Shown here piece after piece: positions 1 to 64,000 of a DNA stretch of 64,000 bases. Numbering within the stretch: the first letter of the stretch is position 1; each line of letters starts with the position of its first letter. A program made the translations under genes and the position numbers. The stretch is taken from contig JAJZDI010000006.1 in assembly GCA_021806045.1 (NCBI GenBank), positions 1 through 64,000 on the forward strand, in the 5' to 3' direction. The notes beneath the pieces are model-generated. The model saw nothing but the letters and a program-made list of their open reading frames with translations, searched no databases and was not told the DNA's origin. The DNA comes from Actinomycetes bacterium. GTDB lineage: Bacteria; Actinomycetota; Acidimicrobiia; Acidimicrobiales; RAAP-2.

Positions 1-2
1 AG

Positions 3-1379
3 GTGGTGACGGCGACGGTGGCGGCCGAGGTGGACTCCTACCGGCAGCTGCCCCAGACCGTGTACCAGATCCAGGTGAAGTTCCGCGACGAGGCCCGGCC
101 GAGGTTCGGGCTGCTCCGGACCCGGGAACTGATCATGGCCGACGCCTACTCGTTCGACGTGGACGCGGCCGCCATGCAGGCCACCTACCAGGTGGTCTTC
201 CGCGCCTACCTACGGATCTTCGAGCGCCTGGGCCTGGAGGTGACCCCGGTGGAGGCGAGCTCGGGGGCCATCGGCGGCGAGGTCAACCACGAGTTCATGG
301 TTCCCTCCCCGGTGGGCGAGGACCACTTCGTCCGGTGCCCGTCGTGCGGCTACGCGGCCAATGTGGAGGCGGCCACCCGCCAGGTCGAGGACGCGCCTGG
401 TGACCCGGGCGACGGGGCGCCGGCCCTCGAGCTCCACCACACCCCGGACCGGCCCGGGATCGACGCGGTCTCCGAGCTCTTCTCGTCCTCGGGCGTGACC
501 GCCGCCGACCTCCTGAAGTGCCTGGCCGTGGTGGGGAGCGACGGCCAGCCCCGTCTGGTGGTGCTCCCGGGCGACCGGGAGGCTCGCCTGCCGTCCGGCT
601 GGCGCCTGTTCGACGATGACGACTTCGCCGCACACCCGGCCCTGGTCAAGGGGTACATCGGTCCGGGCGCGGCCAACGAGGCCGGTATCCCGGTGGTGGC
701 CGACCTCGGGGTGCGCCGGCCGGGATCGTGGATCACCGGGGCCAACCGGCCCGACCACCACGTGTCCGGGGCCGTGCTCGGACGCGACTTCACCGTGGAC
801 GAGTGGGGTTCGTACGCGGAGGTGGCCGAGGGCGACGCGTGCCCCCGGTGTGGTGGGCCGCTCAGCCTGGTCCGCAGCGTCGAGGCGGCCCACACCTTCC
901 AGCTGGGGACGAAGTACTCAGGCGTGATGGCCGGCGCGACCTTCGCCGACGAGGCCGGAGCCGAGCTCCCCTACGTCATGGGCTGCTACGGCATGGGGGT
1001 GAGCCGGCTGGTCTCGGTGCTGGCCGAGGCGTGCCACGACGACGACGGGCTGGCCTGGCCGCGCTCCGTCGCCCCCTTCGCCGTGCACCTGGTAGCGCTG
1101 GGTGCGGGGCGCTCGCCCGAGGTCGCCGCCGCCGCCGATGGGCTCTACGACGCCCTGTCCGATCAGGGCGTCGACGTCCTCTACGACGACCGGATGGCGT
1201 CGCCCGGCGTCTCGCTGGCCGACGCCGACCTCCTCGGTATACCGATCCGGGTGGTGGTGGGGGCCAAGGGGCTCGCTCGCGGCGTGGTCGAGGTGACGCA
1301 CCGCGACGGCACCGTCCCGCTGGAGGACGTGCCGCTGGAGGGCGCGGCCGGCCGGATCGGGGCTCTCGCCGGCGCCTGA
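3..1379 (+). CDS. proS: prolyl-tRNA synthetase, 3' part (partial)
   Basis: Cytoplasmic enzyme that charges tRNA-Pro. The window opens inside the gene: the first visible codons encode VVTATVAAEV, which belongs to the class II catalytic core, so the GTG at position 3 is not a start. About 458 residues remain of a usual 560-580. In order one sees the rest of the class II core (FRDEARPRFGLLRTREL), an inserted YbaK/ProX-like editing domain at roughly residues 150-265 that normally clears mischarged Ala-tRNA, class II motif 3 around YVMGCYGMGVSR, and a C-terminal HGTP anticodon-binding domain. The insertion marks the bacterial-type ProS. It lies 5' of the rimP-nusA-infB genes, a common actinobacterial order. 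Confidence 0.95.
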   Translation: MVTATVAAEVDSYRQLPQTVYQIQVKFRDEARPRFGLLRTRELIMADAYSFDVDAAAMQATYQVVFRAYLRIFERLGLEVTPVEASSGAIGGEVNHEFMVPSPVGEDHFVRCPSCGYAANVEAATRQVEDAPGDPGDGAPALELHHTPDRPGIDAVSELFSSSGVTAADLLKCLAVVGSDGQPRLVVLPGDREARLPSGWRLFDDDDFAAHPALVKGYIGPGAANEAGIPVVADLGVRRPGSWITGANRPDHHVSGAVLGRDFTVDEWGSYAEVAEGDACPRCGGPLSLVRSVEAAHTFQLGTKYSGVMAGATFADEAGAELPYVMGCYGMGVSRLVSVLAEACHDDDGLAWPRSVAPFAVHLVALGAGRSPEVAAAADGLYDALSDQGVDVLYDDRMASPGVSLADADLLGIPIRVVVGAKGLARGVVEVTHRDGTVPLEDVPLEGAAGRIGALAGA

Positions 1380-1380
1380 C

Positions 1381-1403
1381 CCGGCCGTGGTCCTGGTGGC
1401 CGG
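1381..1403 (+). terminator. GC hairpin after proS
   Basis: CCGGCC and GGCCGG arms of 6 bp flank an 11-base loop directly after the proS stop codon. There is no T tract, as is usual in genomes this rich in GC, so the terminator role is inferred from its place between proS and the rimP promoter. Confidence 0.35.
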
Positions 1404-1432
1404 CCCGACGGGATCGGCGGCGGACCTGCTGG

Positions 1433-1438
1433 TATACT
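1433..1438 (+). promoter_or_regulatory. -10 element of the rimP-nusA-infB operon
   Basis: TATACT is a near-consensus -10 box in very GC-rich surroundings. I see no good -35 hexamer at 16-18 bp upstream. A start near 1445 would give a leader of about 120 nt that contains the hairpin at 1475-1499. Confidence 0.55.
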
Positions 1439-1474
1439 CGGTTGTTCCGTTCTGGGAGTGGAGATGCGCTGGAG

Positions 1475-1499
1475 GAGCGTGGGCGGAATGCCCACGCTC
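1475..1499 (+). promoter_or_regulatory. rimP leader hairpin (putative attenuator)
   Basis: A perfect 10-bp stem, GAGCGTGGGC with GCCCACGCTC, encloses the 5-base loop GGAAT and is followed by a pyrimidine- and T-rich run (TTGTCTTCCTC). GTGGGC-loop-GCCCAC hairpins ahead of rimP recur in Gram-positive bacteria and are thought to be an attenuator or autoregulatory element of the rimP-nusA-infB operon. It lies between the -10 box at 1433 and the rimP start at 1566. The reading frame is open through the hairpin from a GTG at 1458, but the perfect stem argues for an untranslated leader. Confidence 0.65.
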
Positions 1500-1565
1500 T
1501 TGTCTTCCTCGGCGCTCCTGGGACTGGTACGGGTGACGACGACGACCGGAGAGGAGGGTGACGAC

Positions 1566-2096
1566 ATGGCGGAAGATCTCTACTCGCAGTTGGTGCCGGT
1601 CGTCGCCGCCCTCGGGCTCGAACTGTTCGACGTCGAGGTCCGCCCCGGCTACGTCGTCGTCCTGGTCGACCGCCCCGGTGGTGTCGATCTCGATGCCCTG
1701 GCTGACGCCAACCGGGTCGTGTCCGCCCATTTCGACGCCCACGACCCCGTCCCCGGTCGCTACACCCTCGAGGTGTCCAGCCCGGGGGTGGAGCGCCCAC
1801 TGCGCCGCCCGGAGCACTTCGGCCGGGCCGTCGGCGAGACCGTCCAGGTCAAGACGAAGGCCGGCACCGACGGGGTGCGGCGGACCACCGGCGTACTGGT
1901 GGCCGCAGACGAGACCGGGTTCACCGTCGCCGAGCCCGGAGCGCCGGGCGGCGAGCCGGCGGAGCGCCGGTTCGCCTACGCGGACGTCGACCGGGTGCGC
2001 ACCGTGTTCTCCTGGGGTCCCGGCCCCAAGCCTGGCGCCGCCGCGGGGCGGCGCCCCACGCCCACGCCCGAGAGGAAGCAGGTCACGACCAGATGA
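1566..2096 (+). CDS. rimP: ribosome maturation factor RimP
   Basis: RimP binds the nascent 30S subunit and helps S12 and neighbouring proteins assemble. The 176-residue protein shows the two usual domains: an N-terminal alpha/beta domain (LVPVVAALGLELFDVEV, then LVDRPGGVDLDALADANR) and a C-terminal SH3-like barrel starting near VSSPGVERPLRRPEHF, the best-conserved motif of the family. I chose the ATG at 1566 because it follows GGAGAGGAGG and begins the conserved fold. An in-frame GTG at 1458 would add 36 residues encoded by the leader hairpin. The stop overlaps the nusA start as ATGA, so the two are probably translationally coupled. Confidence 0.93.
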   Translation: MAEDLYSQLVPVVAALGLELFDVEVRPGYVVVLVDRPGGVDLDALADANRVVSAHFDAHDPVPGRYTLEVSSPGVERPLRRPEHFGRAVGETVQVKTKAGTDGVRRTTGVLVAADETGFTVAEPGAPGGEPAERRFAYADVDRVRTVFSWGPGPKPGAAAGRRPTPTPERKQVTTR

Positions 2097-3346
2097 GCAA
2101 GACGAACTTCGAGTTCCTCGACGCCCTCGGCCAGATCGCCCGCGACAAGGGCATCTCCGTCGAAACGCTGCTCGATGCCCTGGCGAACGCCCTGGTGGCC
2201 GCGTACAAGCGGAGCCCGGACTCGGCCGAGGAGGCGGTGGTCACCATCGACCCCGAATCGGGTGAGATCCGCGTCTACGGCCAGGAGCTCGACGACGAGG
2301 GAAACGTCGTCCGCGAGTGGGATGACACGCCCGACGACTTCGGCCGGATCGCCGCCCAGACTGCCAAGCAGGTCATCCTCCAGCGCATCCGTGAGGTCGA
2401 GCGGGACCTCAAGTACGAGGAGTACGCGGGCCGGGAGGGCGACATCGTCACCGGGATCGTCCAGCAGACCGACAACCGCTACACCCTCCTCGACCTGGGG
2501 AAGGTGGAGGCGCTGCTGCCCCAGGCGGAGCAGGTCTCCTACGAGCGCTACGAGCACGGCGCCCGGCTGAAGGCGTACATCGTCGAGGTCCGCAAGACGA
2601 CCAAGGGCCCCCAGATCGTGGTGAGCCGGAGCCATCCGGGTCTCATCAAGCGCCTGTTCGAGCTGGAGGTCCCCGAGATCTCGTCCGGCGCGGTGGAGAT
2701 CAAGGCGGCCGCCCGCGAGCCGGGCCACCGGACCAAGATCGCCGTGTGGTCGAACGACCCGAACATCGACCCGGTGGGCGCGTGCGTGGGTGCCCGGGGC
2801 TCCCGGGTCCGGATGGTCACGAACGAGCTGAGGGGCGAGCGGGTCGACGTCGTGCCGTTCTCCGACGATCCCGTCGAGCTGATCCAGAGTGCGCTGGCCC
2901 CGGCCCGGGTGCGTGAGGTCCGGCTGGACGACCAGACGGGGACGGCCACCGTCGTGGTCAGCGACTACCAGCTGTCCCTGGCCATCGGCAAGGAGGGGCA
3001 GAACGCCCGACTGGCGGCCCGCCTCACCGGGTGGCGCATCGACATCAAGAGCGAGACCCAACTGGCCGAGGAGGAGGCCGGCTACAACGGCGAGGAGTGG
3101 GCCGAGGGCGAGTGGGTCGAGAACGAGGCCGGCGAGATGGTCTGGCAGCCGGCGGAGGGCGGCGAGGCCGTCTCGGCCAGCGAATGGACGCAGGCGGCGA
3201 CGGACGAGGCCCCCGCGGACGGGGCACCCGCCGCTGAGGTCCCCGCGGACGGAGCACCCGCCGCTGAGGCCGATGCCGGCGACCAGGCTGGCGATGCCGG
3301 GGCGGGCGGCGACGAGCCCGCAGCAGCTGCGGAGGGGGGAGCATAG
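2093..3346 (+). CDS. nusA: transcription termination/antitermination factor NusA
   Basis: NusA binds RNA polymerase and nascent RNA and controls pausing, termination and antitermination. The 417 residues contain the N-terminal polymerase-binding domain (1-115), an S1 RNA-binding domain (about 116-180, [20 protein letters not shown]), KH1 (about 190-270, with VGARGSRVR) and KH2 (about 280-330, [19 protein letters not shown]). There are no C-terminal acidic repeat domains of the E. coli type. The protein instead ends in an acidic Ala/Pro/Glu tail of about 90 residues that contains a 30-bp tandem duplication. Its TAG stop overlaps the apparent AUA start of ylxR. Confidence 0.96.
3211..3270 (+). 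repeat. 30-bp tandem duplication in the nusA tail
   Basis: Two consecutive 30-bp units, 3211-3240 and 3241-3270, differ at only two positions. Each encodes a copy of a PADGAPAAE-type segment in the acidic, presumably disordered C-terminal tail of NusA. The length is a multiple of three, so the frame is kept. This looks like recent slippage in a low-complexity stretch. Confidence 0.8.
3331..3335 (+). promoter_or_regulatory. Shine-Dalgarno site that places the ylxR start
   Basis: GGAGG, followed by more G residues, ends 7 bases before the ATA codon at 3343. No ATG, GTG or TTG lies in the ylxR frame between an upstream in-frame stop at 3265 and the conserved RTCIGC motif. The ribosome-binding site therefore points to the ATA codon. 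Confidence 0.6.
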
Positions 3347-3672
3347 ATCCCGTCCGCACCTGCATCGGGTGCCGCCGGCGGGCGCCCGCAGGTGAGCTGG
3401 CCCGGGTGGGCCGCCTCCCCTCGGGTCGTCTGACGTTGGACAGGCGTGCGAAGGGTCGTGGCGCCTGGGTGTGCCGGGACCCCGCGTGCGTGGCCGTCGC
3501 CGCACACCGTCGAGCGTTCGAGCGGGCGTTCCGGGCATCGGTGGCACCCGGTGAAGTGGAGAGGATCGAGGAAGCGGCCCGCCTGAGCGGGGGTCGGGTC
3601 CCGATGTGCGAGGATGGAAGCCCGCGCCCGGAGGCGGCCGCGGGCACACACGAAGAACAGGAAGGCCAGTAG
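3343..3672 (+). CDS. ylxR: YlxR family RNA-binding protein (DUF448), apparent ATA start
   Basis: YlxR is a small nucleoid- or RNA-associated protein nearly always found between nusA and infB. The family signature, a Cys-X2-Cys motif in RTCIGCRRRAPAGELAR, is encoded at 3355-3405, upstream of the first conventional start (GTG, 3406). Starting at 3406 would delete the defining motif. The frame contains no ATG, GTG or TTG between the stop at 3265 and the motif, whereas a strong GGAGG lies 7 bases before the ATA at 3343, which overlaps the nusA stop as ATAG. I read this as a rare AUA start, or as an ATG changed by mutation or sequencing error. The product is about 109 residues and also carries the family's RGAWVC segment. 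Confidence 0.82.
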   Translation: MDPVRTCIGCRRRAPAGELARVGRLPSGRLTLDRRAKGRGAWVCRDPACVAVAAHRRAFERAFRASVAPGEVERIEEAARLSGGRVPMCEDGSPRPEAAAGTHEEQEGQ

Positions 3673-3678
3673 AAGCCG

Positions 3679-6600
3679 TTGCCGAAGAAGATCCGCGTCT
3701 ATGAGCTCGCCCACGAGCTCGGTCTGACCAACAAGGAAGCGCTCGACCTCTGCTTGTCGCTGGGCATGGGGGTGAAGAGCCACTCGTCCTCGATCGAGGA
3801 CGCCCAGGCTGACCGCGCCCGGCGCAAGGCGGATCGTGAGGGGCTGCGGCGGGACGTCCAGCCTCCGGAGGAGGCGCCGGCGAAGAAGGCGGCCGCGAAG
3901 AAGGCACCGGCGAAGAAGGCTGCCGCGAAGAAGGCGCCGGCGACCACGACGGTCGCCGGCCAGCCTGGCGACGAGGATGAGGAGCGTGGCGCGAGCGCGG
4001 GCTCCGGCGCTGACGGCGAGGGCACCTCTGGGCCGGCGACGGCGGCCGAAGCGGCTCGCACGGCTCCCCGCCTGATCACCAGCCGGACGACCCATGAGCC
4101 GGCACGCCCGGCCCAGCCGGCGGCACGCCCGGCCCAGCCGGCGGCACCCGCCGCCCAGCCTGCGGCCCCTGCCGCCCCGCCTGCGGCCCCTGCCGCCCCG
4201 CCCCGACCGGTTGCTCCGGCAGCGTCGGCCGCCCCCGTTCCCGCCCAGCCGGTAGTGCCGGCCGCCCCCGTTCCCGCCCAGCCTGCGGCTACTCCGGCGG
4301 CTGCTCCGGCACCGGCACCTGCGGCTCCGGCCGTGCCTGCTGCCACCGTCGCACCGGCCCAGCCGGCAGCGCCGGCCGTCGACGGGGCACCCCCGGTGGC
4401 GCCACCGGCGACACGTGCCCCGGAGCCCCCGGCAGGCGCGACGCCCGGGGCTCCCGCCCGCCCGGCCGGAGCGCCTCCTGGCGGTCCCCGTCCACAGGGC
4501 CCGGCTGGGGCCCCTCCCCGCCCGCCCGTCAGCGCCAGCGGCAAGCCCATCCCTCCGCCTCCCGGTGGCCCGCCGCGCTCCATGTCGGGACGCCCCATCC
4601 CGCCGCCACCCGGCGCGGGTGGGCGGCGACCCGGCCCGGCTCCGACCGGGGGTCCGAGGACCGGCGGCGGCTTCGGCACGCGTCCTGCGGGTGGTGGCGG
4701 CCGCCCCGGCGGATTCAGCGGCGGTGGTGGAGCCGGAGGCGGCGGCTACGGTGCGAGGACGGGCGGCGGCTTCGGCGGCCGTCCCGGCGGTCCCGGTGGC
4801 GGTCCTGGTGGCGGCCCCGGCGGGCCGCCCGGTGGTGGACGTGGAGGTCCGGGCGTGGGACGGGGCCGCCCGAACCAGCGGCGACCGCGCCGCCGGCGCC
4901 GCAACCTCGAGGAGCTGGAGCCGACGCAGCTCACCGCGTATTCGCCGTCCACCGCACCGGTGCCGGACCACGAGGTCATCGTGGAGCGGGGGGCGACGGC
5001 ACGCGACCTCGGTCCCAAGTTGAACCGCTCGGCCGGTGACGTCATCCGGTTCCTCCTTCTCCAGGGGGAGATGGTCACGGCCACGCAGTCGCTCACCGAC
5101 GACATGATCGAGCTCTTCGCCGCCGAGATCGGCGCGGACGTTCGGTTGGTCGATCCCGGCGAGGAGCACGAGGCAGAGCTGTTGGCCAAGTACTTCGACG
5201 AGGACGAGGGCGTCGACGAGGCGGACCTCCGCACGCGCCCGCCGGTGGTGACCGTCATGGGCCATGTCGACCACGGCAAGACCAAGCTCCTCGACCGGAT
5301 CCGCTCGGCCAACGTGGTCGCCGGCGAGGCCGGGGGTATCACGCAGCACATCGGCGCCTACCAGACGGAATGGAACGGCCACGCGATCACGTTCATCGAC
5401 ACCCCCGGCCACGAGGCGTTCACCGCCATGCGAGCCCGCGGCGCCGAGGTGACCGACATCGTCGTTCTGGTGGTGGCGGCAGATGACGGCGTCATGCCCC
5501 AGACGATCGAGGCGATCGACCACGCCCGGGCAGCGGACGTACCGATCATCGTGGCCCTGAACAAGATCGACCGGGAGGAGGCGGACCCCAACCGGGTCCT
5601 CCAACAACTTTCCGAGCACGGCCTGGTGCCTGAAGCGTGGGGTGGCGACACCATCGCGGTGGAGGTCTCCGCACTCCAGGGGCTGGGCATCGACGACCTG
5701 CTCGAGCAGATCGTCCTGGTCGCCGAGGTGGAGGAGCTCACCGCCACCCCCGAAGGGCCATCGCGCGGGTTCGTGCTGGAGGCCGAACTGGAAACGGGCC
5801 GGGGCCCGGTGGCCACCGTGATCGTCCAGCGGGGCACGCTCCGGGTGGGGGACCCGATGGTGGCCGGTGCCGCCTGGGGCAAGGTGAAGGCGCTGATCGA
5901 TGACCGGGGCGACCAGGTGAAGGAGGCGCCGCCGTCGATGCCGGTCCAGGTGCTGGGCTTCTCGGAGCCGCCGAACGCGGGCGACGAGTTCCGGGTCACC
6001 TCGGAGCTCGGGCAGGCCCGCACCATCGGCGAGGCCCGGGAGCACCGCTACCGCGTCGCCGGCCACGTGCCGGCTGCGTCGACCGCGCTGGGCGGTGCCA
6101 AGCTCGAGGACCTCTTCGAGCAGATCCAGCGGGGCGAGACGGCCACGCTGAACCTGATCGTGAAGGCTGACGTGCGTGGGTCGCTCGAGGCCATCTCCGA
6201 GAGCCTCGGAAAGCTCGAGCGCGAAGACGTGAAGCTGGCGTTCGTCCACCGAGGCGTGGGCGGGATCACCGAGTACGACGTCCAGCTGGCCCAGGCCTCC
6301 AACGCCACCATCATCGGGTTCAACGTGCGACCCGATCGCCGTTCGCGTGAGCTGGCCGAGAAGTCGGGCGTCGAGATCCGCACCTACGAGATCATCTACA
6401 AGCTCCTCGAGGACCTCGAGGCGGCCATGCTCGGACTGCTCACCCCCGTCTACGAAGAAGTGGTCACCGGCGAGGCCGAGGTCCGGCAGGTCTTCCGCGT
6501 CCCGCGGGTGGGCGCGGTCGCCGGCTGCCAGGTCCGCGACGGCGTCATCACCCGGGGCTCGAAGGTCCGCTTCCTGCGCGACGGCGTCGTCATCTGGAAG

Positions 6601-6750
6601 GGCGCCATCACGTCGCTGAAGCGCTTCAAGGAGGACGCACGCGAGGTCCAGTCGGGCTTCGAGTGTGGCATCGGCCTCTCCGACTACCAGGACCTGAAGG
6701 AGGGGGACGTGATCGAGACCTACGAGGAGCGCGAGATCCCCCGCACCTGA
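3679..6750 (+). CDS. infB: translation initiation factor IF-2
   Basis: IF-2 is the GTPase that brings fMet-tRNA to the 30S subunit and promotes subunit joining. The protein has 1023 residues and starts with TTG ([15 protein letters not shown], an IF2_N domain). A long low-complexity region follows: [13 protein letters not shown] lysine-rich repeats (about 60-90), Pro/Ala-rich sequence (about 110-300) and Gly-rich sequence (about 300-405). A second IF2_N-like segment comes next, then the G domain with GHVDHGKT (about 527), DTPGHE (about 573) and NKID (about 627), and domains II to IV. The expanded N-terminal region is typical of high-GC actinobacteria. Seven bases separate it from ylxR. Confidence 0.96.
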
Positions 6751-6773
6751 TCGGTCGGTGCAGGAAGGGCACG

Positions 6774-7148
6774 ATGACGCGCCACCACGACCAGCGGGGC
6801 AAGGCTTCCTTTCCCCGGACACTCCGGGTAAACCAGGTCCTCCGCCAGGTGCTGGCAGAGGAGATCGAGCGCCTGGCCGACGCGGACGAGCGGTTGCGCA
6901 TGGTGACGGTCACGGGCCTGGAGACGTCCCCGGACCTCCGCCAGGCGACCGTGTTCGTCTCGTCGCTGTCCGACGAGGCCGCTGAAGCGCTGACCGAGCG
7001 CCGTTCCCGCCTGCAGCGGTCGGTGGCCACCCAGGTCCGCCTGAAGCGGACGCCGTCGCTGCGCTTCGAGGTGGACCCGGCCGTCGTCAGCGGCGGCCGG
7101 ATCGAGGACGTCATCCGCCGCCTCCACGGCGGCGGCGAGGAGCAGTGA
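6774..7148 (+). CDS. rbfA: ribosome-binding factor A
   Basis: RbfA is a KH-type protein that binds the 30S subunit and assists 16S rRNA 5'-end maturation and cold adaptation. The 124 residues include the hallmark start RTLRVNQVLRQVLAEEIERL and, near residue 50, the segment DLRQATVFVSSL. The ATG at 6774 follows GGAAGG. Longer in-frame starts upstream would run into infB and add sequence with no family similarity. The TGA stop overlaps the truB GTG start. Confidence 0.93.
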   Translation: MTRHHDQRGKASFPRTLRVNQVLRQVLAEEIERLADADERLRMVTVTGLETSPDLRQATVFVSSLSDEAAEALTERRSRLQRSVATQVRLKRTPSLRFEVDPAVVSGGRIEDVIRRLHGGGEEQ

Positions 7149-8041
7149 CGGCCGCGGGCGGGGGGGAGGGCGTCACCGGGTTGGCGGTGGTCGACAAGGA
7201 GGCCGGTTGGACCTCCCACGACGTCGTGGCCCGATGCCGCCGCATCTTCGCTCAGCGAAGGGCCGGCCATGCGGGGACGCTCGACCCCGATGCCACCGGC
7301 GTCCTCCTGGTGGGCCTGGGGCGGGCGACCCGGCTCCTGCGGTTCCTCACCCCGTTGCCCAAGACCTACGAGGGTGAGATCGTCCTGGGCACGGCGACGA
7401 CGACGCTCGACGCCGCCGGCGAGGTGACCGGGACATGGGAGATGGACGGGGTCACCCTGGCCGATGTGCGGGCTGCGGCACAGGGTCTGTCAGGAGACAT
7501 CCTCCAGGTCCCCCCCATGGTGTCGGCGCTGAAGGTCGGCGGCCGGCGCCTCCACGAGCTGGCCCGCCAGGGTGTGGAGGTCGAGCGGGTGGCCCGACCG
7601 GTTACCGTCCACCGGTTCGACGTCGCCGAGGGGACAGGGCCCGGACGCTTCGCCTTCGAGGTGGAGTGCTCGTCGGGGACCTACGTCCGCTCTCTCGCAG
7701 ACGACCTCGGGCGGGCGCTCGGCGGGGGAGCCCATCTCGGGCTCCTGCGGCGCACCCGGATCGGCTCCTTCGGGGTCGCCGACGCCCGGAAGCTCGACCA
7801 GCTGGGACCGTCCGACGTGCTCCCGCCGGCCGAGGCGCTCCGCCATCTCGACGGCGTGACGGTCGATCCCGAGATCGAGCTGGCCGTGCGGCGGGGACTG
7901 GCCCTCGACCGTGTCCCCCTGGGCATGACCGGGCCGGGGCCGTGGCGGGTCCTCGACGGCGACGGGTCGCTCCTGGCCGTGTACGAGGCGACGGAGACCG
8001 ACCGGGTCCGGCCGGTCGTGGTGCTGGCCGGTGCCGGGTGA
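7145..8041 (+). CDS. truB: tRNA pseudouridine(55) synthase
   Basis: TruB converts U55 in the T loop of most tRNAs to pseudouridine. The 298-residue protein begins with a GTG that overlaps the rbfA stop. It shows VVDKEAGWTSHDVV, the catalytic loop GHAGTLDPDATGVLLVGLG with its nucleophilic Asp near residue 47, and KTYEGEIVLGTATTTLDAAG. The later YVRSLADDLG segment and a short C-terminal PUA-like region match the actinobacterial form. Its place between rbfA and ribF is the usual one. Confidence 0.95.
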   Translation: MTAAGGGEGVTGLAVVDKEAGWTSHDVVARCRRIFAQRRAGHAGTLDPDATGVLLVGLGRATRLLRFLTPLPKTYEGEIVLGTATTTLDAAGEVTGTWEMDGVTLADVRAAAQGLSGDILQVPPMVSALKVGGRRLHELARQGVEVERVARPVTVHRFDVAEGTGPGRFAFEVECSSGTYVRSLADDLGRALGGGAHLGLLRRTRIGSFGVADARKLDQLGPSDVLPPAEALRHLDGVTVDPEIELAVRRGLALDRVPLGMTGPGPWRVLDGDGSLLAVYEATETDRVRPVVVLAGAG

Positions 8042-8057
8042 CCATGGCGGCGCCCGG

Positions 8058-8063
8058 TAGATT
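8058..8063 (+). promoter_or_regulatory. -10 element just upstream of ribF
   Basis: TAGATT ends 9 bases before the ribF ATG. Transcription from it would start at or very near the start codon and give a leaderless or nearly leaderless ribF message, in addition to read-through from the upstream operon. Confidence 0.4.
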
Positions 8064-8072
8064 CATCGCCTG

Positions 8073-9029
8073 ATGGAGATCGTCACGGACCTCAGGGACT
8101 GCGTGCCCCCACCGGGCGGTTCGGCCGTGACCATCGGCGCCTACGACGGCCTGCACCTCGGCCACCGGGCCCTGCTCACCGAGCTGCGCAGGCGGGCCGA
8201 AGTGGGGGGCCTGCTGACGACGGTCGTGACCTTCGACCGCCACCCGGCCACGGTGGTGCGCCCGGAGAGCGCCCCGCTGCTCCTGTGCGACCCGCAGCAG
8301 AAGCTCGAGCTCCTGGCCGAGGCCGGGGTGGAGCGTGCTGTGGTCCTCACCTTCGACGAGGCCCGGGCCGATGAGACGGCCGAGGAGTTCGTGTCGGAGG
8401 TGCTGGTCCGGGCGCTGGCCGCCCGCGTGGTCGTGGTGGGGGAGGACTTCCACTTCGGGCACGGCCGGAAGGGCAACGTGGCACTGCTCGGCGACCTCGG
8501 TCGGGAGTCGGGGTTCTCAGTGGACGGCGTGGGACTCACAACGGATGCGGACACGGTGGCCGGCGACGGCCCCATCTCGTCCACGCGGATCCGGGGCCTG
8601 GTGGCCCGGGGCGACGTGGCCGGGGCGGCACGCCTGCTGGGTCGCCCGCACCAGGTGCGGGGTCCGGTCGTCCACGGGGACGCACGGGGCGGTGCGGAGC
8701 TCGGCTATCCGACGGCGAACATCGAGGTGCCCGACGGGATCGCCCTGCCGGCGCCGGGCATCTACGCCGGCGTCCTGGAGCGGCCCGACGGGACCACGTG
8801 GCCGAGCGCCGTCTCGGTCGGCCGCCGTCCGATGTTCTACGAGGACGGGACCCTCCTGGTGGAGGCGCACCTGCTCGACTTCGACGGCGACCTCTACGGG
8901 GAGCAGGCCCGGCTCTCGTTCGTGGAGCGGCTGCGGGACGAGCGGACGTTCGACTCGGTCGACGACCTGGTGGTCCAGATGGGTGCCGACGTCGCCGAAG
9001 CCCGCCGCATCCTCGCCGCCGGCCGGTGA
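8073..9029 (+). CDS. ribF: bifunctional riboflavin kinase/FAD synthetase
   Basis: RibF makes FMN from riboflavin and FAD from FMN. The 318 residues consist of an N-terminal nucleotidyltransferase domain (about 1-180) with the HIGH-like motif GAYDGLHLGHRALL and SSTRIRGLVARGDV, and a C-terminal riboflavin-kinase barrel (about 185-310) with GYPTANIEVPDG, where PTAN binds the nucleotide phosphates. A -10 box close to the ATG suggests its own promoter. The TGA stop overlaps the GTG of the HAD phosphatase downstream. Confidence 0.95.
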   Translation: MEIVTDLRDCVPPPGGSAVTIGAYDGLHLGHRALLTELRRRAEVGGLLTTVVTFDRHPATVVRPESAPLLLCDPQQKLELLAEAGVERAVVLTFDEARADETAEEFVSEVLVRALAARVVVVGEDFHFGHGRKGNVALLGDLGRESGFSVDGVGLTTDADTVAGDGPISSTRIRGLVARGDVAGAARLLGRPHQVRGPVVHGDARGGAELGYPTANIEVPDGIALPAPGIYAGVLERPDGTTWPSAVSVGRRPMFYEDGTLLVEAHLLDFDGDLYGEQARLSFVERLRDERTFDSVDDLVVQMGADVAEARRILAAGR

Positions 9030-9874
9030 CCGGTCCCGCCGGTCCCGTCCAGCTGGTCGTCACCGACCTCGACGGAACGCTGTGGGACCGGGACGGGAGG
9101 ATCGAACCGGCCACCCTCGAGGCGCTGGGCGCCCTGGGCGAGCGGGGGATCAGGGTCCTGGCCGCCACCGCCCGGCGTCGGCGGAGCACGGCGGAGCACT
9201 TCGACGCCTACGGCCTGACGCTCCCCATGGTCCTGCTCGACGGTTCGCTCGGCTGGGACCCGTCGTCGGCGTCGTGGTTCCACCGGCGGGCCTTCGGCCC
9301 GGGCGACGCCGGGTTCGTCCTGGGCGAGTTCGAGCGTGCGGGCATCGAGCCGTGCGTCAACGTGGGGGACGACCGGGACATCGTCGTGGGCCCGTCGCCC
9401 TCCAGCCACCCGGACAACGTGGCCTACCTGGCCTCGTTCTGTGCCTACGGGGACCTGTCGGAGGTGGTGGCCACCTCCGAGGTGCTCTCCTTCCAGGTCT
9501 ACGGCGCGGCGCACGAGGCCGTCACCCCCCTGGCGACGGCGGTGAACGCGTCGGGCCGGGCATCGGCCACTGTCCACACCGACATCGGCCACGGCGGCCA
9601 CGCCTGCACCGTGCGCCCCACCGGTGCCGACAAGTGGGACGGCGTCCTCTCCTACTGCGTCGCCGCCGGCATCGACCCGCGGCACACCGTGGCCATCGGC
9701 GACGGCGAGAACGACGTGGAGATGCTCATGCGTGCCGGGTGGTCGTGCGCACCGGCCAGCGCCAGTCCGGCCGCGCTGGCGGCGGCGAGGGCGATCGTGG
9801 CTCCCACCGGGCATGGGGGCTGGGCCCAGGCGGCCCGGGCCGTCCTCGACCGATGGGAGCCGGCGCCCGCCTAG
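9026..9874 (+). CDS. HAD-superfamily hydrolase (Cof type)
   Basis: Probable soluble phosphatase of 282 residues. It carries HAD motif I as TDLDGTLWD at about residues 10-18 (nucleophilic Asp and the +2 Asp) and motif IV as GDGENDVEML near 225, with a long cap domain between them as in Cof/SupH proteins. The GTG start overlaps the ribF stop, so I infer a link to flavin nucleotides, such as FMN or a riboflavin precursor phosphate, but the sequence does not prove a substrate. The stop codon shares the bases CTAG with the stop of the convergent acyl-CoA synthetase. Confidence 0.85.
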   Translation: MTGPAGPVQLVVTDLDGTLWDRDGRIEPATLEALGALGERGIRVLAATARRRRSTAEHFDAYGLTLPMVLLDGSLGWDPSSASWFHRRAFGPGDAGFVLGEFERAGIEPCVNVGDDRDIVVGPSPSSHPDNVAYLASFCAYGDLSEVVATSEVLSFQVYGAAHEAVTPLATAVNASGRASATVHTDIGHGGHACTVRPTGADKWDGVLSYCVAAGIDPRHTVAIGDGENDVEMLMRAGWSCAPASASPAALAAARAIVAPTGHGGWAQAARAVLDRWEPAPA

Positions 9875-11676
9875 ACGACCGGCGCGTCCCCCAGGAGCTC
9901 GGTCCGCAGCTCGCGCTTGAGGGCCTTGCCGGCCGGGTTCCGCGGCAGGGGGGTGGAGCGGAACCAGATGCGGGTGGGGACGTTGAAGGCGGCCAGGCGC
10001 TCGCCCACGAACCGTCGCAGTTCGTCCGCGCCGACCTCGACGTCGGGCCGGAGGACGACGACCGCCCCCACCTCCTCGCCCAGGACGGGATGGGGAACGC
10101 CGATGACGGCACAGTCGGCGACGGCCGGGTGCTCGTAGAGGGCGGCCTCCACCTCGACGCAGTAGACGTTCTCGCCTCCCCGGATGATCATGTCCTTGGC
10201 CCGGTCGACGATGTGGACGTAGCCCTCCTCGTCGATGCGGGCGACGTCGCCGGTGTGGAGCCACCCGTGGGTGAAGACGCGGGCGGTGTCGTCGGGCCGG
10301 TTCCAGTAGCCGCGCACGACGTTCGGGCCCCGGATCCACAGCTCGCCGGTGCGGTCGGGGCCGATGGCCAGCGACGGCGGCTCGTCGCCGTCGAAGTCCT
10401 CGGGGACGACGGCGACGTCGCACACCGGGGCCGGCGGGCCCACGCTGTCGGGCTTGCGCACGTAGTCATCGCCCGTGTTCATGGTGGTCATGGCCGACGT
10501 CTCCGTCAGGCCGTAGCCGTTGCCGGGGGCGCCCGTCGGGAAGTGCTCCTTGATCCGGCGTACGAGGTCGGGCGGCGCCGGGGCGCCGCCGTAGGAGATG
10601 GACTTGACCGACGAGGTGTCGCGACGCTCGAAGTCGGGCGAGTCGAGGATCTGCATGACCATGGCCGGCACGCCACCGAAGATGGTGATGCGCTCGCGCT
10701 CGATGAGCTCGAGGGCCCGCTCCGGGTCGAAGTGGTGCATCATCACCAGCTTGCCGCCGGCGATGGTGTTGGCCACGAGCACCGCGTGGCACCCGGTGGC
10801 ATGGAACAGGGGGACGGACAGGAGGTTGGCGTTCTGGCCGCCGTCGCTCGCGTCGACCAGGGAGCCGGTCCGCCGCATGCCGCCCACCGTCGACACGAAG
10901 AACAGGTTCATCAGGTTGGAGCAGCTGTTGCGGTGGGTGCCCACCGCGCCCTTCGGCCGGCCGGTGGTGCCCGACGTGTAGAAGATGGTGGCGTCGTCGT
11001 CCGGGTCGATGGTGACATCGGGCAGGGTTGCCGCCCCGTCGGGAGTGCCGAGCACGTCGGGGAACGGCAGGACGGGGACGGCGGGCCCGTCGGGACGTGC
11101 GAGCTCGCCGGCCTGTGCCACGGCCCGGCCGCCGCCCTCGGCCGGTGTCTCGGAGACGACCACGACCTGCTCCAGGCCGGGAACCTCGGCGGCGTGGGGG
11201 GCGATCCGGTCCCGGCGCTCCTCGTCCACGAATGCCACCCGCGATCCGGAGTCGGCCAGCCCGTAGGCGAGCTCCGGCCCGGTCCACCAGGCGTTGAGGG
11301 GCACCACGACGGCGCCGGCGGCGATCGAGGCCCAGAAGGCGATGATCCACTCGGGCAGGTTGCGCATGGCGATGGCCACCCGATCCCCGGGAGCGATGCC
11401 GAATCGGTCCACCAGCACCCGAGACAGGGTGGCGGCCGCCGCGAAGTGCTCGGCGAAGGTCATGCGCTCGTCCTCGTAGACGATGAAGTCCTTGTCGCCG
11501 TGCATGGCGGAGATCTCGAGCACGGAACGCAGGGAGGGCGGAGCCTGCTTCCACACCCGGGTGGCGACGCCCCGGATCTCCACCTCGTCCATCTCGAACA
11601 TCTGGCCGGGAGCAGTCAGCGTCTCGGTCGCCTCGGCGAGCGTGGGTGGGGCGGACTCGCGGTCCGTGTCGGCCAT
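9871..11676 (-). CDS. AMP-dependent acyl-CoA synthetase/ligase
   Basis: Activates a carboxylic acid, probably a fatty acid, to its CoA thioester through an acyl-AMP. The 601-residue ANL-family protein has the P-loop YTSGTTGRPKGAVG near 233, GYGLTETSAM near 386, the GWLHTGD motif near 471 and the C-terminal catalytic Lys in AGKALKREL near 583. FadD-like and cyclohexanecarboxylate or benzoate CoA ligases share this layout, so chain length cannot be read. Nearby WS/DGAT, hydratase and dehydrogenase genes favour a fatty acyl substrate. A 17-bp repeat array separates it from orn. Confidence 0.9.
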   Translation of the reverse strand: MADTDRESAPPTLAEATETLTAPGQMFEMDEVEIRGVATRVWKQAPPSLRSVLEISAMHGDKDFIVYEDERMTFAEHFAAAATLSRVLVDRFGIAPGDRVAIAMRNLPEWIIAFWASIAAGAVVVPLNAWWTGPELAYGLADSGSRVAFVDEERRDRIAPHAAEVPGLEQVVVVSETPAEGGGRAVAQAGELARPDGPAVPVLPFPDVLGTPDGAATLPDVTIDPDDDATIFYTSGTTGRPKGAVGTHRNSCSNLMNLFFVSTVGGMRRTGSLVDASDGGQNANLLSVPLFHATGCHAVLVANTIAGGKLVMMHHFDPERALELIERERITIFGGVPAMVMQILDSPDFERRDTSSVKSISYGGAPAPPDLVRRIKEHFPTGAPGNGYGLTETSAMTTMNTGDDYVRKPDSVGPPAPVCDVAVVPEDFDGDEPPSLAIGPDRTGELWIRGPNVVRGYWNRPDDTARVFTHGWLHTGDVARIDEEGYVHIVDRAKDMIIRGGENVYCVEVEAALYEHPAVADCAVIGVPHPVLGEEVGAVVVLRPDVEVGADELRRFVGERLAAFNVPTRIWFRSTPLPRNPAGKALKRELRTELLGDAPVV

Positions 11677-11696
11677 GTCGGTGCCTCCAGGTATGG

Positions 11697-11781
11697 GGAT
11701 CAGGCAGGTAGGTGGATCAGGCAGGTAGGTGGATCAGGTGGGTATGGGGATCAGGTGGGTATGGGGATCAGGTGGGTCGTG
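11697..11781. repeat. five tandem 17-bp repeats between orn and the acyl-CoA synthetase gene
   Basis: Two copies of GGATCAGGCAGGTAGGT (11697-11713, 11714-11730) are followed by two of GGATCAGGTGGGTATGG (11731-11747, 11748-11764) and one diverged GGATCAGGTGGGTCGTG (11765-11781). The array ends on the base before the orn stop codon and lies 20 bp upstream of the synthetase start. On the transcribed minus strand it is C-rich with regular GATCC steps. The exact fit of the array and the two unit types suggest recent expansion. Confidence 0.95.
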
Positions 11782-12381
11782 TCAGGGTGACGGCGGTGCG
11801 GCGACAGGCGCCGCCGGCTGCGAGGCGAAGAGGTGGTCCCGGTACCACGCCAGCTCGGCCACGCTCTCGCGCACGTCGTCCATGGCCCGGTGCCCACCCG
11901 CCTTGGCGGGCAGCCCGGCCAGCGCGTCCGGGTACCACCGGCGGGCGAGCTCCTTCACGGTGGAGACGTCGACCGAGCGGTAGTGGAGGTACTCCTCGAT
12001 CTCGGGGAGGTATGCGGCGAGGAACCGGCGGTCCGTCCCGATCGAGTTGCCGGCCAGCGGGACGGTGCGGGCCTTCGGAACATGCGAGCGGATGAAGTCG
12101 AGCGTCTGCGCACCGGCATCGGCCAGGCTGGTGGTGGATGCCTCGATGGCAGCCAGGAGGCCGCTGCGGGTGTGCATGGACCGGACGAAGTCGTCCATGG
12201 CGCCGAGCTGATCGGCGGTGGCGGAGACGACGAGGTCGGGCCCCTCGGCCACCACGGCCAGGTCGTCGTCGGTGACCAGGGTGGCGATCTCGACGATGGT
12301 GTGGCGCGTGGGGTCGAGACCGGTCATCTCGAGGTCCATCCACACGAGCACGCCGTGTGACGCTACCGCCTCGCACCGCAA
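11782..12381 (-). CDS. orn: oligoribonuclease
   Basis: Orn is a 3'-5' exonuclease that degrades 2- to 5-nt RNA and, in many bacteria, the c-di-GMP breakdown product pGpG. The 199-residue DEDDh protein shows the first metal ligands in [10 protein letters not shown] (Asp16, Glu18), the central segment [16 protein letters not shown] and the final [11 protein letters not shown]. The ATG at 12381 is used here. A GTG 30 bp further in would start at the usual VWMDLEMTG and is possible. A short Pro/Ala tail extends beyond the normal fold. Confidence 0.94.
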
Positions 12382-12390
12382 CGGGAAAAA

Positions 12391-12403
12391 TGACGGTCCG
12401 TCA
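12391..12403. promoter_or_regulatory. 13-bp perfect palindrome, candidate operator
   Basis: TGACGGTCCGTCA has 6-bp perfect arms around one central T, 10 bp upstream of the orn ATG and 160 bp upstream of dut. The size and odd-centred symmetry resemble TetR-family operators. No regulator gene lies next to it, so the role is a guess. Confidence 0.35.
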
Positions 12404-12550
12404 GATCGGAATCGGCCGGCAGGCGGGGCGGAACGGCCCAGGGGCCAGGAGCGGGGTTGCCGGCACGGGTCTCAGTGTGACCGAGGCGACGCCCCGGGTG
12501 GCGGCCACGGCGGCGGCCCCGGCCGGCGGGGTAGCGTCATCCCCGTCGCG

Positions 12551-12557
12551 AGGAGGG
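12551..12557 (+). promoter_or_regulatory. Shine-Dalgarno site that places the dut start
   Basis: AGGAGGG has its core end 6 bases before the GTG at 12563, which is in the dut frame. The closer ATG at 12559 is out of frame and only 2 bases from the core. This favours the longer dUTPase reading frame. Confidence 0.5.
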
Positions 12558-12562
12558 CATGG

Positions 12563-13102
12563 GTGGAGCCGGAGCACGAAGTGGACGCGGTCCGGGGCGA
12601 CCGTGCGCCGGATGGGCACGTGGTCAGCGGTGGCGGGGGACGTGCGGGCGGACCGGCGTCGGTCACCGTGCCCGTCACCATGCTCGATCCCGACCTGCCC
12701 GTGCCGGGTTACGCCCACCGTGGAGACGCCGGCGCCGACCTGGTGGCCCGGGAGGGGGTTGTGCTGGCACCGGGCGGGGGGCGGGCCCTCGTCCCCACCG
12801 GCGTCGTGGTGGCCATCCCGGAGGGGTTCGCCGGGTTCGTGCAGCCCCGGAGCGGCCTCGCCCTCCGACACGGCGTGACCTGCCTCAACACCCCGGGCCT
12901 GATCGATGCCGGCTACCGGGACGAGGTGTCGGTACTGCTGGTGAACACCGACCCCGACACCCCCTACGAGGTGCACCGGGGTGACCGGATCGCCCAGCTG
13001 GTGGTCCAACGGGTGGCCCAGGCGTCCTTCGTCCAGGTCGCTCGGGACGAGCTGGGAGCGAGCGAGCGGGGGCTCGGCGGCTTCGGCTCGTCGGGGCGCT
13101 AG
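12563..13102 (+). CDS. dut: dUTP diphosphatase
   Basis: Dut hydrolyses dUTP to dUMP, which keeps uracil out of DNA and supplies thymidylate synthesis. Trimeric dUTPase motifs are present in order: [10 protein letters not shown] (motif 1), [10 protein letters not shown] (motif 2), [13 protein letters not shown] (motif 3), [11 protein letters not shown] (motif 4) and the C-terminal [11 protein letters not shown] flap (motif 5). The GTG at 12563 is preferred because AGGAGG lies 6 bases upstream. It gives 179 residues with an unusual charged N-terminal extension of about 35 residues. The GTG at 12668 would give a conventional 144-residue enzyme. Confidence 0.92.
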
Positions 13103-13106
13103 GCCG

Positions 13107-14708
13107 GTGCGCCGGTTCGCCGGGCTCGACGGGGCGTTCCTGGCCTTCGAGTCGCCAGCCGCCCCCCTCCACATCGTGGGGGCGATGGTCTTCGATCCGT
13201 CGGACGTTCCCGGCGGGGTCGGGTTCGAGGACGTCCGGGCGCTGGTCGCCCGCCGGCTGCCGCGGGTGCCCCCCTTCCGGCAGCGGGCCGTCGCCGTGCC
13301 ATTCGGCATCGACCACGGCGGGCTCGTCGACGACCCGTCGTTCGACCTCGACTACCACGTCCGCCGCAGCGCACTGCCCCGGCCGGGCGGCCGGGCCGAG
13401 CTCGCCGCCGCCGTCGCCGACATCGCAGAGCGGCCCCTCGACCGGAGCCGCCCCCTGTGGGAGTTCCACGTGGTCGAGGGTGTCGAAGGGGGCCGGTTCG
13501 CCCTGGTCACGAAGGTCCACCACGCCATCATCGACGGCGTGTCGGGGGCCGAGCTCCTGGCCGCGTTCTTCGACCTCACGCCCCACCCGGGCCCGCAACC
13601 CGTCGACCCCGAGACATGGTCGCCCCCACCCGTGCCGGGCGAGCTGGGCATGGTGCGCGACGCCCTCGGGGAGCTGCCGGCCCGCATCGAAGGCATCGTG
13701 CGGGCCACGGCCGGGACGGTGCGGTTGGCACGGCGACTGTCGGGCCGCAACCGGGAGGTCGGGGGCACGCTGCCCCCCTCGCCGTTCGACGCTCCCCGTA
13801 CGTCGATCAACGGCTCGGTCTCCCCACACCGGCGCGTGGCGCTGGCGGACGTGCCCATGGTGAGCGTGGACGAGGTGCGCTCCCATCTCGGCGGCTCGGT
13901 GAACGACGTCGTCCTCGTCCTGGTGGCGGGCGGGCTCCGCCGCCTGTTCGCGGCTCGGGGCGAGGCGCCTGACAGCTCGCTTGTGGCCATGGTGCCGGTT
14001 TCGGTTCGCCGGGAGGACGAACGGGGGACCCTGGGCAACCGGGTGGCGGCCATGCTGGTGTCGACGGCGTCGGGTGTGGCCGACCATGCGGCCCGGCTGC
14101 GCCTGGTGGCCGAGGACATGGCCAAGGCGAAGGAGCAGCATGCGCTGGTGGGGGCCGAGCCGTTCGCCACCTGGGCAGACGCCCTGGCGCCGGCCGTCGC
14201 CACCCGCCTTGCCCGTCTCGCCACCAATCTGCGGGTCTTCGACCGGTTGCCGCCCCCCTTCAACCTGGTGGTCTCGAACGTCCCGGGGCCACGCGAGGAC
14301 CTGTATTTGGCCGGTGCCCGACTGGAATCACTGCACCCGTTCGGACCGATCGCCGACGGGGTGGGCGTGAACGTCACCGTGTTCTCCTACGGCGGCACCC
14401 TCTTCGTCGGTGTCACCGGCTGCCGGGACCTGGCCGGTGATGTCGATGTGCTGGCGGCGGGGATCGAGCGGACGGCTGCCGAGCTGGTGGCCCACGTCCG
14501 CCGGGCGGACCGGCCGGTCCCGTGGTGGAACGCCGGCTCTGTCCCGCCCCGGCATAGGGCAGATGACGTCGACGATGCGCCTGCCGACGGCGATCTGGCC
14601 GACGGTGAGTTGGCCGATGTCGAGCTCCCCCCGTGGCTGGCCGCCCGCCTGGCCCGCCGCCGCGCCCACGTGGCGGGCGAGGGCCGTGCCGTGCCGGGAG
14701 CGGGCTGA
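13107..14708 (+). CDS. wax ester synthase/diacylglycerol acyltransferase (WS/DGAT)
   Basis: Esterifies fatty acyl-CoA to diacylglycerol or fatty alcohol, making triacylglycerol or wax storage lipid at the membrane. The 533-residue protein starts with a GTG four bases after the dut stop and begins VRRFAGLDGAFLAFES, close to the family's usual start. The catalytic HHxxxDG motif is HHAIIDG at residues 138-144. The second conserved region, VNDVVLVLVAGGLR, and the PFNLVVSNVPGP segment typical of this family are also present. A Pro- and Asp-rich tail of about 60 residues follows the fold. The gene suggests that the organism can store neutral lipid. Confidence 0.93.
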   Translation: MRRFAGLDGAFLAFESPAAPLHIVGAMVFDPSDVPGGVGFEDVRALVARRLPRVPPFRQRAVAVPFGIDHGGLVDDPSFDLDYHVRRSALPRPGGRAELAAAVADIAERPLDRSRPLWEFHVVEGVEGGRFALVTKVHHAIIDGVSGAELLAAFFDLTPHPGPQPVDPETWSPPPVPGELGMVRDALGELPARIEGIVRATAGTVRLARRLSGRNREVGGTLPPSPFDAPRTSINGSVSPHRRVALADVPMVSVDEVRSHLGGSVNDVVLVLVAGGLRRLFAARGEAPDSSLVAMVPVSVRREDERGTLGNRVAAMLVSTASGVADHAARLRLVAEDMAKAKEQHALVGAEPFATWADALAPAVATRLARLATNLRVFDRLPPPFNLVVSNVPGPREDLYLAGARLESLHPFGPIADGVGVNVTVFSYGGTLFVGVTGCRDLAGDVDVLAAGIERTAAELVAHVRRADRPVPWWNAGSVPPRHRADDVDDAPADGDLADGELADVELPPWLAARLARRRAHVAGEGRAVPGAG

Positions 14709-14728
14709 GACCGACGGCCGGGCGCGCA

Positions 14729-14760
14729 CCGGCCCGGCCCCCCGAGGGGAGCCGGGCCGG
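14729..14760. terminator. strong hairpin between convergent genes
   Basis: Perfect 10-bp arms CCGGCCCGGC and GCCGGGCCGG surround a 12-base loop between the WS/DGAT stop and the end of the beta-helix gene on the other strand. The position suits a bidirectional terminator. A 2x12-bp duplication (CTGAGGCTCAGG) follows at 14775-14798. Confidence 0.6.
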
Positions 14761-14793
14761 TTGGTGCGACGGTGCTGAGGCTCAGGCTGAGGC

Positions 14794-17700
14794 TCAGGCC
14801 ATGGCGCCGTAGGTGATGGGCTTGTTCAGCACCTTGTTCCCGAGCGAGCCGTGGAACTGGGCGTCGCCGAAGGAGAACACCCCGCCGTCGGAGGCGAACA
14901 GCCAATAGCCCTCGCCGCTCGGGGTGGCCGTCATCGAGGTGATCGGCTTGTTCAGGTGCTTGCCTCCCATGGAGCCATGGAAGGTGGCGTCGCCGAAGGC
15001 GAACACGCCGCCGTCGGCTGCCACCAGCAAGTAGCCCTGGCCGTCGACGGTGGGGGCCATGCCCACGATGGGGGCGTTCAGCGTCTTCCCTCCCGTGGAT
15101 CCGTGGAAGGCGGCGTCGCCGAAGGAGAAGACGCCGCCGTCGGTGGCCACCAGCCAGTAGCCCTTGGCATCGGGGGTGGCCACGATGGCCTTGACCGGCG
15201 CGTTCAGGTTGGCCGGTGCGCTGCCCAGGTTGAGAGCGTCACCGAAGGGGAAGACCTGGCCGGCGCTGGAGACCAGCCAGTAGCCCATGCCGTCGGACGT
15301 CGCCGCCAGGCCCACGATGGGGGCGGCGGGCGAGTGACCGGCGAGCGAGCCGGCGTAGTGGGCGTCACCGAAGGCGAACACCCCACCGTCGGCTGCCACC
15401 AGCCAGTAGCCACCGTTGTCCTTGGTGGGTGTCATGGCCGTGACCGGCGAGTTCAGCGTCATCCCTCCGGTCGAGCCGTGGTAGGTGGCGGCGCCGAAGG
15501 AGAAGACGCCACCGTCCGAGCCCACCAGCCAGTAGCCCTGGGGGGCGTACTGGTAGGCGCCGATGTCGCAGGGCAGGTTGGCTGGGCGGGGCACACCCCG
15601 GGCGTCGGTTGCCGGGCAGCCGACGCTGGTGCCGGTGTTGATGGCCGGGCTGCCGGGACGCAGCGACTGGGTCCACACCGGTCCGCCGTTGTTGGCCGGC
15701 GGGTTGACCATGGGGTTCGTCGACGACTGGTCACCGACGTTGGTGAACCCGCACGAGGTGCCGTTGTCGATGTTGTGACCGCCCGAGACGATGGTGCCGG
15801 TGCCACCCGGGTCGCAGTTCAGCGTGCCCGACGGCGACGTCATGATGGTGTTGGTCACCGTCGTCGTATTGCCGCTGTACGCGTAGTACCAGGCCGAGTA
15901 CTTGCTCGGGCCCGACACGGCGTTGTTGGTGAACGTGTCGTTCAGCAGCGACACGTCGGCGTTGGCGTAGAAGCCGTAGGCCTCCGATCCGGTGGACGGC
16001 ACCGTCGTGGACACGTTGGCGATGGTGGCGTTCACCAGGCTCGACTGGGAGTCGAGGTACAAGGCGCCACCCTCGACCGACGGGCTGGTTTCTGCCGTGC
16101 TGCCAGGGGCGGAGACCGTACCGTTGGCCACAGTCAAGGCGTCGGCGTTGATGTAGTCGTAGCTGTCGATGGCACCGCCCTCGACGTAGTAGTCGCCGGT
16201 GGCCGTGAACCCGTCGATCTGCACGTTGTGGGCGGCGAAGCCCTCGTCGTTGTAGATGACGCCGCCGTAGACCTCGCCCGAGCCGCCCGAGGCCACCGAC
16301 GAGGTGTCGGTGATGGAGACGTCGGACATCGACTTCTCGTAGCCTTCGTCGTAGATGGCACCGCCGTAGATGTACGAGCCGGTGGTGGACGGGGTGGTGG
16401 CCGTGGCGAGGTCGGCGGTGTTCGACGTGTCCGAGATGGTCACCCCGGTAAGCGGTGTGTAGTCGTCGTAGTACAGCGCCCCACCGTAGATCTCGCCCCC
16501 GCCCGTGTACGAGGCGTGGTTGGTGGTGTGGGTGACGCTCACCTGGTGGAGGGGCGAACCGTCGTAGTTGTAGTACCCGCCGCCGTAGATGTACTCGGCG
16601 GTGTTGGAGGTATTCGCCATCGAGACGCCGTCCAACGAGGCGTAGTAGTCGTTGTAGTAGGCGCCACCATCGACCTGACCGGTCGAGCTGTTGTTGACGG
16701 TGCCGGTGATGGAGACGTTGTGGGCATCGAACACGTAGTTGTCCGAGTACATGGCGCCGCCGTAGATGTACCCGTAGCCGGTGGTGGCGTTGTCGGTGAC
16801 GGTGGTGCCGGTGATGGTCAGTCCGTCCACGGAGGTCACACTGCCGTCGTCGTAGTAGGCACCGCCCTCGACGCCCTCGCTCGGGGCGCTGGTGGTGACC
16901 GTGGAGTTGTTGATGGTCACACCGTCCATGGTGAACGTGTCGCCGTCGTTGTAGACCCCGGCGCCGTAGGCGTAATCGGAGACCGTCGACGGGTTGGTGA
17001 TCGAGTTGCCGTTCAGGGTGACGTCGGTGAGGGTGGCGATGTAGTCGTTGTAGACGCCGCCGCCGTAGCCGCCGTCGGGCAGCGAGTTGTTGCTGATGGT
17101 CCCCCCGGTCATCTGGAGGATCTCGTCGCTGTAGATGCCGCCGCCGTAGACGTAGGTGGAGGACGCGCTGCCGGCGCTGTTGCCGTCGACGTTGTCGTTC
17201 GCCAGCGTGAGGTTGCCGTCGTTGTAGATGCCGCCGCCGTCGCCGGACGGGACGGCGTTGCCCGAGATCGAGGTACCCGAGATGTACGAGTTTCCGTCGA
17301 TGTAGAGGCCACCGGCGTCCCCAGACGTGTTGTCCGTGATCGTCGAGTTGGTGACCCACAGGGAGGCGCCGTAGTTGTCGTAGATGGCGCTGTAGCCGGT
17401 GGTGGTGTTGCCGGTGACGGTCACGCCGTCGAGGGCAAGGCTGCCGGCGTCGAGGTAGATGGCGGAGCCATCGGAACTGCCTGCGTTGGCGTTGGCGATG
17501 GTCAGCCCGGAGATGGCGACCGTCGGCGCCGGGCTCGACGAGGACGCGGCGGCGATGTCGAAGGTCGAGTGCGACCCGTTGCCACTGGCGTCGACGGTGA
17601 CCCCGGGGCCGGTGATGGTCAGCGAGTTGGTGATCGTCAGCGACGAGCCGAGCGTGAGCTTGATGGTGCCCAGGCCCGACGCGAAGGTGATGGCGTCAGG

Positions 17701-18114
17701 GTTGGGGGCGTCGTTGTTGGCCGCTTCGATGGCGGCCCGCAGGCTGCAGTCACCGGCCGAGTCGAGGCACGAGGTGCTGGTCAGGGTGGCCAGGTTGGTG
17801 TCGGCCGTGGTGTTCACGACATAGGTGTTGTGCACCGTCGCCGTCGCCTTCGGCGTCGACGACAGGGCCGGCATGGCTGTGCGGGGACTCACCGTGTGAG
17901 CCTTGACGGGCGGCGCCGGTGGCGTGCCCGGATGGGGTGCCGAGGCGGTGTGGGCCGCGTGCGGGGTGGTGCTGGCGCCGGCTGCAGTGGCGGTGCCGGC
18001 GGCGATGGGTGCCGAGAGCATGGCGCCGGCCAGTGCTGCCGCACTGGCTGCGGTCACCAACCGCCTCAGCGAACCTCGGGGCGCGTCCTGCCCCGACGAG
18101 CGTACGTGAAACAT
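14794..18114 (-). CDS. secreted beta-helix protein with CSLREA-like start and GYWLV repeats
   Basis: Large exported protein of 1106 residues, probably on the cell surface; function unknown. The ATG at 18114 follows AGAGGGAGA and begins a signal peptide (RRLVTAASAAALAGAMLSAPIAAG, written here as two parts: a basic start and a hydrophobic core ending near Ala-rich sequence). A CSLREA-like motif (CLDSAGDCSLRAAIEAANN) is followed by about 650 residues of right-handed beta-helix repeats rich in Gly, Asn, Thr and Tyr (GGGIYNDGNLTL, YIYGGAMYSD). The C-terminal third (encoded at about 14797-15540) has six copies of a roughly 42-residue GYWLVAxDGGVFxFGDA repeat, also found at 58170-61690. There is no LPxTG motif or C-terminal membrane anchor. 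The repeats may fold as a propeller or bind the wall. Confidence 0.85.
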   Translation of the reverse strand: MFHVRSSGQDAPRGSLRRLVTAASAAALAGAMLSAPIAAGTATAAGASTTPHAAHTASAPHPGTPPAPPVKAHTVSPRTAMPALSSTPKATATVHNTYVVNTTADTNLATLTSTSCLDSAGDCSLRAAIEAANNDAPNPDAITFASGLGTIKLTLGSSLTITNSLTITGPGVTVDASGNGSHSTFDIAAASSSSPAPTVAISGLTIANANAGSSDGSAIYLDAGSLALDGVTVTGNTTTGYSAIYDNYGASLWVTNSTITDNTSGDAGGLYIDGNSYISGTSISGNAVPSGDGGGIYNDGNLTLANDNVDGNSAGSASSTYVYGGGIYSDEILQMTGGTISNNSLPDGGYGGGVYNDYIATLTDVTLNGNSITNPSTVSDYAYGAGVYNDGDTFTMDGVTINNSTVTTSAPSEGVEGGAYYDDGSVTSVDGLTITGTTVTDNATTGYGYIYGGAMYSDNYVFDAHNVSITGTVNNSSTGQVDGGAYYNDYYASLDGVSMANTSNTAEYIYGGGYYNYDGSPLHQVSVTHTTNHASYTGGGEIYGGALYYDDYTPLTGVTISDTSNTADLATATTPSTTGSYIYGGAIYDEGYEKSMSDVSITDTSSVASGGSGEVYGGVIYNDEGFAAHNVQIDGFTATGDYYVEGGAIDSYDYINADALTVANGTVSAPGSTAETSPSVEGGALYLDSQSSLVNATIANVSTTVPSTGSEAYGFYANADVSLLNDTFTNNAVSGPSKYSAWYYAYSGNTTTVTNTIMTSPSGTLNCDPGGTGTIVSGGHNIDNGTSCGFTNVGDQSSTNPMVNPPANNGGPVWTQSLRPGSPAINTGTSVGCPATDARGVPRPANLPCDIGAYQYAPQGYWLVGSDGGVFSFGAATYHGSTGGMTLNSPVTAMTPTKDNGGYWLVAADGGVFAFGDAHYAGSLAGHSPAAPIVGLAATSDGMGYWLVSSAGQVFPFGDALNLGSAPANLNAPVKAIVATPDAKGYWLVATDGGVFSFGDAAFHGSTGGKTLNAPIVGMAPTVDGQGYLLVAADGGVFAFGDATFHGSMGGKHLNKPITSMTATPSGEGYWLFASDGGVFSFGDAQFHGSLGNKVLNKPITYGAMA

Positions 18115-18287
18115 CGATGTTCTCCCTCTCTGCTGCCCACGAGACAGGAGGAGCCAGGGTGCTCCGGGCCCCGCCGTGTCGTTGCGCTTGTCCGTGTTGG
18201 TACTCGGTGCTGCCCGTGCTGCTGTACTACGCGCCGACCGATCCCGAGACATCCCCCATATCGAGATTGAGTCGCAACTGTGTAACG

Positions 18288-18316
18288 AACGTAAGCCAAC
18301 CAGCACGACGCGTCAA
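18288..18316 (-). promoter_or_regulatory. promoter of the beta-helix surface protein
   Basis: On the minus strand TTGACG (18316-18311) and TACGTT (18293-18288) are separated by exactly 17 bp, a good housekeeping-sigma promoter in an AT-enriched patch. Transcription would begin near 18281 and leave a leader of about 165 nt before the ATG at 18114. I recognise no riboswitch in that leader. Confidence 0.55.
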
Positions 18317-18407
18317 GCACCGCGGCCGATCCAGCACGAAGGGTGGCGACCTCGTCCCGGTGCGGGCAGGTTCCCCCGCCCGGCAGCCCGCCGGCTGGCG
18401 CCTGTGC

Positions 18408-18908
18408 TCAACCCTCGAGCTCGAGCTCGAGGGTGGCGTGGAGGTGGCGGGCCGAGGCGCTGCCCATGGCCGCCATGTCCAGCGTGTACTCCAGCTGGCG
18501 GCCGTGGCGGGTGAACGTCCGGGTGACTCGGGCGACGGGCTTGGCCGTCGAGGTCACCCCCACCAGCGTGCTGGTCACGGTGAGGCGCATGCCTTCGACC
18601 GTCCCCTCGTCGATCTCGACGACACCCGACGGCTGGGCGACGACGAGCTCGGCCCGGTCCGCTCCCGCCGGGCGGACGTAGCCCACCTCGACGTGGAGTG
18701 GGGTGCCGCTGCCGAGGGCCCAGGTGCGCTGCCGGTAGGTGAGAAAAGGCCGCCCGGAGTGTCCGACACGCAGCTCCTCGCCGTAGGAGAACGGCTCGAT
18801 GGTCGGGTACTCGCCCCTGCCCTCGCCCCGCCAGGTCCCGAGGAGGAAGGCGATGGACGCCAGGCTCTCGTGCAAAGCGGGTGGTTGTTGCTCCGTGTCG
18901 GTCGTCAC
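18408..18908 (-). CDS. nitrobindin-like heme-binding beta-barrel protein
   Basis: Nitrobindins are small beta-barrels that bind ferric heme and isomerise peroxynitrite to nitrate. The protein shows the family pattern GTWRGEGRGEYPTI near the N terminus, then EELRVGHSGRPFLTYRQRTW, GYVRPAGADRAELVVAQPSG and the C-terminal HLHATLELE, which contains the presumed proximal heme-ligand His. I start it at the GTG at 18908 (166 residues), because the TTG at 18944 coincides with a TTGACG box suitable as the -35 of a leaderless promoter. Longer starts remain possible. It fits the nitrosative and redox theme of the nearby two-component genes. Confidence 0.82.
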   Translation of the reverse strand: MTTDTEQQPPALHESLASIAFLLGTWRGEGRGEYPTIEPFSYGEELRVGHSGRPFLTYRQRTWALGSGTPLHVEVGYVRPAGADRAELVVAQPSGVVEIDEGTVEGMRLTVTSTLVGVTSTAKPVARVTRTFTRHGRQLEYTLDMAAMGSASARHLHATLELELEG

Positions 18909-19011
18909 CGGCCCACACTCGGCCGGCGCCGGGGCCGCCGTCAAGCGGGCGACCCGTTCGCGGTCGGGTGGCCGTCACCCCATGTTCAGGTTCGACGGGC
19001 ACCATGGGGCG

Positions 19012-19959
19012 GTGACCCATCGAGTGCACCCGGGAGCGCGCGCGGCCGGGCTGGCCCTGTGCACGTTGTTGCTGGTGGCAGGCTGCGCCGGCCCGGGATC
19101 GACGTCGGCGGCCCCTTCCAGCTCACTACCGCCGGCAACGTCCTCGGCGCCCACCACCACGGTGCCGCCCACCACGACCACGACCACCGAGCAGCCGGGG
19201 TGGACCCCGGTGTCCACCATCAACGGCGCCATCGCCGTCGACGAGCGGTCGGTGGTCACCCCGGGGGGCGCAGACGTGCAGCTCATCAGGTTCCGGGCGG
19301 GCAGGGCGCGGTTCGATCTGCATGTGGGCAGCATGGACCCGCCGACGGGCGGCGCCGTGCTCCCGGCCGATGCGGGCAGCGCACTCAGCTCGGCCGAGCT
19401 GGGCTCGCTGCTCGGCGCGTTCAACGGCGGATTCCAGATCTCGACCGGCGCCGGTGGGTTCGAGGTCGACGGACATGTGCTCGTCCCCCTCGTCGCCGGG
19501 CGGGCCAGTTTCGTCATCGACGCATCGGGCGCGGCCCACGTCGGGGTGTGGGGGAGCGGACTGCCGGCTCCCGGCGAGCAAGTGGTGAGCGTCCGGCAGA
19601 ACCTCGTCCCGCTGGTCCTCGGGTCCGCCCCCGCCCCCGACGTGGGGTCGGTGGCGGCGTGGGGAGCCACCCTGGGGGGCGTACCCAACGTGGCTAGGAG
19701 CGCAGTGGGGGAGGACGCGGCGGGCAACATCGTCTATGCGGGATCGATGGCGGCGCTGCCGAGCGACATGGCAGCCGCCCTGCTCGACGCGGGCGTGACC
19801 ACCGGGATGGAGCTCGACATCAACCCGGAGTGGGTCCAGGCGGTGGTGACGCCGGCGCCGGGGGGCACCCCGGCGGCGGCGGTCCCCGGCCAGAACCGAC
19901 CGGCGGACCAGTACGTGGTGGGATGGACACGCGACTTCATCGCCGCCGTCGCCCCGTGA
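19012..19959 (+). CDS. phosphodiester glycosidase family lipoprotein (NAGPA/DUF2233-like)
   Basis: Exported lipoprotein of 315 residues. The signal peptide ends in the lipobox LLVAGC, and a Ser/Thr/Pro-rich spacer of about 45 residues (TTTVPPTTTTTT) links it to the domain. The catalytic region has AFNGGFQISTGAGGFEVDG and, near the end, GMELDINPEWVQ, both typical of the family that includes the human mannose-6-phosphate uncovering enzyme and bacterial exopolysaccharide glycosidases. It probably acts outside the membrane on a sugar phosphodiester, perhaps wall or capsule glycan. The GTG at 19012 gives a signal peptide of normal length; an ATG at 18982 would add ten residues. Confidence 0.8.
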   Translation: MTHRVHPGARAAGLALCTLLLVAGCAGPGSTSAAPSSSLPPATSSAPTTTVPPTTTTTTEQPGWTPVSTINGAIAVDERSVVTPGGADVQLIRFRAGRARFDLHVGSMDPPTGGAVLPADAGSALSSAELGSLLGAFNGGFQISTGAGGFEVDGHVLVPLVAGRASFVIDASGAAHVGVWGSGLPAPGEQVVSVRQNLVPLVLGSAPAPDVGSVAAWGATLGGVPNVARSAVGEDAAGNIVYAGSMAALPSDMAAALLDAGVTTGMELDINPEWVQAVVTPAPGGTPAAAVPGQNRPADQYVVGWTRDFIAAVAP

Positions 19960-19990
19960 GAGCGGGGCCGGTGGCGCCAGGCCCCCACGC

Positions 19991-20009
19991 GGGCCCCGCC
20001 GGGGGGCCC
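19991..20009 (+). terminator. hairpin after the glycosidase lipoprotein gene
   Basis: GGGCCCC and GGGGCCC form a perfect 7-bp stem with a 5-base loop, 31 bp after the stop codon and just ahead of the tRNA-Gly promoter. Confidence 0.5.
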
Positions 20010-20031
20010 GTGAAGAGCCGGTGGCACCTGC

Positions 20032-20037
20032 TAATCT
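20032..20037 (+). promoter_or_regulatory. -10 element of tRNA-Gly
   Basis: TAATCT lies 11 bp before the first base of the tRNA. A weak GTGAAG at 20010-20015 could act as the -35 with a 16-bp spacer. Confidence 0.5.
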
Positions 20038-20048
20038 GACGGTCCAAC

Positions 20049-20124
20049 GCGGACGTGGCTCAGTTGGTAGAGCATCACCTTGCCAAGGTGAGGGTCGCGG
20101 GTTCGAATCCCGTCGTCCGCTCCA
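20049..20124 (+). tRNA. tRNA-Gly (GCC)
   Basis: A complete cloverleaf can be folded: acceptor stem GCGGACG/CGTCCGC, D arm GCTCAGTTGGTAGAGC, anticodon stem TCACC/GGTGA around the loop TTGCCAA (anticodon GCC), variable loop GGGTC, and T arm GCGGG-TTCGAAT-CCCGT. The discriminator is T and the 3' CCA is encoded (20122-20124). Confidence 0.98.
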
Positions 20125-20128
20125 GGTC

Positions 20129-20144
20129 GTCCCCGCACGGGGAC
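20129..20144. terminator. hairpin between tRNA-Gly and uvrD
   Basis: GTCCCC-GCAC-GGGGAC is a perfect 6-bp stem 5 bases after the tRNA end. It could end both the tRNA transcript and the convergent helicase transcript. A 13-base motif, CCCGAGCGTCGCC, occurs after it and again inside the helicase 3' end. Confidence 0.5.
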
Positions 20145-20175
20145 CCGAGCGTCGCCTGAAGCGCCCAGAACGGCC

Positions 20176-22212
20176 TCAGGCCCCGAGCGTCGCCCGCAGC
20201 GCGGCGAACCGGGACGCCCCGTCGGGCGCTGTGTCCTCGGGCTCGTCGAGGTCCCGGACAAGCTCGGGTGGCACCTCGTCGAGGAACCGGCTGGGTTCGT
20301 TCATCACCAGCTGGTTGCGCATGCGCCGGCGCCGGGCCCGGGACAGGTACAGGCGCTCACGGGCCCGGGTGATGGCCACGTAGGCCAGGCGCCGTTCCTC
20401 GGCCAGCTCGGCACCCTCGAGGCACCGACGGTCGGGGAAGACGCCCTCCTCCATGCCGACGACGAAGACCACCGGGAACTCGAGGCCCTTGGACGCGTGG
20501 ACGGTCATCAGCAGGAGCTGGGACCGGTCGTCGCCGTCGGCGTCGTCCGCCTCCATGACGAGGGATGCGGCGTCGAGGAGGTCCTCGATCGAGCCGTGGT
20601 CGGACGCGATGGCGAGCAGCTGGCCCACGCTCTCCTCCCGCCAGGCGCGCTCGTCGGCATCGGCTGCCGCGGCCAGCAGGTGATCGAGGTACCCCGCCTC
20701 GACGACCGTCTGGAGGGCGGCGGCCGGACCGGCGCTCTCACCGGCACGGCGCACGCGGTCGAGGAGGGCGCAGAAGGCGTCGAGCCCTTCGGCCGCCCGC
20801 ACGGGGAGGTCCTCGATCTCGTCACGGCGTTCGAGGGTGGCGGCCAGGCCCAGGTCGTAGCGGCGGGCGAACTCCCGGACCCGCTTGATGCTGGCGTCGC
20901 CCATGGCCCTCCGGGGGACGTTCACGCACCGGCGGAACGAGAGCTCGTCGTCGCGGTTCACGGCGATGCGCAGGTAGGCGAGCAGGTCCCGGATCTCCCG
21001 CCGTTCGAAGAACGGCGTGCCGCCGACGGTGCGACAGGCGACCCCGGCCCGGACCAGTTCGGCCTCGATCGGCCGGGCCAGCGCCTTCGCCCGGCACAGG
21101 ACGGCCAGGTCGCCGGGCCGATGCCCGCTCTCGATGAGGGACCGGGCTTCCGAGGCCAGCCAGGCCGCCTCGTCGGCCTCGTCGTCGGCATGGCGGAGGG
21201 CGACGGGGACGCCGCCCTCGACATCGGTCCACAGGCGCTTGTCGGGCCGCTCCTCGTTGCGGGCGATGACCGCGTTGGCGGCGTCGAGGATGACGCCGGT
21301 CGAGCGGTAGTTCCGCTCCAGGAGGATGGTGGTGGCGTCGGGGTAGGTCTCGGCGAAGTGGAGGATGTTCCCGACGTCGGCGGCACGGAACCCGTAGATG
21401 GACTGGTCGCCGTCCCCTACGCAGCACAGGTTGCGGTGGTCGGCGACGAGGGCGTCGACGATGGCCGCCTGGGCCCGGTTGGTGTCCTGGAACTCGTCGA
21501 CCAGCACGTGTTCGAACCGTTCGCGGTAGTGGGCGGCGACCTCGGGCACGTCACGCAGCAGGGTGACGACGTGGACGAGGAGGTCGTCGAAGTCGACGGC
21601 GTCGGCGCCGGCCAGGCGCTCCTGGTAGGCGGCGTACATGCGTGCGTGGGCGTTGGCACGGGCGTCGCGGGTCCCGATGGAGAACGAGCGCGGGTCGACC
21701 AGCCGGTTCTTCGCTCCGCTGATGGCCGCCCGCGCCCCGGCCACCGGCACGGCGTTCACGTCGATGTCGAGGTCGTCGGCGATGTCGCGCAGCAGCCGCC
21801 GGCAGTCCTCCTCGTCCAGGATGGTGAAGTGCCGGGTCAGACCGACGTGCCCGGCGAACGGTCGGAGCATGCGCACGCACGCGCTGTGGAACGTCGACAC
21901 CCACAGGTCCTGGGCGGTCGGACCCAGCGAGGCGGCCAGCCGGTCGCGCATCTCACGGGCCGCCTTGTTGGTGAACGTGATGGCGAGCACCCGATCGGGG
22001 GCGACGGTGCCGGTGGCGATGAGGTGCCCGATACGGCTGGTGAGCACCCGGGTCTTGCCCGAGCCGGCACCGGCCACCACCAGCAGCGGCCCGCCCCGGT
22101 GCTCCACGGCCGCCCGCTGCTCGGGGTTGAGGCCGTCGGTGAAGGAGGCGGGGTCGAACCTCGGCGCCCCGGCTGGGGGGCGGCGCCGTCGGCGCCGGGG
22201 GGCAGGTGGCAT
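20176..22212 (-). CDS. UvrD/PcrA-type ATP-dependent DNA helicase
   Basis: Superfamily 1A helicase that moves 3'-5' on DNA in repair and in clearing replication obstacles. The 678-residue protein has LNPEQRAAVEHRGGPLLVVAG (Q motif) running into Walker A GAGSGKTR (about 47-54), AITFTNKAAREM (Ia), LVDEFQDTN (II), GDGDQSIYGFR (III), LLERNYRST (IV), TVHASKGLEFPVVF (V) and VAITRARERLYLS (VI). It is shorter than PcrA (about 720-750) and lacks the long C-terminal Tudor-like tail. The N terminus is highly basic (Pro/Arg-rich, residues 2-15). It could be UvrD1, PcrA or a UvrD2-like paralogue. Confidence 0.93.
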   Translation of the reverse strand: MPPAPRRRRRRPPAGAPRFDPASFTDGLNPEQRAAVEHRGGPLLVVAGAGSGKTRVLTSRIGHLIATGTVAPDRVLAITFTNKAAREMRDRLAASLGPTAQDLWVSTFHSACVRMLRPFAGHVGLTRHFTILDEEDCRRLLRDIADDLDIDVNAVPVAGARAAISGAKNRLVDPRSFSIGTRDARANAHARMYAAYQERLAGADAVDFDDLLVHVVTLLRDVPEVAAHYRERFEHVLVDEFQDTNRAQAAIVDALVADHRNLCCVGDGDQSIYGFRAADVGNILHFAETYPDATTILLERNYRSTGVILDAANAVIARNEERPDKRLWTDVEGGVPVALRHADDEADEAAWLASEARSLIESGHRPGDLAVLCRAKALARPIEAELVRAGVACRTVGGTPFFERREIRDLLAYLRIAVNRDDELSFRRCVNVPRRAMGDASIKRVREFARRYDLGLAATLERRDEIEDLPVRAAEGLDAFCALLDRVRRAGESAGPAAALQTVVEAGYLDHLLAAAADADERAWREESVGQLLAIASDHGSIEDLLDAASLVMEADDADGDDRSQLLLMTVHASKGLEFPVVFVVGMEEGVFPDRRCLEGAELAEERRLAYVAITRARERLYLSRARRRRMRNQLVMNEPSRFLDEVPPELVRDLDEPEDTAPDGASRFAALRATLGA

Positions 22213-22278
22213 GGCCGATCACCCTACCGCCGGCCGATCACCCACTCGGCAGCCGGGGACCCGGTCGTGCCGCCCGGG

Positions 22279-22608
22279 TCAGTCGCGCCGCCCCTGGCGG
22301 CGGAGCTCGATCCCCTCGGCCGCCAGGAGCCCCTCGAGTCGGTCCCGTTCGTCCGCCGGCTGCTCGAACCGGGCGGGGTCGGCGTCGATGCCGAGGCGCC
22401 GGCAGATCCGGACCAGTTCGGCGTCGTAGGTGAGCTGCCTGGCGATCTCGGAGACGGCGGAACGGCCCAGCTCGGGGTCGCGGGCCAGCACCCGACGTTT
22501 GGCGACCAGCTCGCCGACGAGCTCATCGAGCGGGGCGTGATGCGCCCGGCCGTCCAGGTCGGCCTCGTCGGCCAGAGCCATCGTCAGGAGCTGTGCGTAC
22601 ATCGACAT
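22279..22608 (-). CDS. small alpha-helical protein of unknown function
   Basis: I do not recognise this 109-residue protein. It is soluble, charged and predicted to be all-helical: SMYAQLLTMALADEADLD, DELVGELVAKRRVLARDPEL, SAVSEIARQLTYDAELVRIC, then a short acidic and basic tail. There is no signal peptide, metal motif or membrane segment. The ATG at 22608 is used; a second ATG two codons on (22602) is equally likely. It lies 66 bp upstream of the helicase on the same strand and could be co-transcribed with it. Confidence 0.6.
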   Translation of the reverse strand: MSMYAQLLTMALADEADLDGRAHHAPLDELVGELVAKRRVLARDPELGRSAVSEIARQLTYDAELVRICRRLGIDADPARFEQPADERDRLEGLLAAEGIELRRQGRRD

Positions 22609-22697
22609 AGTGGTTCGTAGGTGATCCTCGTCCGCCTCGCTACCGCCGGCCAGGGGCAAAGTACCCGCTGGTGCCGCCGTGTGGCGGATATCCCTGG

Positions 22698-24164
22698 TCA
22701 GTGACGGTCATCGACCGGTACGGTCCACACCACGGTCGTCCCGTGTCCCGGGTCGCTGCGGATCGTGCACGTGCCGCCCAGCCGGCCGGCCCGCTCGGCC
22801 AGGTTGCCCAACCCCTGCCCCTCCCACCGGCGCCCGGCGGTCCCGTCGCCGCCGGCTCCGTTGTCGGTGGTGGGGAGCCCCCGACCGTTGTCGGCCACCT
22901 CGAGGCGGAGGGCGCCGTCCGCCACGCGCAGGTCGATGTCGAGCCGGGAGGCCGCCGCGTGCTTGGCCGCGTTCGATAGGGCCTCGCGCACCACCGGGAC
23001 CACCTCGACCGACACCGAGTCGGGCACCATGGCGTCGACGGGCCCCCCGAAGGTGACGTGGGGGTCGAACCCCAACGCCCGGCGTGCCTCCCGGGCCAGG
23101 TCGAGCACCTCGTCGCGCAGCCCCCGGCCCATCGTCCGGCGCGGCGCCAGCCCGAAGATCACCGCCCTCAGCTCACGGATCGACTCGTCGATCTCGTCGA
23201 TGGACGACGCCAGCGCCGCCGCCGCGTCGGGGTGCCGGACCGACACCGTCTGCAAGCTCAGGCCGGTGGCGAACAGGCGCTGGATGACCAGGTCGTGCAG
23301 GTCCCGGGCGATGCGGTCGTCCTCTTCGAGGACCCCCACCCGCCGCTGGGCCTCGGCGGCGGCCTCCATCTCGGTCATGATCCGGGTCCGCATGGTCTCG
23401 ACGGCCCCGGCCACCAGGACCAGCTCCGGCGGGCCCTCGACGGCGACGGGGCGGTGGAGCTCGCCGTCGGCGACGGCGCGTACCTGGGTCACGAGGGCGT
23501 GCAGCGGCCCGGTGAGGGAGCGGCGCAGCACGATGACGGCCACGGCCGCCACGGTCAGCGCGCCGAGCCCCGCCCCGAGGGTCACCCAGTCGGCCGTCTG
23601 CTGGGTGCCGACCACCCGGTCGAGGGCGGCGGTGACCAGCGCGTCGACATGGTCGTGCAGGCGCACGATGTCGGCCTGGACGGCGGCGACCTCGGTGCCG
23701 GAGCCGAGGGCGCGCTCGGTGGCGATGGTCGTGGTCCCCACCGGGGTGGCGGCGCGCGACGAGATGGCCGGCTGCGCGGTCCCCCGGTCCCAGCCTGCCA
23801 GGGCGGTGACGGTCGCGGCCAGGCCGTTGAGTGCCACCGGGTGGCCGGCCAGCCTGGTGCGAAGCGACTGCTCCAGTGCGGCGATGCGCCCGGTGCCGGC
23901 ACGGTAGGAGGCCAGCGAACCTGGGTCCGCGGTCACCAGGTAGGTGGTCAGATAGGCCTGCTGCTCGGCGAACGCGACGGACAGCTCGCCGGAGTCGGCC
24001 TGTGCCAGGCGGAGCGTGGTGGAGATCTCGCTCTGCGCGTGGCGCAGCTCCAGGGCGACCGTGATCGTCCCGATGGCGGCCACGAGACCGAGGGCGAGCA
24101 GGAGGGTGACGAGGACCTGCAGCTGCGCCATGAGGGTGAACCGGTGGCGTGGCGCCTCGCCCAT
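22698..24164 (-). CDS. membrane sensor histidine kinase, CHASE3-HAMP-HisKA_3 type
   Basis: Probable membrane kinase of 488 residues. An N-terminal helix (VLVTLLLALGLVAAIGTITV) and a second one near 205-225 (LGAGLGALTVAAVAVIVL) flank an extracytoplasmic helical domain of about 160 residues that resembles CHASE3. A HAMP segment and the dimerisation/phosphoacceptor helix (DRIARDLHDLVIQRLFATGL, His near 289) follow, then a GHKL ATPase with the N box (REALSNAAKHAAA) and G boxes. The H-box sequence is nearly the same as in the GAF kinase at 25449, so both may act on the single regulator at 24713. The start is the ATG at 24164. Confidence 0.88.
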   Translation of the reverse strand: MGEAPRHRFTLMAQLQVLVTLLLALGLVAAIGTITVALELRHAQSEISTTLRLAQADSGELSVAFAEQQAYLTTYLVTADPGSLASYRAGTGRIAALEQSLRTRLAGHPVALNGLAATVTALAGWDRGTAQPAISSRAATPVGTTTIATERALGSGTEVAAVQADIVRLHDHVDALVTAALDRVVGTQQTADWVTLGAGLGALTVAAVAVIVLRRSLTGPLHALVTQVRAVADGELHRPVAVEGPPELVLVAGAVETMRTRIMTEMEAAAEAQRRVGVLEEDDRIARDLHDLVIQRLFATGLSLQTVSVRHPDAAAALASSIDEIDESIRELRAVIFGLAPRRTMGRGLRDEVLDLAREARRALGFDPHVTFGGPVDAMVPDSVSVEVVPVVREALSNAAKHAAASRLDIDLRVADGALRLEVADNGRGLPTTDNGAGGDGTAGRRWEGQGLGNLAERAGRLGGTCTIRSDPGHGTTVVWTVPVDDRH

Positions 24165-24254
24165 GGGGCAAGTATCACCCAGGACCGGGCGGGGGGCACA
24201 GCCGGGGGCACAGCGGCCCTGGTCGTCGGGGTCGCCAGGGCGCATGCTGGGTGC

Positions 24255-24680
24255 ATGAGCACCGGCGCAGGCGGACCGGGGCCGGTGGTCGCCGGCTACG
24301 ACGGCTCAGCCGGCGCGGCGGGCGCACTGGAGTGGGCGGCGGACGAGGCGGCCCGCCGGGCCGTAGGGCTCGTGGTGGTGAGCGTCACGGCACTCCCTCC
24401 CGTGGGGAGCCATCTGCCGGGTCCGGTGGGTGGCACGGCCGGGGCCAGAAGGGCGGTGGAGCGGGCCGCCGACGGCGTGCGGGCACGGCACCCGGGGCTG
24501 GCGGTGGAAGGCGTGGCTCCCGCCGGGCCGCCCGCCCCGACGCTTCTCGCCCTCGCCACCGGCGCGTCGCTCCTGGTGGTGGGGCACCGGGGCCAGGGCG
24601 CACTGGCACGCATGGGGCTCGGCACGGTGGCCCGCGCCTGCGTGAACGAGGCGCCGTGCCCGGTGGCGGTCATCCCGTGA
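24255..24680 (+). CDS. universal stress protein (UspA family)
   Basis: Single-domain Usp of 141 residues, cytoplasmic, with the ATP-binding form of the fold: the N-terminal strand VVAGYDGSAGAAGALEWA and the C-terminal nucleotide loop GHRGQGALARMGLGTVARACVNEAPCPVAVI (given here only as family features: G-X2-G-X9-G followed by an S/N residue). It diverges from the CHASE3 kinase with a 90-bp gap. DosR-type regulators control many usp genes in mycobacteria, which matches the adjacent genes here. The ATG at 24255 starts right at the conserved fold. Confidence 0.85.
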   Translation: MSTGAGGPGPVVAGYDGSAGAAGALEWAADEAARRAVGLVVVSVTALPPVGSHLPGPVGGTAGARRAVERAADGVRARHPGLAVEGVAPAGPPAPTLLALATGASLLVVGHRGQGALARMGLGTVARACVNEAPCPVAVIP

Positions 24681-24697
24681 GGCGGCAGCTGCCGCCT
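24680..24697. terminator. 18-bp perfect palindrome between convergent genes
   Basis: AGGCGGCAGCTGCCGCCT is perfectly self-complementary. Its first base is the last base of the usp stop codon, and it lies 16 bp from the end of the response regulator on the other strand. A bidirectional terminator is the simplest role, although a palindrome without a loop makes a poor hairpin and protein binding is also possible. Confidence 0.45.
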
Positions 24698-24712
24698 CCG
24701 GGGGGTAGCTGG

Positions 24713-25375
24713 TCAGGCGTTGGTGTCGCGGCCGGACGCCTGCCGCTCGGCCAGGCGGGTGGCGAACACGGCTGCCTCGGTGCGCCGGTGCATCCCCAGC
24801 TTGGCCAGGAGGTTCGAGACGTAGTTCTTGACCGTCTTCTCGGCCAGGAACAGCGTCTCGGCGATCTGGCGGTTGGTCTGACCCTCGGCGATCAGGGCCA
24901 GGATCTTGCGTTCCTGGCCGGTGAGCGACGCCAGGCGGGGGTCCTCCTCGGGACCGGACCGGATGCGATCGAGCACCCGTTGGGCCAGGTGGGGGTCGAT
25001 GAGGCTCTGGCCGGCGGCCACCCGTCGGACGCTCTCGGCCAGGTCGTTGCCGCGGACCTCCTTCAACAGGTAGCCGGACGCGCCGGCCATGATCGAGGCG
25101 AGCAGTGCCTCGTCGTCCGCGTAGGAGGTGAGCATCAGGCAGGCGAGCTCGGGGGTGTCCGATCGCAGCTCGCGGCAGACCTCGATCCCGCTGCCGTCGG
25201 GGAGGCGGACGTCGAGGATGGCGACGTCCGGCCGGGTGGCGGGTACCCGGCGGAGCGCGGTCTCCACGCTGTCGGCCTCGCCGACGACCTCGATGTCCTC
25301 CTCGACTTCGAAGAGGGCTCGCAGCCCGGTCCGGACGACCTCGTGATCATCGAGCAGGAAGACCCTGATGGCCAC
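24713..25375 (-). CDS. NarL/DosR-type response regulator
   Basis: Two-domain DNA-binding regulator of 220 residues. The receiver domain shows IRVFLLDDHEVVRTGL (acidic pair), the phosphoacceptor Asp in DVAILDVRLPDGSGIE (about residue 54), LTSYADDEALLASIMAGASGYLLKE (Thr/Ser switch and Lys, given as the family pattern), and a LuxR-type HTH (LTGQERKILALIAEGQTNRQ and the recognition helix AEKTVKNYVSNLLAKLG). The sequence closely follows mycobacterial DosR/DevR. The GTG at 25375 starts at the fold. It diverges from the GAF kinase by 73 bp, the arrangement of a cognate pair. Confidence 0.92.
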   Translation of the reverse strand: MAIRVFLLDDHEVVRTGLRALFEVEEDIEVVGEADSVETALRRVPATRPDVAILDVRLPDGSGIEVCRELRSDTPELACLMLTSYADDEALLASIMAGASGYLLKEVRGNDLAESVRRVAAGQSLIDPHLAQRVLDRIRSGPEEDPRLASLTGQERKILALIAEGQTNRQIAETLFLAEKTVKNYVSNLLAKLGMHRRTEAAVFATRLAERQASGRDTNA

Positions 25376-25435
25376 GGCACCAAGTCTGCCACGGACGGCG
25401 CCGGCTCCGCCTGTCGACCGCTCCGGGTGTGGACG

Positions 25436-25441
25436 TAGGAT
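25436..25441 (+). promoter_or_regulatory. -10 element of the GAF kinase (leaderless)
   Basis: TAGGAT ends 7 bases before the GTG at 25449, so transcription should start at the start codon itself. TCGACC at 25414-25419 is a plausible -35 with a 16-bp spacer. The box lies in the 73-bp gap shared with the divergent response regulator. Confidence 0.5.
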
Positions 25442-25448
25442 CGCACCG

Positions 25449-26600
25449 GTGCCCTTCCGGAGGATCGACGACCCGAGCCGCCTCCAGCGGCTGATCCAGG
25501 CCGTGATGCTCATCGAGTCGGATCTGAGCCTCGACGGCATCCTCCGGCGCTTGGTGGAGGAGGCGTGCGATATGACCGGAGCCCGCTACGGCGCACTCGG
25601 CGTCATCGACATCGAGACGGGCGACCTCGGGCAGTTCGTGACCGTCGGGCTCACCGACGACGAGGAGCGGGCCATCGGCGCCAGACCCACCGGGAGGGGC
25701 GTCCTCGGCCTGGTGACGGCCGACCCCGTGCCCGTCCGGATCGACGACCTGGCCGCCCACCCGGCCGGCGTCGGGTTCCCGCCGGGGCACCCGCCGATGA
25801 CGACGTTCCTCGGCGTGCCCATCACCGTGCGGGGCGACGTGTACGGGAACCTCTACCTCACCGACCGGGACGGCGGGGATCCCTTCGACGAGGAGGACGA
25901 GGCGCTCGTCGCCACCCTGGGCCTGGCGGCGGGCATCGCCATCGAGAACGCCCGGATGCACACCCGGATCTCCGAGCTCAACCTCCTCGAGGACCGTGAC
26001 CGGATCGCACGCGACCTCCACGACACCGTGATCCAGCGCCTGTTCGCCATCGGGCTCGGTGTGCAGGGGGTGGCGTCCACCGTCGAACGGGCCGACCTCG
26101 CCGAACGCCTCGACCGGGTGGTCGACGACCTCGACGCCACCATCCGCACCATCCGGGCCACCATCTTCGACCTGGAGGAGGCCCTCGACCACCGCGACCT
26201 GTGGGAACTGGTGGTCGACGTGGCCACCGAGATCGTCCCGCTCCTGGGGTTCGAGCCGGACCTCGATCTCGCCGGCGGGGTCGACGCCGCCGGCAACCCG
26301 TCACTGGTCCCCGACGTCCTGGCCGTCGTGCGCGAGGCCCTCACCAACGTGGCCAAGCACGCCCACGCCACCCGGGTCGTGGTGTCCGCCCGTGCCGGCC
26401 GGACCTTGGAGCTCACCGTCACCGACGACGGCACCGGGATCGTCCCCGGTGCGGGCGGCGGCGGTGGCCTCGGCCTGGCCAACCTGCAGCGCAGGGCCGA
26501 GCGCCACGGTGGCTCCCTCTCGATCGATCAGCCCGACAGCGGCGGGACGCGTCTGGCGTGGAGCGTCCCACTCACGGGTGGCCATCGCGCCGGGGGTTGA
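25449..26600 (+). CDS. GAF-domain sensor histidine kinase (DosS/DevS-like)
   Basis: Cytoplasmic kinase of 383 residues. One GAF domain (about 25-165: LVEEACDMTGARYGALGV, then FLGVPITVRGDVYGNLYLTD) precedes the dimerisation helix with the phosphoacceptor His near 190 (DRDRIARDLHDTVIQRLFAIG) and an HATPase_c domain (REALTNVAKHAHATRV, GLGLANLQRRAERHGG). DosS and DosT have two GAF domains and bind heme in the first; this protein has one, and I cannot tell which ligand it holds. It probably phosphorylates the divergent regulator at 24713. Confidence 0.9.
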   Translation: MPFRRIDDPSRLQRLIQAVMLIESDLSLDGILRRLVEEACDMTGARYGALGVIDIETGDLGQFVTVGLTDDEERAIGARPTGRGVLGLVTADPVPVRIDDLAAHPAGVGFPPGHPPMTTFLGVPITVRGDVYGNLYLTDRDGGDPFDEEDEALVATLGLAAGIAIENARMHTRISELNLLEDRDRIARDLHDTVIQRLFAIGLGVQGVASTVERADLAERLDRVVDDLDATIRTIRATIFDLEEALDHRDLWELVVDVATEIVPLLGFEPDLDLAGGVDAAGNPSLVPDVLAVVREALTNVAKHAHATRVVVSARAGRTLELTVTDDGTGIVPGAGGGGGLGLANLQRRAERHGGSLSIDQPDSGGTRLAWSVPLTGGHRAGG

Positions 26601-26647
26601 CACGGCTCCCCGCCCGGCCATCTGCCGGCTGGCGGCCGGCTGCTTGC

Positions 26648-26653
26648 TATGGT
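26648..26653 (+). promoter_or_regulatory. extended -10 element of the peptidase-asnB-gadB operon
   Basis: TATGGT preceded by TGC forms an extended -10. No clear -35 is visible at the right distance. The predicted start lies at about 26660, which coincides with a GTG that opens a short reading frame. Confidence 0.45.
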
Positions 26654-26659
26654 CGTGAC

Positions 26660-26725
26660 GTGAGGCGACCCACCGGTGACCGTCGGCCGCTGGCGTCCGG
26701 GAACGGGCACGGTTCACCCGGGTGA
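26660..26725 (+). CDS. possible leaderless 21-residue upstream peptide
   Basis: A GTG 6 bases downstream of an extended -10 box opens a 21-codon frame (MRRPTGDRRPLASGNGHGSP, then Gly). Its TGA overlaps the GTG start of the next gene as GTGA. It is rich in Arg, Gly and Pro. Leaderless short frames coupled to operons are known in actinobacteria; here the coding status is inferred only from promoter spacing and the stop-start overlap. Confidence 0.35.
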   Translation: MRRPTGDRRPLASGNGHGSPG

Positions 26726-27588
26726 CCGGTCCGAGCCTGGCGGAGCTGGCCGCCTACCGGATCGCCGTCGAGGAGGTGGCCGGCGAGGTGGGCGGGCTCG
26801 CGGCGCCCACGGACCGCGACAAGGTGGCGTCGCGGGTGGCTGGCTGGCTGGCCGACCCCGTGGTCGGTGCCATGGCCGCCCGGGTGCCGGGCGGCGCCGA
26901 GGCGGTGACGGCCAACCTGGTCGACGCGCTGATGGCCTACCGACCGAGCCGGCCGAGCGCGGCCGCCGACCTCTCGACGCTGGTGCGGATCCACCTGCAG
27001 TCCCAGATCGACGCCATGTGGTGGGGCTCGTCGCCCATGTTCGCCACCGATGCCGACGTGGACACCTCGCCGGAGCTCGTCGACCTGGAGCCCCTGCGCC
27101 GTTCGGGGCGGCTCTCGTTCCGCTACCACCGGCAGCCGACCGGACTGGTGGGGCGGGGCAGGGACTGGGCGGGACGGCGGCTCGCTCCCGGTCGCCGGCC
27201 CCGCACCTCGGGGCTCCGCTTCGCCCGGGCCCGACCCGAGGGTGTGGCCCTGCTCAACCGCATCGCCAGTGAGTTCCGGGCCGCCGCCGGGCACGCCCCG
27301 CCGCTGTGGGTGACCAGCCTGGTGCGCAGCCTCGACCATCAGCACCGCCTGCGCAGCCTCGGCTACGCGGCCCTCCTGCCCAGCGCCCACTGCGCCGGGT
27401 TCGCCATGGACGTCGAGGTGCACTGGTACCGGGCGTCCGGCACCGACGGCGCGTTGCGCCGCGTGCTCATCGACTGCCAGGAGGCGGGGCTGGCGAACGT
27501 GATCGACGAGGGCCAGGCATGGCACGTCTGCATCAACCCGGACAGCCGTAGCGAGCTGGCGCTCGCGTACGAGCTGGGCCCGGGCTGA
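26722..27588 (+). CDS. DUF5715/peptidase M15-like protein
   Basis: Probable zinc peptidase of the D-Ala-D-Ala carboxypeptidase (M15/VanY) fold, 288 residues. The C-terminal half has the signature ordering: SLVRSLDHQHRLRS, then SAHCAGFAMDVEVHW (His223 and Asp230 as zinc ligands) and a last ligand His near 267 in GQAWHVCI. The N-terminal 130 residues are helical and unfamiliar. I find no signal peptide, which is odd for an enzyme acting on wall peptides; export by another route or a cytoplasmic role is possible. The GTG start is coupled to the short frame upstream, and asnB follows after 3 bases. Confidence 0.65.
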   Translation: MTGPSLAELAAYRIAVEEVAGEVGGLAAPTDRDKVASRVAGWLADPVVGAMAARVPGGAEAVTANLVDALMAYRPSRPSAAADLSTLVRIHLQSQIDAMWWGSSPMFATDADVDTSPELVDLEPLRRSGRLSFRYHRQPTGLVGRGRDWAGRRLAPGRRPRTSGLRFARARPEGVALLNRIASEFRAAAGHAPPLWVTSLVRSLDHQHRLRSLGYAALLPSAHCAGFAMDVEVHWYRASGTDGALRRVLIDCQEAGLANVIDEGQAWHVCINPDSRSELALAYELGPG

Positions 27589-27591
27589 GCC

Positions 27592-29196
27592 GTGTGCGGC
27601 ATCGCCCTGATCCTCGGTGACGGTGCCCGGCGGGACCGCTTCCGCCGCATGCTCGACGCCATCGCCCCCCGGGGAGACGTGGAGGAGACGCTGGTCGAGG
27701 AGGGGATGCTGCTCGGCACCCAGCGGCTGAAGATCGTCGACCGCGAGCACGCCGTCCAGCCGTGGTGCTCGGCCGACGGGCGGTGGGCGCTCTGCTACAA
27801 CGGCGAGGTCTTCAACTTCAAGGAGCTCCGCGGCGAGCTGGAGGGGCTCGGGCACACCTTCCGGAGCCACGGAGACACCGAGGTGGTCCTCGAGGCCTTC
27901 CTGGAGTGGGGCGAGGGAGCCGTCGACCGCCTGCGGGGCGAGTTCGCCTTCGCCGCCGTCGACCGGGATGATCGCTCCGTCTACCTGGCCCGCGACCCGG
28001 TGGGGGTGCGGCCGCTGCACTGGTCCACCGCCCAGGGCTGCCTGCACGTCGCTTCGGAGGTGAAGGCGCTGGTCCCCGTGGGGGCGCCGATCTCGCAGGT
28101 CCCCCCCGGTCACCACGGCTGGGCACGCCCGGGGGCCGAGCCCGAGCTGACCGCCTACGTGGACCTGTTGTCGTTGGGGGACGGCGAACCGCCGGTCGCC
28201 GATCCCGACGAGGCGATGAAGTTGCTCCGCACCGCCCTCGAGGACAGCATCCGGGTGCGGGTCGACACCGACCTGACCGTGGGGGTGGTCCTCTCCGGGG
28301 GGCTCGACAGCGCCCTGGTCCTCGCCAACGTGCGCGAGATGCACCCCGACTGCGTGGCGTTCACGGTGGGCACCCCCGACAGCGACGACCTCCACTACGC
28401 CACCCGCCTGGCCGCCGATCTCGGCGTGCGCCACGAGGTGCTCGAGCTCCGCCCGTCGGCCATCTCGATGGCCGACGTGCGCGCCGCCGTCCGGGTCGCC
28501 GAGCTGACCGAATACGGGGACGTGATCAACGCGGTCGTCTCCAACCGGCTCTACGACCACGTGCACCGGAGCGGGGTGAAGGTCGTCGTCTCCGGCGACG
28601 GCTCCGACGAGCTCTTCGGCGGCTACGTCATGTACCGGGACGTCGGCGACGCCGTTCGCCAGCGGCTCTTCCAGTACAACCTGGCCAGCCTGGGGAGGAC
28701 CGAGCTCCAGCGGGTGGACCGCACCAGCATGGGGCATGGCGTCGAGGTCCGGGTGCCGTTCCTCGACCTGTCGCTGGTCAGGCTGGCCATGCGCATCCCC
28801 ATCGACCTCAAGGTGCGCGACGGCCAGGAGAAGTGGGTGTTGCGGGAGGCATTCGCCGACATGCTCCCCGACTACGTCCTGCGCCGGCGGAAGAACCCGA
28901 TGTCGCACGCCTCGGGCCTCCACGAGCGCATCCGCCTCTACCGGCCGCTGTTCCGCCGCCTCTACCGCTCGTTCGGCTACGAGGCGGCCGCGCCCATGCG
29001 GCGCGACTTCTCGGTGCTCCTCGACCGCTACGGTCTCGACGTGGACCGGGCGCTGGCCGACGAGGCGTCGGCCCGGGACTACACGCTGCTCGAGCACGCC
29101 CGGGACCTGGCCGGCGCGGCCAGGCAGAACCTGGCGGCGCGCCGGCGCCGGCCGGTCCGCCCCGACAACCCGACACCACCGGAGGTCATGCCGTGA
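27592..29196 (+). CDS. asnB: asparagine synthase, glutamine-hydrolysing
   Basis: Class II glutamine amidotransferase fused to an AMP-forming synthetase, 534 residues. Cys2 directly after the GTG start is the glutaminase nucleophile ([10 protein letters not shown]). The N-terminal domain also shows [14 protein letters not shown] and [10 protein letters not shown]. The synthetase domain has the PP-loop [13 protein letters not shown] (about 233-245) and [12 protein letters not shown]. It could make asparagine or amidate a specialised substrate such as a wall or peptide carboxylate; the operon with a peptidase-like gene and gadB leaves both open. The TGA overlaps the gadB GTG. Confidence 0.9.
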
Positions 29197-30593
29197 CCCT
29201 GCACCACCGGGAGTCCGTGCGCTCCCAGCTGCTCGACACCGTCTACGCCGGGCGCGACGCCAGCAAGCCGCTCCCCAAGTACGGCTTCCCGCCGTCGGAG
29301 ACCCGGGCGGACGACGCCGCGCAGCTGGTCGCCGACGAGCTCCTCCTCGACGGCAACGCCCGCCAGAACCTAGCCACGTTCTGCCAGACGTGGGAGGAGC
29401 CCGAGGTGCATCGCCTGATGGACCTGGCCATCGACAAGAACATGATCGACAAGGACGAGTACCCCCAGACGGCCGAGCTCGAGCGCCGCTGCGTCCACAT
29501 GCTGGCCGACCTGTGGCACGCACCCGACGGGGGAAACGCGGTGGGGTGCTCGGCCATCGGGTCGTCGGAGGCGTGCATGCTGGCCGGCATGGCGGCCAAG
29601 TGGCGGTGGCGGGCCCGCCGCCGTGCCGCCGGCCTGCCGGACGACCGGCCCAACCTGGTGTGCGGTCCCGTGCAGGTCGTCTGGCACAAGTTCGCTCGCT
29701 ACTGGGACGTCGAGCTCCGTGAGGTCCCGATGGCCCCCGGCCGGCTGGGGATCGACGTCGAGTCGATGCTCGAGCGGGTGGACGAGAACACCATCCTGGT
29801 GGTGCCCACCTTCGGTGTGACCTACACCGGCCACTACGAGCCGGTGGCCGAGCTCTCTGACGCCCTCGACGACCTCGAGGCCCGCACCGGGCTGTCGGTG
29901 GACATCCACGTCGACGGGGCGAGCGGTGCGTTCGTGGCGCCGTTCTGCGCCCCGGACGTGCGCTTCGACTTCCGGGTGCCCCGCGTCGTCTCCATCAGCA
30001 CCTCGGGCCACAAGTTCGGCCTGGCCCCCCTGGGCGTGGGGTGGGTGGTGTGGCGGGACGCGTCGGCCCTCCCCGAGGACCTCATCTTCCACGTCTCCTA
30101 CCTGGGCGGGGACATGCCCGTCTTCCAGATCAACTTCTCGCGTCCGGCGGGCCAGATCGTGGCCCAGTACTACGACTTCGTCCGGCTGGGCCGGGAGGGC
30201 TACGCCCGCGTCCACCAGACTTCCTACGACGTCTGTGCCTACCTGGCCGGCAAGCTGGGCGGCCTGGGCCCGTTCGAGATCGTCCACCACGGCCGTCCCG
30301 ACGAGGGGATCCCGGCAGTGACGTGGCGGATCGCCGACGGTGCCGATCCCGGCTACACCCTCTACGACCTGGCCGACCGCCTGCGGGTGCGGGGGTGGCA
30401 GGTCCCCGCCTACCCGCTGACCGGCGACCTGGCCGACGTGGCTGTCCAGCGGGTGCTGGTGCGCGCCGGGGTGACCCGCGACCTGGCCGACCTGCTGCTG
30501 GCCGACCTGGCCGACGCCATCGGCCATTTCGGCACCCACCCCGTCAGCCGGTCGATGACGGCCGAGGAGGCCAGCGGCTTCAGCCACCTGTGA
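29193..30593 (+). CDS. gadB: glutamate decarboxylase
   Basis: PLP enzyme that converts glutamate to GABA and CO2 and consumes a proton. The 466 residues equal the length of E. coli GadB. Recognisable are [49 protein letters not shown] and the PLP-binding Lys274 in [21 protein letters not shown] precedes the GTG, which overlaps the asnB stop. No gadC-type antiporter is adjacent, so a GABA-shunt or nitrogen role together with asnB is as likely as acid resistance. Confidence 0.93.
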
Positions 30594-30608
30594 CCGGGCG
30601 GCGCCCGG
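30594..30608. terminator. hairpin directly after gadB
   Basis: CCGGGC and GCCCGG pair around a 3-base loop immediately after the gadB stop, in the 70-bp gap before the convergent exporter genes. Confidence 0.45.
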
Positions 30609-30663
30609 CGCCGACAGTGGCCTTCGCCGGTGGTGGCCGGCGTGCCGGGACCGCGGTGGCGGG

Positions 30664-31548
30664 TCAGGACAGGACGCGGCGGCGGAAGTTGCGCAGCCCG
30701 AGCGCCATGAACCCGGCGCAGAAGGCGACCAGCACGGGGACGATCACGTACAGGTGCATGTGCGACGCGTCGGTGAACCCGGCACGCATCCCCTCGGTGA
30801 CGTAGACGAGCGGGTTGACCAGCACCAGCGTCTGGAGCCACGGGAACCCGCCGAGCGTCACCGAGGCGAGGCGCGTCCACTGGTAGTAGGTGCCGCCGAG
30901 GAACGTGATGGGCAGCACGACGAACCCGAACATCAGCCCGATGTTGCGGGGCTCGAACGTGGTGCCGAGGACGAGCCCGAGCGAGCTCATGGCGATGCAC
31001 GACAGGGGGACGACGACGAGGACCACCCACCAGTGGATGGACAGGTGGGCCTCGACGCCCGGGGCGTGGACCACGGCGGCGATGGGCAGGACGATGGCGG
31101 CCGACAGGACGCCCTGGACCGCACCGGAGAGGACCTTGGCCGCAGCGACCAGCCAGATGGGGCACGGCGCCTGCACCCGGTCCTCGATCTCCCGGGTGAA
31201 GCCGAACTCCTGGGCCAGCTGGGTGGCGACGGCCTGGATGCCCTGGAACATGATCGAGATGCCGACGACGCCGGGGACGAGGACGGTGGCGAATGCCGAC
31301 TCCGCCGCCGGACCGTGCCCACCGCCCACGCCCTGGCCGATCTTGGGGAAGACGTAGAGGAACACGAAGCAGAGGAGGAACGGCTGGACGAGCGTGCGGG
31401 TGATGAATTCGACCAGGTGCTTGCGCAGGACGACCAGGTCCCGCAGGAGGAGGGCCCCCAGCGCGGTGCGCGACGCGGAGGCGGCCGACCGTGTCGGACG
31501 CAGCGCGATGGGGTGCCCGGCGGCCGTCATGGGTGCGTCGGTGGCCAT
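30664..31548 (-). CDS. ABC-2 type exporter permease (DrrB-like)
   Basis: Membrane half of an ABC exporter, 294 residues, with six predicted helices and the ABC-2 signature region (FGFVVLPITFLGGTYYQWTRL, then LVNPLVYVTEGMRAG). It resembles daunorubicin-resistance DrrB and NodJ-type permeases. The ATG overlaps the TGA of the ATPase gene upstream (TGATG), so the two are translationally coupled. A lipid, glycolipid or hydrophobic drug is a plausible cargo. Confidence 0.88.
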   Translation of the reverse strand: MATDAPMTAAGHPIALRPTRSAASASRTALGALLLRDLVVLRKHLVEFITRTLVQPFLLCFVFLYVFPKIGQGVGGGHGPAAESAFATVLVPGVVGISIMFQGIQAVATQLAQEFGFTREIEDRVQAPCPIWLVAAAKVLSGAVQGVLSAAIVLPIAAVVHAPGVEAHLSIHWWVVLVVVPLSCIAMSSLGLVLGTTFEPRNIGLMFGFVVLPITFLGGTYYQWTRLASVTLGGFPWLQTLVLVNPLVYVTEGMRAGFTDASHMHLYVIVPVLVAFCAGFMALGLRNFRRRVLS

Positions 31549-32546
31549 CAGTCCCGGAGGTCCTTTCCGGTGAGGTTGATGAAGACGGTCTCGAGGGTGG
31601 GCTCGGCGATCGACACGTCGACGACCTGGTGACCGGCCGCCTCGGCCGCGGTGACCACCCGGGGCACGATGCGCTCGGCCCCGGCGACCTGGAGCTCGAC
31701 GGCGCCGTCCACCGTGCGGCTGCCCTGCACGCCGTCGACGGCCCCGGCCAGTAGGGCGGACAGCGCTTCGGTGTCGCCCGACGCCCGCACCGTCACGATG
31801 GTGTCCGCGCCCACCGTCCGCTTCAGCGCCCCCGGCGTGTCGAGGGCGAGGATGCGCCCGTGGTCCATGATGGCCACCCGGTGGCAGAGCTGGTCGGCCT
31901 CCTCCATGTAGTGGGTGGTGAGCAGGATGGTCTGGCCGTCAGCGTTCAGGTCGTGGAGGATCTCCCACAGGGCCAGGCGGCTCTGCGGGTCGAGCCCGGC
32001 GGTCGGCTCGTCGAGGAAGAGCACGGCGGGCCGGTGGAAGATGGCCCGGGCCACCATGAGGCGCTGGGCCATGCCCCCCGAGAGGGCGTAGACGGAGGCG
32101 TGGGCCCACTTGGTGAGCTGGAAGCGCTCGAGGAGCTCGTCCGCCGTCCGCCGCGAGTCGGCGCTGCCCATGCCGAACAGGCGGCCGTGGAAGTAGAGGT
32201 TCTCCCACACGTCGAGCTGGCGGTCGAGGGTGTTCTGCTGGCTGACCACGCCGAGGATCTGCTTGGCCAGGGCGGGGTGGGCGACGACGTCGACCCCGCC
32301 CACCTCGGCGTGCCCGGCGGTGGGGACGACCCGGGTGGTGAGCATGCCTGCCGTCGTCGTCTTTCCGGCGCCGTTCGGTCCGAGCAGGCCGAAGATCTCC
32401 CCGGCCGGCACCTCGAGGTCGAGCTCGTCGACGGCCCGGAAGTCGGCCCCTGCGTAGACCTTGGTCAGGCCGACGGTGCGGATGACCGGCGCCGCGCTCC
32501 TGGGCGCGCCGTCCGTGGCGGGGGCGTGGGCTGGCTGGGCGTCCAT
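31548..32546 (-). CDS. ABC exporter ATPase (DrrA-like)
   Basis: Nucleotide-binding subunit of the DrrAB-type exporter, 332 residues. Walker A is GPNGAGKTTTAGML, the Q loop lies in VVSQQNTLDR, the signature is ALSGGMAQRLMVARA, Walker B is VLFLDEPTAGLDPQ, and the H loop is LTTHYME. The C-terminal 90 residues match the DrrA regulatory domain (ETVFINLTGK). The ATG at 32546 (MDAQPAHAPATDG) is used because upstream codons lack family similarity. No drug-biosynthesis genes are nearby. Confidence 0.92.
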   Translation of the reverse strand: MDAQPAHAPATDGAPRSAAPVIRTVGLTKVYAGADFRAVDELDLEVPAGEIFGLLGPNGAGKTTTAGMLTTRVVPTAGHAEVGGVDVVAHPALAKQILGVVSQQNTLDRQLDVWENLYFHGRLFGMGSADSRRTADELLERFQLTKWAHASVYALSGGMAQRLMVARAIFHRPAVLFLDEPTAGLDPQSRLALWEILHDLNADGQTILLTTHYMEEADQLCHRVAIMDHGRILALDTPGALKRTVGADTIVTVRASGDTEALSALLAGAVDGVQGSRTVDGAVELQVAGAERIVPRVVTAAEAAGHQVVDVSIAEPTLETVFINLTGKDLRD

Positions 32547-32655
32547 GGCGGGCCCAACGCTACCGGTGGGGCGTCCGGCACCGACCGCCCGTGCCGGCGG
32601 GCTGGCGTGGCGAGGGGCACGGGAGGGCCACTGGAGGGTCACTGGACCCCCGGCC

Positions 32656-33864
32656 TCACCTGCCGGCTGACGCCGTCGTGGTGAGCCCGATGAACTCCCG
32701 GACGTTGGAGGAGAGGACCCGGGCGCGCACGTCATGACCGAGGACGGCCAGGTCGTCCACCGATCCCCGCGGTTCGGGGAGCGCCTCGATGTGTGGCCAG
32801 TCCGAGCCGAAGAGGACCCGGTCGGCGCCCATCAGCTCGACCACCTGGACCACGTCGTCCTCCCAGAACGGGTTGATCCAGACCTGGCGACGGAACGTGT
32901 CGAGGGGGTCCTCGCTCCAGTAGCCGGGGCTCTTGCGGGCCGTGGACCGCACCTTCGCGAACAGGTCGGGGAGGTACTCGGCCCCGTTCTCCACCGAGGC
33001 CAGACGCAGGTTCGGGAACCGCTCCAGGTGCCGTTCGAAGATCATGGTCAGGAGGTAGTCGCGGATGGCCTGCTCGATGGCGAACGCCTTGATCGACGGC
33101 TTCCACCCGGTGGCGAAGGTGGCGGCGAAGCCGTTCGGGGCGAACCCGTTGGACGAGATCCCCGAGTCCCCGGCGTGGAGGACGACGGGCACGCCCGCCT
33201 CGTCGGCCAGCCCCCAGAATCCGTCGAAGACGGGATCGAACGGCGAGACCCGCCCCTGTGCGGTTGTAGGGGCGGCCGGCCGCATGACGATGCAGCGGGC
33301 GCCCCGGTCGAGCATCCACCGGAGCTCCGTCGCGGCCCACACCGGGTCGGCCAACGTCAGGTAGGGGGCGGCGAAGATGCGGCCGCCCGCGTCGAAGCCC
33401 CAGTCGTCGAGGAGCCAGCGGTTGAACGCCTCGAAGAGGCGGCACACGGCCCAGGGGTCGTGGGCCAGGGGTTCCTCGTAGATCATCCCGAGCGTCGGGA
33501 ACAGCAGGCACCCGTCGAGGCCCTGGGCGTCGAGGGCGGCCAGGCGGGCCGACGGGTCCCGGTACTCGGGTCGGACGGGCTCCCGCTCGGCCAGGAGGGC
33601 GAGCGGGTTGGCGCCCGCCGGGTTTCCCCGGAAGTAGTCGTAGAGGGCGCCGGGGCGGGCGATGGGGTCGAAGGTGGGGTTGGTGACGGCCCGGCTGACG
33701 CGGCCGCCGAGCACGTGGTAGCGGCGGCCGCCGATCTCGCACCACTGGACCACACGCGGACCGTGGGCGGGGTCGAGGTGGCGGGTGAAGGCGTCCAGCG
33801 CCTCGTAGTAGTGCTGGTCGGCGTCGAAGACGGCCGGTCCGTGCCCGTCGGGTGCGTCTGCCAC
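32656..33864 (-). CDS. amidohydrolase family 2 protein
   Basis: TIM-barrel metal hydrolase or decarboxylase of 402 residues. The start region reads AVFDADQHYYEALDAF, where the usual DxHxH metal motif appears as DADQHYYE, so the first His pair is altered. LFPTLGMIYEEP, VVLHAGDSG, SVENGAEYLPDLF and LFGSDWPHIEALPEP place it with the amidohydro-related and 5-carboxyvanillate or ACMSD-like group. The GTG at 33864 is chosen because GGAGGGGA lies 6 bases upstream; ATG pairs at 33912-33915 are alternatives. The substrate is unknown. Confidence 0.8.
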   Translation of the reverse strand: MADAPDGHGPAVFDADQHYYEALDAFTRHLDPAHGPRVVQWCEIGGRRYHVLGGRVSRAVTNPTFDPIARPGALYDYFRGNPAGANPLALLAEREPVRPEYRDPSARLAALDAQGLDGCLLFPTLGMIYEEPLAHDPWAVCRLFEAFNRWLLDDWGFDAGGRIFAAPYLTLADPVWAATELRWMLDRGARCIVMRPAAPTTAQGRVSPFDPVFDGFWGLADEAGVPVVLHAGDSGISSNGFAPNGFAATFATGWKPSIKAFAIEQAIRDYLLTMIFERHLERFPNLRLASVENGAEYLPDLFAKVRSTARKSPGYWSEDPLDTFRRQVWINPFWEDDVVQVVELMGADRVLFGSDWPHIEALPEPRGSVDDLAVLGHDVRARVLSSNVREFIGLTTTASAGR

Positions 33865-33870
33865 CGTGGC

Positions 33871-33878
33871 TCCCCTCC
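33871..33878 (-). promoter_or_regulatory. Shine-Dalgarno site that places the amidohydrolase start
   Basis: GGAGGGGA on the minus strand ends 6 bases before the GTG at 33864 and favours it over ATGs about 50 bp upstream. Confidence 0.5.
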
Positions 33879-34034
33879 GCACCGAGACGTCGTGACCCGG
33901 CGCACCCGCCATCATCTCGTGGGCGGAGCGGCAGGTCCAGGGGCACGGGACCCGACCCCGCGTGCCCGCCGGGGTCGGACGCGGCACCATGGGGGGGTGG
34001 TCGGTCGGCACACGAGGACGTTGGGAACCAGCCG

Positions 34035-35066
34035 GTGAGCGCGGTGGTCCTGGCCGGGCCCATCGGCCACGGTGCCCATGTGGGGGAGGCGCACCCCGAG
34101 CGACCCGACCGGGTCATGGCGGCCATGGCCGGCCTGGTCGACCTCGACCTCGGCTCCGATCTGGCCCGGGTGGACGTCGTTCCGGCTGGCGACGACGACC
34201 TGTTGCGGGTCCACTCCCGTGCCCACCTCGACCACCTCGAGCGGCTGGCCGCGTCGGGGGGCGGCCACATCGACCCCGACACCTTCGTCACGGCCGACTC
34301 GTGGGACACGGCCCGCCTGGCCGCCGGCGCCGGCCTGGCCGTGGCCGCCGAGCTGTCCCGGCAGGGCGACGGGTTGGGCGTGGTCATCGCCCGCCCGCCG
34401 GGGCATCACGCCACCCGCCGGCAGGCCATGGGCTTCTGCCTCGTCAACAACGTGGCCGTGCTCGCCGCGTCACTGGCCGCCACCGGCGAGCGGGTCCTGG
34501 TGGTCGACTGGGACGTGCATCACGGCAACGGCACCCAGGACATCTTCTTCGACGATCCCCGGGTCCTCTACGTCTCGACCCACGAGTGGCCCCTCTACCC
34601 GGGGACGGGCGCGCCAGACGAGGTCGGTTCGGGGGCCGGGGTGGGGACGACGGTCAACCTGCCCGTGCCCGCCGGTGCCACCGGCGACATCCTGCGGCGG
34701 GCCCTCGAGGCGATCGCCGCCCCCGTCGTCGAGGCGTTCGCCCCTGACTGGGTGCTGGTCTCGGCCGGCTTCGACGCCCACCGGGCCGATCCGCTGGCCG
34801 GGCTGGTCCTCTCCGACGGCGACTTCGCCGAGCTGGCCGCCCTGGCCGGGAGCTGGGCCCCCGCACCCGGTCGCCTGGTGGTGTTCCTCGAGGGCGGCTA
34901 CCACCTGGGGGCGGTGCGGGCGTCGATGGCGGCGACCGCCGGCCGCCTGGTGGGGGCGGGTCGCCTGCCCGTCGCGCCCCCGACATCGGGTGGGCGGGGC
35001 CTCGGCCACCTGGAGGCCACGGCCAGGCGCCGGGCCCGGGCCCTCGAGGAGGCGGGGCGGGGCTGA
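34035..35066 (+). CDS. histone-deacetylase-family (acetoin utilisation AcuC-like) protein
   Basis: Zinc deacetylase fold of 343 residues. Motifs in order: HPERPDRVMAAMAGL at the N terminus, the active-site His pair in RPPGHHATRRQAMGFCLVNN, the metal ligands in VVDWDVHHGNGTQDIF, and SAGFDAHRADPLAG with the last Asp, then EGGYHLGAV. Bacterial members remove acetyl groups from acyl-CoA synthetase lysines, polyamines or small amides; which applies here is open, though acyl-CoA synthetases occur in the window. The GTG start at 34035 lies 170 bp from the divergent amidohydrolase start. Confidence 0.88.
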   Translation: MSAVVLAGPIGHGAHVGEAHPERPDRVMAAMAGLVDLDLGSDLARVDVVPAGDDDLLRVHSRAHLDHLERLAASGGGHIDPDTFVTADSWDTARLAAGAGLAVAAELSRQGDGLGVVIARPPGHHATRRQAMGFCLVNNVAVLAASLAATGERVLVVDWDVHHGNGTQDIFFDDPRVLYVSTHEWPLYPGTGAPDEVGSGAGVGTTVNLPVPAGATGDILRRALEAIAAPVVEAFAPDWVLVSAGFDAHRADPLAGLVLSDGDFAELAALAGSWAPAPGRLVVFLEGGYHLGAVRASMAATAGRLVGAGRLPVAPPTSGGRGLGHLEATARRRARALEEAGRG

Positions 35067-35088
35067 CCAACGGCGAGGCCGGCGCCGG

Positions 35089-35094
35089 TACGAT
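35089..35094 (+). promoter_or_regulatory. -10 element of murL-murD2
   Basis: TACGAT ends 10 bases before the murL ATG, a spacing that gives a leaderless or very short leader. No matching -35 at 16-18 bp is clear. Confidence 0.4.
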
Positions 35095-35104
35095 TGCTGT
35101 TCCC

Positions 35105-36511
35105 ATGCCCCCTCCCCGGCCGTTCGACCCCGCCGCGTACGGCGTGTTCCGGATCGGCGACCTCGACTGGGACGAGACCCGGCGCTCTGCCCGCCTCGGC
35201 TATGAGCTGGTGCCGTCGGCAGGCGGCCCGCCGGTGGCGTTCGAGGAGACGGTCACGTTCGAGGAGCCCGGGAGCGGATGGGCCGGCACCACCGCACCTG
35301 CCGGGCTCCGCCGGGTGCTCGCCCTCCTGCACGTCGCCGCCGGCACCAGCTACTACAAGGTGGCCGCCCCACCGACCGTCGAGGTGCCGGCGCCGCTGTC
35401 GGACGCGGCCCGCCGCCTCCACCACCACCTCTACGACGACGGGCTGCGGGAGTTCGCGGTGACCAACGGCCTGGCCGTGCCCCGTGACGTGCGGATCGAC
35501 GCGCCGGCGGCCGGCCCCGCCGGTGACCCGGGTCCGGCCCCGCCGCCGGGCATCGCCGTACCGATCGGTGGGGGGAAGGACTCGATGGTGGTGGTCGAGG
35601 CGCTCCGCCACCTCGCACCCCGCCTCATCGCCGTCGATCCCCATCCCCTGGTCGTTGAGCTGGCGGCCGAGGCGGGCCTGGAGCTGCTCGTCGTCCGGCG
35701 TCACCTCGACCCCACCCTGGCCGAGTGGAACCGGGCGGGGGCCCTGAACGGCCACGTACCGGTGACGGCCATCGTCTCGCTGATCGCCCTGGCCGGTGCC
35801 TTCGTCTACGGCTACGACACCGTCGCCATGTCGATCGAGCGGTCGGCCAGCGAGGCGACCCGCACCATCGGCGGGGCCGAGGTGAACCACCAGTACTCGA
35901 AGAGCCTGGCCTTCGAGCAGATGCTCTCGTCGCTGGTGCGGGACGAGGTGCACCCGGCCCTCACCTACGCCTCGGCCCTCCGCCCCTACTCGGAGCTGGC
36001 CATCGCCCGGGCGTTCGTCGGGGCCACCCGCTACCACCGCACGTTCTGCAGCTGCAACACTGCGTTCCGCCGGGACCGTCCGGTAACCCAGCGGTGGTGT
36101 GGCGCCTGCCCGAAGTGCCGCTTCGTCGCCCTCGTCCTGGCGCCGTTCGCCGGGCGGGCGGCCGTGGCCGGGATCATCGGGCGCGACCTGCTCGACGACC
36201 CGGGTGAGGTGGCCGGCTTCGCCGAGCTGCTCAGCCCGGAGGACAAGCCGTTCGAGTGCGTGGGCGAGCGTCGGGAGTCGGCCGCCGCCATCGCGCTGCT
36301 GGCGGCCCGGGGCGACTCCGGCGCCGTCGTCACCGCCCTGGCCGGCCGGGCCGCCGCCCTGGCCGGTGGGCCGGTGGTGGACGAGCTGCTGGCCGCCGAC
36401 CACACCCTCGACTTCCCCGACCCGGAGATCGCCGGCGCCGTCGCCCGCTACCTGGAGGCGCCCGCGGGGCGGTCGGTCGCCTCCGGCGAGGTGCCCGGGG
36501 GCGCCCGGTGA
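35105..36511 (+). CDS. murL: UDP-MurNAc-L-Ala-L-Glu epimerase (MurL)
   Basis: MurL, first described in Xanthomonas, epimerises the terminal L-Glu of UDP-MurNAc-L-Ala-L-Glu to D-Glu and so replaces glutamate racemase in peptidoglycan synthesis. This 468-residue protein has the PP-loop-like AVPIGGGKDSMVVVEAL (PIGGGKDS at 153-160), VSLIALAGAFVYGYD, EVNHQYSKSLAFE and a C-terminal Cys cluster (FCSCNTAF and CGACPKCRF) resembling ExsB-like zinc sites. The neighbouring murD2 paralogue, coupled by GTGA, is the known partner and makes the assignment firm. Confidence 0.88.
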   Translation: MPPPRPFDPAAYGVFRIGDLDWDETRRSARLGYELVPSAGGPPVAFEETVTFEEPGSGWAGTTAPAGLRRVLALLHVAAGTSYYKVAAPPTVEVPAPLSDAARRLHHHLYDDGLREFAVTNGLAVPRDVRIDAPAAGPAGDPGPAPPPGIAVPIGGGKDSMVVVEALRHLAPRLIAVDPHPLVVELAAEAGLELLVVRRHLDPTLAEWNRAGALNGHVPVTAIVSLIALAGAFVYGYDTVAMSIERSASEATRTIGGAEVNHQYSKSLAFEQMLSSLVRDEVHPALTYASALRPYSELAIARAFVGATRYHRTFCSCNTAFRRDRPVTQRWCGACPKCRFVALVLAPFAGRAAVAGIIGRDLLDDPGEVAGFAELLSPEDKPFECVGERRESAAAIALLAARGDSGAVVTALAGRAAALAGGPVVDELLAADHTLDFPDPEIAGAVARYLEAPAGRSVASGEVPGGAR

Positions 36512-37815
36512 GGGTGGCCGACCTGGCCGGGTGCCGGGTGGCCGTGTGGGGGACCGGCAGCGAAGGGGGCGCCTTCGCCCGCCTGCTGCGCTCCCGGGGG
36601 GGTGACCCGGTGATCGTGGACGACCGGCCCGGCGGCACCGGGGTGGTGCCGCCCACAGCCGACCTGTTGCGTTCGGTCGACGTCGTCGTGCGCTCGCCCG
36701 GGGTGTGCCGCTACCGGCCGGAGCTGGTCGAGGCCGAGGCCCACGGGGTGGAGGTCACGACGCCGATGGCGTTGTGGCTGGCGGAGATGGCCGGCCAGCC
36801 GGTGCTGGCGGTGACCGGCACCAAGGGGAAGAGCACCACGGCGACGCTGGCCGCGGCGATCCTGCGGGCGGCCGGCCTCGACGTGGCCCTCGCCGGCAAC
36901 ATCGGCGTTCCCGTCACCGACCTCATGGGTGGCCCCCGGCACGACGCGTACGTGGTCGAGGTGTCGTCCTACCAGGCGGCCGATGTGACGGTGGGGGCGG
37001 CGGTCACGGTGGTGACGCTCCTGGCCCCCGACCACCTCGACTGGCACGGTGGCGTCGAGGCCTACTACCGGGACAAGCTCCGCCTGGTCACGACGGTCCC
37101 CGACCACCCGGTGGCCGTCAGCACGGCGAGCGCCGACGCGCTCGAGCGCACGTCGGGCCTGCCGGCCCGCACCCTCTACGGCGACCGGGGCCTGGTGGTG
37201 GTCTCAGGTGGGCGGCTGCTCGCCGGGGGGGAGCCGGTGGCCTCACTGGACCGGTTCCGTGCCCGGGGTGCCCACAACGCCCTCAACGCGGCCGGCGCGC
37301 TGGCCGGTGCCACACTCCTGGCCGGCCCGCCGCCGGCGGGCGCGGTGGCCGACGCGCTGGAGGGATTCGAGCCCCTGCCGTCGCGGTCCCGACCGATCGG
37401 CGACTGGGGCGGGCTCGAGTTCGTCGACGACGCCCTCGCCTCCAACCCGTCGGCCACGGCGGCCACGCTGGCCTCCTACGACGCCAGGGCCGTCGGGCTG
37501 ATCGTCGGGGGGGCCGACCGGGGCGTCGACCTCGGACCGCTGGCCGGGGCCGTCGCCCGCCACCGGGGAGAGCTCACCGTCGTCGCCGTCCCCCCTGGCG
37601 GGGGGCGGTTCGTCGAGGCGCTGGTCGAGGCCCGGCCGGGACTGGCGGCCGCCGAGGCGCCCGGGATCGACGAGGCGGTGGCGTTGCTCGTCGGATCGGT
37701 GTCGCCGGGCGGCGCCATCCTGTTCTCGCCGGGGGCGCCGACTCCCGATGGCGAGGGCGGCTACCGGGCCCGCGCCGCCCAGTTCGCCGCCGCCGCCGTG
37801 CGGCACACGGCCTAG
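36508..37815 (+). CDS. murD2: UDP-MurNAc-L-alanine--L-glutamate ligase (MurD2)
   Basis: Mur ligase of 435 residues. It has an N-terminal Rossmann-like domain (VAVWGTGSEGGAFARLL), the ATP P-loop VTGTKGKSTTATLAAAIL (about 104-121), YVVEVSSYQAADV with the metal-binding Glu, and a C-terminal ligase domain (DDALASNPSATAATL, IVGGADRGVDLG). As part of the MurL route it would add L-Glu rather than D-Glu to UDP-MurNAc-L-Ala. The GTG start overlaps the murL stop; a second GTG two codons later could also serve. A separate ordinary MurD could exist elsewhere. Confidence 0.87.
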   Translation: MRVADLAGCRVAVWGTGSEGGAFARLLRSRGGDPVIVDDRPGGTGVVPPTADLLRSVDVVVRSPGVCRYRPELVEAEAHGVEVTTPMALWLAEMAGQPVLAVTGTKGKSTTATLAAAILRAAGLDVALAGNIGVPVTDLMGGPRHDAYVVEVSSYQAADVTVGAAVTVVTLLAPDHLDWHGGVEAYYRDKLRLVTTVPDHPVAVSTASADALERTSGLPARTLYGDRGLVVVSGGRLLAGGEPVASLDRFRARGAHNALNAAGALAGATLLAGPPPAGAVADALEGFEPLPSRSRPIGDWGGLEFVDDALASNPSATAATLASYDARAVGLIVGGADRGVDLGPLAGAVARHRGELTVVAVPPGGGRFVEALVEARPGLAAAEAPGIDEAVALLVGSVSPGGAILFSPGAPTPDGEGGYRARAAQFAAAAVRHTA

Positions 37816-37889
37816 GGTCGGACGCGACAGCCGGACGCGACAGGCGGGACGGCCGGACAGGACAGCCGGGCCGGGACCTCAGGGCCGCT

Positions 37890-38804
37890 TCAGCGCAGGC
37901 GCCACTCGGCCCGCTGCCCGGAGGCGAAGGCCTGCTGCCCCTCGGCGAGCGAGGCGGCGTCGTTCCCCAGGCCGACGAACGCGTACCCGAGGGCGAGTGC
38001 CTGGGACCGGCCCAGCTCCCGACCGGCCCACAGCGCGCGCAGCGATCCCTGCACGGCCAGCGGCGGCGCGGAAGCGATGGCGGCGGCGGCCCAGGCGGCC
38101 CGCTCGCGCAGGTCGTCGAGGTCGTCGGCCAGTTCGGAGACCAGACCGACCTGGTGGGCCCGCTGTGCCGACATGCGCTCCGCCCCGCCGAGCAGGGTGA
38201 GGCGAGCCAGCTCGCCGAAGGGGAGGCGTCCCGACATCTGGAGGGGCTCGAAGGCGGCGGCCATGCCGTAGGTGACGTGGGGGTCGAAGAACGTGGCAGA
38301 GGTGACGGCGATGATGAAATCGACCTCCCCGAGGAGGTAGAAGGCGCCACCGCAGGCGATGCCGTTGACCGCGGCGATCACCGGCTTCCACAGGTCGCAC
38401 GTCTTCGGCCCGAGGTTCTCGCCCGGGTCGTCGAACATGAACGGGGTGGTCCCCGCGCCGACGTGGACGGGCTCGCTCTCCGGCGTGCTGTCGTCCCGGT
38501 CGGCGCCCTGTCCGGCGCCCTGTCCGGCACGGTCGGCGGCATCGCCCTCGCCCTCGGCACCGGCGCGGTCGCCCCCCAGGGCCTCGTTGCGGTCGATGCC
38601 CGTGCAGAAGGCACGCTCACCGGCGCCCGTCAGCACCACGGCACGGACGGGATCGTGACGTCGCAGCAGCCGCCACAGTGTCCGCAGCTCGTACTGCATG
38701 GTGCTGTTGAATGCGTTGTGGACCTCGGGCCGGTCCAGGGTCACCCACGCGACGCCGCCCGACTCCTCGTAACGCAGCGTCTCGAATGCCGGAATGGTCG
38801 CCAT
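37890..38804 (-). CDS. enoyl-CoA hydratase/isomerase with a low-complexity insert
   Basis: Crotonase-fold protein of 304 residues. VAWVTLDRPEVHNAFNSTMQ, VLTGAGERAFCTGIDRN (oxyanion loop) and VNGIACGGAFYLLGEVD are present. The second acid position, Glu in most hydratases, is not clear in the PHVTYGMAAAFEP region, so a hydrolase, isomerase or other crotonase reaction is possible. About 30 residues of Gly/Asp/Ala-rich sequence, built from DNA microrepeats (CCTGTCCGGC) near 38500-38560, interrupt the fold after residue 80. The ATG at 38804 follows GGGGGAG. Confidence 0.83.
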   Translation of the reverse strand: MATIPAFETLRYEESGGVAWVTLDRPEVHNAFNSTMQYELRTLWRLLRRHDPVRAVVLTGAGERAFCTGIDRNEALGGDRAGAEGEGDAADRAGQGAGQGADRDDSTPESEPVHVGAGTTPFMFDDPGENLGPKTCDLWKPVIAAVNGIACGGAFYLLGEVDFIIAVTSATFFDPHVTYGMAAAFEPLQMSGRLPFGELARLTLLGGAERMSAQRAHQVGLVSELADDLDDLRERAAWAAAAIASAPPLAVQGSLRALWAGRELGRSQALALGYAFVGLGNDAASLAEGQQAFASGQRAEWRLR

Positions 38805-38974
38805 GGCGGGCGCTCCCCCTCGAACTCGTGTCGTGCGCTCGTCGTCCTCCCGCACCCTGTCCCCGGCGCCCACGGCGGGCACGGGATTGCGCGCGGGGGT
38901 GCGCAGCGGGCACCCTACAGCGTGGGCACCGGCGGTCGCCGGTGGGCGGGACGAGCGATGGGGGAGGGAACCCG

Positions 38975-39472
38975 GTGGCAGACGACGAGCTGGCCCAACT
39001 GATCGGCACCCCGACGGGACGGTCGGTCATCACGGTGGAGCGGGGCCACGTGGCCACCTTCGCCACCGCGGTCACCGACGAGAGCCCCGTCTACCGTGAC
39101 CCCCGGGCCGCGGCCGGGGCAGGCCTGGCCGGGATCCCCGCACCACCCACCTACCCGTTCGTGATGGAGAATTTCGGCCGGTACCCCGAGCTCCAGCCCG
39201 ACGATCAGCCGGCCGGCAACCCGGTCGTCACCGCGCTCGGACCCCTGCTGGCCAAGGGGGGACTGATCCTCCACGGCGAGCAGTCGTTCACCTACCACCG
39301 CCCCGTCTTCGCCGGCGACGTCCTCGAGGGGACGGGAACCGTCGTCGACGCCTACCGCAAGGAGTCGAAGGGGGCCACCATGACCTTCGTGGTGGTGGAG
39401 ACCGTGTGGCGGGAGCGCGAGACGGGCGACGAGGTGTGCACGTCCCGCATGAACGTCATCCACCGGGTGTGA
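38975..39472 (+). CDS. MaoC-like dehydratase, N-terminal (FAS1-DH) type
   Basis: Hot-dog-fold protein of 165 residues that resembles the HadA/HadC type or MaoC N-terminal half: ERGHVATFATAVTDESPVYRD, IPAPPTYPFVM, LHGEQSFTYHRPVFAGDVLEG and the C-terminal strand MTFVVVETVW. Alone such subunits lack the catalytic hydratase motif and pair with a MaoC subunit; the one at 40427 is the likely partner for hydration of (3R)-hydroxyacyl chains. GGGAGGG precedes the GTG. The gene diverges from the crotonase at 37890, and its stop overlaps the next start. Confidence 0.85.
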   Translation: MADDELAQLIGTPTGRSVITVERGHVATFATAVTDESPVYRDPRAAAGAGLAGIPAPPTYPFVMENFGRYPELQPDDQPAGNPVVTALGPLLAKGGLILHGEQSFTYHRPVFAGDVLEGTGTVVDAYRKESKGATMTFVVVETVWRERETGDEVCTSRMNVIHRV

Positions 39473-40311
39473 CGGTGACCCCGGCTCCGGCTGCAGAGGG
39501 CGGGGAGGACGTCGTCCGCCGGGTCGAGGACGGTGTGGCGTGGTTGACGCTGAACCGCCCCGACGCGGGCAACGCGCTGACGGCCGGCATGCGCGAACGC
39601 CTGGTGGCGTGGCTGGAGGAGGCCTCGGCCGATCTGGCCGTGCGGGCCGTCGTCATCACCGGTTCCGGCGACCGCGGCTTCTGCACCGGCGCCGATCTAC
39701 GCAGCCAGCCCCCCGGACCGCCCCGGCCGGCCGGCGCACCCGACCGGGCGGTGGGGGAGGCGGCCCGGCTCATACGCACCGGCTGGCAACGCCTGATCGC
39801 CGCCGTCCTGGACTGCGAAAAGCCGGTGATCGCCGCGGTGAACGCCACCGCGGCCGGCGGGGGCATGCATCTGGCCCTCGCCTGTGACCTGGTGATCGCG
39901 GCCGAGGAGGCTCGGTTCATCGAGGTCTTCGTACGGCGGGGCATCGCTCCCGACGCCGGGGGGGCCTACCTGTTGGCCAGGCTGATCGGACCGCAGCGGG
40001 CGAAGGAGTTGTTCTTCTTCGGCGACGACGTGCCGGCGGCCGAGGCTGCCCGCATGGGGCTGGTCAACCGCGTCGTCCCCCGATCGGAGCTGATGGCCGT
40101 GACGGGGGAGTGGGCGTCCCGGCTGGCCGCCGGGCCCACGGTCGCCCTGGGCGCCATCAAGCACCTGACCAACCGGGCGCTCGAGTCCGATCGTGCGGCC
40201 GCCTTCTGGGACGAAGCGGCGGCCCAGGAGCTGGTGACCAGATCGGCGGACTGTGCCGAGGGCCTGGCTGCCTTCGCCGAGCGGCGGCAGCCCGTCTTCG
40301 GGGGATGGTGA
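39469..40311 (+). CDS. enoyl-CoA hydratase/isomerase
   Basis: Crotonase of 280 residues: GVAWLTLNRPDAGNALTAGM, VITGSGDRGFCTGADLRS (first oxyanion element), VNATAAGGGMHLALACDLVIA (second) and FVRRGIAPDAGGAYLLARLIG, in which an Asp stands at the usual second-glutamate position of hydratases. That favours isomerase- or hydratase-like members with one acid. Its GTG overlaps the MaoC stop at 39470-39472, so it is translated with that gene. Confidence 0.88.
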   Translation: MTVTPAPAAEGGEDVVRRVEDGVAWLTLNRPDAGNALTAGMRERLVAWLEEASADLAVRAVVITGSGDRGFCTGADLRSQPPGPPRPAGAPDRAVGEAARLIRTGWQRLIAAVLDCEKPVIAAVNATAAGGGMHLALACDLVIAAEEARFIEVFVRRGIAPDAGGAYLLARLIGPQRAKELFFFGDDVPAAEAARMGLVNRVVPRSELMAVTGEWASRLAAGPTVALGAIKHLTNRALESDRAAAFWDEAAAQELVTRSADCAEGLAAFAERRQPVFGGW

Positions 40312-40312
40312 T

Positions 40313-40328
40313 GGCACGGGGACGTGCC
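40313..40328 (+). terminator. hairpin after the enoyl-CoA hydratase gene
   Basis: GGCACG and CGTGCC form a 6-bp stem with a 4-base loop two bases after the stop codon, in the 115-bp gap before the second MaoC gene. It may act as an attenuator or stabiliser rather than a full terminator, since the downstream gene looks functionally linked. Confidence 0.35.
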
Positions 40329-40426
40329 GCGTTGACGGCGCCGACGCCTCGGCGCAAAGCTGCCGCCTGCGAGGGCGGTCGAGGCGGTCGCCCGGGCCGG
40401 GCACCGACGGGAGGGACGGAGACGAG

Positions 40427-40858
40427 ATGAGCAACGGGGTGCTGCACTTCGAGGACGTGACGGTCGGTGACACCGCGCCGGTGCGCCATCACGCCCTGAC
40501 CCGGACCGATTTGGTCGTCTACGCCGGTGCGTCGGGTGACTTCAACCCGATGCACCACGATGAGGTCAAGGCGAAGGAGGCGGGCCAGCCGAGCGTGTTC
40601 GGCCATGGCATGTTCTCCATGGGCCTCCTCGGCACCGCGCTCACCGACTACGTGGGGATCGGCAACGTCCGCGCTTTCGGGGTCCGCTTCGCCAAGCAGA
40701 CGTGGCCAGGGGAGGACCTGGTCACGTCGATCGTGGTGACGTCCACGCGCATCGACGGGGACGACCACCTGATCGACCTGGACGTGTCGCTGGCCAACGC
40801 CGACGGCGAGCAGAAGGTGGTGGGCACGGCGACCGCCGTGCTCCCCACCCGGGACTGA
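40427..40858 (+). CDS. MaoC-like (R)-hydratase/dehydratase
   Basis: Hot-dog-fold subunit of 143 residues with the catalytic hydratase motif YAGASGDFNPMHHDEVKA (Asp and His dyad) and FGHGMFSMGLLGTALTDYVG. With the FAS1-DH-type subunit at 38975 it resembles the mycobacterial HadAB/HadBC dehydratase pair used in long-chain fatty acid elongation, or an (R)-specific enoyl-CoA hydratase. The ATG at 40427 follows GGAGG and GGAGACGAG-like sequence. Confidence 0.88.
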   Translation: MSNGVLHFEDVTVGDTAPVRHHALTRTDLVVYAGASGDFNPMHHDEVKAKEAGQPSVFGHGMFSMGLLGTALTDYVGIGNVRAFGVRFAKQTWPGEDLVTSIVVTSTRIDGDDHLIDLDVSLANADGEQKVVGTATAVLPTRD

Positions 40859-40960
40859 CCGGACGTTGACGGGGGTGCTGCCGCCGGGGAGCGACCACTC
40901 GGAGCGCACCCGCCGCTAAGGTCGGCCCCGGATGGCCCCCGACGCGCCCACGGCGATGCG

Positions 40961-42286
40961 ATGGCGGTGACGACCCGGCGACGGCGGGCGCCGTTCGCAC
41001 CCGTCCCACTGGTGGTACTGGTCCTGGTGGTGGCGATGATCGCCTTCTCGGGGAACTCGCCCAACGCGGCCGTCTCCCACGCCGGCGACACGTACGGGGT
41101 GACGCCGACCACCATCCGGGTCGGTGCCCTGGCGACGCTCAGCGGATTCGCCAGCTCGTCGTTCGCACCGGTGGTGGCCGGGGCGGCCGCCTACTTCGAC
41201 GAGGTGAACGCGACGGGCGGTGTGGACGGCCGGCGGATCCTCTACGGCCCGAGGCTCGACGACGGCACGTCGCCGAACGGCGACCTCAGCGCGGCCCAGC
41301 AGCTCGTACAGGACAAGGTGTTCGCGGTCGTGGGCGTGGGGACGCCGTTCTTCACCGGCTCGTCGGTCCTCCAGGCCAACGCCGTCCCCACGTTCGGCCT
41401 CCAGGAGAACACGAACGCCCAGTGGGCGGGACCGACGATGTTCGGTGAAGGTGGCTCCTACAACGACTTCACCTCGCCCATGCCCCAGGTCGTCTACGTG
41501 GCCCGCCACAACGGCGTGCGCCGGGCCGCCGTCCTCGCCTACAACGTGGCCCAGTCCTCCGAGGGCTGCATCAGCATCATCGCCGCCTTCGCCCGCTGGC
41601 ACATCCCCACACCGGTGATCGACACGTCGATCCCCTACGGCACGGCCAGCCTCGACGCCGACGTCACCCGGATGCAGCAGCACGGCGTGAACTTCGTCGC
41701 CACCTGCATGGACTCGACGGGCAACATCAAGCTGTCCCAGACATTGCAGCAGCACGGCATGGGGAACGTCACCCAGTTCTGGCTGGACGGCTACGACCAG
41801 CAGATCCTGCGCTCGCACCAGGCGGCCATGGACGGGGCGTACTTCCTGCTGCAGCAGACGCCCTTCGAGGTCACCAGGCTCGACCCCGGTCGCTATCCGG
41901 GCATCGACCACTTCAACCAGGCCATGGCCCGCTACGAACCGGGAACACTTGCCAGCGTGCCCGCCCTGGCCGGCTGGGTGAGCGCCGACCTGTTCGTCAC
42001 CGGGCTCCGGCTGATCGGGCGTGACGTCACTCGCAGCGCCTTGGTCACCGCCATCAACTCGCTGACCGAGTACAACGCGGACGGCGCCATCCCCCCCGTG
42101 AACTGGACGGTGAGCCACACCAGTGTGACCAGCCTGGACTGCTCGTCGTTCGTTCAGGCCCGGCACGGGCGGTTCGTCCCCGTCTACGGCACGGGCAAGT
42201 CCACCTACGTGTGCTTCAGCCGGCAGGTCGGCCCGAACGACTCGGTGGTCACCCTGCCACTCCCGCCGGGGGTGCCGGGGCGGTGA
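40961..42286 (+). CDS. branched-chain amino-acid-type ABC transporter substrate-binding protein
   Basis: Periplasmic-binding-protein type I fold (LivJ/LivK family), 441 residues. An N-terminal hydrophobic segment (VPLVVLVLVVAMIAFSG) acts as signal peptide or anchor; there is no lipobox Cys. The mature part starts VTPTTIRVGALATLSGF and continues AAAYFDEVNATGGVDGR, as in amino-acid, amide or aromatic-acid receptors. Two ATGs (40956 out of frame, 40961 in frame) lie close together; 40961 starts the basic N region MAVTTRRRR. Its stop overlaps the permease GTG. Ligand specificity is not readable. Confidence 0.88.
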   Translation: MAVTTRRRRAPFAPVPLVVLVLVVAMIAFSGNSPNAAVSHAGDTYGVTPTTIRVGALATLSGFASSSFAPVVAGAAAYFDEVNATGGVDGRRILYGPRLDDGTSPNGDLSAAQQLVQDKVFAVVGVGTPFFTGSSVLQANAVPTFGLQENTNAQWAGPTMFGEGGSYNDFTSPMPQVVYVARHNGVRRAAVLAYNVAQSSEGCISIIAAFARWHIPTPVIDTSIPYGTASLDADVTRMQQHGVNFVATCMDSTGNIKLSQTLQQHGMGNVTQFWLDGYDQQILRSHQAAMDGAYFLLQQTPFEVTRLDPGRYPGIDHFNQAMARYEPGTLASVPALAGWVSADLFVTGLRLIGRDVTRSALVTAINSLTEYNADGAIPPVNWTVSHTSVTSLDCSSFVQARHGRFVPVYGTGKSTYVCFSRQVGPNDSVVTLPLPPGVPGR

Positions 42287-44376
42287 CGGAGCTCCTCTCC
42301 TACGCCATCCCGGGGATCCCGTTCGGGTGTGTCTTCGCCCTGATGGCCATCGGTCTGGTCCTGACGTACACGACGTCCGGGGTGTTCAACCTCGCCTTCG
42401 GGGCCCAGGCGTTCGTCTCCGGCCTGGCGTTCGTGTCGCTCATCGCCGACGGATGGCCCCGGTGGGCAGCCGCGGTGCTCGCCATCGTCGTGCTCGGACC
42501 GGCGGTCGGGCTGGCGCTCGACCGCCTGTTGTTCCGCCGGGTGCGCACGGCCAGCCCCGTCGTCAAGCTGGTGCCGTCGTTGGGGCTCCTCATCGCACTG
42601 CCGCAGCTGGCGCTGATCATCGCCGGCTCGGTGCCCACCATCGCCCCACCGGCGCTGTTCCTCAACGCGCAGCACGTGTACCTCCACGTGGACGGCGTTC
42701 CCGTCAGCGGTCTCGAGCTCTCGATCATGCTCGCCACCGCGGTGGTGGTCGCCGCACTCCTCCTGCTCGCCCGGTTGACCCCGTTCGGCCTGCGGATGCG
42801 GGCGGTGGTGGAGAGCCCCCGCCTGGTCGAGCTGTCGGGGATCAACGCCAGTCGGGTCGGGGCCACCGCCTGGGTGATCTCGAGTTGCTTCGCCGGCCTG
42901 GCCGGCGTGCTGCTCGCCCCCCTCTACTCCCAGATCGACCCGCAGAACTACACGGTGCTCCTCGTGTGGGGGATCGCCGCCGCGGTGATCGCCCGGTTCG
43001 AGAGCGTACCCCTGGCACTGATCGGGAGCCTGGCGCTCGGGGTCGGACAACAGGTCCTCGCCGGCTACCTTCCCCCGGGGGTGATCGCGTCGGGACTGCG
43101 CCCCTCGCTCCCGTTCCTGGTGCTCCTCGTGTTCCTCCCCTTCGGCAGGCGCAACCGGATCGAGGACCCGCTGGCCGGTTGCGACCCCCCCCCGTCCACC
43201 CTGGTGGAGGACGCCCGCCGTTACCGGCCGGCCAGCACGCTGGCCGTGGACGGCGGCCGGGCCACCCAGGTCGTGGGCGTGTGGCACCGGGCCCTCCGTG
43301 CGGGGTCATCGGAGTCGCTGGCCGCCCGCGCCCTCCGGCGCCCCACGTCGGTGGTGGCGTGGACCCTCGCCGGCCTGGCCGTCCTCTCCGCCCTCACCTG
43401 GGTGTCGGCCGACTGGTTGCTGACCATGACCCAGGGGCTGGCGTTCGGGACGGTGTTCGTCTCGCTCACCCTCCTCACCGGCATGAGCGGCCAGATCTCG
43501 CTGTGCCAGGCGGCCTTCGCCGGCGTCGGTGGGTTCGCAGCCGGGCAGCTCGCCACCCAGATGGGTTGGCCGGTGCTGGTGGCCGGGGTGGCCGGCGGGG
43601 CAGCGGCAGCGTTGCTCGGCGTGATCGTGGCCCTCCCGACGCTCCGGCTGGCCGGATTGCCGCTGGCCCTCGCCACGCTGGCCTTCGCCCTCTTGGCCGA
43701 CAACGTCCTCTTCCCCGTGTCGTGGTTGGGCGACGGTGCATCGGGGGTGCGCATCCCCCGGCCATCGGTCGGCCCCGTCCGGTTCACCGCGTCGCGGCCG
43801 TTCTTCCTGCTCGCGTTGGTCCTGCTGGCCGTGTCTGCCGGCGTGGTGAAGCGTATCGGCGACGGGACCACCGGCCGCTACCTGGCGGCCATGCGGGGGA
43901 GCGAGACGGCGGCCTCGTCGGTGGGGATCGACGTCCACCGCCTGCGGATCGGCGTGTTCGCCATCTCGGCCGGCATCGCCGGCGTCGGGGGGGCGCTCTA
44001 CGGCTCCCTCCAGGGTTCGCTGGTCCCCAACGACTTCAACTACCAGGTGTCGCTCGTCCTACTGGTGGTGGCCGCCATCGTGGGGCTGGGTTCGATCGGC
44101 GGCGCGGTGGTGGCCGGCCTCGTCTACACGGCGCTGCAACGGGCCGTCGCCACGCTTCCCTCCCGGTACGCGGGGTTGGTGGCGGTGCTCTTCGGGCTGG
44201 CGACCTTGAGCTACACCCGCCATCCGGAGGGCATCGTCGACTTCCTGGGCGGGCGCTTCACCGAGCTGTGGGGACGGTTGCTCGCCGCCACACGCCAGGC
44301 GCCACGCGCTGGCGGAGCTGGTGTCCCCGGACCGGGAGCGGAGCCGGAGCCGGCCCACGGGACGGTCCGGCCGTGA
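42283..44376 (+). CDS. fused LivH-LivM branched-chain ABC permease
   Basis: One polypeptide of 697 residues that joins the two permeases normally made separately. Residues about 1-285 are LivH-like ([20 protein letters not shown], the conserved Glu-Ala-type loop around [16 protein letters not shown]). A cytoplasmic linker of about 75 residues, charged and Pro-rich, comes next. Residues about 365-660 are LivM-like ([39 protein letters not shown]). The GTG start and TGA stop both overlap neighbouring genes, so the receptor, permease and both ATPases form one translationally coupled unit. Confidence 0.9.
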
Positions 44377-45131
44377 GCCTCGTGACCGCCCGGGGCATCT
44401 CCAAGGCGTTCGGCGGGATCGACGCCCTGGTGAACCTGGATCTCGATGTCGAGGCGGGTGAGGCGGTGGGGATCGCCGGACCCAACGGCGCGGGGAAGAC
44501 GACCCTGTTCAACTGCCTCCTCGGCCTGGTGGAGCCGGACGCCGGCACGGTGGAGCTGGACGGGCGCCGGATCGACCGCCTGCCGACGTGGCGGCGGAGC
44601 CGGCTCGGCATCGGCCGTACCTTCCAGCGCCTGGCGCTCTTCGAGGGGATGACGGTGGCCGAGCACCTCCTGGTGGCCGAACAGGCCAGGCGAGGGGGGA
44701 TCTCGTTCGTGCGTGACCTGGTCGAGCGGAGCGAGCCGCGCCCGTCCGAGCTCGAGCGTGTTGACGCCACCCTCGAGCTCCTCGGCCTCACGGACCTCGC
44801 CGATCGGCCGGTGGAGGGCCTGAGCCTGGGGCACGCCCGCCTGGTGGAGCTGGGCCGGGCCCTGATGGGCCCGCCGCGCCTACTGATGCTGGACGAGCCG
44901 TCGTCCGGTCTCGACGCGGCGGAGACGGCCCGCCTCGCCGCCATCCTGACCGACCTCCGGCACCGGTCCGGCACGGCCATCGTCCTCGTCGAGCACGACC
45001 TGCAGCTGGTCGAGGCCGTCGTCGACCGGCTCTACGTGCTCGACTTCGGCCAGCTCCTGGCGGTGGGAACCGTTCGTGACGTGCTGGCCGACGAGCGGGT
45101 CCGCCAGGCCTACCTCGGGACCGACCGGTGA
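44373..45131 (+). CDS. livG: branched-chain amino-acid-type ABC ATPase (LivG)
   Basis: ATPase subunit of 252 residues. Walker A is GPNGAGKTTLFNCLLG, the Q loop lies in GIGRTFQRLALFEGMTV, the signature is degenerate (VEGLSLGHARLVELGRAL instead of LSGGQ), Walker B is LMLDEPSSGLDA, and the H loop is VEHDLQLV. LSLGHARLVE is a common LivG variation. The C terminus is typical of the LivG branch, whose tail contacts the permease. Confidence 0.92.
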   Translation: MSLVTARGISKAFGGIDALVNLDLDVEAGEAVGIAGPNGAGKTTLFNCLLGLVEPDAGTVELDGRRIDRLPTWRRSRLGIGRTFQRLALFEGMTVAEHLLVAEQARRGGISFVRDLVERSEPRPSELERVDATLELLGLTDLADRPVEGLSLGHARLVELGRALMGPPRLLMLDEPSSGLDAAETARLAAILTDLRHRSGTAIVLVEHDLQLVEAVVDRLYVLDFGQLLAVGTVRDVLADERVRQAYLGTDR

Positions 45132-45898
45132 CGGTGGAGGCCGCCGCGGCGGGCACCGCCGATACCGCTCCGGGCACGCCGGTCCTGGAGGTCGACGGCC
45201 TGAGCGCCTTCTACGGGCACGTGCGGGCGCTGTTCGACGTGTCGTTCACCGTCGCGCCAGGGGCGTCCGTCGCGCTGGTCGGGGCGAACGGGGCCGGCAA
45301 GTCCACGGTGGCCCGGGTGGTCACCGGCCTGGTGCCCGCCGGCGGAGGGACGGTGCGGATCGACGGGGCCGACGTCACCGGGCACCCCCCGTGGGACATC
45401 GCCCGGCGGGGGGTCACCCACGTCACCGAGGGACGCTCGGTGTTCTCGTCGCTCACCGTCGAGGAGAACCTGGTCCTGACGTTCCGTGCCGAGCTCGGGG
45501 CCGCCGCCGTGCCGGCTGCGCTCGAGCGGGTGTTCGGCACGTTCCCCCGGCTGGGGGAGCGCCGGGGGCAGTCGGCGGGGACGCTCTCCGGCGGCGAGCA
45601 GCGCATGCTGGCCCTGGCACGGGCCCTCGGCGCGCCTCAGCGCCTCCTGGTGGTGGACGAGCTCTCGTTCGGGTTGGCGCCGGTCATCGTCGAGCAGGTG
45701 TACGCCGCCCTCGATGACGTGCGGGCCGACGGCTGCGCCCTGCTGCTCATCGAGCAGCACGTGGACCGTGCGCTGCGGGCGGCCGACCACGTGGTCGTCC
45801 TGCGCAAGGGCGCCGTCGTCGCCGCCGGAACGCCGGCCGAGCTGAGCGCGTCGCTCGACGAGCTGGTGCTCGGCCCCGGTCCGGCCGAGGCGGGCTGA
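45128..45898 (+). CDS. livF: branched-chain amino-acid-type ABC ATPase (LivF)
   Basis: Second ATPase of the importer, 256 residues: GANGAGKSTVARVVTG (Walker A), THVTEGRSVFSSLTVEENL (LivF-specific region after the Q loop), TLSGGEQRMLALARALG (signature), LLVVDELSFGLAP (Walker B, with Ser for the usual Pro) and LLIEQHVDRAL (H loop). An extra 20 residues precede the fold. The GTG overlaps the livG stop. Confidence 0.93.
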   Translation: MTVEAAAAGTADTAPGTPVLEVDGLSAFYGHVRALFDVSFTVAPGASVALVGANGAGKSTVARVVTGLVPAGGGTVRIDGADVTGHPPWDIARRGVTHVTEGRSVFSSLTVEENLVLTFRAELGAAAVPAALERVFGTFPRLGERRGQSAGTLSGGEQRMLALARALGAPQRLLVVDELSFGLAPVIVEQVYAALDDVRADGCALLLIEQHVDRALRAADHVVVLRKGAVVAAGTPAELSASLDELVLGPGPAEAG

Positions 45899-45964
45899 CC
45901 GGGCGCCACCTGCTCCGTGGCCGGGAGCCGGTCGCCGCCCCCGGGATGAGCCCCTTCGGGACCC

Positions 45965-46867
45965 TCAGAAGAAGCTGAAGGGGGGGATGCCCGACGAGAT
46001 GCCCTTGAAGAGCTCGCTCTTCGCTGCCGCGATCTCCGACGGCGACCACATCGAGTCGCGGTGCAGCTCGCCGACCGGGTGGAAGCCGCCCGTGGCCCAG
46101 ATGTTCCCGCCGAAGACGATGAAATTCTGGCCGGTCACGTCCGCGGCCTCGTCGGAGGCGAGGAACCCGACCAGCTGGGCCACGTTCGCCGGGTCCCACT
46201 GGTCGAATCCGTCGCCCGCGGCCGCCATCTCGCCGAAGAGGTTCTCCGTCATGCGGGTCCGGGCCCGGGGCGAAATCGAGTTGACGGTGACGCCGTAGCG
46301 CTCGAGCTCGCGGGCGAGCACCCACGTCATGGAGGCGATGCCCGCCTTGGCCGCCGAGTAGTTGGCCTGGCCGGCGTTGCCGAACAGCCCGGCCTCGGAC
46401 GACGTGTTGATGATGCGGCCGTGCACGTCCTCACCGGCCTTGGCACGGCCCCGCCAGTAGACGGCAGCGTGGTGCGACATGGCGAAGTGGCCCTTCAGGT
46501 GGACGCGGATGACGTCGTCCCAGTCGGACTCCTCCATGTTGAAGCTCATCTTGTCGCGCAGGATGCCGGCGTTGTTGACCAGCACGTCGAGCGAGCCGAA
46601 CGTGTCGATCGCCTGGTCGACGAGGTCCTTCGCTCCCGACCACGAGCTCACGTCGGAGGCGTTCACCACCGCGTCGCTCCCACCCTCCTTGATGAGGTCC
46701 ACGACCTCCTCTGCCGGGTGCTTGTCGCCGCCCTGGCCGGCCAGCGAGGCACCGACGTCGTTGACCACGACCTTCGCGCCCTCGGCTGCCAACAGCAGTG
46801 CCTCGGCCCGGCCGATGCCGCGCCCGGCCCCGGTCACGATCGCCACCTTGCCGTCGAGCAGACCCAT
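45965..46867 (-). CDS. short-chain dehydrogenase/reductase
   Basis: NAD(P)-dependent Rossmann oxidoreductase of 300 residues. TGAGRGIGRAEALLL (cofactor loop), VLVNNAGILRD, and the catalytic Ser, Tyr and Lys in INTSSEAGLFGNAGQANYSAAKAG are present. NDVGASLAGQGGD and LFGEMAAAGDGFDQW-type segments place it near the 3-hydroxyacyl-CoA dehydrogenase part of peroxisomal multifunctional enzyme type 2 and actinobacterial steroid or fatty-acid enzymes. The ATG at 46867 follows AGGAGGAACG. It fits the hydratase and MaoC genes in the same region of the window. Confidence 0.9.
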   Translation of the reverse strand: MGLLDGKVAIVTGAGRGIGRAEALLLAAEGAKVVVNDVGASLAGQGGDKHPAEEVVDLIKEGGSDAVVNASDVSSWSGAKDLVDQAIDTFGSLDVLVNNAGILRDKMSFNMEESDWDDVIRVHLKGHFAMSHHAAVYWRGRAKAGEDVHGRIINTSSEAGLFGNAGQANYSAAKAGIASMTWVLARELERYGVTVNSISPRARTRMTENLFGEMAAAGDGFDQWDPANVAQLVGFLASDEAADVTGQNFIVFGGNIWATGGFHPVGELHRDSMWSPSEIAAAKSELFKGISSGIPPFSFF

Positions 46868-47068
46868 GCGTTCCTCCTGTGGGGTGGGTGCGCCCTCCGC
46901 CCCGGTGGCGGGGGAGCGCCGAACAGCACCGGCCGCTCGAGGCCGGCTCGACAGGTCCTGAGGGCCCGTCAGACCCGGAAAGCATGGCCGATAACCGTCA
47001 CCGGCCGCCAACCGCGCCCTGCGAGGTCGGTGCCGGTCGAGAGCGCCGCCGGTGCCGGTCGGCGTGCG

Positions 47069-47150
47069 TGCGGACGAGAGGACTCGAACCTCCACCCCCG
47101 AAGGGACCGGGACCTAAACCCGGCGCGTCTGCCAATTCCGCCACGTCCGC
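47069..47150 (-). tRNA. tRNA-Leu (TAG)
   Basis: On the minus strand the acceptor stem GCGGACG/CGTCCGC, D arm, anticodon stem CCGGG/CCCGG around TTTAGGT (anticodon TAG), a long class II variable arm (TCCCTTCGGGGG) and T arm GAGGTTCGAGTCCTC are seen. The discriminator is A. The 3' CCA is not encoded, unlike tRNA-Gly at 20049. A TAGGCT box (47166-47161) lies 10 bp upstream. Confidence 0.97.
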
Positions 47151-47192
47151 GTGCCGGCTCAGCCTAGGCCGGGTGGGCGCCGGGGCCGTGGG

Positions 47193-47198
47193 TATAGT
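47193..47198 (+). promoter_or_regulatory. -10 element at the head of the glycan locus (leaderless)
   Basis: TATAGT ends 7 bases before the ATG at 47206, so the first codon should be at or near the transcript 5' end. No Shine-Dalgarno sequence lies before the ATG, which agrees. The box shares a 55-bp gap with the divergent tRNA-Leu promoter. Confidence 0.6.
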
Positions 47199-47205
47199 CA
47201 CCGCC

Positions 47206-48282
47206 ATGCCCGAAGCCAGTGGCGACACCACCTCGGAACCGACCGCGTACCTCCAGCAGGTCATGGCCGAGATCGACGCCGAGGTGGCGCGCCGGCGGGC
47301 GTCGGGCGACCTACCGGCCGGGCTCGAGCGCGAGCTCGACGAGCTGTTCCTCGAGTTCGCGCCGGTCGGGGCCCAGGGCCAGTCACGCCTACGTGAAGCA
47401 CTGTCGCTCGTCGACGGAGCTGCCTTCGTCGACATCGCCGTGCCCGTCGCCTCCGACAAGCGGGCCGGCCGGTACATCAAGCGGGCGGTGCGGGGCTTCA
47501 CCCGCTTCTACTTCGACTTCGTCGTCCACCAGATCGTCAGGTTCGCCTGGGCCGTCTCCCGGCTCGCCCATCAACTGGTCGACCGCCTGGAGCGGGTGGA
47601 GTCCGAGATCGACGCCCTCCGCCCGGTCCCCGTGCCGGCCGAGGCCGTGCCCGTTGCGGACGACGGCGACGCCTGGTGGGCTCCCGTCGCCGTCAAGGCG
47701 CTCACGCCCGTGGCCGGGCGGGTGCTCCACGCCGAGTGCGGGACGGGTTCCCTGGTGGCCGCCCTCCAGGCGGCAGGGGTCGACGCCTACGGCGTGGAGC
47801 CGTCCCAACCGGCGGCCGAGGCGGCTGTGGCCGCCGGTCTCGACGTCCGCGGCGAACAGGCGGAGGAGCACCTCGGCGTCGTGCCCGACGAGGGGCTGGC
47901 CGGGATCGTCATGCCGGCGTCGCTGCAGTGGTGCGCGCCGACCGAGCGTGCCCAGCTGGTAGCCCTGGCCGCGTCCCGGCTGGCGGTGGGCGGGGTGCTG
48001 GTGCTCCACTCGTCGACCCCCGCCGGATGGCTCCGGCGCGCCCCCACCCTCCTCGCCGACCTGGCACCCGGCCGGCCGCTGCATGCGGACACCTGGGCCC
48101 ACCTCCTCGCCGGGCACGGGCTCACCGTCACCGAGACGGTGCCCGGGGGGAGCACGGGCACCGTGGAACGCGTCGATGCTGCCCTCCCGGGTGCGGCGTC
48201 GATCAACGCCGTCATCGAGCTCGTCGAGCAGTCGCTCCTCGGCCCGGACGACTACGTCCTCGTGGCGTCACGGGAGCAGTGA
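47206..48282 (+). CDS. class I SAM-dependent methyltransferase-like protein, glycan locus
   Basis: First gene of the surface-glycan locus, 358 residues. Residues 1-150 form a helical N-terminal domain with a membrane-facing amphipathic stretch (FTRFYFDFVVHQIVRFAWAV) and a coiled-coil-like segment (LVDRLERVESEIDAL). The second half is a Rossmann methyltransferase: VLHAECGTGSLVAALQAAG (SAM loop), GVEPS at the acidic strand, and a strand and loop near GIVMPASLQWC. Related proteins cap or modify sugars in O-antigen-type loci; here methylation of the exported glycan is inferred. Its stop overlaps the next GTG. Confidence 0.75.
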   Translation: MPEASGDTTSEPTAYLQQVMAEIDAEVARRRASGDLPAGLERELDELFLEFAPVGAQGQSRLREALSLVDGAAFVDIAVPVASDKRAGRYIKRAVRGFTRFYFDFVVHQIVRFAWAVSRLAHQLVDRLERVESEIDALRPVPVPAEAVPVADDGDAWWAPVAVKALTPVAGRVLHAECGTGSLVAALQAAGVDAYGVEPSQPAAEAAVAAGLDVRGEQAEEHLGVVPDEGLAGIVMPASLQWCAPTERAQLVALAASRLAVGGVLVLHSSTPAGWLRRAPTLLADLAPGRPLHADTWAHLLAGHGLTVTETVPGGSTGTVERVDAALPGAASINAVIELVEQSLLGPDDYVLVASREQ

Positions 48283-49370
48283 CCGCCGTCCACCAGTTCG
48301 TCCCGGCGCTGCTCCCGAGGGACGCGACCGGCGATCACACCCGGGCCCTGCGAGATGCGTTCGTCGCCGCCGGCTGGGAGTCGCGCATCTTCGCGGAGGC
48401 GGCCCACGACGAGATCTGTGACGAGGCGATCTACTACACGGACTATCCGGCCTATGCGGGGCCGGATGACGTGCTCCTGTACCAGGTCGGCACGGCATCC
48501 CCCGTGTCCGAGTTCCTGCGGTCGCGCTCCGAACCCCTCGTCCTCGACTACCACAACATCACGCCGGCGCGGTTCTACGACGGGTGGGAGGACGAGACGG
48601 CGGCACGGGTCGGTCGGGCGAGGGAGCAGCTCGCTGCCCTGGCACCCCGAGCCGTTCTCGGCATCGCCGACTCTGCGTACAACGCGGCCGAGCTCGTCGA
48701 ACTGGGGTGCCGGCGGACGGAGGTGGTGCCCATCGTCATCGATGTGGACGGGTGGGCGGACGCACCCGACACCGTCACCGAGTCTGCGATGGCACAGGTG
48801 CGTGGGGAGGGTGGCCCCGTGTGGTTGTTCGTGGGTCGCCTGTCACCCAACAAGGCCCAGCACCTCCTGGTGGAGGCACTGTGGCTGGCGCGGCGGTGGT
48901 TCCACCCCGCCACGAGGCTGCACCTGGTGGGCCCGGCCGTGACCGAGTCCTATGCCGGCGCCCTCGACGCGTTCGCTGCCGAGCTCGGTCTCACCGGCGC
49001 GGTCACCCGGGGCGAGCACCTGTCACCGGGCGAGCTGGCTGCCTGGTACCGGGCGGCCGACGTCTTCGTGTGCGCATCCGAGCACGAGGGGTTCTGCATC
49101 CCCGTCGTCGAGGCGATGCGCTTCGACCTGCCGATCGTGGCCCGGGCCGAGGGGGCGGTGCCAGAGACCGCCGCTGGCGCCGCCGTGCTGCTCCCCACCG
49201 GCCGCCCCGCAGCGATCGCTGCGGCCGCTCATCGGGTCGTCTCCGACGACCGGCTGCGTGCCACCCTGGTCGAAGCGGGCCGGCGCCGGCTGGCAGCGTT
49301 CGACCCCGACCGCACCCGGCAGCGCTTCCTCGAGGTCGTGGGCGCCGTGGCCGGCGCACGGGTGGCGTGA
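48279..49370 (+). CDS. glycosyltransferase, GT4-like, family A copy 1
   Basis: GT-B enzyme of 363 residues, probably retaining, transferring a nucleotide sugar in the cytoplasm. It starts VTAVHQFVPALLPRDATGDH, with the family A marks YHNITPARFYDGWED and LFVGRLSPNKAQHLLVEAL, and the EX7E motif in SEHEGFCIPVVEAM (about 265-278). It is clearly paralogous to the proteins at 51708 and 55752. The GTG overlaps the methyltransferase stop and its TGA overlaps the next ATG (TGATG). Confidence 0.87.
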   Translation: MTAVHQFVPALLPRDATGDHTRALRDAFVAAGWESRIFAEAAHDEICDEAIYYTDYPAYAGPDDVLLYQVGTASPVSEFLRSRSEPLVLDYHNITPARFYDGWEDETAARVGRAREQLAALAPRAVLGIADSAYNAAELVELGCRRTEVVPIVIDVDGWADAPDTVTESAMAQVRGEGGPVWLFVGRLSPNKAQHLLVEALWLARRWFHPATRLHLVGPAVTESYAGALDAFAAELGLTGAVTRGEHLSPGELAAWYRAADVFVCASEHEGFCIPVVEAMRFDLPIVARAEGAVPETAAGAAVLLPTGRPAAIAAAAHRVVSDDRLRATLVEAGRRRLAAFDPDRTRQRFLEVVGAVAGARVA

Positions 49371-50617
49371 TGAAGCTGTCGTTCGTCACCCCCCGCTACG
49401 GGCCGTCGGTCGTCGGCGGTGCGGAGACGGCGGCACGCATGCTGGCCGAGCGCATGACGACCCGGCCGGGGTGGACCGTCGAGGTGCTGACCAGCTGCGC
49501 CCAGGACCATCTCACCTGGGAGAACGTCGAGCCTGCGGGCACGAGCGAGCTCGCCGGGGTGACGGTCCGGCGCTTCCCGACCGCGGCACGCCGCATGCGG
49601 GAGTACTTCGCGCTCGACGGCATGCTCCGGGTGGCGCCGGCGACGGCCACCATGGCCCAGGCGCGGGAGTGGGTGGCCCGCAACGGACCCTTGTGCCCCG
49701 GCCTTGTCGACGCGGTGGCCGCCACCGATGCCGACGTGGTCGCCTGCTACCCGTACCTGTTCGCCACGACGGTCGACGCGGTCGCCGCCTCCCCCGTCCC
49801 CGTGGTGATGCACCCGGCCGCCCACGACGAGATGGCCCTGTACCTGCGGTCGTTCCGGGCCACGTTCCGCGACGTGGACGGCTTCGTCTACCACACCCGT
49901 GCCGAGCGTCGACTGGTGGAACGGGTCTTCCGGGTGGGCGACCGGCCCCAGGTCGAGCTCGGGTTGGGCGTCGACGAACCGAGTGGAACGGGTCGGCCGG
50001 GGACCGAGGTGCTGGGGATCGGCGACCGTCCCTACCTCTGTTATCTGGGCCGCGTCGATTCCCACAAGGGATGCACGATGCTGGCCGAGTACTTCGTCCG
50101 TTACAAGGAGCGCCATCCGGGTGATCTGGCGCTCGCCTTCGTCGGCCCCCGGTCGGGACCGGTCGTCGACCATCCCGACATCGTCTCGACCGGCATGGTC
50201 AGCGAGGCGGACAAGTGGGACATCCTGGCGGGAGCGCGGGCCATGGTCTCGTCGTCGGCCTATGAGTCATTCTCGCTCGTGCTGCTCGAGGCGTGGACGG
50301 CGGGTGTGCCGGTGGTCGTGAACGCAGCGTGCGAGGCGACCATGGAGCACTGCCAGCGGTCGGGAGGCGGGATGTGGTTCGACTCCTTCAGGAGTTTCGA
50401 AGCGGTGGTCGACCGGTTGGTGGGAGAGACGGGCCTCGCCCCCGCGCTGGCCGCTGCCGGCCGCGCCTACACGGAGCGCTTCTACGCGTGGCCGGCGCTG
50501 GTGGAGCGGTACGCGTCATTCCTCGCCCAGGTGGTTGAGCGCGGGCCGCGGGCGAAGTTGTGGACCGAGCGGCTCCCGCTCATCACCACGGGGACGCCCT
50601 ACGTGCGGGAGGATTGA
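49370..50617 (+). CDS. glycosyltransferase, GT4-like, family B copy 1
   Basis: GT-B enzyme of 415 residues. The start MKLSFVTPRYGPSVVGGAET defines family B, together with TSCAQDHLTW, VVMHPAAHDEMALYL, LGRVDSHKGCTMLAEYF and an EX7E motif in SSAYESFSLVLLEAWTAG. Its close paralogue is at 56875. A 35-residue tail that ends in TGTPYVRED is not shared. The acceptor and donor sugars cannot be read. Confidence 0.87.
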   Translation: MKLSFVTPRYGPSVVGGAETAARMLAERMTTRPGWTVEVLTSCAQDHLTWENVEPAGTSELAGVTVRRFPTAARRMREYFALDGMLRVAPATATMAQAREWVARNGPLCPGLVDAVAATDADVVACYPYLFATTVDAVAASPVPVVMHPAAHDEMALYLRSFRATFRDVDGFVYHTRAERRLVERVFRVGDRPQVELGLGVDEPSGTGRPGTEVLGIGDRPYLCYLGRVDSHKGCTMLAEYFVRYKERHPGDLALAFVGPRSGPVVDHPDIVSTGMVSEADKWDILAGARAMVSSSAYESFSLVLLEAWTAGVPVVVNAACEATMEHCQRSGGGMWFDSFRSFEAVVDRLVGETGLAPALAAAGRAYTERFYAWPALVERYASFLAQVVERGPRAKLWTERLPLITTGTPYVRED

Positions 50618-50620
50618 CCG

Positions 50621-51673
50621 ATGGTGCCATCCGACGACGACCGGGCCGACGATGGAGCCGACGATGGAGCCGTGGATCCTCTCGATCACCTGCTGGCGGA
50701 TGGGTTCGAGCGGATGGCACCTCAGGGGGGCGCGGCGTGGCACACGGCCGACGCCCTGCTCCGCCTGGATGAGGCGCGCAATGCCGCCGACCGCCTTCTC
50801 GGTCATGCCACGGGGATGCTGGCCGGGCTCAACCCGGCGGGGGACGGCAAGCTCGAGGCGGGCATCGTCCACATCCGTCCGTGGGCGGGCCTGGAGGCGG
50901 CGGTGGGCGATACGGCAGGCCGCCGCAGCTTCGGCCGCCTGGTCACGCCCGGCTCGCTGGCGAACGCGCTCGCCGAGGACAACCGGAAGGTGGTCGGCGA
51001 TGTCGCCGCCGCCCTGGTGGCGATGGTCGCAGGCGCCGACCGCCAGCTGGTCGAGCTCGCTGCCGAGACGGCCGGTGCCGTCCGATCGTTGGCGGCCCGC
51101 ATCGAGCAGCTCGAGGCCAGGACCCGCATTGTCGACGACGTGTTCCCCGGCCACCCGGGCGGCGTTTCCGATGCCGACCTGGCCGCCGCGGCCGGCTCGT
51201 TGCCATCGTGGTTCGCCATCCCCGAGGCTGAGGGGACGGTACTGCATGCCGATGCCGGCGACGGCTCGGTCCTCCGGGCGCTCGCCGACGTGCTCGACCC
51301 GGCCGTCCGGCCGGTTGTGGGGGCCGATCCACGTGCCGACCGAGCCGGTCAGGTTGCCGTCGGCGGTCCCACCGAGGTGCACCTGGCCACGGCGGCCGAG
51401 CTCCTCGCCGCGACGCCCCGCCGGTCGCTCGCCGGCGCAGTGCTCACCGGCTGCATCGAGCGGGGACCGCTGGCCGACGCTCTCGTGCTGGCGTCCAGCG
51501 CCTGCGGTGCCCTTGCTCCGGGCGGCCGGCTGGCGCTCCTGGTGCCGGGGGCCGGCGGCACCATCGAGCCCGACCGTTGGGCGGGGGCACTGGCCGCCTT
51601 CGGGCTCCACGACGTGGGCGTGGCCGAGGTCCCACCGGGAACGGTCGTGGCGGTGACGGGGGTCGCCTGGTGA
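50621..51673 (+). CDS. degenerate methyltransferase-like protein, glycan locus
   Basis: 350 residues with the same plan as the first gene of the locus: a helical half (ALVAMVAGADRQLVELAAET, then a coiled coil near RSLAARIEQLEARTRIVDDV) and a Rossmann half. The expected SAM loop reads VLHADAGDGSVLRALADVL, and the acidic strand VVGADPRADR is present, but the C-terminal part is short and lacks a clear catalytic loop. It may be a structural or regulatory partner of glycan enzymes rather than an active methyltransferase. It begins three bases after a glycosyltransferase stop. Confidence 0.6.
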   Translation: MVPSDDDRADDGADDGAVDPLDHLLADGFERMAPQGGAAWHTADALLRLDEARNAADRLLGHATGMLAGLNPAGDGKLEAGIVHIRPWAGLEAAVGDTAGRRSFGRLVTPGSLANALAEDNRKVVGDVAAALVAMVAGADRQLVELAAETAGAVRSLAARIEQLEARTRIVDDVFPGHPGGVSDADLAAAAGSLPSWFAIPEAEGTVLHADAGDGSVLRALADVLDPAVRPVVGADPRADRAGQVAVGGPTEVHLATAAELLAATPRRSLAGAVLTGCIERGPLADALVLASSACGALAPGGRLALLVPGAGGTIEPDRWAGALAAFGLHDVGVAEVPPGTVVAVTGVAW

Positions 51674-51707
51674 CCGCCGTCCGCGGTGTGCCCGAGGGGG
51701 CGACGGC

Positions 51708-52811
51708 GTGAGCGGCATCCACCAGTTCGTGCCCATGCTCCACCGGCGCGACGCGGTGGGGGAGCATGCCCGTGCCCTCCGTGACCTGCTGCGCGCCGCG
51801 GGCTACCCGTCCGAGATCTACATCGAGCTCCCGGACCCCGAGACGGAGGGCGAGACCCGCCCCTTCCGCTCCTACGAGGACGACGCCGCACCCGGCGATG
51901 TCCTCGTCTATCAGTTCGCCACCCGCTCGGCCGAGGCCGGCTGGCTCCAGGCACGACCCGAACCGGTGGTGGTCAACTACCACAGCATCACCCCGCCTTC
52001 GTACTTCGGGCCGTGGAACGACGGCATCGCCCGGTCCCAGGTGGCCTGCCTGGCCGAGTTGGCCGGCCTGGCGCCCACGGCCGTCCTCGGGATCGCCGTG
52101 TCGCGCTTCGACGAAGCCGAACTGCAGGCGGCCGGGTGCCGCCGCACCGAGGTCGTCCCCGTGGTCAACGCGTCGGGGCCGGGGTCGCCGCCCGATCCCG
52201 ACGAGGAGGCGCGGCTGGCCGGGTGGGCGGGCGACGGCCCACTGTGGCTGTCGGTCGGGCGCCTGGCCCCCAACAAGCGCCACGAGTCCGTCCTCGCCGC
52301 GTTCTACGTCTACCGCCGGGAGATCGACCCGTCGGCCCGGCTGGTGATCGTGGGCGCCCCGACCGAGCCGAACTACGCGGCTGCGCTCCGGCGTTACCGG
52401 ACCCGCCTGGGGCTCGACCAGGTGGTCGCGCTCCGCACCGGGCTCACCCCCGGGCAGCTGGCGGCCCACTATCGATCGGCGTCGGTCCTGGTCAGCCTGT
52501 CGGAGCACGAGGGGTTCGGTGTGCCGCTGGTCGAGGCGATGCGGTCCGGACTGCCGATCGTGGCCCGGGCCGCCGGCGCCGTGACGGAGACGGTGGGTGA
52601 GGCGGGCCTGCTCCTCCGGGACTCGGGGCCACGGGGGGTCGCAGCGTCGGTGTCCGAGGTCCTGCACTCGCCCGATCTGGTCTCGGCGATGGTCGCCGCC
52701 GCGCCCGGCCAGCTGACGGCGCTGGGGGTGGACGACGCGCCTCGCCGCCTGGTGGAGGTCCTCGGTGCGGTGGCGCGAGCTGCGTGCGGAGACCCACCCC
52801 CCACCAAGTAG
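51708..52811 (+). CDS. glycosyltransferase, GT4-like, family A copy 2
   Basis: 367 residues. The start [20 protein letters not shown] matches copies 1 and 3. [36 protein letters not shown] and the EX7E motif in [16 protein letters not shown] follow. It lacks an adjacent family B partner, because clpP and the exporter follow. The GTG at 51708 has a GAGGGGGCGACGGC-type purine stretch upstream. Confidence 0.87.
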
Positions 52812-52814
52812 GAT
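52809..52814 (+). promoter_or_regulatory. -10 element of clpP-wzm-wzt
   Basis: TAGGAT overlaps the stop codon of the preceding glycosyltransferase and ends 8 bases before the clpP ATG. It suggests that clpP and the exporter genes can be transcribed apart from the upstream part of the locus. Confidence 0.45.
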
Positions 52815-52822
52815 CGAGGGCC

Positions 52823-53458
52823 ATGGACCTCCCCGTGTTCCCCGCCATGCCCGCCGCCGCCGGTGGTGACGGCGACATCGGAGCCGGTGCGGACATCTTC
52901 CGCCGGCTCCTGAAGGAGCGGATCGTCTTCCTCGGATCGCCCATCGACCAGAACACGGCGAACCTGGTGTGCTCCCAGCTCATCCTGCTCGAGGCGGAGG
53001 ACCACGAGCGGGACATCTCGCTCTACATCAACTCGCCCGGTGGTTCGGTCACCGACGGGCTCGCCATCTACGACACCATGCAGTACGTCCGCTGTGACGT
53101 GCGCACGATCTGCGTCGGGCTGGCCGCGTCGATGGGTCAGTTCCTGTTGTGCGCCGGTGCGCCCGGCAAGCGGTTCGCCCTTCCCCACAGCCGGATCCTC
53201 ATGCACCAGCCACTGGGGCAGATGCAGGGCCAGGCTGCCGATATCGCCATCCAGGCCGAGCAGATCGTCTACCTGAAGCGGATGATGGCCGAGCGGATCG
53301 CCTTCCACACGGGCCAGCCCGTCGAGCGGATCGAGGCTGACTCGGATCGCGACAAGTGGTTCACCGCTGACGAGGCGAAGGACTACGGCTTCATCGACGA
53401 GGTCATCACCCCCGCCGGCAGGGCGGCACCAGCGGGCAGCGGAGCCGCGGCGAAGTGA
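52823..53458 (+). CDS. clpP: ATP-dependent Clp protease proteolytic subunit
   Basis: Serine peptidase of 211 residues. The fold is canonical: [39 protein letters not shown], the nucleophile Ser103 in [14 protein letters not shown], His128 in [12 protein letters not shown], and the Asp-containing segment [20 protein letters not shown]. Its place is unusual: it sits among surface-glycan genes, and its TGA overlaps the GTG of the exporter permease. No clpX, clpA or second clpP is adjacent. It may be one of several clpP genes in the genome and could have a dedicated role in turnover of the glycan machinery. Confidence 0.92.
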
Positions 53459-54465
53459 CCCTGGGGGCGGCGGAGCCGCTGCCCGCGCCGGGCGCCCAGG
53501 CAGGAGCGGCGGCGCCGACCGAGGCACGGACACGCCTCGGCCCGGTGCCGGCCGAGCAGCGACCGCTGACGGTGGTCAACGCCAAGATCCGGCTGGGCCA
53601 GCGCCTGGTCGACATCTGGCACCACCGGGAGCTCCTGGTGCTCCTCACCCGTACCGAGCTGAAGATCAAGTATAAGAACTCGGTCCTCGGCTACCTGTGG
53701 TCGATGCTGAACCCGGCCCTGGTCCTCGGCATCTACTACGTGGCGTTCAACCTCATCAGCGGGACCCACTTCCCCCGGTTCGCCATCTGGCTCTTCGCCG
53801 GCCTGCTGGCATGGAACCTGTTCAACAACGCCGCCATGGGGTCGACGACGGTGGTGGTGGGCAAGGCGGGGATCGTGAAGAAGGTGGCGTTCCCCCGCGA
53901 GCTGCTGGCCCTGTCCACCGTGGGCGTGGCCCTCGTCCTCTTCGTCATCCAGGTGGTGGTCCTCGTCATCATCATGGCGGCATTCGGGATGCAGCCGGCG
54001 TGGGGCTACCTGTGGTTGCTGCCGCTCGCCATCGTTGCCCTGACCGTGTTCACCAGCGCGGTGTCGATCTTCCTCTCCGCCGTCAACGTCTACCTGCGCG
54101 ACACCCAGCACCTCACCGAGGTGCTGCTGATGGCGTGGTTCTGGCTCACGCCGATCGTCTACTCCTGGAGCCAGATGGCGAACCAGCTGAGCGTGCACGG
54201 CGTGGCCTGGGCCAAGTGGGTCTATGTGTCGAACCCAGTCACGCCGGTGGCCATGACCTTCCAGCGGGCCATCTACGGCACGTCCTCCTACGTCGACAAG
54301 TCCAAGGCCAACACCGCACACGTCGCCACCCACCTCCTGCCTTCCTTCGGACCGTGGGGCTACGCGGCGATGCTGACCGTCGTGCTCGTCGTGAGCGTCC
54401 TGTTGTTCCTCGGTGCCCTTGTGGTGTTCGGTCGGCTCGAGGGCAACTTCGCCGAGGAACTGTGA
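53455..54465 (+). CDS. polysaccharide ABC exporter permease (Wzm-like)
   Basis: ABC-2 permease of 336 residues with an N-terminal Pro/Ala-rich tail (about 40 residues), the amphipathic interface region ([20 protein letters not shown]) typical of O-antigen and teichoic-acid exporters, and six membrane helices. [20 protein letters not shown] is the family's conserved loop. It moves an undecaprenyl-linked or similar glycan through the inner membrane. The GTG overlaps the clpP stop. Confidence 0.92.
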
Positions 54466-54469
54466 CGCC

Positions 54470-55735
54470 GTGACCGCAGCGATCGAGGTCGACCACCTCA
54501 CCAAGCAGTTCCGCCTCTACAACGAGAAGTACACCTCGCTGAAGGAGCGCGTCGTCCACGGCGGGAAGATGCCCTACGTGCCGTTCCTGGCCCTCGACGA
54601 TGTCAACGTCGACATCAGCGAGGGGGAGACGTTCGGGATTCTCGGTCACAACGGCTGCGGGAAGTCGACCCTGCTCAAGTGTGTTGCCGGCATCCTCAAG
54701 CCCACCTCGGGCGAAGTCCGGGTCCGGGGGTCGCTGGCCGCCATGCTCGAGTTGGGTGCCGGCTTCCAGCCGGAGCTGTCGGGCAGGGACAACATCTTCC
54801 TCAACGGCTCGCTCCTCGGCCTGTCGCACGCCGAGATGGAGAAGCGCTTCGACGACATCGTGGCCTTCGCCGAGCTCGAACAGTTCATCGACAACCAGGT
54901 CAAGTTCTACTCGTCGGGCATGTACGTCCGGCTCGGGTTCGCGGTGGCAGTCAACGTGGAGCCCGATGTCCTCCTGGTCGACGAGGTGCTGGCCGTCGGC
55001 GACGCCGCCTTCCAGCGCAAGTGCCTCGACCACGTGCGGCGGTTCCAGCAGGAGGGGCGGACGATCGTCGTGGTCAGCCACGGGACCGATACCATCCGCC
55101 AGAACTGCGACCGGGCCATGGTCATGAGCCACGGGCGCACGCTCACCGTCGATGAGCCGGGCGAGGCCATCCGGGTGTTCCTGGCCGCGCTGTTGGGCGG
55201 CGGCGCCGGTCCCGACGACGCCGTCGGCGCCGTCCCCGGCAACGTCGTCTCGATCGGGACGGTGACCATCGAGCACGGCGGGAGCGGCAGCCGTCCCCAC
55301 CTCTACCCGGGCGAATGGATGACGGTGGTCGCCGACGTGGACTCGCTGGCCGCGGTACCCGACGCGGTCGCCGTCGTGGCCATCCACGACGACGGGGGCG
55401 AGCTCGTTTTCTCCTCCGACCCGGACGACCCCGGGGCGTGGATGGAGCTGCCGGCGGGCGGGGGCATGGTGCGCATCGAGTTCCCCGAGGTCCCGCTCCT
55501 CGACGGCACGTACTCGGTCAGCATCGGCGTCCGGAGCCGGTCCGACACGGCCGTCTACGACTGGAAGGACCAGGGGGCGCAGTTCGAGGTGGCCAACCCC
55601 GGGCGCACGACGGGCCGGGTCCGGCTGCTGCCGAGCACCAGCTTCCGCCTACGTTCGTCCCACCACACCGGTCAGGTGCCTGCCATCAGCCCCATGGGGG
55701 CGGTCGGCGCACCGGTCGCCGACACCACCTCGTGA
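54470..55735 (+). CDS. polysaccharide ABC exporter ATPase with C-terminal carbohydrate-binding domain (Wzt-like)
   Basis: ATPase subunit of 421 residues. Residues 1-245 hold the motor: GHNGCGKSTLLKCVAG (Walker A), LGAGFQPELSGRDNIFLNG (after the Q loop), YSSGMYVRLGFAVAV (signature) and LLVDEVLAVGDAAF (Walker B). Residues about 265-400 form a beta-sandwich (YPGEWMTVVADVDSLA, DGTYSVSIGVRSR) like the Wzt C-terminal domain, which recognises a modified non-reducing end of the glycan. This fits the methyltransferase genes in the locus, since in known systems a terminal cap such as a methyl group signals export. Confidence 0.9.
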   Translation: MTAAIEVDHLTKQFRLYNEKYTSLKERVVHGGKMPYVPFLALDDVNVDISEGETFGILGHNGCGKSTLLKCVAGILKPTSGEVRVRGSLAAMLELGAGFQPELSGRDNIFLNGSLLGLSHAEMEKRFDDIVAFAELEQFIDNQVKFYSSGMYVRLGFAVAVNVEPDVLLVDEVLAVGDAAFQRKCLDHVRRFQQEGRTIVVVSHGTDTIRQNCDRAMVMSHGRTLTVDEPGEAIRVFLAALLGGGAGPDDAVGAVPGNVVSIGTVTIEHGGSGSRPHLYPGEWMTVVADVDSLAAVPDAVAVVAIHDDGGELVFSSDPDDPGAWMELPAGGGMVRIEFPEVPLLDGTYSVSIGVRSRSDTAVYDWKDQGAQFEVANPGRTTGRVRLLPSTSFRLRSSHHTGQVPAISPMGAVGAPVADTTS

Positions 55736-55751
55736 CGGAGGCCTGCCACCG

Positions 55752-56846
55752 GTGACAGCCAAGGTCACCCGGATCGACCAGATCCTCCCCTCGCTTGCCA
55801 GCCGCGACGCCATCGGCGGCCACGTGATGCGCCTGCGCGGCCTGTTGCGGGAGCGAGGCTTCGAGAGCGAGATCTACTTCGGCAACTCGACGCCCGACCG
55901 GGCGGAGGACGGCCGTCCCATCACCGCGCTGGGCGAGCACGGCCCGTCCGGCCGGATCCTCCTCTACCACCTGTCGATCGGCAGCGGCGTGGCCGACGTG
56001 TTCCGTGACCGCCCCGAGCGCAAGTTCGTCAACTACCACAACATCACTCCGGCCGATCTGCTCGAGCCGTGGATCCCCCATGTCGGGGACGAGGTGCGCT
56101 GGGGCCGGGCCCAGCTCCGAAACCTGGCACCGGTGACGGAGTTCGCAGTTGCGGACTCGCGTTTCAACCAGGGTGAGCTGGACGAGGCCGGCTACGCGAC
56201 CACCACGGCCGTGCCGCTCCTGGTCGACCTGGAGTCGTTCGGCGGGACGCCCGATCCGGCACGCTCGGCCGAGCTGGCCCGCCAGCGCCGCCGGGGCGGT
56301 GCCGACCTGCTCTTCGTCGGCAAGTTCGCACCCCACAAGGCCCAGCACGACCTGGTGAAGGCGCTGGCCGCTTACCGGCGCCTGTACGACCCTGAGGCCC
56401 GCCTCCACCTGGTGGGCAGTCCCATCGGGGAGGACTACCAGGCGGCCGTTCTGCGCTTCGCCGCCGACCTGGGGCTGGCCGATGCCGTGCACGTGGCCGG
56501 ATCGGTCACCCACGAGGAGCTGATCGCCCACTACGCACACGCGGACGTGTTCCTGTGCCTTTCCGACCACGAGGGGTTCTGCGTGCCACTGATCGAGGCC
56601 ATGAGCCACCGCCTCCCCATCGTGGCCTTCGGCACGACGGCAGTGCCGGAGACGGTGGCCGACGCCGGGATCGTCCTCCCCACCAAGCGCCCGGCCACGG
56701 TGGCGGCGGCCATCCACCGGGTGGTCAGCGACGGGCACCTGCGCACGGTGCTGCAGCGAGCGGCCCACCGGCGGGTGGCAGAACTGGCGCTCGATCGGAC
56801 CAGCGAGCGCTTCGCGGCGACGCTCGAGGAGGCCTGCCGGGCGTGA
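55752..56846 (+). CDS. glycosyltransferase, GT4-like, family A copy 3
   Basis: 364 residues. The start is somewhat diverged (RIDQILPSLASRDAIGGHVM), but VNYHNITPADLLEPWI, LLFVGKFAPHKAQHDLVKAL and the EX7E motif in LSDHEGFCVPLIEAM identify family A. It is paired with family B copy 2 at 56875. The GTG at 55752 is 16 bases after the exporter ATPase stop. Confidence 0.87.
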   Translation: MTAKVTRIDQILPSLASRDAIGGHVMRLRGLLRERGFESEIYFGNSTPDRAEDGRPITALGEHGPSGRILLYHLSIGSGVADVFRDRPERKFVNYHNITPADLLEPWIPHVGDEVRWGRAQLRNLAPVTEFAVADSRFNQGELDEAGYATTTAVPLLVDLESFGGTPDPARSAELARQRRRGGADLLFVGKFAPHKAQHDLVKALAAYRRLYDPEARLHLVGSPIGEDYQAAVLRFAADLGLADAVHVAGSVTHEELIAHYAHADVFLCLSDHEGFCVPLIEAMSHRLPIVAFGTTAVPETVADAGIVLPTKRPATVAAAIHRVVSDGHLRTVLQRAAHRRVAELALDRTSERFAATLEEACRA

Positions 56847-56874
56847 TGACCGCCGCCGTTCGGTCCCTGCGGCG

Positions 56875-58095
56875 GTGAGGATCACCTTCGTCGTCCCCCG
56901 GTACGGCGTGGAGGTGATCGGCGGGGCCGAGACGGCGGCCCGCCTGCTGGCGGAGCACCTCGTCACCCGGCAGGGCTGGGAGGTCGATGTGCTCACCACG
57001 TGCGCACAGGACTTCGTGACCTGGGCCGACCACTACCCACCGGGAGAGGAGGCGGTGAACGGCGTGCGGGTCCGCCGGTTCGCCTCGGACCACGGCCGCG
57101 ACCCGTCCTTCCACCCGCTGTCGGCCAGCCTGCTGGCCGATCCGGGACGGGCGTCGCTCGACGACGCCGAGCGATGGCTCGACCTCCAGGGGCCGGTCAG
57201 CTCCGCCCTGGTGGAGGCGGCGGAGTCGTCGTCGCCGGACGCGTTCGTCTTCTACCCGTACCTGTACCACCCCACGGCACGGGTCATCGGCCGGGTGGGC
57301 GGGCCGACCATCCTCCATCCCGCCGCCCACGACGAGCCGGCGCTTCGCCTCCCCATCTTCCCGGAGGTCTTCGCGGCGGCCGACGCCATCGTGTTCCAGA
57401 CCGAGGCGGAACGTGCACTCGTCCAGGGGCTCTTCCCGGTGGCGACGACGCCGCAGCTCCTCCTCGGCCTCGGCGTCGACGAGCCGGGCGACCATCCCCT
57501 GCCGCCCGGCGCCGATGCTGGCGTGCCCGAGACCCCGTACCTGCTCTGTCTGGGCCGTGTCGACCGCCACAAGGGCGCCCACCTGCTCGTCACCCTCTTC
57601 GCCTCCTACAAGCGGCGCCGGCCCGGACCGTTGCGCCTGGTCATCGCCGGGCCCGTCGTAGACGCCCCGCCGGACCATCCGGAGGTCGACGTCGTCGGCC
57701 CGGTGGGGGAGGTGGAGAAGTGGCAGCTCCTCCAGCATGCGGTGGCGCTGGTCTCGCCGTCGCCGTGGGAGGCGTTCTCTTTGGTGGTGGCCGAGGCCTG
57801 GAGCGCCGGCCGGCCCGTCCTCGTGAACGCGGGCTGTGCGGCCACCGTTGAGCACTGCGACCGGTCGGGCGGCGGGCTCGTCTTCGGCGGCTACGGGCAG
57901 TTCGAGGCGGCAGTCGACCGGTTGACGGCCGATGACGGGTTCGCGACCGGCCTCGGGGCACGAGGCCGCGCCTACGTCGAGGGCAGGTTCCGCTGGCCCG
58001 TGGTGGTCGACCGTTACGCTCGGTTCGTCGAGTCGGTCGCCCGCCGGGCCGGCGTCGCTCCAGGTCGGAACGGCGCGGTCAGGGATCGGCGATGA
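56875..58095 (+). CDS. glycosyltransferase, GT4-like, family B copy 2
   Basis: 406 residues. MRITFVVPRYGVEVIGGAET, TTCAQDFVTWADHYPP, ILHPAAHDEPALRL, LGRVDRHKGAHLLVTLF and the EX7E motif in SPWEAFSLVVAEAWSAG match copy 1 at 49370 closely. It is the last intact gene of the locus. A GTG start lies 28 bases after the family A copy 3 stop. Confidence 0.87.
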   Translation: MRITFVVPRYGVEVIGGAETAARLLAEHLVTRQGWEVDVLTTCAQDFVTWADHYPPGEEAVNGVRVRRFASDHGRDPSFHPLSASLLADPGRASLDDAERWLDLQGPVSSALVEAAESSSPDAFVFYPYLYHPTARVIGRVGGPTILHPAAHDEPALRLPIFPEVFAAADAIVFQTEAERALVQGLFPVATTPQLLLGLGVDEPGDHPLPPGADAGVPETPYLLCLGRVDRHKGAHLLVTLFASYKRRRPGPLRLVIAGPVVDAPPDHPEVDVVGPVGEVEKWQLLQHAVALVSPSPWEAFSLVVAEAWSAGRPVLVNAGCAATVEHCDRSGGGLVFGGYGQFEAAVDRLTADDGFATGLGARGRAYVEGRFRWPVVVDRYARFVESVARRAGVAPGRNGAVRDRR

Positions 58096-58169
58096 CATTC
58101 CGACAAGGTGACTGGAGGTCGTGTCGCCTGGCCACGGGGTGGGTGGCCGGACCACGAGAGCAGGGGAGG

Positions 58170-59541
58170 ATGTCGATGAACGCGAGCGGTGAGGCTGTGG
58201 ACAGGCCAGGGCACTGGTTCTGGCGGCCGGCCGGCCGGCTCGGTGCGGCGATTGCCGCGACGGTTCCCCACAGCCTTGGGGCGATCACCTAGACGTGGGA
58301 GCAGGTGCTGCCCGACGGCGGCTCGCCCGTCGACCGGCGGCTACAACGCCGTGTCGAGCAGCGGGCAGCTGCTCTGGCAGCACCCTGGCGGGGACGCGCA
58401 CGGGCCACACGGGGTGCAGGCTGGCCTGGCCATCGGCACGATGGCCGGAGTCATGTCGGTCACGGCACCCTCGCTGGGCCAGAACCAGTATGGGTGGTCG
58501 GCGGAGAACAACCCCATCCCCGGCTAGCCGTTCTTCACCGCTGACAGCGGCTTCTCCACGCCGTCGTTCGCCGACCTCTACGGGAACGGGCAGCCGTACG
58601 TCGTCGAGGGGGGTGACTCCACGGCCGGGAACGCCAACGGTGTCCAGTACTCGAACGGCGGCCACCTGAGGATCCTCGCCACGTCGGGCAACCTGGTCTG
58701 CAGCTACAACAGCAACGAGACGATCGATTCGTCGCCGGCGGTGGGCCAGGTCTTCGGTGACGGCGCGCCGGGGATCGTGGTGGGCACCGGCAACTACTAC
58801 CCGCGAGCGCCCGACCGCTACCACGTCCTCGCGTTCGACAACAACTGCAACCTCCGCTGGTCGTCCTACCTGGATGGGGACACCCTCGGCAGTCCCGCCA
58901 TCGCCGACATCGAGGGCAATGCGTCGGTGGCCGTGCTCGAAGGTGCCGACCTCGGTCCGGACGCCTCGTCCGCCGAACTGGTGTGGGCACTGAACGGCGC
59001 CACCGGCGCCGCGCTGCCGGGCTGGCCAGTGGCTACGCCCGGGCGGATCATGGGGAGCATCACGACCGCCGAACTGACCGGTGTCGGCTACCAGGACCTG
59101 CTGGTGCCCACCACCTCCGGGTTGGTGATCATCGACGGCAAGTCGGCCCGGATCGTGGCCACCCTGGGCAATGGCGCCGTCGGGCTGCAGAACGCGGCAC
59201 TGGTGACCAAGGACCCCAACGGGCTGACGGGGATCACCATCGCCGGGTACGGGGCGGGCAACGAAGGGGTGATCCTCCACTACGAGGTCCAGGGGACGGC
59301 CGGGATGGGGCTCGGGCTCCGGTCGTGGCCGATGTTCCACCAGAACCGGCGACTCGACGGGTGGCTGGACGCGCCGCCTCCGGCGACCCTCAACAAGCCC
59401 ATCGTGGGTATGGCCGCCACACCGAGGTCGAACGGCGACTGGAACGTCGCCAGTGACGGTGGCATCTTCTCCTTCGGCAACGCCACGTACTACGGATCGA
59501 TGCCGGCCGTGCTGGCCGCCGAGAATTCGATGGGCGAATGA
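58170..59541 (+). pseudogene. decayed secreted FG-GAP-like protein with one GYWLV-type repeat
   Basis: Remains of an exported protein broken by at least three lesions. A short start with GGGGAGG upstream runs into TAG at 58290-58292; similarity continues after it in the same frame (TWEQVLPDGGSPV) until about 58328. The sequence then shifts to another frame (GGYNAVSSSGQLLWQHPG), which meets TAG at 58525-58527 exactly where a Trp is expected (PG-stop-PFFTADSGFSTP). From 58528 the frame is open to 59541 and shows FG-GAP/beta-propeller-like segments (SSPAVGQVFGDGAPGIVVG, GSPAIADIEGNASVAVLEG, PGWPVATPGRI). The end is one decayed surface repeat (LNKPIVGMAATPRSNGDWNV). The ATG at 58741 could still give a fragment of 266 residues. 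Confidence 0.8.
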
Positions 59542-59646
59542 CGGCACCGGCACGCGTCCCCGGCCGGTCGACGGGGCTGGTCGGAGATGCCGGTCGACGG
59601 GGCCGGTACAGCCACCGGATGACGCGTGTCGACCAGGCCGCGCCGG

Positions 59647-59652
59647 TACCAT
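59647..59652 (+). promoter_or_regulatory. -10 element of the SpoIID-domain protein (leaderless)
   Basis: TACCAT ends 7 bases before the ATG at 59660, the same spacing seen at 25449 and 47206. No Shine-Dalgarno sequence precedes the ATG. Confidence 0.4.
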
Positions 59653-59659
59653 CGGCCAC

Positions 59660-61690
59660 ATGACCTCCCCACGCCGGCCATCGAAGCGCGCCCAGTCCAG
59701 GAGGGGCCGCCTGGCTGCGGCCATGGTCGTCACTGCCACGCTGGTGGGTGGGGCGACGGCTGGGATGGTCGCGGCGTCCCCCGCAGCCGGTGCGGCGACG
59801 TCGTCCGCGTCGATCACGATCACCGGCCACGGCTGGGGGCACGGGCACGGCATGGGGCAGTGGGGCGCGTTCGGCTACGCCATCGCCGGCACCGGCTACC
59901 TGCAGATCGTCGACCACTACTACGGGGGGACGTCGGACGTGACACTGCCGTCGACCACCGACGCGCAGACCGTGCGGGTCGCCTTGACGGAGAACGACGG
60001 CAACGACGTCATCGTCACCTCGGGCTCGCCCTTCTCGGTGGCAGGGAACTCCTTCGCAGCCGGCAGTGCCGTGCTGCTGGCCCCCGCCGGGGGTACGGGG
60101 TGGACGGTCCAGCGGGGTGGCTCGTGCGGCGGGCCCTGGCAGCCCCCGCTGGGCACGATGACGAACCCCACGGTGGTGCCGTCTTCATCACCCGCGCTCG
60201 GTGACCCGGCGACGGCGACCAAAGCGCTCCAGCTCTGCCAGGCAGGTGGCAACCTGACCGTGCGTGGCGATCTGGAGGCCACGTTCAACTCGTTGGGACA
60301 GGCCAGGACCGTCAACATCCTGCCGCTGGAGCAGTACGTCGCCGGAGTCGTGCCCAACGAGTCGCCCGCCTACTGGGGGACCCTGGGAGGTGCGGGTCCC
60401 CAGGGCCAGGCGTGGGGGTTCCAGGAGCTCGAAGCCCAGGCCATCGCCGCACGCTCGTACGTGCTGGCCTCCCCGGGCTCCTACGGTGGGTACGCCGACA
60501 CCTGCGACCTGGCATGCCAGACCTACCGGGGCACGGCCAACGAGACCGCCGTCAGCGACGCCGCGGTGATGGACACCGCCGGCCAGGTGATGGAGTTCCC
60601 CGGTGGCACGATCGCCGCCACGCAGTACTCGGCATCGACGGGCGGGTACACCAATCCGGGCGCGTTCCCGGCCGTCCCCGACACCGGCGACGCCGTGTGC
60701 ATCCCCGAGGCGTGCAACCCGAACCACACCTGGACCGTCTCGGTGCCGGTCTCGGCGTTCAGCGCGGCGTGGCCGTCGATCGGCACGTTCAGCTCTGCCG
60801 TGGTCACGGCCCGGAACGGCTTCGGCGACTGGGGCGGCCGGGTGGAGTCGATGGTGGTGTCGGGCTCAGCCGGTTCCGTCACGGTGACGGGCGACGAGGC
60901 CGCCGCCGCACTCGGCCTCCGTTCGAACTGGTTCACGCTTGTCAGCGCGCCCGTGGTGGGGATGGCACGGACCGGCACCGGCCAGGGCTACTGGCTGGCC
61001 TCCAACGATGGGGGCGTGGCCAACTTCGGCGATGCCGGTGCCGACGGCTCGGCCCTCACGTACGGTCTGAACGCGCCCATCGTGGGTATGGCCGCCACCC
61101 CCGACAGCGGCGGCTACTGGCTGGTGGCGAGCGACGGTGGCGTCTTCACCTTCGGCGACGCCCACTTCCACGGGTCGGCGGGTGCCCTCCACCTCAACCA
61201 GCCCATCGTGGGCATGGCCGCCACCCCCGACGGCGGCGGCTACTGGCTGGTGGCGGCGGACGGCGGCATCTTCTCCTTCGGCGACGCCCACTTCTACGGG
61301 TCGACCGGCGCCCTCCACCTCAACAAGCCCGTGGTCGGCATGGCCGCCACCCCCGGCGGCGGCGGCTACTGGCTGGTGGCGGCGGACGGCGGCATCTTCT
61401 CCTTCGGCGACGCCCGCTTCCACGGCTCCACCGGCGCCTACATCCTCAACAAGCCCGTGGTCGGCATGGCTGCCACCCCCGACGGCGGCGGCTACTGGCT
61501 GGTGGCGGCGGACGGCGGCATCTTCTCCTTCGGCGACGCCCGCTTCCACGGCTCCACCGGCGCGCTCGTCCTCAACCAGCCCATCGTGGGCATGGCCGCC
61601 ACCCCCGACGGCGGCGGCTACTGGCTGGTGGCGGCGGACGGCGGCATCTTCACCTTCGGCGACGCGCCATTCAAGGGCTCGGGCGCCTGA
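59660..61690 (+). CDS. secreted SpoIID/LytB-domain protein with C-terminal GYWLV repeats
   Basis: Exported protein of 676 residues. A signal peptide (basic RRGRLAAAM, hydrophobic core to about residue 47) leads into GHGWGHGHGMGQWGAFGYA, the SpoIID motif region near residue 55. The rest of the SpoIID domain follows to about 430 (ILPLEQYVAGVVPNE, EAQAIAARSYVLA, QYSASTGGYTNPG). SpoIID enzymes are lytic transglycosylases that cut denuded glycan strands. Residues about 430-676 carry one weak and five strong copies of the 42-residue repeat, nearly identical at DNA level (61067-61687). The repeats probably bind wall or glycan, by inference. The promoter is next to the ATG. Confidence 0.88.
   Translation: MTSPRRPSKRAQSRRGRLAAAMVVTATLVGGATAGMVAASPAAGAATSSASITITGHGWGHGHGMGQWGAFGYAIAGTGYLQIVDHYYGGTSDVTLPSTTDAQTVRVALTENDGNDVIVTSGSPFSVAGNSFAAGSAVLLAPAGGTGWTVQRGGSCGGPWQPPLGTMTNPTVVPSSSPALGDPATATKALQLCQAGGNLTVRGDLEATFNSLGQARTVNILPLEQYVAGVVPNESPAYWGTLGGAGPQGQAWGFQELEAQAIAARSYVLASPGSYGGYADTCDLACQTYRGTANETAVSDAAVMDTAGQVMEFPGGTIAATQYSASTGGYTNPGAFPAVPDTGDAVCIPEACNPNHTWTVSVPVSAFSAAWPSIGTFSSAVVTARNGFGDWGGRVESMVVSGSAGSVTVTGDEAAAALGLRSNWFTLVSAPVVGMARTGTGQGYWLASNDGGVANFGDAGADGSALTYGLNAPIVGMAATPDSGGYWLVASDGGVFTFGDAHFHGSAGALHLNQPIVGMAATPDGGGYWLVAADGGIFSFGDAHFYGSTGALHLNKPVVGMAATPGGGGYWLVAADGGIFSFGDARFHGSTGAYILNKPVVGMAATPDGGGYWLVAADGGIFSFGDARFHGSTGALVLNQPIVGMAATPDGGGYWLVAADGGIFTFGDAPFKGSGA
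61067..61687 (+). repeat. tandem 126-bp repeats encoding the GYWLV module
   Basis: Units start at 61067, 61193, 61319, 61445 and 61571; the last is 117 bp. Each encodes 42 residues of the pattern LN-X-P-[IV]-VGMAATP-X2-GGYWLVAADGG[IV]F-X-FGDA. Units 2 to 5 are almost identical in nucleotides, a sign of recent duplication or gene conversion. Confidence 0.95.
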
Positions 61691-61730
61691 TCGGCCGGGC
61701 CGGCGGCCCAGCCGGCGACCCGGCCGGCCG

Positions 61731-62408
61731 TCAGTCGGCCCCGGTCGAAGTGGTGACCTGCTCCAGGCCCGGGTAGGCGGACAACCGGCCCAACCGGCCC
61801 AACCGGCCGGCATTGACGCCGACGTCGGCCGCACCGAGGAGCGCCAGGTCGCCCCGGCTGTTCCCGTACGCCCACAGGGTGGAGCCGTCGGCCCGCCCGC
61901 CGTGCTCGGCGATCCACTCGTCGAGGCGGCGCAGCTTCTCCCGGCCGCGGCAGTTGTGCCCCTCGTACCTGCCGGTCAGGCGACCGGCCCCGTCGACCTC
62001 CAGGCGGGTGGCCACCACCCCGGTCGCCCCGAGGCGCTCGCCCACGTGGCGGACATAGCACTCGGGAGACGCCGAGACGATGACGACCAGGTCGCCCCGG
62101 GCCCGGTGCCAGTCGAGGCGCCGGCGGGCGTCGGTCCGCAGCCGTCGGGCCAGGTGGTCCCGGGCGAACGCCTCGGCTGCGGACTCGACGGTGGACGAGT
62201 CCTGCCCGGCCAGCACCCGGACGAACAGCTCCTCCTTGGTCCGGTCGGCCGTCGTGCCACCGGCCAGAGCCGCCCTGGCCAGGCGGGGGGCCAGGCGGAC
62301 CGATGCGGCGGCGACGGGCACCGTCCCGCGCACGGCGACCAGGAACGAGAAGACGCTGCCGCCATTGGTGAGGGTGCCGTCGAAGTCGAAGGCGGCGATG
62401 TCGGTCAT
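61731..62408 (-). CDS. HAD-IB family phosphatase (SerB-like)
   Basis: HAD phosphatase of 225 residues. Motif I is AFDFDGTLTNGGSVF (residues 5-19), motif II is in VVIVSASPECYVRHV, and motif III/IV is LWAYGNSRGDLALLGAAD. The GNS-X-GD pattern and the N-terminal helical cap match HAD-IB proteins that act on phosphoserine-like or lysophospholipid phosphates. Adjacent genes give no substrate clue. It converges on the SpoIID-domain gene with 40 bp between stops. Confidence 0.87.
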   Translation of the reverse strand: MTDIAAFDFDGTLTNGGSVFSFLVAVRGTVPVAAASVRLAPRLARAALAGGTTADRTKEELFVRVLAGQDSSTVESAAEAFARDHLARRLRTDARRRLDWHRARGDLVVIVSASPECYVRHVGERLGATGVVATRLEVDGAGRLTGRYEGHNCRGREKLRRLDEWIAEHGGRADGSTLWAYGNSRGDLALLGAADVGVNAGRLGRLGRLSAYPGLEQVTTSTGAD

Positions 62409-62475
62409 GGAAGGGTCACCGGTGTCCGGACGCGCCGGTGCGATGGGTACGGGTTGGCGTCACGGAGGGGATTCT

Positions 62476-62496
62476 GGCACGGTGGCTGTCCGTGCC
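62476..62496. other. inverted repeat upstream of the acyl-CoA dehydrogenase
   Basis: GGCACGG and CCGTGCC, perfect 7-bp arms with a 7-base spacer, lie in the 158-bp gap between the divergent HAD phosphatase and dehydrogenase genes, 70 bp upstream of the latter. It could be an operator or an RNA hairpin in the leader. No clear promoter was found in this gap. Confidence 0.35.
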
Positions 62497-62566
62497 GGAC
62501 ACCCCGGCGGTCCCGCGACGCCGGACCCTGGGGTGACGGGGATCGCCGAGTGACAGGAGCACCAGG

Positions 62567-63799
62567 ATGCCGTTCCAGTTCAGCGAGGGTGGGCTCGAGG
62601 TCCAGCGCCAGGTGCGCCACTTCATGGACGAGTTCGTCTACCCCAACGAGGAGCGCTACTGGACCGAGCTCGAGGAGGTCGGCCTGCACGGCTATCCACC
62701 CGTCCTCGACAAGCTCAAGTCGGCAGCCCTCCAGAGGGGCCTGTGGAACCTCTTCCTGCCCCACCTGTCCGAGGAGCATCCGGGCACACCGCTCTCCAAC
62801 GTCGACTACGCGCCCGTCTCCGAGATGCTCGGACGGGTGGCGTTCGCACCGGAGGTCCTCAACTGCAACGCTCCCGACACGGGGAACATGGAGGTCCTCC
62901 ACGAGTTCGCCTCGGACCGGGTGAAGGAGGAGTGGCTGGTGCCGCTGCTGGCCGGGGAGATCCGCAGCGCCTTCTCCATGACGGAGCCGGACACCGCGTC
63001 GTCCGACGCCACCAACATGCAGCTGACCATCGAGCGCGACGGCGACCACTACGTGCTGAACGGCCGGAAGTGGTTCAGCTCGGGTGCGGCGGCCGAGCGC
63101 TGCAAGGTCCTGATCGTCATGGGCATCACCGACCCCGGTGCCGATCCGCACCGGCGCCACTCGATGGTCGTCGTCCCGAAGGACACCCCGGGGGTGTCGA
63201 TCGGCCTGGAGCCGAACGTCTTCGGCTACGACGAGCGCGGCGGCCATCCGGAGATCGTCTACCAGGACGTGCGGGTCCCGGTGGACAACCTGCTGGGCGA
63301 GGAGGGAGGCGGCTTCGCCATCGCCCAGGCCCGCCTCGGGCCCGGCCGCGTCCACCACTGCATGCGCACCATCGGGGTGGCCGAGCGGGCGCTCGAGCTG
63401 ATGGTCGCCCGCTCCCTCGAGCGGACCACGTTCGGCAGCAGCCTGGCCCACAAGGGCCTCATCCAGGACTGGATCGCCGAGTCCCGGATCGAGATCGACA
63501 TGGCACGGGACTACGTGCTGAGCACGGCCCACCTGATGGACACGGAAGGGAACCGGTCGGCCGCCGTGCAGATCGCCGGGATCAAGGTCGCCGTGCCCTC
63601 GATGGCCCTCAAGGTCATCGACCGGGCCATCCAGGTGCACGGCGCTGCCGGGGTGACCCAGTTCACCCCGCTGGCCCACATGTACGCCGGCATCCGCACG
63701 CTCCGGATCGCCGACGGTCCCGACGAGGTCCACAAGATGACCATCGCCCGCCGGGAGATCCGCAAGCTCCTCCCCGGCTTCCGCATGCACACCGCCTGA
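62567..63799 (+). CDS. acyl-CoA dehydrogenase
   Basis: FAD-dependent enzyme of 410 residues that makes the trans-2 double bond in acyl-CoA oxidation. AFSMTEPDTASSDATN is the flavin- and substrate-binding signature, RKWFSSGAAAERCKVLIVMG follows, and the C-terminal domain has QVHGAAGVTQFTPLAHMYAG and RTLRIADGPDEVHKMTIARR. The sequence is closest to the ACAD10/ACAD11 and FadE-type long-chain group. ATG at 62567 with GACAGGAG upstream. It complements the synthetase and hydratases elsewhere in the window. Confidence 0.92.
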   Translation: MPFQFSEGGLEVQRQVRHFMDEFVYPNEERYWTELEEVGLHGYPPVLDKLKSAALQRGLWNLFLPHLSEEHPGTPLSNVDYAPVSEMLGRVAFAPEVLNCNAPDTGNMEVLHEFASDRVKEEWLVPLLAGEIRSAFSMTEPDTASSDATNMQLTIERDGDHYVLNGRKWFSSGAAAERCKVLIVMGITDPGADPHRRHSMVVVPKDTPGVSIGLEPNVFGYDERGGHPEIVYQDVRVPVDNLLGEEGGGFAIAQARLGPGRVHHCMRTIGVAERALELMVARSLERTTFGSSLAHKGLIQDWIAESRIEIDMARDYVLSTAHLMDTEGNRSAAVQIAGIKVAVPSMALKVIDRAIQVHGAAGVTQFTPLAHMYAGIRTLRIADGPDEVHKMTIARREIRKLLPGFRMHTA

Positions 63800-63826
63800 C
63801 CCGGACGGGGCTGCCGCAGCGCCACT

Positions 63827-63852
63827 GGAACAGAATCTTGACTCTTCCGGTC
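63827..63852 (+). promoter_or_regulatory. possible ECF-sigma promoter of the peroxiredoxin gene
   Basis: GGAAC (63827-63831) and GTC (63850-63852) are separated by 18 bp, close to the GGAAY-N18-GTT promoter of SigR/SigH-type thiol-stress sigma factors. The gene it would serve starts at 63949. The third position of the -10 triplet differs from consensus. Confidence 0.35.
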
Positions 63853-63948
63853 GGCAATTGGCGGCCGAGCGGGTAACGTGACAGGACCACCAGGTCGGGC
63901 GGTGCCGCGATCCTGACCCGACCACGACTCCTACAGGAGGTACCTGCC

Positions 63949-64000
63949 ATGGCCATCCGTCTGGGCGACACCGCCCCCGACTTCACCGCAGACACGACCG
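63949..64000 (+). CDS. peroxiredoxin, 5' end (partial)
   Basis: Only 17 codons lie in the window: MAIRLGDTAPDFTADTT. The G-X-x-APDFTA start is the typical beginning of AhpC/TSA peroxiredoxins, which reduce peroxides with a Cys found further on. AGGAGG lies 8 bases before the ATG (63936-63941). The 1-Cys or 2-Cys type cannot be decided. Confidence 0.75.
   Translation, partial: MAIRLGDTAPDFTADTT

What the first reader, a model, noticed from the sequence alone, without database searches (positions are those of the whole stretch)
35105..37815. murL-murD2 pair: alternative D-glutamate route for peptidoglycan
The PIGGGKDS protein coupled to a Mur ligase matches the MurD2/MurL system described in Xanthomonas, in which L-Glu is added and then inverted. 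If the genome lacks murI (glutamate racemase) and D-amino acid transaminase, this would be the only source of D-Glu in its wall.
Basis: partly seen in the sequence, partly recalled or inferred. Interest (0 to 1): 0.55.

Follow-up and report, generated by a model that had tools for sequence, protein, structure and literature searches.

The report
Alternative cell-wall D-glutamate pathway (MurD2–MurL)
This actinobacterium appears to make the D-glutamate of its cell wall by attaching ordinary L-glutamate first and flipping it afterwards, a known but rare route that here seems to have replaced the two usual genes, and the predicted shape of the flipping enzyme hints at how it works.

Summary
MurL (35105-36511) and a MurD-type ligase (36508-37815) form an overlapping gene pair. 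In this 3.1-Mb genome (97.5% complete) no murI and no second murD were found, and the one class-IV aminotransferase is IlvE. The dcw cluster lacks murD between mraY and ftsW, where 27 of 29 sampled MurI-bearing relatives have it. Over 296 genomes of the class, MurL (31) and MurI (191) overlap once, by a weak hit. In all 31, murD2 follows murL directly, twice as one fused protein. MurD2s form one clade apart from the canonical MurDs sampled, and carry Arg for E. coli Lys348 (105 of 105) and Ile/Leu for Lys319 (105 of 105). The pathway is known from Xanthomonas and Micromonospora, so this is a new member, in an Acidimicrobiia-like lineage. Added here: a confident MurL model (pLDDT 94.6) aligns best with QatC and QueC (Z 18.1, 13.2), PP-loop ATP enzymes. 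That suggests how MurL activates its substrate, which the literature calls unclear; sequence-level support for this kinship is weak. Caution: this MurD2 keeps Asp where X. oryzae MurD2 has Glu197.

The parts
35105..36511 (+). [quoted passage not shown]
36508..37815 (+). [quoted passage not shown]
   Evidence: TIGR01087 234.8 bits, cut-off 212; MurD2 clade; signature residues
36508..36511 (+). GTGA: overlap of the murL stop and murD2 start
   Evidence: read; same gene order in 31 of 31 loci
35561..35584 (+). MurL residues 153-160 PIGGGKDS, PP-loop-like pyrophosphate-binding motif
   Evidence: G155, G156, G157, D159, S160 invariant in 24 and in 75 sequences; profile match to TtuA SGGKDS E 0.022
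35747..35767 (+). MurL residues 215-221 NGHVPVT, conserved motif
36053..36118 (+). MurL Cys317, Cys332, Cys335, Cys338: QueC-like four-cysteine set (candidate zinc site)
   Evidence: all four invariant; QueC motif C(x)8CxxCxxC as given in PMC13329287 (passages)
37030..37032 (+). MurD2 Asp175, at E. coli Asp182 (Glu197 in X. oryzae MurD2)
   Evidence: D in 39 of 105 MurD2s, E in 64, C in 2
37435..37437 (+). MurD2 Leu310, at E. coli Lys319
   Evidence: I or L in 105 of 105 MurD2s; K in 29 of 30 canonical MurDs
37519..37521 (+). MurD2 Arg338, at E. coli Lys348 (Arg358 in X. oryzae MurD2)
   Evidence: R in 105 of 105 MurD2s; K in 30 of 30 canonical MurDs

Best explanation
[quoted passage not shown] MurL then uses ATP to activate the alpha-carboxylate of that Glu (most likely as an acyl-adenylate, on a PP-loop fold like QueC's), which makes the alpha-proton removable; reprotonation from the other face and hydrolysis leave D-Glu and AMP, and MurE takes over. 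Shown here by sequence: gene pair, loss of murI and of dcw murD, MurD2 clade and residues, confident MurL model. Shown by others in X. oryzae, Micromonospora and Salinispora enzymes (PMC8788868): L-Glu ligation, one-way epimerisation, ATP to AMP. Inferred: that these activities hold here; the adenylate and the order of proton transfer (the adenylate was also the hypothesis of PMC8788868); that the cysteines hold a metal.
For: Own genome: no PF01177 match; the only TIGR01087 match over cut-off is MurD2; the only Aminotran_4 is IlvE; dcw is murE-mraY-ftsW-murG-murC without murD. Class: MurL in 31 of 296, MurI (TIGR00067) in 191 of 296, both in 1 (G141, E 4.4e-7). Six family codes (f2, f8, f13, f15, f16, f19) hold MurI-bearing and MurL-bearing members, one genus code (g22) too. 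15 of 15 dcw clusters examined in MurL genomes lack murD between mraY and ftsW (own included); 27 of 29 MurI-genome regions have it there. murD2 is beside murL in 31 of 31, fused in 2. MurD2 is one clade, SH-aLRT 100; K348R and K319I/L in 105 of 105. K319T lets E. coli MurD accept L-Glu, and Arg358 is a stereospecificity residue of X. oryzae MurD2 (PMC8788868). MurL model: QatC Z 18.1 over 315 residues, QueC Z 13.2.
Against: No enzymology here. The assembly is 97.46% complete, so one absence alone could be a gap. This MurD2 has Asp at the Glu197 position; in X. oryzae MurD2 E197D changed stereospecificity, so strict L-Glu specificity is not certain. MurL scores 344 bits against a model cut-off of 700, though Micromonosporaceae proteins score 400-402 and Xanthomonas/Stenotrophomonas 826-829. 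Two of 21 MurL genomes tested (G141, G273) carry a PF01177 protein over cut-off (124 and 128 bits), so exclusion of all racemase relatives is not perfect. The MurL-MurI counts are not phylogenetically independent (18 of 31 are one family). Foldseek itself gave no match at E <= 0.001 (best 0.016), and hhalign of MurL against QueC was weak (probability 9.7, E 0.0033).
Confidence: 0.88

Rival explanations
1. The ligase is an ordinary D-Glu-adding MurD that moved next to MurL; D-Glu comes from another enzyme (a gap-hidden murI, a bifunctional DapF as reported for Chlamydia, or a promiscuous aminotransferase), and MurL does something else.
For: It scores over the canonical MurD cut-off; it keeps Asp at E. 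coli Asp182; the assembly is not closed. A paper reports DapF with glutamate racemase activity in Chlamydia (PMC5885031, search listing only). DapF was not searched here.
Against: It lies in the MurD2 clade, not with canonical MurDs of the same class, with Arg and Leu where 30 of 30 and 29 of 30 canonical MurDs have Lys. MurI is absent from 30 of 31 MurL genomes by TIGR00067, so a single gap is not enough.
Confidence: 0.07
2. MurD2 here is relaxed and takes both enantiomers, MurL correcting the L product while some D-Glu enters from salvage.
For: Asp175 resembles the E197D change that altered stereospecificity in X. oryzae MurD2 (PMC8788868); 39 of 105 MurL-linked MurD2s share Asp.
Against: Lys319 and Lys348 are both replaced, as in every MurD2 examined; no D-Glu source was found in the genome by the families searched.
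Confidence: 0.1
3. MurL is not a PP-loop carboxylate-activating enzyme; the similarity to QatC and QueC is a common Rossmann-like arrangement only, and ATP is used in another way.
For: No Foldseek match at E <= 0.001; weak profile match; no Pfam family.
Against: The aligner's Z of 18.1, 13.2, 13.1 and 12.7 (QatC, two QueCs, Cap9) stand well above the next rows (8.5 and less), and the top five are all QueC-family; AMP is the reported product (PMC8788868); the GGG-DS loop and four cysteines are invariant.
Confidence: 0.25

Closest known systems
MurD2/MurL pathway of Xanthomonas oryzae (XOO_1320/XOO_1319)
   Same: Adjacent genes, MurL family (NF041275), Arg at the Arg358 position, no MurI or D-amino-acid transaminase found.
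   Different: MurL about 40% identical to Xanthomonas sequences (39-41%); Asp for Glu197; murL comes first and overlaps murD2; host lineage not in the review's list of taxa.
MurD2/MurL of Micromonosporaceae
   Same: Actinobacterial; NF041275 scores likewise under the 700-bit cut-off (400-402 bits).
   Different: In the Actinoplanes-type loci L093, L101, L110, L116, L117, L121, L123, L127, L131, L145 murD2 is on the opposite strand beside murL; Longispora (L115) has same-strand order. Micromonospora and Salinispora themselves were not among the fetched loci.
QueC family (QueC, QatC, Cap9)
   Same: Predicted MurL fold; GGG-DS loop; CxxCxxC with a further upstream Cys; ATP-dependent chemistry on a carboxylate in QueC and Cap9 (PMC13279940, passages and section 8).
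   Different: Loop is GGGKDS, not SGGxDS; spacing C(x)14CxxCxxC; no PF06508 match to the window protein; QatC's own reaction is unresolved.
MurI plus canonical MurD
   Different: D-Glu made free and then attached; murD lies in dcw between mraY and ftsW in 27 of 29 relatives examined.

Membership tests
MurD2/MurL pathway | MurL homologue | tested here: met
   NF041275 E 9.8e-103; below the Xanthomonadales cut-off of 700 bits, as are Micromonosporaceae proteins
MurD2/MurL pathway | MurD-like ligase gene beside murL | tested here: met
   31 of 31 in the class sample
MurD2/MurL pathway | No glutamate racemase | tested here: met
   PF01177 0 matches in own genome, control rings in 10 of 14; TIGR00067 none
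MurD2/MurL pathway | No D-amino-acid transaminase | tested here: met
   single Aminotran_4 is IlvE; TIGR01121 over cut-off in 0 of 66 genomes, a strict cut-off that only 1 of 14 controls passes
MurD2/MurL pathway | No canonical murD elsewhere | tested here: met
   dcw cluster without murD
MurD2/MurL pathway | Arg at X. oryzae Arg358 | tested here: met
   Arg338
MurD2/MurL pathway | Glu at X. oryzae Glu197 (described for one enzyme, not defining: 39 of 105 MurL-linked MurD2s have Asp) | tested here: not met
   Asp175
MurD2/MurL pathway | L-Glu ligase and ATP-dependent one-way epimerase activities | not testable with these tools
   needs purified enzymes
QueC superfamily (for MurL) | PP-loop fold | tested here: met
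   VIA-align 2: QatC Z 18.1, QueC 13.2 and 13.1, Cap9 12.7; Foldseek alone not significant
QueC superfamily (for MurL) | SGGxDS loop and C(x)8CxxCxxC | tested here: inconclusive
   variants GGGKDS and C(x)14CxxCxxC, invariant in 75 sequences
QueC superfamily (for MurL) | Membership of Pfam PF06508 by sequence | tested here: not met
   no Pfam match to the window MurL at 1e-3; none of 75 members matched PF06508 at E 1; hhalign weak. MurL is therefore called a fold relative, not a member

The most novel reading that the evidence does not exclude
MurL is a QueC/QatC-type PP-loop enzyme, so a carboxylate-activating fold known from queuosine synthesis and phage defence also drives a one-way peptide epimerisation in cell-wall synthesis: the Glu alpha-carboxylate is adenylated, inverted and released by hydrolysis. 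The structural match to QatC includes the N-terminal extension, which would make MurL and QatC closer to each other than to QueC. In Acidimicrobiia-like bacteria the murL-murD2 cassette has replaced murI and dcw murD, in exchange that went on within families, and in one family the two enzymes fused.
Probability: 0.55. Interest if true: 0.65.

Novelty: new member of a known kind. Interest (0 to 1): 0.5.

Why it matters
D-Glu supply and the MurD step are near-universal in bacteria and are drug targets. This work extends a rare alternative to an actinobacterial lineage where close relatives differ in the route they use, which gives natural pairs for comparison. It names two MurD positions (E. coli 319 and 348) that separate the two ligases in every sequence examined here, so the route can be called from sequence. 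It also gives MurL, described as lacking known domains and with an unclear mechanism (PMC8788868), a testable active site and chemistry.

Tried and rejected
MurL is not classified by Pfam and has no usable sequence match in the PDB (profile search best is TtuA, E 0.022). PADLOC gave no defence family for the window MurL; QatC similarity is seen only by structure. No relative of MurL was confirmed in viral contigs (0 of 35 pattern matches). A plasmid search with MurD2 gave 33 records under 60% identity, of which the Xanthomonas sacchari one carries an annotated murL; nothing followed from it. The structure of MurD2 from a single sequence was poor (pLDDT 40.7) and was not used. The idea that the 75 genomes with neither MurL nor MurI hold MurD2 without MurL was rejected: in the 29 readable MurDs of 30 fetched, positions 319 and 348 are Lys; the 30th was a wrong reading frame picked by my script. 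G267 of the own family lacks MurL, MurI and MurD in its assembly yet has the murD-less dcw, so a gap holding the cassette is the likely reason.

Rows dropped: MurD alignment left out L047, L077, L104 and L184 as short and L147 as unrelated; L118 and L152 gave no MurD2. The MurD tree used 33 of the 80 named loci, the MurL tree 35 of 80. The MurL alignment used for the model has the window and 74 of 80 loci (L125, L129, L134, L144, L149, L151 left out as near copies). Both trees are of the 'quick' kind, and apart from E. coli all canonical MurDs in them come from the window's class. Start codons of relatives were picked by script, so overlap lengths are approximate.

Full report
What is there. 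MurL occupies 35105-36511 and MurD2 36508-37815 on the + strand, with a GTGA overlap. MurL has no Pfam family and matches NCBIfam's MurL model NF041275 at E 9.8e-103 but at 344 bits, below the cut-off of 700. That cut-off separates Xanthomonadales only: Xanthomonas and Stenotrophomonas proteins score 826-829, two Micromonosporaceae proteins 400 and 402, and MurL orthologues of Micromonospora and Salinispora were confirmed in vitro according to the review PMC8788868 (parts 1 and 2 of 3 read).

The rest of the genome. The window is C39:1-64000 of a 3,104,608-base assembly in 43 contigs, 97.46% complete. It has no PF01177 match (the same search rings in 10 of 14 controls), no TIGR00067 match, and one TIGR01087 match over the cut-off, the MurD2 here. 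The other seven weaker places were read as murC, murE, murF, a MurT-like ligase, a MurE-like ligase with a glycosyltransferase domain (two of the places) and, by eye, FolC. The single Aminotran_4 protein is IlvE. The dcw cluster reads murE-mraY-ftsW-murG-murC with no murD.

Relatives. In 296 genomes drawn evenly from the class, MurL is found in 31 and MurI (TIGR00067) in 191; only G141 has both, its MurI hit being weak (E 4.4e-7). Fisher's test gives p 3e-14, which overstates the case because 18 of the 31 belong to the window's own family (18 of 19 members there). Independent support is that six family codes and one genus code hold both kinds. A wider model, PF01177, tested in 20 of the MurL genomes besides the own one, finds a protein over cut-off in two, G141 and G273; whether these are glutamate racemases was not tested. 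D-amino-acid transaminase over its strict cut-off was found in 0 of 66 genomes, all 31 MurL genomes included.

Gene order. In 31 of 31 MurL loci murD2 lies directly downstream on the same strand: 27 overlap by the starts chosen, 2 are 6-8 bases apart, and 2 (G009, G166, family f32) are one frame with MurL first; the G166 frame runs off its contig. In 60 genomes searched for MurD (31 with MurL, 29 with MurI), the best MurD of each MurL genome is the copy beside murL (in G277, whose contig ends inside murD2, a fragment on another contig), and further hits are at most 120 bits, the range of murC and murE. In 27 of 29 MurI-genome regions murD lies between mraY and ftsW; one region ends at its contig edge (L158) and in one (L172) murD lies elsewhere. 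In 15 MurL genomes whose dcw cluster was read (own plus 14 chosen because murE and murC share a contig), mraY and ftsW matches are 30-321 bases apart with no murD.

MurD2 sequence. In an alignment of 105 MurL-linked MurD2s and 30 canonical MurDs, E. coli Lys348 is Arg in 105 of 105 and Lys in 30 of 30; Lys319 is Ile or Leu in 105 of 105 and Lys in 29 of 30 (Thr in L172); Ala414 is Pro in 99 of 105. E. coli Asp182 is Glu in 64, Asp in 39 (this window included) and Cys in 2, the fused proteins. The review reports that Glu197 and Arg358 of X. oryzae MurD2 set its specificity and that K319T lets E. coli MurD take L-Glu. So the window's protein has two of the three L-Glu-linked states. The tree puts 63 MurD2s and 30 canonical MurDs on two sides of one branch, SH-aLRT 100, which argues for replacement by a cassette and not for point change in place. 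The MurL and MurD2 trees show the same main groups, and the window's family falls in two separate MurD2 lineages.

Host. The nearest named MurL is from an 'Actinomycetes bacterium' bin (74% identity), followed by Acidimicrobiaceae and Acidimicrobiales bins at 55-59%; the host is inferred to be Acidimicrobiia-like. L074 keeps the neighbours of the window's pair (decarboxylase, ABC transporter, deacetylase-like gene, enoyl-CoA hydratase and dehydratase genes). The review's list of taxa does not name Acidimicrobiia, and none of the four papers listed by a search for MurL, epimerase, peptidoglycan and Acidimicrobiia holds the last term.

MurL fold and mechanism. The AlphaFold model, from 75 sequences, has pLDDT 94.6 and pTM 0.94. 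Foldseek found nothing at E <= 0.001. VIA-align 2, run on Foldseek's top 1000, gave QatC Z 18.1 (315 residues, model 11-397), QueC 13.2 and 13.1, Cap9 12.7, then 8.5 and less, where TtuA, LarE, ThiI, TilS and NAD synthetase are found. Hhalign of MurL against seven QueC sequences aligned the GGG-DS and SGG-DS loops but was weak (probability 9.7, E 0.0033). QueC activates a carboxylate with ATP (PMC13279940, passages); MurL turns ATP into AMP, and adenylation of the Glu alpha-carboxylate was already the authors' guess (PMC8788868). The fold supports that guess. No paper in the library held both 'MurL' and 'QueC'. QatC's own reaction is unresolved, so it cannot be used to infer MurL's.

Verdict. 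The pathway is known; the lineage, the clean loss of dcw murD, the fused form, the two-position signature and the fold link are additions. The weakest points are the lack of enzymology, Asp175, and the structural but not sequence-level case for the fold.

Noticed in passing
L050:1912-4509 and L056:6600-9182: MurL and MurD2 fused in one frame (MurL first) in two genomes of family f32; both have Cys at the E. coli Asp182 position.
   Followed up: partly
75 of 296 class genomes: Neither MurL nor TIGR00067 MurI found, many of them about 1-Mb genomes of genus g66; the readable MurDs are canonical (29 of 29), and no D-amino-acid transaminase passes its cut-off in the 35 tested. Some have PF01177 proteins over cut-off. 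Their D-Glu source is unassigned.
   Followed up: partly
L172 (G060): A canonical-side MurD outside dcw with Thr at E. coli Lys319, in a genome that has MurI; K319T is the change reported to let E. coli MurD accept L-Glu.
   Followed up: no
L011:5377-7794 (genome C17): A second MurE-like ligase fused to a glycosyltransferase-like domain (TIGR01085 387 bits).
   Followed up: no
L012:3340-4860 (genome C17): A MurT-like ligase, the subunit type that amidates D-Glu of lipid II, so this lineage may act twice on the same Glu carboxylate.
   Followed up: no
L010:7830-9671 (genome C30): The only murF-like gene found by the murD search lies outside dcw.
   Followed up: no
L147 and L152: MurL of a Patulibacter bin and of a gammaproteobacterial bin labelled Dichelobacter without MurD2 in the fetched stretch.
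   Followed up: no
27592-35066: Genes upstream of the pair: asparagine synthase-like, glutamate-type PLP decarboxylase and a histone-deacetylase-family protein 38 bases before murL.
   Followed up: no
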